A stretch of 15,606 nt of DNA, from contig JBFLYA010000083.1 in NCBI GenBank assembly GCA_040757115.1, forward strand, positions 1-15,606, in the 5' to 3' direction. Positions 1 through 15,606 of the stretch are shown piece by piece. The stretch's first letter is position 1, and every line of letters starts with the position of its first letter. The notes beneath the pieces were generated by a model, which ran no database searches, was not told where the DNA came from, and worked only from the letters and a program-made list of their open reading frames with translations. The stretch comes from a bacterium (GTDB lineage Bacteria > UBA9089 > CG2-30-40-21 > SBAY01). Both the position numbers and the translations under genes were made by a program.

Positions 1-283
1 CTCCGCTCTCCTGCAATCTCTAATCTCCCGTTTATAGTTTATCCTTGTTTACCTCATCTTGTTACCCAACTTGTGGGTAAGGATTAGACCCCCGCCAGCG
101 GGGGACAACGGCCAATCAATCACTTGAATGGCGACAGAGCACTAGATTAAAACACCACCAAAATTTGTATAACCTCTACGGCCTTCCCGATTAAGAAATC
201 GCCATTAAGGATTGCACAGGAGAGTGTGGTCAGGTGAAGATTTTGCCGGGGAAGACCTATTTTGCAGGAAAAGGAGCTAATCT
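1..283. other. Gene-poor left edge
   Basis: I see no convincing coding frame here on either strand. The stretch holds a heptamer-like fragment near 31-42, two tandem palindromes at 62-104, and a Shine-Dalgarno sequence (AAGGAG, 271-276) that belongs to the broken ORF6N gene starting at 284. The stretch 105-270 has no feature I can name. Confidence 0.5.
62..104. repeat. Two tandem short palindromes
   Basis: TTACCCA-ACTTG-TGGGTAA (62-80) is followed by CCCCCGC-CA-GCGGGGG (89-104). The second stem is strong, but no T-run follows, so a Rho-independent terminator is not supported. The paired arrangement resembles the palindrome pairs at 4995-5031 and 5732-5774, suggesting a REP/BIME-like dispersed element. 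Confidence 0.55.
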
Positions 284-382
284 ATGAAAGATTTAATTCC
301 ACAGGAGACAATTGAGCAAAGAATTTTTTTAATAAGAGGACACAAGGTGATGATAGATAGAGATCTTGCTGAATCTTGGTAG
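284..382 (+). pseudogene. Truncated ORF6N-domain gene (5' fragment)
   Basis: A good Shine-Dalgarno sequence (AAGGAG, 271-276) lies 7 nt before ATG 284. The 32-codon frame starts MKDLIPQETIEQRIFLIRGH and continues to VMIDRDLAESW, then stops. This matches the start of ORF6N-domain proteins, a phage-related putative DNA-binding family in which the sequence normally continues past DLAELYGV for another 100 or more residues. The stop TAG at 380 is the first triplet of the 64-bp palindrome at 380-443, and no further ORF6N sequence is recognisable beyond it. I infer a gene broken at the palindrome, with later loss of its 3' part. The family call rests on recall of the N-terminal motif. Confidence 0.65.
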
Positions 383-443
383 GGTCAAACCTTGATTATG
401 GAATACAGAATGTTTTAAATTCTATAATCAAGGGTTGACCCTA
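380..443. repeat. 64-bp palindromic insertion-like element
   Basis: The two arms form a stem of about 25 bp with two mismatches. The outer ends read TAGGGTCAA and TTGACCCTA, each bounded by TA, as expected for a miniature element of IS630/Tc1 type that duplicates a TA target. It ends the ORF6N reading frame at 382. Its TAGGGT end resembles the end of the 324-bp element at 9803-10126. Confidence 0.6.
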
Positions 444-618
444 ATTATCCCCTTAAATGGGGTTTATTTCTGCCAGATTGATGTCCATTATGTTAAGGGT
501 AGCTCGGAGAAAAAGGTACGGAAAATAGCAGTTGTCAGGTAAATTGAAGGAAAATGTCTTTTAATGGCAAATAACTTCATATTTCATTCCTCCAAATGAC
601 TGAGCTATTACAATTAAT

Positions 619-745
619 TCAAAATTTTGTTGACATAAGATAAAACTTTTGGTAAAATATCTACATAATGAGCAAAAAAGAAGGTAAGATCCGAATTCAA
701 GCAAACCGAGAATGTTGCGAAGCAAAAAATGCCCAAAAAGCAACT
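619..745 (+). repeat. Promoter-carrying direct repeat, copy 1
   Basis: This stretch is a direct repeat of 5101-5228, with most positions identical by eye. The shared part runs from just before a TTGACA box, through a TAAAAT box and an ATG, to a lysine-rich coding-like stretch ending near AAAAAGCA. Spacing between the boxes and the ATG is identical in both copies. In this copy the ATG opens the glycosyltransferase frame; in copy 2 that frame stops after 13 codons. I infer a dispersed element acting as a portable promoter. Confidence 0.7.
630..658 (+). promoter_or_regulatory. Sigma70-type promoter
   Basis: TTGACA (630-635), a 17-bp spacer, then TAAAAT (653-658). The -35 box and spacing are ideal and the -10 differs from TATAAT at one position. 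Transcription should start near 665, so the ATG at 668 would be at or almost at the 5' end of the mRNA. No Shine-Dalgarno sequence precedes it, which fits leaderless translation. Confidence 0.75.
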
Positions 746-1822
746 TCCTATCAGTCAAGAAAAAAACAACCCAAAATTTTGGAGATTGTCTGCTATTCCC
801 CTCCAAGAACTGGCTGGAGTGTTCGAGTAGAATATGTTAAGAAGCATCTTTTAGAAAATGGATATGAATGCCAAATATTGAATATCAGCCCTGAAAGTAG
901 AAGAATTAAAAGTGATGAGTATCTTGATGTTCAAAATGGTTTTGATTATATTTTTAAAGTAGTTAAATATTGTCTCAAAGGATATAAAATCCATATGCAT
1001 ATGAATGGACAATCTATCAAAGGTTTTATTCTGACATTAATTAGTGAATTTATTAGTCTTTTATTTCTGAGGAGATGTATTTTAACCTTTCACGGTGGAG
1101 CAACACAATTATATTTCCCCCCAAAAAATTATTTGACAATACAAATATTTTTTGTTATATTTACTCTATCAAAGATAATTATTTGTAATGATGAGTATAT
1201 TAAAGAAAAGATTAAAGAATCTGGAATAAAAGGAGATAAAATTAAACCAATCCCAGCCTTTAGTAAGCAATATTTATCATATAAAGAGACAAAACTTTCA
1301 GAAGACTTAGAGATATTTATCAATCAACATAACCCAATATTATCTTCATATATCTTTGAGAGACCTCAATTTTATATACCTGCTACATTAAGAGGTATTA
1401 AGGAGATTATTAAAGATTATCCTCATTTAGGTCTAATATTCGTTGGTCCTGCTAATTATTCACAACAGACTATAAATTTCGTCCAAACACTAAATTTAGA
1501 AAGGAATATATTTTTAGGTAATAATTTGACTCATGATGAATTTTTAACTTTATTAAATCGGTCAAAGATATACCTCAGAACCCCTGACTGTGATGGTATC
1601 TGTTCCTCAGTGCTACAAGCTTTATATCTTAAGATACCGGTAATAGGTTCTGAAAATCCACTTAGACCTCAATGTGTTATTAAATATAAAGTTGGCGATG
1701 AAATCTCATTAGTAGAAAAAATAAGGTATGTTTTAAAAAATTATGATGATGTAAAAAAAAACATACAGTTACCTGAAGTTGATGATACTGTGGTTAATGA
1801 GGTAGAATTATTAATTTCATAA
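668..1822 (+). CDS. Glycosyltransferase, GT4-like
   Basis: This 384-residue protein looks like a GT-B glycosyltransferase of the GT4 (group 1) type, which moves a sugar from a nucleotide donor to an acceptor, probably on a surface glycan. The N-terminal Rossmann half begins near residue 36 (PKILEIVCYSPP) and includes FHGG (141-144). The C-terminal donor half contains LIFVGPANY (256-264) and a segment from R304 through DCDGICSSVLQAL to IPVIGSEN (330), equivalent to the donor-binding EX7E region; Q317 stands where the second conserved Glu usually is. Residues 1-35 are lysine-rich and come from the promoter repeat, so the native start was probably near residue 36-38 and lost. A TTG at 779 is possible but has no Shine-Dalgarno sequence. 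Donor and acceptor cannot be told from sequence. Confidence 0.8.
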   Translation: MSKKEGKIRIQANRECCEAKNAQKATSYQSRKKQPKILEIVCYSPPRTGWSVRVEYVKKHLLENGYECQILNISPESRRIKSDEYLDVQNGFDYIFKVVKYCLKGYKIHMHMNGQSIKGFILTLISEFISLLFLRRCILTFHGGATQLYFPPKNYLTIQIFFVIFTLSKIIICNDEYIKEKIKESGIKGDKIKPIPAFSKQYLSYKETKLSEDLEIFINQHNPILSSYIFERPQFYIPATLRGIKEIIKDYPHLGLIFVGPANYSQQTINFVQTLNLERNIFLGNNLTHDEFLTLLNRSKIYLRTPDCDGICSSVLQALYLKIPVIGSENPLRPQCVIKYKVGDEISLVEKIRYVLKNYDDVKKNIQLPEVDDTVVNEVELLIS

Positions 1823-1855
1823 TAATTGGTAAGCGTTCGGGATATACATCAAAAC

Positions 1856-2100
1856 TAACTGTTCACCGCAGAGACGCAGAGAGAAAATTAAAAACTATTT
1901 ACCACACGCAGAATTCCATCACGGATTTTCATCAGTGCAATCTTTTGAGAACCGACATATCATGATTGATTAACAAATTTGGTTTTGATGTCCTATGTAT
2001 TACCCTGATGTCCTCAATAATCTTTTCTGTTATCTGATTTATTTCCATGTCTTCTGCGTTCCTTTGCGTCTCTGCGGTAAATTACCATCTGAACAGTTAC
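1856..2100. mobile_element. Collapsed GxxExxY module with inverted ends
   Basis: The left end reads TAACTGTTCACCGCAGAGAC (1856-1875) and the right end, read on the minus strand from 2100, starts GTAACTGTTCA and then carries CCGCAGAGACGCA. CCGCAGAGACGCAGAG-type repeats are abundant in many bacterial genomes. Inside, on the minus strand, lie the beginning and end of a GxxExxY gene with the middle missing. I infer an internally deleted module of roughly 245 bp. It abuts the Fic remnant. Confidence 0.55.
1884..2048 (-). pseudogene. GxxExxY gene remnant (ends joined, middle lost)
   Basis: On the minus strand, ATG at 2048 opens a frame beginning MEINQITEKII, the usual opening of GxxExxY proteins. 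It continues IEDIRVIHRTSKPNLL, which lines up position by position with the normal IIGCAIEVHRTLGPGLL but has lost the GxxExxY-type residues, and stops at 1932. In another frame just beyond, KIRDGILRVVNS resembles the family's C-terminal KDGIKRVVN. The central ~90 residues are missing, so this is a decayed internal-deletion copy. The family's function is poorly defined. Confidence 0.5.
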
Positions 2101-2262
2101 GAGAAAATAAATCATACCTGGATTTGGGATGATACTAAAATCAATGTCTTATTAGAAAAAGCTACTCAATCATTAGGAGAACTAAATGCATTTTCGCTCA
2201 TTGTGCCAGATGTAGATGTTTTTATTCAAATGCATATAGTAAAAGAAGCCCAAGCGTCAAGT
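2101..2262 (+). pseudogene. Fic-family N-terminal domain remnant
   Basis: The frame from about 2101 encodes NHTWIWDDTKINVLLEKA, then SLGELNAFSLIVPDVDVFIQ, then MHIVKEAQASS. This matches the Fic_N region before the IEGT motif of Fic/DOC AMP-transferases (LGELNA, PDID, KEATQSSKIEGT). The match ends at 2262 exactly before IEGT; the HPFxxGNGR catalytic domain is absent and repeat sequence follows. There is no native start: upstream is the end of the GxxExxY module. The open frame extends from 2047 to 2325, but its ends translate repeat DNA. Non-functional as an AMPylator. Confidence 0.65.
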
Positions 2263-2294
2263 GGGGCTTCAGTCTTTGGTCTGTTTTTCAGGGG

Positions 2295-2328
2295 AAACGC
2301 TCATGCCCCTGCAGGGCACAAATGAGGA
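2295..2328. repeat. Palindrome unit with exchangeable core
   Basis: AAACGCTCATG, a perfect palindrome CCCTGCAGGG (2307-2316), then CACAAATGAGGA. The flanks match the unit at 4945-4981 (AACGCTTATG ... CACAAATGAAGA), but there the core is a different palindrome, CACTTGAAGTG. It lies directly next to the hairpin element at 2329. Confidence 0.55.
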
Positions 2329-2432
2329 TGAAAATAGTAGGTAGGAGATAGAAGGTGGGAGGTAAGGAGATAAGCGTGAGGAGTGATGTTTTCTTTACTT
2401 TCTACTCTCTACTTTCTACTTCCTTATTTTCA
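2329..2432. repeat. TGAAAATAG hairpin element, copy A
   Basis: The left end is TGAAAATAGTAG and the right end CTACTTCCTTATTTTCA. The interior is purine-rich on the left and made of TCTACTT/CTCTACT heptamers on the right, so the strand can fold into a long imperfect hairpin. The sequence just past its right end (AGGAG, 2432-2436) is the Shine-Dalgarno sequence of the gene starting at 2443. Copies B and C are at 5796-5880 and 7640-7756. Confidence 0.65.
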
Positions 2433-2442
2433 GGAGAGAATA

Positions 2443-3981
2443 ATGAGGAAAACTATTTTTATATTGTGGTTAATGATGGTTACTTCAATTGCCTCAGCTG
2501 AATTATCCATAACCGCTAAGGTAGGCTTTGAGGGGAAATATAGAGATTTATGGCAATTTATACCTATTCTGATTGAAGTAGATAATTCTTCTTCTAAGAC
2601 TATCAAAGGTGAATTGGTCCTTTCATTTGAAATAGAGAGATTATCTGGCGAGATAGAGAGAATAAACACTCCTTACACCTTACAGATTCATATCCCGGCA
2701 AAAACAAAATCAAATTATTGGTTTTATCTACCATTTATGAACTGCTACCAAAAACCAGAGATAAATCTATTGGTTAATAACAAAATAGTCGCCTCTACTT
2801 GTTTATCTGCTACTCCCTTATGGGATCAAGAAGTTGTGTTAGGTATAGTCCAGCAAGGGGTTATATCTAATTGTGGAATTCAAAAAATTGGAAATAGAGA
2901 ATATATCTTTCTTTATCCTCTACCTTCTACTTTGCCTGATGAATGGATAGGATACAGCAATATAGAGACGATTTTAGTTGATAGTCCATCTCTAAATTTA
3001 CTCACCTCTAAACAAAGAAAAGCACTCAAGATGTGGTCAGCACTGGGTGGTAAATTAGTCAATATAGAAGGAATGAGTAAAGATAAAATAGACGAATGGC
3101 TAAAGGAAGAATTAAATGAATTAAATCTATTTTTAAGTGGGATTATAGATATAGTTAGAATTCAAACATTCCTATCTAAAATCCCACAAATGGAGGTTCC
3201 TTCACCAGGAATTATCTTTCTACTCTTATTCATCTACCTTTTACTCATAGGTCCTATAAATTATATCATCTTGAAGAAAAAGAAAAAATCTGAAATTTCC
3301 TGGATTACTATTCCTATCTTAGTGATTTTATTTAGTCTTACCTTTTATATTTATGCTCAGAAAATCAAGGGAAAAAGTGCCATGCTAAATGAATTATCTA
3401 TCCTTCATATCCCCGCAGGTAAAAATTGGGGTATTTTGAATGCCTCTTATGGGTTATTTTCACCCGAAAAAATAAGTTATAACCTTAGATTTAACACAAG
3501 AAGTTTTATCCGTTTCCCTCAATATAACTTTTATGAAGGGGTAGGGTATAAAATTATTCAGACTAATAATGAAACCTATCTACAAAACTTGTTAGTTGAA
3601 AAATGGGCGATGAAAACATTTATTACTCAATCCATAATTCATCTTGACGGAACGATTATCTGCCAAAAAGATAATCAACAAGTTTATGTAGTTAATACCT
3701 CACATTACCAGTTGTTAGATAGTGCTATCTTAATTAATGGTGTCTATCTGTCTTTGGGGAATATTAATTGCCAAACTAAACAAACCTGGGAAATTGACAA
3801 ATTGAAGGAAGAAACACAATATCGGGTTCCGGAATTCATTACCCCCCTGCGTTATATGAAAAAGAATTTCTTCTTAGCATGGCTTGAAAAACCAATCATT
3901 GAACCTGAATTATCTATCCGCGGATGTGAAAGAAAATCTACCATTTTGGTAGTTATTCCAATAACAGCAAAGGAGCAGTAG
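2443..3981 (+). CDS. Secreted/membrane protein of ABC-2 export locus
   Basis: I start this 512-residue protein at ATG 2443, because AGGAG lies 6 nt upstream and the new N-terminus is a clear signal peptide (MRKTIFILWLMMVTSIASA, cleavage before ELS). The open frame reaches back to 2383, but those codons are repeat sequence. About 240 residues of periplasmic beta-rich sequence follow, then two membrane segments: near GIIFLLLFIYLLLIGPINYI, then, after a KKKKK turn, near WITIPILVILFSLTFYIYA. A second extracytoplasmic part ends the protein. The GPINY-type segment is typical of proteins encoded beside ABC-2 transporters. The stop is 2 nt before the ATPase start, so the two are translationally coupled. 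I infer an accessory subunit, roughly analogous to GldG-like or Nos-type partners; I do not recognise a named family. Confidence 0.75.
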   Translation: MRKTIFILWLMMVTSIASAELSITAKVGFEGKYRDLWQFIPILIEVDNSSSKTIKGELVLSFEIERLSGEIERINTPYTLQIHIPAKTKSNYWFYLPFMNCYQKPEINLLVNNKIVASTCLSATPLWDQEVVLGIVQQGVISNCGIQKIGNREYIFLYPLPSTLPDEWIGYSNIETILVDSPSLNLLTSKQRKALKMWSALGGKLVNIEGMSKDKIDEWLKEELNELNLFLSGIIDIVRIQTFLSKIPQMEVPSPGIIFLLLFIYLLLIGPINYIILKKKKKSEISWITIPILVILFSLTFYIYAQKIKGKSAMLNELSILHIPAGKNWGILNASYGLFSPEKISYNLRFNTRSFIRFPQYNFYEGVGYKIIQTNNETYLQNLLVEKWAMKTFITQSIIHLDGTIICQKDNQQVYVVNTSHYQLLDSAILINGVYLSLGNINCQTKQTWEIDKLKEETQYRVPEFITPLRYMKKNFFLAWLEKPIIEPELSIRGCERKSTILVVIPITAKEQ

Positions 3982-3983
3982 TA

Positions 3984-4913
3984 ATGATAGAAATTGATGG
4001 TCTGCGTAAGGAATATAATAATAAAATAGTGGCCGTAGCAGGACTTCATCTTCATTTGGAACAAGGGGATATATATGGACTCATTGGTCCAAATGGAGCA
4101 GGCAAGACAACGACTATTAATATGCTGGCAGGTTTACTCCAACCTACTTCAGGAACGGCAAAAATAGCCGATTATGATTTGATTTCACAAACAGACAAAA
4201 TAAAACGGATAATTGGTTATATGCCTGATTTCTTTGGAATGTATGATGAACTTAAGGTCTGGGAGTACTTAGATTTCTTTGCTATGAATTATTCACTACC
4301 TAACCCCATAAGGCAACAGGTGGTTGAAGATACTTTACAAATGCTCCATCTTGATTTTAAAAGAGATGAATATGTGGGAACGCTTTCAAGAGGTATGAAA
4401 CAAAAACTTTGTCTGGGAAGGGCATTGATAAATGACCCCTTGGTTTTACTTTTAGACGAACCGATGTCTGGATTAGACCCTATAGCCAGAATTGAAGTTA
4501 AAGAATTGCTCCTAAAATTAAAAGGATTGAACAAAATTATCTTCATCTCTTCCCATATCTTATCTGAGCTATCACAACTATGCAATAAGATTGGAATTAT
4601 TGAAAAAGGAATATTACTTGCCAGTGGAGGAGTTGATGTAATTATAAAACAAATCTCTACAAAGAAAAACTTTAGACTTAAAGTTAGCTCGGATAGAGAT
4701 GAGGCAATTAAAGCCATAATGGCCATGGAAAAAGTAAGCGGCGTTATTCCAGCAGAAGAAAATGAAATGATAATAGAATGCGAAGAGGATTTAGACCTGA
4801 CACAACTTCTTGAGAAATGTATTGGACAGCATATTAAAATAATTGCCTTTTATGAAGAAAAAAGTAGTCTCGAGGATGTTTTTAAACAAATATCAACTGG
4901 CACAACGGCTTAA
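3984..4913 (+). CDS. ABC-2 type transporter ATP-binding protein
   Basis: This 309-residue ATPase powers export by the ABC-2 permease encoded downstream. Walker A is GPNGAGKT (35-42), the signature LSRGM (134-138), Walker B LLLDEP (155-160), the D-loop SGLD (162-165) and the H-loop His191. The Q-loop position holds Asp82 (GYMPDFFGMYD) instead of Gln, a variant I recall in some ABC-2 ATPases. Residues about 215-309 form the C-terminal extension common in GldA/NatA/CcmA-like ATPases. AGGAG (3971-3975) precedes ATG 3984 by 8 nt inside the end of the previous gene. The permease is separated from it by nearly 1 kb of repeats and an inserted protease gene. The substrate is unknown. Confidence 0.92.
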   Translation: MIEIDGLRKEYNNKIVAVAGLHLHLEQGDIYGLIGPNGAGKTTTINMLAGLLQPTSGTAKIADYDLISQTDKIKRIIGYMPDFFGMYDELKVWEYLDFFAMNYSLPNPIRQQVVEDTLQMLHLDFKRDEYVGTLSRGMKQKLCLGRALINDPLVLLLDEPMSGLDPIARIEVKELLLKLKGLNKIIFISSHILSELSQLCNKIGIIEKGILLASGGVDVIIKQISTKKNFRLKVSSDRDEAIKAIMAMEKVSGVIPAEENEMIIECEEDLDLTQLLEKCIGQHIKIIAFYEEKSSLEDVFKQISTGTTA

Positions 4914-5100
4914 TAAAGGAGAGAGTAGAAAGTAGAGAGTAGAAAAACGCTTATGTCCACTTGAAGTGAACACAAATGAAGACCATATTGGAGTGACAGC
5001 ACTTGTGCTGTCATGACGCCACAAGTGGCGTTAATCCAACTGATAGCGATGGCACACTGTCAATGACTCTGCGTTCTCTGCGTCTCTGCGGTGAAAAAAA
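4914..5100. other. Repeat mosaic after the ATPase gene
   Basis: No gene is seen. From left to right there is a half hairpin resembling the TGAAAATAG family (4919-4946, AGTAGAG heptamers), a palindrome unit with core CACTTGAAGTG (4958-4968), the paired palindromes at 4995-5031, and a single CCGCAGAGACGCAGAG-type end on the minus strand (5067-5094) immediately before the promoter repeat. The pieces look like successive insertions. Confidence 0.5.
4995..5031. repeat. Paired palindromes, copy 1
   Basis: GACAGCAC-TT-GTGCTGTC (4995-5012) is followed by ACGCCAC-AA-GTGGCGT (5016-5031). The same arrangement recurs at 5732-5774, with paired base changes in the first stem. No T-run follows, so a terminator role is unsupported. 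Confidence 0.65.
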
Positions 5101-5228
5101 TCAAAAATTTATTGACATAAGTTAAAATTTTTCGTAAAATATTCCCATAATGAGCAAAAGTGAAGATAACATCCGAATTCGAGCGAAGTAAGAATGTTGC
5201 GAAGCAAAAAATACCCCAAAAAGCATCT
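5101..5228 (+). repeat. Promoter-carrying direct repeat, copy 2
   Basis: This copy is homologous to 619-745. It keeps the promoter boxes, the 17-bp spacer, the 9-nt gap to ATG 5150 and the CCGAATTC tract, but the frame from ATG 5150 (MSKSEDNIRIRAK) ends at a TAA, so here it yields at most a 13-residue peptide. The aspartic-protease gene starts 33 nt beyond its end with its own Shine-Dalgarno sequence. Confidence 0.7.
5112..5140 (+). promoter_or_regulatory. Sigma70-type promoter for the protease gene
   Basis: TTGACA (5112-5117), a 17-bp spacer and TAAAAT (5135-5140). It is the same promoter as at 630-658 and is preserved although the surrounding copy has diverged. It should transcribe the aspartic-protease gene from about 5147 and may read on into the permease gene. 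Confidence 0.72.
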
Positions 5229-5261
5229 ATGTAAAGAAAAGTCAAGGAGGTGTAAAACAAG

Positions 5262-5642
5262 ATGGGTATAGTATATACCACAATAAAGGTTAGAAATCCA
5301 TTAAAGGATAAGGAATTCATAGAACTCGATGCCAAGGTGGATACAGGAGCGACATTGCTTGTCTTACCAGAGGATGTGGTCAAAGAATTCGAATTTCCAT
5401 TTATCAGAAGGCAGATAGTAAAATATGCCAATGAGGATACCGCTGAAAGGGATATAGTCTGGAGCGTGGAAATGGAGCTATGTGGGAGAAAAGGAATATT
5501 TGAAGCCATTGTAGAGCCTAAAAAGAAATATCCTCTTATTGGTGCAGTTATAATGGAATCTCTTGACCTTATAGTAGAACCGAGGAGTCTGGGAATTTAT
5601 CCTAATCCAAGATCAAATCTACCCATGGCAGAAATAGAATAA
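5262..5642 (+). CDS. Retropepsin-like aspartic protease, clan AA
   Basis: This 126-residue protein carries the aspartic-protease motif as VDTGATLLVLP, with catalytic Asp27 in D-T-G-A (27-30), and a later hydrophobic PLIGAVIMESLDLIVEP typical of small bacterial clan AA proteins. With a single DTG motif it would act as a homodimer, as retroviral proteases do. There is no signal peptide, so it is cytoplasmic. A strong AGGAGGTG (5245-5252) lies 9 nt before ATG 5262. It has its own upstream promoter and splits ATPase from permease, so I read it as an insertion into the transporter locus rather than a transporter subunit. Substrates of this family are mostly unknown. Confidence 0.8.
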   Translation: MGIVYTTIKVRNPLKDKEFIELDAKVDTGATLLVLPEDVVKEFEFPFIRRQIVKYANEDTAERDIVWSVEMELCGRKGIFEAIVEPKKKYPLIGAVIMESLDLIVEPRSLGIYPNPRSNLPMAEIE

Positions 5643-5652
5643 AAATTTCCAC

Positions 5653-5774
5653 CTGTGCAGGTAACTTTAGACTTGTATCCGTAAAGGAGAATGAAAATTA
5701 CAATGCCACAAGTAGCGTCAATATCGGAGTAACAGCGTTTGCGCTGTCAATGACACCACAAGTAGCGTCAATCC
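5653..5774. repeat. Palindromes, including paired palindromes copy 2
   Basis: ACCTG-TG-CAGGT lies at 5653-5664. Further right, ACAGCG-TTTG-CGCTGT (5732-5747) and the related CCACAAGTAGCGTCAAT (near 5755-5771, also at 5706-5722) repeat the pair found at 4995-5031. Stem bases have changed in compensating pairs relative to copy 1. Confidence 0.55.
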
Positions 5775-5795
5775 CTTGCGGCGCACAAAGGAGAA

Positions 5796-5880
5796 TGAAA
5801 ATAGTAGAGAATAGAGAGAGAAGAAGTTTATTTTCCTTACTCTCTACTTTCTACTCTCTACTCTCTACTTCCTATTTTCA
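5796..5880. repeat. TGAAAATAG hairpin element, copy B
   Basis: The ends are TGAAAATAGTAG and CTACTTCCTATTTTCA. The right half consists of CTCTACT/TTCTACT heptamers and the left half holds the complementary AGTAGAG-like units, so the 85 bp fold into one hairpin. AGGAGA occurs on both sides (5789-5794 and 5880-5885), possibly a target duplication. The right-hand AGGAGA serves as Shine-Dalgarno sequence for the permease at 5892. Confidence 0.68.
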
Positions 5881-5891
5881 GGAGAACAAAG

Positions 5892-7448
5892 ATGGAATGG
5901 TTATTTAGAAATCCGGTTTTTATTAAAGAAATGCGTTCAAAGATGCGGCAACGCAGGGCATATACCGTCTTGACCTTTTATCTGATTATCCTCGGATTTG
6001 TATTTTATTTATGTTACGGTATGAATGTCTTATCTGAGGGGCACATTTATTATGTTAAATCAGATTCTTATGCCGGAAAATACATCTTTATCGTTATAGC
6101 CATTATGCAATTACTTCTGATGATGAGCACAGCACTGACATCCTCAATTACAAGTATTACTCTGGAAAAGGAAGAACGAACTTATGACCTTTTAAGAGTT
6201 ACTCCGATTACTCCATTTAGTATCGTGATGGGTAAACTTTTATTTTCCTTAGCCTACATCTTTCTTCTCTTTGTTATCTCTATTCCAATAGCATTTCTGA
6301 TTCCTTATCTAAGTGGGTTGTCATTCATTCAGGTATTAAAGGTCTATCTGGTAATTATGGCTACAGCTGTAACTTTAAGTCTATGTGGGATATATTGTTC
6401 AACTATATTTTCTAAGAGTTCTCATGCAACTGGTGTATTTTATGGGATATTGTTTATCTTCGTTTTACTCCCAAGTTTATTTTTATTTGGTGTGGGATAT
6501 TTCGAAGTGCTAAACCCTGATAAACCACTCTGGGCAGGAATTACTGCCAATCCTTTCTGGACAATAAGTGGAATATTAATAGGAAATGATACGACAAGGA
6601 TATATCAATTTAATCTACCTATTTCGCTTTTGTATTTTATAACAAATCTTCTGCTTTCTTTCTTTATTGGTTCATTGGCCATAAATAATTTAAGGGAAAG
6701 GTCAAAAAGAAGTACTGTCTGGATAAGGGTATCATTTCTCATTCTTTTCCTATTCATCACCTTTATTAATTTAGGCAGTATAAATTTTCGACCAAAGTTT
6801 TTCTATGATTTTAGTACTTTTATCTCTCTTCAAATTATGTTATTTATACTTATTGGGTGGATATTTTGTTTCGGAGATATTAGTCAGGGAGAACTTAAGT
6901 TCTCCTCCTTATTCAAGATAAAAAGGATATTTTACAACCAGCCATCTACCAGCCTTCTTTACCTTACGCTCCTGGTTATAACATCTTCTGGTGTCATCAT
7001 TTCTTGTGCTTACTCAGCAAAGATATTCCCAAAGTGGCATTTATTATGTTTGATTTCACTGGGCATCCTGATGATAACACTTGCCTGGGGTTCCCTGGGA
7101 TTATTATTAAATTCGCTCTTTAAGAGTCGCCTGGCATCAAGAGGAATATTTGTCTTTATATTCATCATAGTTACTTTAGGAATAATCTTGCCAGGTATGC
7201 CTCATTATATCTCGGATAAAATGGTTGCTCAAGAGACAACACATTATACATTAGTAGATATGGGGAAAATGGAGGGCATAGGTAAGATAATGATTCATTT
7301 ACATCCGCTATTTTCAGTAAGAGGTTTGATAGGAGACGAATTCTCATTCGTTAATCTACCTGCTATGACCTTCTTTTGGTCTTCTATGTTTTTTTATACC
7401 ATATTTTTCTTGTTAAATATGCTGTTAAAAAGGTTATTCAAAAGATAA
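5892..7448 (+). CDS. ABC-2 type transporter permease
   Basis: This 518-residue inner-membrane protein is the translocation channel partner of the ATPase at 3984-4913. It opens with the cytoplasmic MEWLFRNPVFIKEMRSKMRQ, typical of ABC-2 permeases (NPVxxKEmR), followed by about twelve hydrophobic segments (near residues 26-45, 64-85, 113-137, 147-172, 180-203, 242-264, 276-295, 308-329, 353-375, 380-406, 416-435 and 491-513). The EKEERTYDLLRVTPI segment near 94-108 is the conserved cytoplasmic loop of the family. About twelve segments is twice the usual six, so this is a two-half form. AGGAGA, at the edge of a hairpin element, lies 6 nt before ATG 5892. The substrate is unknown. Confidence 0.88.
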   Translation: MEWLFRNPVFIKEMRSKMRQRRAYTVLTFYLIILGFVFYLCYGMNVLSEGHIYYVKSDSYAGKYIFIVIAIMQLLLMMSTALTSSITSITLEKEERTYDLLRVTPITPFSIVMGKLLFSLAYIFLLFVISIPIAFLIPYLSGLSFIQVLKVYLVIMATAVTLSLCGIYCSTIFSKSSHATGVFYGILFIFVLLPSLFLFGVGYFEVLNPDKPLWAGITANPFWTISGILIGNDTTRIYQFNLPISLLYFITNLLLSFFIGSLAINNLRERSKRSTVWIRVSFLILFLFITFINLGSINFRPKFFYDFSTFISLQIMLFILIGWIFCFGDISQGELKFSSLFKIKRIFYNQPSTSLLYLTLLVITSSGVIISCAYSAKIFPKWHLLCLISLGILMITLAWGSLGLLLNSLFKSRLASRGIFVFIFIIVTLGIILPGMPHYISDKMVAQETTHYTLVDMGKMEGIGKIMIHLHPLFSVRGLIGDEFSFVNLPAMTFFWSSMFFYTIFFLLNMLLKRLFKR

Positions 7449-7533
7449 TCTTTGGCGTAGCGTAAATTTGAGACGTGCGAGTAGGTTTAAGATTATTGTA
7501 ACTATTCATCACGAAGGGCACAGAGAGCACGAA

Positions 7534-7878
7534 GTGAAATTTGATGAATTATCGAATTCATGAAGCTCAAATATTGACATATATGGTAATACGTCAGTTA
7601 TTTGGGGAAATGAACATTAACCTGCGGAGGACAGAGCAATGAAAATAGTAGGCAAGTAGGTAGTAGGTAAGTAGGAAAGGGATAAAGGATGTGCACAGTA
7701 TTCCTCTTCTGGGGGCAATGTCTCCCCCTTTCCTACTCTCCTACTTCCTACTTTCAGGAGAATCCCCCATTTCACTGACCCATTACCATATATAAAATTG
7801 GCAAATATCAAAGTTGGTCTATTGATAAATTTCAATGTGGAAAGATTGAAAAAAGGCATAAAGAGATTTGTTCTGTAA
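7534..7878 (+). pseudogene. GxxExxY gene remnant
   Basis: GTG 7534 starts MKFDELSNS and is stopped at 7561; FDELSN is a common GxxExxY opening. The 3' end is clearer: from about 7786 the frame reads PYIKLANIKVGLLINFNVER and then LKKGIKRFVL before TAA (7876-7878), the family's typical C-terminus (KVGLLINFNV, IKRFVL). Between them most of the gene is gone. The 80-codon minus-strand frame over 7617-7859 is a shadow of this region. Confidence 0.55.
7640..7756. repeat. TGAAAATAG hairpin element, copy C
   Basis: The ends are TGAAAATAGTAG and CTACTTCCTACTTTCA, followed as in copies A and B by GGAGAA. The arms pair as AGTAGGTAGTAGG against CCTACTCTCCTACTTCC. No start codon follows the right-hand AGGAG here, so this copy does not appear to drive a gene. 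Confidence 0.6.
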
Positions 7879-7951
7879 CATCTCCCTGCCCTTCGTGCTC
7901 TTCGTGGTGAATAGTTACAAACTTAAAACTAAAAGCGTAAAACCAAACACC

Positions 7952-8163
7952 GTTGATAGTTGATAGTTGATAGTTTATAGTAGCTAGTTGATAGTTTATA
8001 GTTGATAGTTGATAGTTTATAGTAGATAGTTGAAGGACTATAGACTATAAACTATAAACTATAAACGAGTTTTGCATTATGCTCTTTGGCGGAAATTGAT
8101 AAAAATAGAGGTTTTAAATACCCGCTTAAAAACTACAGTTTCCTGGTTTTGCAGAACCCTAAT
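7952..8163. repeat. Inverted partial copy of the 9803 element
   Basis: The first part (7952-8034) is a tandem array of GTTGATA/GTTTATA heptamers. The rest, up to TTTTGCAGAACCCTAAT (8147-8163), is nearly identical to the reverse complement of 9804-9955: the same AAACTACAG tract, GGTTTTAAATACCCGC tract and hairpin centre are present. The outer terminal repeat of the full element is missing. With 9803-10126 it brackets kdsC and the transaldolase-CBS gene. Confidence 0.75.
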
Positions 8164-8205
8164 CCGTGCCACTCAGTGACTGAACAGTTACAAAGCAAAA
8201 CAACC

Positions 8206-8736
8206 TTAGTCATCATTACTCCACGCCTTTATGCTTTTATCAATAGTTAATTGTAAAACTCCTTGATTTTTTAAGATATACTCAATGATTTCTCTAACCG
8301 CTCCTCTTCCACCATTTTTATTGGCAACATAGCTCACTTCTGATTTAATATATTCTGGTGCATCATTAACGGTTGCTGAGAACCCAACTTTTCTGAATAA
8401 GGAAATGTCGATTATATCATCTCCAATGTAAGCAATATTTTTATAGTCTAATTTTTCTTTTTTCAGGATTTCTTCAACTGCTTCTAACTTATTGATTTTT
8501 TCCTGGATGACATAATCCATCTTTAGCTCTTTCCCTCTTTTTTCAACTGCTTTGCTTGTTCTACCTGTAATTACGCCTACTTTTAATCCTGCTTTTTTAG
8601 CTAAAGTTATGCCCATTCCATCTTTGATGTCAAAAAATTTTAACTCTTCGTTTTCCCCAAGTATTATTCGTCCATCGGTTAAAACACCATCGACATCCAT
8701 AAGTATTAATTTTATATCTTTGGTTTTTTCTTCCAT
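8206..8736 (-). CDS. kdsC: Kdo-8-phosphate phosphatase
   Basis: KdsC removes the phosphate of 3-deoxy-D-manno-octulosonate 8-phosphate, the step before CMP activation in Kdo synthesis; it is a cytoplasmic HAD-superfamily enzyme without a cap domain, usually a tetramer. The 176-residue protein has the full HAD set: MDVDGVLTDG with Asp14 and Asp16, VITGR with Thr57, a conserved Lys (K83) and IGDDIID with Asp106/Asp107. The C-terminal GGRGAVREI (142-150) is the KdsC tail that reaches the active site. Length is normal. The start is supported by AAAGGA about 7 nt upstream in the 11-nt gap after the transaldolase-CBS stop, so the two genes are co-transcribed. It is the last gene of the minus-strand run. 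Confidence 0.92.
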   Translation of the reverse strand: MEEKTKDIKLILMDVDGVLTDGRIILGENEELKFFDIKDGMGITLAKKAGLKVGVITGRTSKAVEKRGKELKMDYVIQEKINKLEAVEEILKKEKLDYKNIAYIGDDIIDISLFRKVGFSATVNDAPEYIKSEVSYVANKNGGRGAVREIIEYILKNQGVLQLTIDKSIKAWSNDD

Positions 8737-8747
8737 CTAATTATCCT

Positions 8748-9776
8748 TTAAGTATTTAATCCTTTGTATTTAAGGATGTCATGGATGTGAATTATTCCAA
8801 ATGGTTCCTGATTTTCTGTAACTGTAATTAATTGAGTAATACTCGATTTTTCCATCATAGATAAAGCCTCATGAACAAAGGCATCTTTTGATATTGTTTT
8901 TGGTTCTCTGGTCATACATTCTCCTGCACGATAATCATAGAGATTTGGAAATTTTTGAATTGCTCGGCGTAGGTCACCATCAGTAATACATCCTATCAAT
9001 TTTCCTTCCTTGTCTATAACCAGAACAATACCGAGTTTTTTCTTTGTCATTTCAACGATTGCATCTTTCATATAAGTTTCTTCAGTCACAACGGGTAAAT
9101 CTTCTCCTAAATGGAGTAAATCTCTGACATACCGGGTTAACATAATATCTTCTTCGAATTTGTCAATACCGGATTTAGTCAAGGGGTGTTGAAACATTTG
9201 CTCTATGGCAAAAGGCGGTATAGTAATGCAATCAGCCCCAATTAAAAACGCCTGACGGACATGTTCTGGTGTTCGGACACTTGAAACCATTACCTTTGAT
9301 TTTATTTCTGGGTATTTCTTAAAACCAGTAATTATCTCCTCAATCACCTTTAAACCATCGTAACCAATATCATATATTCTTCCGACAAGAGGACAAACAT
9401 ATGTCGCTCCAGCTAATGCCGCCAGGATTGCCTGATTTAATGAAAAGAGTAAGTGAACATTTGTTTTAATTCCTTTTTCTGATAGGTATTCAACTGCTTT
9501 TATACTCTCATGATGCAGAGGAATTTTTGAAATCACATTGGGCCCCATTTCCATATTAGCCATAGCACTTTCTATAATTTCCTCAGCCGTGTTTCCCATC
9601 GCTTCAATATGAATCTCACCAGGAATTATCTGAGAGATTTTTTTTATCTCACCTGGTATATCCGTTATTCCTTCTCTTCTGAAAAAAGTAGGTGTTGTCG
9701 TTACGCCCGAGAAAATCTTCATTTTAGAATATTTCTCAATGGCATTAATATTTGCTGAATCAATATATAGTTTCAT
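8748..9776 (-). CDS. Transaldolase-family barrel fused to KdsD-like CBS pair
   Basis: The start is ATG 9776: GGAGGA (9783-9789) is correctly spaced for it, whereas the ATG at 9791 overlaps that site. Residues 1 to ~215 of the 342 form a transaldolase / fructose-6-phosphate-aldolase (TalC/FSA) barrel: MKLYIDSAN with Asp6, GVTTTPT (24-30), Glu58, the Schiff-base lysine K84 in ISKIPL, LVGRIYD (130-136) and the phosphate-binding SSVRTP (165-170). Unusual positions are Thr28 for the family Asn, His108 for Thr in NVTL, and Cys128 for Ser in SPFVGR. Residues ~225-342 are two CBS motifs ending ITDGDLRRAI ... CMTREPKTI ... ITQLITV ... GIIHIHDIL, the same pattern as KdsD C-termini. It lies where kdsD would be expected, between kdsA and kdsC. 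Activity is unproven; see findings. Confidence 0.85.
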   Translation of the reverse strand: MKLYIDSANINAIEKYSKMKIFSGVTTTPTFFRREGITDIPGEIKKISQIIPGEIHIEAMGNTAEEIIESAMANMEMGPNVISKIPLHHESIKAVEYLSEKGIKTNVHLLFSLNQAILAALAGATYVCPLVGRIYDIGYDGLKVIEEIITGFKKYPEIKSKVMVSSVRTPEHVRQAFLIGADCITIPPFAIEQMFQHPLTKSGIDKFEEDIMLTRYVRDLLHLGEDLPVVTEETYMKDAIVEMTKKKLGIVLVIDKEGKLIGCITDGDLRRAIQKFPNLYDYRAGECMTREPKTISKDAFVHEALSMMEKSSITQLITVTENQEPFGIIHIHDILKYKGLNT

Positions 9777-9782
9777 TTTATC

Positions 9783-9789
9783 TTCCTCC
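9783..9789 (-). promoter_or_regulatory. Shine-Dalgarno sequence deciding the start
   Basis: GGAGGAA on the minus strand, ending about 7 nt before ATG 9776. It lies within the first codons of the longer frame from 9791, which argues for the shorter protein starting MKLYIDS, the normal family N-terminus. Confidence 0.8.
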
Positions 9790-9802
9790 ATTTATATTTG
9801 GT

Positions 9803-10126
9803 AATTAGGGTTCTGCAAAACCAAGAAACTGTAGTTTTTAAGCGGGTATTTAAAACCTCTATTTTTATCAATTTCCTCCAAAAATGCAAAACTCGTGTAT
9901 AGTTTATAGTTTATGGTTTATAGTTTATAGTCTATAGTCCTTCAACTATCAACTATCTACTATAAACTATCTACTATCTACTACATTTCAGCATTAAAAT
10001 ACTTGAAGTCCTTTTTGAAATTTGATTTGTAATTTTGCATTTTGATATTTATATTTGATATTTAATATTTGATATTTGATATTTATTTGTTGTTTCCCCC
10101 AAATTCTATTTTGCAGAACCCTAATT
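9803..10126. mobile_element. 324-bp MITE-like element with 18-bp inverted ends
   Basis: AATTAGGGTTCTGCAAAA (9803-9820) is perfectly inverted at 10109-10126. If the true ends are GGGTTCTGCAAAA, each is flanked by TA, as for IS630/Tc1-type elements. There is no ORF. The interior holds a hairpin of GTTTATA/CTATAAA heptamers (9897-9984) and ATTTGAT heptamers (10045-10090). It separates kdsA from the transaldolase-CBS gene; I see no convincing promoter in it. Between 10127 and 10205 lie only short GGGGTTCGGGA repeats. Confidence 0.65.
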
Positions 10127-10205
10127 TAGTAATCAGTTATCGGTCATCAGGTAAATTAATCGGGGTTCGGGACTCGGGGTTCGGGAATTCTTTTATTTCC
10201 GAATC

Positions 10206-11009
10206 CTAATCCCCCCTTTTACTTGATGTAACCGCCTTCCAGATAGGTAGAATATCTTTGAGCAAATTTTCAAACTCTTTAAATGAGAGTTGAGTAGCCG
10301 CATCGCATTGGGCTATTTCAGGTTGAGGGTGGACCTCAACGAATATTCCATCGAGTTTACAAGCAATGGCGGCACAGGCCAGGGTATTAACATATTCTTT
10401 TGCTCCACCTTTCTCAAGGTCAGCGGATGGCACACCATATTTTCGGATTGAATGACCCGCATCAAAAAACACAGGATAACCAAAAGATTTGAGTATAAAA
10501 AAAGACCTCGGGTCAACTACAAGGTCTCTATAACCAAAACAACTTCCTCTTTCAGTAATCATAATTTTATTGTTGCCAGTGCTTTCAATTTTTTTCACAA
10601 TTTTACCTACATCTTCAGGATGGAGAAATTGTCCTTTTTTGATATTAACTGGTTTGCCCACACTGGCGATTTTTAAAACAAGCTCGGTTTGCATACAAAG
10701 ATAAGCAGGTATCTGAAGAATATCCACTACATCGACTATTTCGCTGTCAATCTCATAAAGATTATGAAAATCGGTGATTAAACTTACTCCATATTTTTCT
10801 TTTAAATATTTAAATATCTTGATACTTTCTTCTAAATCAGGACCTGTATAATAATTATAACTTGAGCGATTATCTTTTTTAAACGAACTTTTGTAGATAA
10901 TTTCAAAATCGTATTCTTTTGAGAAATCTATTAATGCTTCGATCGTCTTTACCGAAGTATCAAGATTTTCCAGGATACAGTTACCGGCAATTATTTTTAA
11001 CTTTTTCAT
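10206..11009 (-). CDS. kdsA: Divergent Kdo-8-phosphate synthase, metal-dependent type
   Basis: KdsA condenses phosphoenolpyruvate with D-arabinose 5-phosphate to Kdo 8-phosphate in the cytoplasm. This 267-residue protein has normal length and barrel order: IIAGNC, YKSSF, ITDFH (78-82), VNIKKGQF (121-128), ERGSCFGY (153-160), FFDAGHS (181-187) and VEVHPQPEIAQCDAATQL (224-241). Cys11, His186, Glu225 and Asp236 match the metal ligands of the Aquifex-type (class II) enzyme. The aldose-phosphate site differs: the hallmark KANRS reads KDNRS (45-49) with the preceding Asp changed to Lys, the RGxGLE loop reads TGPDLE, Arg106 is Met, and DATHS is DAGHS. It could therefore use a modified substrate. AAAGGG precedes the ATG; the promoter is at 11100-11129. 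Confidence 0.82.
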   Translation of the reverse strand: MKKLKIIAGNCILENLDTSVKTIEALIDFSKEYDFEIIYKSSFKKDNRSSYNYYTGPDLEESIKIFKYLKEKYGVSLITDFHNLYEIDSEIVDVVDILQIPAYLCMQTELVLKIASVGKPVNIKKGQFLHPEDVGKIVKKIESTGNNKIMITERGSCFGYRDLVVDPRSFFILKSFGYPVFFDAGHSIRKYGVPSADLEKGGAKEYVNTLACAAIACKLDGIFVEVHPQPEIAQCDAATQLSFKEFENLLKDILPIWKAVTSSKRGD

Positions 11010-11099
11010 TTAATTCCCTTTTAATTTGGTAAATGGTAATTGGTGAATGGTAATTAGTTACCATTTACTTGCTTTTAATTTCGTGAAATTCTATATTGA

Positions 11100-11129
11100 A
11101 TTATAGCATTTTAAGGACAAATTTGTCAA
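11100..11129 (-). promoter_or_regulatory. Sigma70-type promoter of kdsA
   Basis: On the minus strand TTGACA (11129-11124), an 18-bp spacer and a perfect TATAAT (11105-11100). Transcription should begin near 11093, leaving a leader of about 80 nt that contains the hairpin ATGGTAA-CTAA-TTACCAT and GGTAATT heptamers. This makes kdsA the first gene of its own transcript, independent of proS. Confidence 0.8.
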
Positions 11130-11171
11130 CAAACTTTTGCTTTTATCAGCAATTCTCATTATGACAGAAAT

Positions 11172-11333
11172 TGTGTAAAAAAGGGGAAAGGGAAAAAATG
11201 GAGAAATGGAGAAGGTGATTAAAATTAGTCACGAATAATCCTAATAATCCTCTGTTTCGTGCTTATTCGTGTCCTCTTAGTGGTTATATTTTCTCCTCTT
11301 TCTCCCTATTCTCCAATTCTCCTTGCTTACACA
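11172..11333. repeat. 162-bp hairpin element with TGTGTAA ends
   Basis: TGTGTAA (11172-11178) is inverted as TTACACA (11327-11333). Inside, GGAGAA-rich sequence on the left faces TTCTCC-rich sequence on the right, and CACGAATAA ... TTATTCGTG form the inner stem. It fills most of the 333-bp gap between proS and kdsA and may end proS transcription by folding, but has no clear terminator. Confidence 0.55.
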
Positions 11334-11342
11334 TTTTCATAA

Positions 11343-13052
11343 TTAGAATTGCTGTGCTTTTATTTTTTGAACCAGATTTTCAAGAGAGACAAAAATCTTT
11401 TCCTTTGTTTTTCTTAAACAGAGTTCAACCTCACCTGAAGATTTTGTTTTGGCACCAATGATAACTTGAACAGGAATACCAATTAAATCTGCATCAGTAA
11501 ATTTTCTCCCGGGTCGCTCATCACGGTCATCTAACAATACTTCTATGTTCTCGTTAAGCAGTAAATTATATATTTTTATGGCTAAATTTATTTGTTCGGA
11601 GTCACTAACATTAATTGGCAGGATTAAAACCTCATAAGGAGCGATATTTGGTTGCCAGATAATTCCTCTTTCATCATTGTTTTGTTCGATGTAAGCGGCA
11701 ATCATTCGACTTACTCCAATCCCATAACAGCCCATAATCATTGTTTTTTCCTGTCCTTTTTCATCTAAAAAGACCGCACCCATTGCCTCAGAATATTTAG
11801 TGCCTAACTTAAATGTATGTCCCAATTCAATCCCATAACTTATCTTTAGATGACCGTTACTACACCTTCCACAGGGGTCATTATCTTGAGCAATCTTAAT
11901 ATCTTCAAATTTATCTATCTTAAAATCACGCTCAAAATTAGCATTTATGTAATGGGCATCTTTTTTATTTCCACCAACGACAAAATTTATCTTTGTCTGG
12001 ATGGAATAATCCGCAATGAGTGGCGTATCTTCCAGACCAACAGGTCCGGCAAATCCTACTGGTGCTTTTGTTACCCTTTCAATAGTCTCCGGGTCAGCCA
12101 ATACTAATTCTTTAACCCCAAGGACACTTCTTAATTTACTCTCATTGGCTTCCTCATCCCCGGGGATAAGCACTCCAATGACCTTATTGTCTGCCTTATA
12201 AATCAAGGTTTTAACCAATTGAGCCGGGCTAACTTTCAGAAATCTACTTACATCTTCCACCGTTTTCATCTCTGGGGTATCAATTAATTTTAATTCTTCT
12301 AACTTCTGACTTCTGAGTTCTGATTTTTGATTTCTTCCACACTCTGCCTTTTCAAGATTAGCCGCATAACCACACTTATCGCAACATACCATTCTTTCTT
12401 CACCTGCAGGTGAAAAAGCCATAAATTCATGTGAGAAAGAACCTCCAATAAGTCCTGATTCTGCCTCAACTATTTGAAATTTTAGTCCACAGCGGGTAAA
12501 TATTTTAGCATAGGCATTATAAAAATCCTGATATATTTCTTCTGCGGATTTATCATCCGGATGAAAAGAATAGGCATCTTTCATTAAAAATTCCCGACCG
12601 CGTATCATTCCAAATCTTGGTCTTGGTTCGTCTCGAAATTTAGTTTGAATCTGATAAAGAGAAAGAGGTAGTTGGCGATATGATTTTACCTCCCGACGGA
12701 CCAAATCCGTAATTATCTCTTCATGGGTCGGTCCAAGTCCAAATGGGCTTTTTTTACGGTCTGTTAGTTTAAACATATCATCTCCATACGCCGCCCATCG
12801 ACCTGTTTCTTCCCAGAGCGAAGCGGGATGAAGTGCGGGTAAAAGCACTTCTTGAGCACCAATCCTATTCATTTCTTCACGCACAATATTAATTATCTTA
12901 TTTAGCACTCTAAGACCTAAAGGTAAATAAGAATAAATGCCTGCCGCCAATTTTCTTATTAACCCGGCTCGTAACATCAATTTATGGCTGATAATCTCAG
13001 CATCCTGTGGGTCTTGAAAAAGTGTATTTAGAAACAGTTTTGACATACGCAT
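11343..13052 (-). CDS. proS: Prolyl-tRNA synthetase, bacterial type
   Basis: ProS charges tRNA-Pro in the cytoplasm. The 569-residue protein is the standard bacterial form. A class II catalytic core is split by a YbaK-type editing domain (about 255-375) that clears mischarged Ala-tRNA-Pro. Motifs seen are GPTHEE (107-112), the motif 2 loop FRDEPRPRFG (139-148), GREFLMKDAYSF (152-163), the motif 3 region MGCYGIGVSR, and a C-terminal anticodon-binding domain with DDRDERPGRKF. GGAGGT lies 9 nt before ATG 13052. The linker just before the editing domain (about 240-253) is encoded by heptamer-repeat DNA (12297-12335) that keeps the frame open. A hairpin separates it from recN. Confidence 0.96.
   Translation of the reverse strand: MRMSKLFLNTLFQDPQDAEIISHKLMLRAGLIRKLAAGIYSYLPLGLRVLNKIINIVREEMNRIGAQEVLLPALHPASLWEETGRWAAYGDDMFKLTDRKKSPFGLGPTHEEIITDLVRREVKSYRQLPLSLYQIQTKFRDEPRPRFGMIRGREFLMKDAYSFHPDDKSAEEIYQDFYNAYAKIFTRCGLKFQIVEAESGLIGGSFSHEFMAFSPAGEERMVCCDKCGYAANLEKAECGRNQKSELRSQKLEELKLIDTPEMKTVEDVSRFLKVSPAQLVKTLIYKADNKVIGVLIPGDEEANESKLRSVLGVKELVLADPETIERVTKAPVGFAGPVGLEDTPLIADYSIQTKINFVVGGNKKDAHYINANFERDFKIDKFEDIKIAQDNDPCGRCSNGHLKISYGIELGHTFKLGTKYSEAMGAVFLDEKGQEKTMIMGCYGIGVSRMIAAYIEQNNDERGIIWQPNIAPYEVLILPINVSDSEQINLAIKIYNLLLNENIEVLLDDRDERPGRKFTDADLIGIPVQVIIGAKTKSSGEVELCLRKTKEKIFVSLENLVQKIKAQQF
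12297..12335. repeat. Heptamer repeats inside proS
   Basis: On the + strand the units read CTTCTAA, CTTCTGA, CTTCTGA, GTTCTGA, TTTTTGA in tandem, a 7-bp period like the intergenic repeats. On the coding strand they specify the polar linker RNQKSELRSQKLEE between catalytic core and editing domain. Confidence 0.6.
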
Positions 13053-13084
13053 TGATTTGTTACCTCCAAAATCTAAAATCTAAA

Positions 13085-13231
13085 GTAACTATTTACCCAA
13101 ATGAAGTGCAAGGTAATTGGTAATCAGGTAATCGGTAATCGGTAACAACCAATTGATCTTTTCCCTTTACCGATAACCTGATCACCGATAACTGATTACC
13201 TGAATTTCACTTCAGATGGCTAAAATGTTAC
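13085..13231. repeat. Hairpin element of GGTAATC heptamers
   Basis: The left arm starts GTAACTATTTACC and runs through AATGAAGTG into GGTAATC-type units. The right arm, read on the minus strand from 13231, starts GTAACATTTTA and passes through CTGAAGTG into the same units. It almost fills the 193-bp gap between recN and proS. The outermost GTAAC resembles the ends of the two GxxExxY modules. Confidence 0.65.
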
Positions 13232-13245
13232 AATCTAAAATTCCC

Positions 13246-14958
13246 TCAAATCTCCCTACTCGCTACCTTCTCTAATAGTTCTTCAGCATGTTTTAATGAT
13301 GTGGGTGAGATTTCGTGTCCGTCTAAAAGAAGGGCTAATTCGTTCAGCCGGGCGGTTTTATCCAATTTGCGAACATAAGTTTGTGTTTTACTTCCTACAA
13401 CCTTTTTTTCAACATAGAGATGAATTTGGGCATAAGCGGCGATTTGAGGTAAGTGTGTAATGCAAATTACCTGCCGACTATGACTTATGTGTTTTAACTT
13501 TGCCCCGACTTTCTGCCCAATTGTTCCCCCAATCCCGGTATCTATCTCATCAAAGATAAGTGTTGGAATTTCATCTACCTGGGCTAAAATAGTTTTTATG
13601 GCTAACATCACCCGTGAAATCTCTCCACCTGAAGCAATATCGGCTAATGGTTTCAATGCCTCACCAACATTAGGAGAGATTAAAAATTCGATGAGGTCTG
13701 CACCTGTTGAAGTTACCTTAACAGGCATACCATCAAGTTTAATCAAACTATCGCTTTGCTGTTTTGCCTCTATCTTTACTTCAAATTGTGCCTTTTTCAT
13801 CCCTAAATCAGATAATTGGAGAATTATCTCATTGGCTAATTTATGGGCTACTTCTTTTCTTTTTTGCGATAACTTATTTATCTTTACCTCTAATAAAACG
13901 GTTATTTCCGCAAGTTGTTTCTTGAGATTGTCAATCTCTTCTTCATTATAGGTAATTGAATTTATCTGGGTAGTTATTTTCTCCTTGTATTCAAGGATGG
14001 CTGAAATTGTCCCTCCATATTTTCGTTTTAATTTACTCATCAAATCTAATCTTGATTCAATCTCTTCTAATTTAGCCGGGTCAAATTTAATCTTTTGAGT
14101 ATAATTATCTACCTGCCTGGTTAGTTCTTCTAATTGGTAGTAGAGATTTTGAGCCATCTGCAAGGGTTCTTTTAATGATGGGTCGAGTTCGGTTATTTCG
14201 GATAACTTCTTTTGAACCTGATAGAAGTTGGCATTGATTGCCTCAGTGCCATAAAGCAGGTGATAGGTTTCTTGTGCCAGGATATGAAGTTTCTCTGCAT
14301 TTCGCAGGATTTTTACCTCCTGTTCTAATTCTTCATCCTCCCCCGGGGTAAGGTTTGCCTGGTCGATTTCTTCATGCTCAAATTTTAACAAATCAAGTTG
14401 CCTGACTCTTTCCTGGTTCTCAAAAGAAAGTGTGTTTAATCGGTCAATTAGTGCCGTAAATTGTCTATAAATCTGGTTGACTTCTCTGCTTAATTCATTA
14501 AATTCACCGTATTCATCCAACAGGTTTAATTGGGTATTTTGATTAAGTAAAGATTGATGTTGGTGTTGGCCATGAATATCGACTAAATTTTCTCCGAGCT
14601 GGGCTAACACATTTAGAGTAACTAACTTACCGTTAATTCGGCACAAGTGTTTTCCAGAGGATAAAATTTCCCGTTCAAGAAGGAGATTTTGGTCTGATAA
14701 TGGGATACCGTAGGTTTCTAAGAGATTTTTTATCACGGAGTTCTCTTTGATTTCAAATAAGGCAGAAATGACACTTTTTTCACTTCCAGTCCGAATGTAG
14801 TCAGTTTTTACCCGCTCACCTAAAACCGTATTAATGGCGTCAATAATGATGGTTTTGCCTGCCCCTGTTTCACCAGTAAAAATATTAAGTCCAGGAGAAA
14901 ACTCTATTTCTAAATCATCAATTAATACAAAATCTTTGATATGTAGTCGAGAAAGCAT
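13246..14958 (-). CDS. recN: DNA repair protein RecN
   Basis: RecN is an SMC-like ATPase that acts at DNA double-strand breaks and supports recombinational repair. The 570-residue protein has the N-terminal Walker A (GETGAGKT, 29-36) after MLSRLHIKDFVLID, the IHGQHQHQSLL segment characteristic of RecN, two coiled-coil arms around about 150-400, then the ABC signature ASGGEISRVMLA (from 442), Walker B TLIFDEID (466-473), the following TGIGG, and CITHLPQIAAYA. Length is normal for the family. It starts 2 nt after the hepT stop and is probably co-transcribed with it. No SOS-type operator is seen upstream within the window. Confidence 0.96.
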   Translation of the reverse strand: MLSRLHIKDFVLIDDLEIEFSPGLNIFTGETGAGKTIIIDAINTVLGERVKTDYIRTGSEKSVISALFEIKENSVIKNLLETYGIPLSDQNLLLEREILSSGKHLCRINGKLVTLNVLAQLGENLVDIHGQHQHQSLLNQNTQLNLLDEYGEFNELSREVNQIYRQFTALIDRLNTLSFENQERVRQLDLLKFEHEEIDQANLTPGEDEELEQEVKILRNAEKLHILAQETYHLLYGTEAINANFYQVQKKLSEITELDPSLKEPLQMAQNLYYQLEELTRQVDNYTQKIKFDPAKLEEIESRLDLMSKLKRKYGGTISAILEYKEKITTQINSITYNEEEIDNLKKQLAEITVLLEVKINKLSQKRKEVAHKLANEIILQLSDLGMKKAQFEVKIEAKQQSDSLIKLDGMPVKVTSTGADLIEFLISPNVGEALKPLADIASGGEISRVMLAIKTILAQVDEIPTLIFDEIDTGIGGTIGQKVGAKLKHISHSRQVICITHLPQIAAYAQIHLYVEKKVVGSKTQTYVRKLDKTARLNELALLLDGHEISPTSLKHAEELLEKVASREI

Positions 14959-14960
14959 AC

Positions 14961-15419
14961 TTAACCTTGATTTTCTTCCTTTAATGTTGTGGTCACAAGT
15001 TGTTTAGTTATTTTTAACCACTCCTGGTATTCTTTCCCTTTATTAGAAAGGAATTTTTTAATACTATCCCATCTAATATCAAGATACTGATGGGCTAAGA
15101 TATATCTGAGTTTTGTGCCTTCGGCTAAATTCTGGGATAGATTATTTGAGATTAAACCCATTGTTGATAGATTCAAGAAATACTCTTTATAGGTATCCGG
15201 GATTTCTTTATTTTCACTGACTAATATAATTTTAGCTATATCCAATGAAGCATTAACAATATTTTCTATACATCTTTCTAAACTCCGTCTTTTATTTCTA
15301 TCTTCTTGATAAGTTTTATAATCAAGGTCAAAAAAATTACTTAAATCACTTAATTCAATTTCCATAAAGTCGAAGATTTTTACTAATCTTTCAATATAAG
15401 ATTTTTTTATAGATGACAT
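14961..15419 (-). CDS. hepT: HepT-type toxin (HEPN, DUF86)
   Basis: HepT toxins are HEPN-fold proteins paired with an MNT-type nucleotidyltransferase antitoxin (MntA), which in studied systems AMPylates the toxin. This 152-residue protein is helical and keeps the family features: RRSLERCIENIVNASLDIAK (44-63) and the RX4HXY motif as Arg105, His110 and Tyr112 in RYILAHQY. All three key residues are present, so the toxin appears intact. Its start ATG 15419 lies inside the end of the antitoxin frame (13-nt overlap), the usual gene order. The partner is truncated. The 2-nt spacing to recN puts it in the recN transcript. Confidence 0.85.
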   Translation of the reverse strand: MSSIKKSYIERLVKIFDFMEIELSDLSNFFDLDYKTYQEDRNKRRSLERCIENIVNASLDIAKIILVSENKEIPDTYKEYFLNLSTMGLISNNLSQNLAEGTKLRYILAHQYLDIRWDSIKKFLSNKGKEYQEWLKITKQLVTTTLKEENQG

Positions 15420-15586
15420 GCCTTCACCTCTTCCTTCATTTTCCAGGCATCAATGTTAAATTCTATTAAATCTTGTGCCTCCCATGAAACTTCTAAGAGA
15501 AAGTTTAAATAAAGTCGCTCATCTTTTATTATGAGTGGGATGCCTCTAATTGCCTCCCAGCTAGCCGAACGGTATTTAATTACCAG
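15407..15586 (-). pseudogene. mntA: MntA-type antitoxin, 3' fragment
   Basis: On the minus strand a frame reads YRSASWEAIRGIPLIIKDER and then LYLNFLLEVSWEAQDLIEFN before TAA at 15409-15407. This is the C-terminal part of a minimal nucleotidyltransferase (MNT) antitoxin as found upstream of hepT. The catalytic GSxAxGxAxxxSDxDL half is absent: going upstream the frame enters the heptamer repeat at 15578 and hits a stop (15589-15587), with no ATG, GTG or TTG start in between. The break coincides with the repeat. The window ends here, so a detached 5' half further right cannot be excluded. Confidence 0.6.
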
Positions 15587-15606
15587 TTACCAATCACCAG
15601 TTACCA
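15578..15606. repeat. TACCAGT/TACCAAT heptamers at window edge
   Basis: Tandem 7-bp units TACCAGT, TACCAAT, CACCAGT, TACCA, continuing to the window edge. The same unit type occurs at 11028-11060 and in 13110-13200. It marks the break in the antitoxin gene. Confidence 0.6.

Follow-up and report, generated by a model that had tools for sequence, protein, structure and literature searches.

The window, by which we mean the whole 15,606-nucleotide stretch analyzed here (contig JBFLYA010000083.1), carries on its minus strand a gene (8748–9791) encoding a TalC/FSA-type (beta/alpha)8 barrel fused to a KdsD-type pair of CBS domains. It is located between kdsA (10206–11009) and kdsC (8206–8736), which lie on the same strand. 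From the first ATG the reading frame encodes 347 amino acids; the true start is probably the internal Met6 at position 9776, giving a protein of 342 amino acids, since this column is Met in 60 of 61 fusion homologues and GGAGGAAG lies just upstream. The first-pass annotation had placed the gene at 8748–9776, which holds for the gene and for its probable start, although the first ATG is at 9791. All of the residues it singled out are present, and its Asp6, Lys84, Arg168, Thr28, His108 and Cys128 correspond to D11, K89, R173, T33, H113 and C133 in the 347-residue numbering used below.

The barrel spans residues 8–213 (9153–9770; Pfam TAL_FSA, E 1.3e-42) and scores 214.6 bits against the NCBIfam model TIGR00875 (fsa/talC), below the curated cut-off of 245.95 bits. 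The CBS pair occupies residues ~221–342 (8766–9131), with two Pfam CBS stretches (E 1.4e-21), and the NCBIfam KdsD model PRK10892 covers residues 221–341 only, that is, the CBS pair. No SIS domain was found in the protein with Pfam or NCBIfam. These searches bear out the proposed union of a TalC/FSA-type barrel with a KdsD-pattern CBS pair between kdsA and kdsC, as well as the absence of KdsD's SIS domain. In the AlphaFold2 model of the fusion (mean pLDDT 90), the barrel matches solved TalC transaldolases with Z ~31, at a sequence identity of 36–40%. The upstream kdsA is a variant with KDNRS, CMQT and RKYGVPS motifs, while kdsC encodes an ordinary-sized KdsC/YrbI-type HAD phosphatase (TIGR01670, 166 bits; cut-off 107).

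The kdsA and fusion genes, which in most other loci adjoin directly, lie 414 bp apart in the window. The sister genome G001 (L046:4788-6920) has two genes in this interval, one for an AAA_15 ATPase whose best PADLOC match is NsnB (175 bits) and one for a 302-amino-acid protein lacking any match, at the place where the window has repeat-like DNA. The sister genome encodes the fusion at 99% identity, and this copy, together with about 58 further loci of the same architecture, rules out misassembly or a chance fusion. Elsewhere in the window, the gene for a HepT-like ribonuclease family protein (14961–15419) immediately precedes recN, and no obvious partner antitoxin is encoded in the window; a 532-amino-acid protein lacking Pfam or PADLOC matches (2383–3981) is encoded just upstream of the gene for an ABC ATPase.

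A scan of contigs returned more than 50 further full-length fusion loci, labelled as Bacteroidota, Ignavibacteria, Gamma-, Delta- and Alphaproteobacteria, Nitrospira and SAR324, and the fusion set considered below comprises 61 loci from several phyla. The fusion was present in three of four genomes from another phylum, that of genome G048, at ~40% identity, its start codon there overlapping the end of kdsA. Under even sampling it is rare, being found in 5 of 296 Bacteroidota genomes, one of which was the seed. In a tree that took in 24 plain TalC sequences, the 61 barrel domains form a single clade (support 1.0), and the window's genus branches apart from the remaining fusions.

Linkage to Kdo genes is a recurrent feature of these loci. 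When the domain order was followed across genomes, as the first-pass annotation had proposed, kdsA was found within the fetched stretch of 48 of the 61 loci, where with few exceptions it immediately precedes the fusion in the same orientation; a KdsC-like HAD gene was found in 46, for the most part immediately after the fusion. About 12 loci had no kdsA in the fetched stretch, in some cases owing to contig ends. One cultured bacterium, Xanthovirga aplysinae RKSG123 (L112), has kdsA, the fusion region and the HAD gene, although on its draft contig the reading frame of the fusion appears to be broken. WaaA is encoded near the fusion in 20 loci and KdsB in eight; furthermore, a lipid A acyltransferase gene adjoins at L095 and a heptose epimerase gene at L104. 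Homologues of KdnA and/or KdnB occur in nine fusion loci. Shewanella KdnA and KdnB convert Kdo to 8-amino-Kdo, a sugar which, to our knowledge, has been described only from Shewanella. Bacteroidota/Ignavibacteria loci with such homologues beside the fusion are L056, L058, L059, L062, L073, L075, L079 and L094, and the L056 pair scores 418 bits against the Shewanella structure of KdnB (5k8c) and 432 bits against that of KdnA (5k8b).

Several further observations were made in these neighborhoods. The assignment of the HAD protein after the fusion as canonical KdsC is true in the window and fails in seven other loci scanned, where the protein is a longer (224–253 amino acids), divergent KdsC relative scoring below the KdsC cut-offs (e.g. 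L058:7034-7789, L067:7043-7804, L094:7008-7682). At L056 (3311-4288), and also at L057, L059 and L082, an aldo-keto reductase gene lies upstream of kdsB-kdsA-fusion; its nearest models are the methylglyoxal reductase YdjG and L-glyceraldehyde 3-phosphate reductase, and it may connect these loci with glycolaldehyde or other small aldehydes. Finally, the Elusimicrobiota MAG contig DAOVJB010000120.1 (L114:2-2869) carries an operon of kdsA, plain talC, kdsC and kdsD, in which TalC is unfused and KdsD is present. The KdsA encoded there carries Arg205 and Gln120, the TalC carries a Cys at FSA position 129, and the operon possibly represents an intermediate state.

The distribution of KdsD is complementary to that of the fusion. 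As evidence that would count against the proposed replacement, the first-pass annotation had named a SIS-CBS KdsD encoded at another site of the genome; none was found in the host genome (assembly completeness 99.87%) in SIS and TIGR00393 (KpsF/KdsD) searches of the whole genome. The SIS proteins of the host are GlmS, GmhA (L003) and a GmhA-like protein (L004), and nothing exceeded the TIGR00393 cut-off, the best match being the fusion's own CBS pair. The possibility that L003 or L004 is a single-domain arabinose 5-phosphate (A5P) isomerase was rejected, as L003 scores above the GmhA cut-off, L004 resembles GmhA and both fit TIGR00393 poorly. On host contig 48 (L004:165-2747), a sugar-kinase-like ORF, the GmhA-like SIS protein and a 328-amino-acid protein lacking a Pfam match are encoded in a row, possibly a separate sugar-phosphate cluster. 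The host also encodes a separate plain TalC, KdsB and WaaA.

Searches of 55 fusion genomes detected KdsA and WaaA in 54 each and KdsB in 53, while full-length KdsD was present in only five (G074, G078, G086, G094 and G095), each of which carries a second, canonical kdsA; most fusion genomes are draft MAGs, in which a single absence is weak evidence. When the genomes were sorted by kdsA content, KdsD was found in none of the 47 that have one strong kdsA and in five of the seven that have two (Fisher p 7e-6, calculated over related genomes with kinship ignored). The other two genomes with two kdsA genes, G080 and G102, yielded no KdsD, and an enolase-like gene lies beside their second kdsA. An evenly drawn Bacteroidota sample provided four further fusion genomes, all of them lacking KdsD, which was present in 48 of the 67 other genomes. 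Closer relatives follow the same pattern: G002 and G003, from the window's family, possess KdsD and lack the fusion, and in G007, from the window's order, kdsD directly follows a kdsA with canonical motifs. The absence of KdsD that the first-pass annotation had expected in fusion genomes is therefore the rule, and its central proposal, a non-orthologous supplier of A5P or a related sugar phosphate, is supported by the kdsA linkage together with the absence of KdsD. From these gene distributions we consider it very likely that the fusion supplies the aldose phosphate of KdsA in place of KdsD.

To compare active sites, residues of the fusion were mapped onto E. coli FSA and TalB, and their uniformity was assessed over the 61 fusions and 24 plain TalC proteins. 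The predicted Schiff-base lysine, Lys89 (codon 9525–9527, minus strand as for all codons given here; FSA Lys85, TalB Lys132), and Asp11 (FSA Asp6) are kept in all 61 fusions, as is Glu63 (9603–9605; FSA Gln59, TalB Glu96), and both phosphate-site arginines, Arg138 (9378–9380; FSA Arg134) and Arg173 (9273–9275; FSA position 168), are invariant. At the donor end, all 61 fusions carry Thr33 (9693–9695; FSA Asn28), His113 (9453–9455; FSA Thr109, TalB Thr156), Cys133 (9393–9395; FSA Ala129, TalB Ser176) and Leu in place of Tyr/Phe at FSA position 131; Ala165 of FSA is likewise uniformly replaced by Ser. The first-pass annotation had pointed to the unusual threonine, histidine and cysteine at usually conserved positions, and these prove to be common to the whole family. 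Except for the Cys at 129 in L114, the plain TalC proteins examined differ at the changed donor positions. In FSA, Asn28 and Ala129 stabilise the dihydroxyacetone donor, and the catalytic water of FSA/TAL enzymes is held by Gln/Glu59-Thr109-Tyr131 (PMC13259622), a trio uniformly recast in the fusions as Glu-His-Leu. Because the lysine and the phosphate arginines are invariant while the donor residues are uniformly changed, the acceptor end is retained and the donor end rebuilt, as would be expected for an enzyme with a changed donor or a changed mode of proton transfer.

This site is difficult to reconcile with an ordinary transaldolase acting in fructose 6-phosphate or sedoheptulose 7-phosphate chemistry, regulated by its CBS pair and present in the kds operon by chance. 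Homology to TalC is clear, and there is room for such a role where the fusion is the sole TAL_FSA protein, as it is in 26 of the 55 genomes; the other 29, the host included, have another transaldolase-family protein. G063, from the same family as the fusion-bearing G048, lacks both the fusion and any TAL_FSA protein and possesses KdsD, and a transaldolase role would leave the genomes with a single kdsA without a source of A5P. Together with donor-site residues unlike those of the plain TalC proteins, these points make an ordinary transaldolase very improbable.

The CBS pair provides a second connection to KdsD. Its top sequence matches among solved structures are the KdsD CBS pairs 4o9k, 3k2v and 3fna, its best fold match is 4o9k, the CBS pair of Methylococcus KdsD (Z 17.4), and its TDG..R block is kept across the fusion family. 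The ligand of 4o9k we take to be CMP-Kdo. Since the nearest solved relatives are KdsD CBS pairs and the TDG..R block is kept, end-product control through this domain is likely by analogy.

We therefore favor, with a probability of roughly 0.5, a reading in which the fusion is a substitute for KdsD, namely a class I aldolase-type A5P synthase that would use glycolaldehyde and glyceraldehyde 3-phosphate (G3P) under feedback of the CMP-Kdo type. The imine formed between Lys89 and glycolaldehyde as two-carbon donor would give an enamine that attacks G3P held by Arg138 and Arg173, and release would yield A5P, with the KdsD-derived CBS pair setting the rate by sensing the end product. The co-encoded KdsA variant would then join the aldose phosphate to phosphoenolpyruvate, and KdsC or a KdsC-like HAD, KdsB and WaaA would complete the route. 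The stereochemistry of D-arabinose is that expected of an FSA-type addition. The first-pass annotation was right about the precedent, as E. coli FSA forms A5P from glycolaldehyde as donor and G3P as acceptor (PMC6298115; PMC9947464), and a Francisella transaldolase has been solved in covalent complex with A5P (3upb). The components of this reading differ in strength: A5P is the probable product, while the chances of the aldol route itself are about even. This route is metabolically awkward, with no glycolaldehyde source of sufficient size evident.

That difficulty would disappear if the barrel were instead an isomerase, converting ribulose 5-phosphate to A5P in the old transaldolase site and thus an analogue of KdsD on another fold: ribulose 5-phosphate is abundant, making a glycolaldehyde source unnecessary. 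Glu63 and the new His113 would move the proton and the two arginines would hold the phosphate, which agrees with the uniform rebuilding of the water-holding residues. Both linkage to kdsA and loss of KdsD are shared by this explanation and by the aldol route. Nevertheless, the Schiff-base lysine and Asp11, kept in 61 of 61 fusions, are not obviously needed by an isomerase, and the transaldolase family contains no isomerase that we know of, so that we regard this alternative as doubtful.

Whichever chemistry operates, the KdsA encoded beside the fusion bears on the identity of the product. These partner KdsAs constitute a distinct clade, which the first-pass annotation had missed. At positions 61, 120, 205 and 207 (E. 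coli numbering), 48 of 48 have Asp, Met, Arg and Tyr (A61D, R120M, Q205R and R/P207Y), whereas the corresponding residues are Ala, Arg, Gln and Pro/Arg in the canonical KdsAs that were compared, namely those of E. coli, Acinetobacter, Fusobacterium, Bacteroides, Parabacteroides, Prevotella, Legionella, Xanthomonas, Roseovarius, Streptomyces, Bacillus and Leuconostoc. In the window, Asp46 (codon 10872–10874, minus strand) corresponds to Ala61 in the KANRS motif of the aldose site and Met106 (10692–10694, minus strand) to Arg120, which we take to be a contact to the phosphate of A5P. Moreover, fusion and partner KdsA distances correlate over the 48 loci (r 0.79). Judged by this correlation and the shared KdsA substitutions, the fusion and its partner kdsA travel and change together. 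The substitutions may reflect a re-fitted A5P site, a hand-over between the partners or a different substrate.

With the surroundings of its aldose site uniformly altered, the partner KdsA could indeed use a substrate other than A5P. The fusion and its partner KdsA might make and use a different aldose phosphate (e.g. a C4 or C6 sugar or a pentose epimer), leading to a Kdo-like but distinct ulosonic acid in the outer membrane; in the five genomes with both suppliers, each supplier has its own kdsA, a pairing that joint inheritance of the genes would explain equally well. The KdnA/KdnB neighbors, whose characterised relatives act on Kdo, the ordinary KdsC in the window and the single KdsB serving two kdsA systems in the dual genomes favor A5P as the product, and the CBS pair resembles that of KdsD. 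A different aldose phosphate is thus unlikely. The same low weight is given to its broader form, a second, undescribed branch of the Kdo family in which the fusion and its co-evolved KdsA would turn an aldose phosphate other than A5P into an undescribed ulosonic acid replacing Kdo.

Nearly all Gram-negative bacteria make Kdo, and the formation of A5P by SIS-type isomerases is regarded as the invariable start of the pathway. The fusion in the place of KdsD suggests that scattered bacteria of several phyla obtain the Kdo precursor by an undescribed route, and no published link between a transaldolase-CBS protein and KdsD was found in the open-access full-text literature. Such an enzyme, with its different fold and its matching KdsA variant, would account for a step that many genomes otherwise lack and would be a case of an aldolase domain joined to a feedback domain borrowed from elsewhere. 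It would perhaps also be a natural use of the formation of A5P from glycolaldehyde and G3P, a reaction put to work so far in designed pathways; a product other than A5P would mean a new outer-membrane sugar.

Compared with known systems, the fusion shares with the SIS-CBS A5P isomerases KdsD/KpsF/GutQ its place in the kds operon, a homologous CBS pair, a complementary distribution and the presumed role of feeding KdsA. In contrast to these enzymes it lacks the SIS domain, its catalytic part being a Schiff-base aldolase barrel N-terminal to the CBS pair. With the TalC/FSA family it has in common the barrel fold, the Schiff-base lysine, the aspartate equivalent to Asp6 and both phosphate arginines, and it differs in its Thr/His/Cys/Leu donor site, its CBS pair, its TIGR00875 score below the cut-off and its separate clade. 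The partner KdsA resembles Kdo8P synthase in passing PRK05198 and, in most genomes, TIGR01362, whereas in or near the aldose site it has KDNRS, (C,V,A)MQ(T,S) and R(K,R)YG(I,V)PS in place of the canonical KANRS, RQT and Q.P. Finally, the reaction proposed for the fusion is the one that E. coli FSA performs in synthetic glycolaldehyde assimilation (PMC6298115; PMC9947464); those are promiscuous enzymes in designed pathways, whereas the fusion would represent a natural biosynthetic use tied to Kdo.
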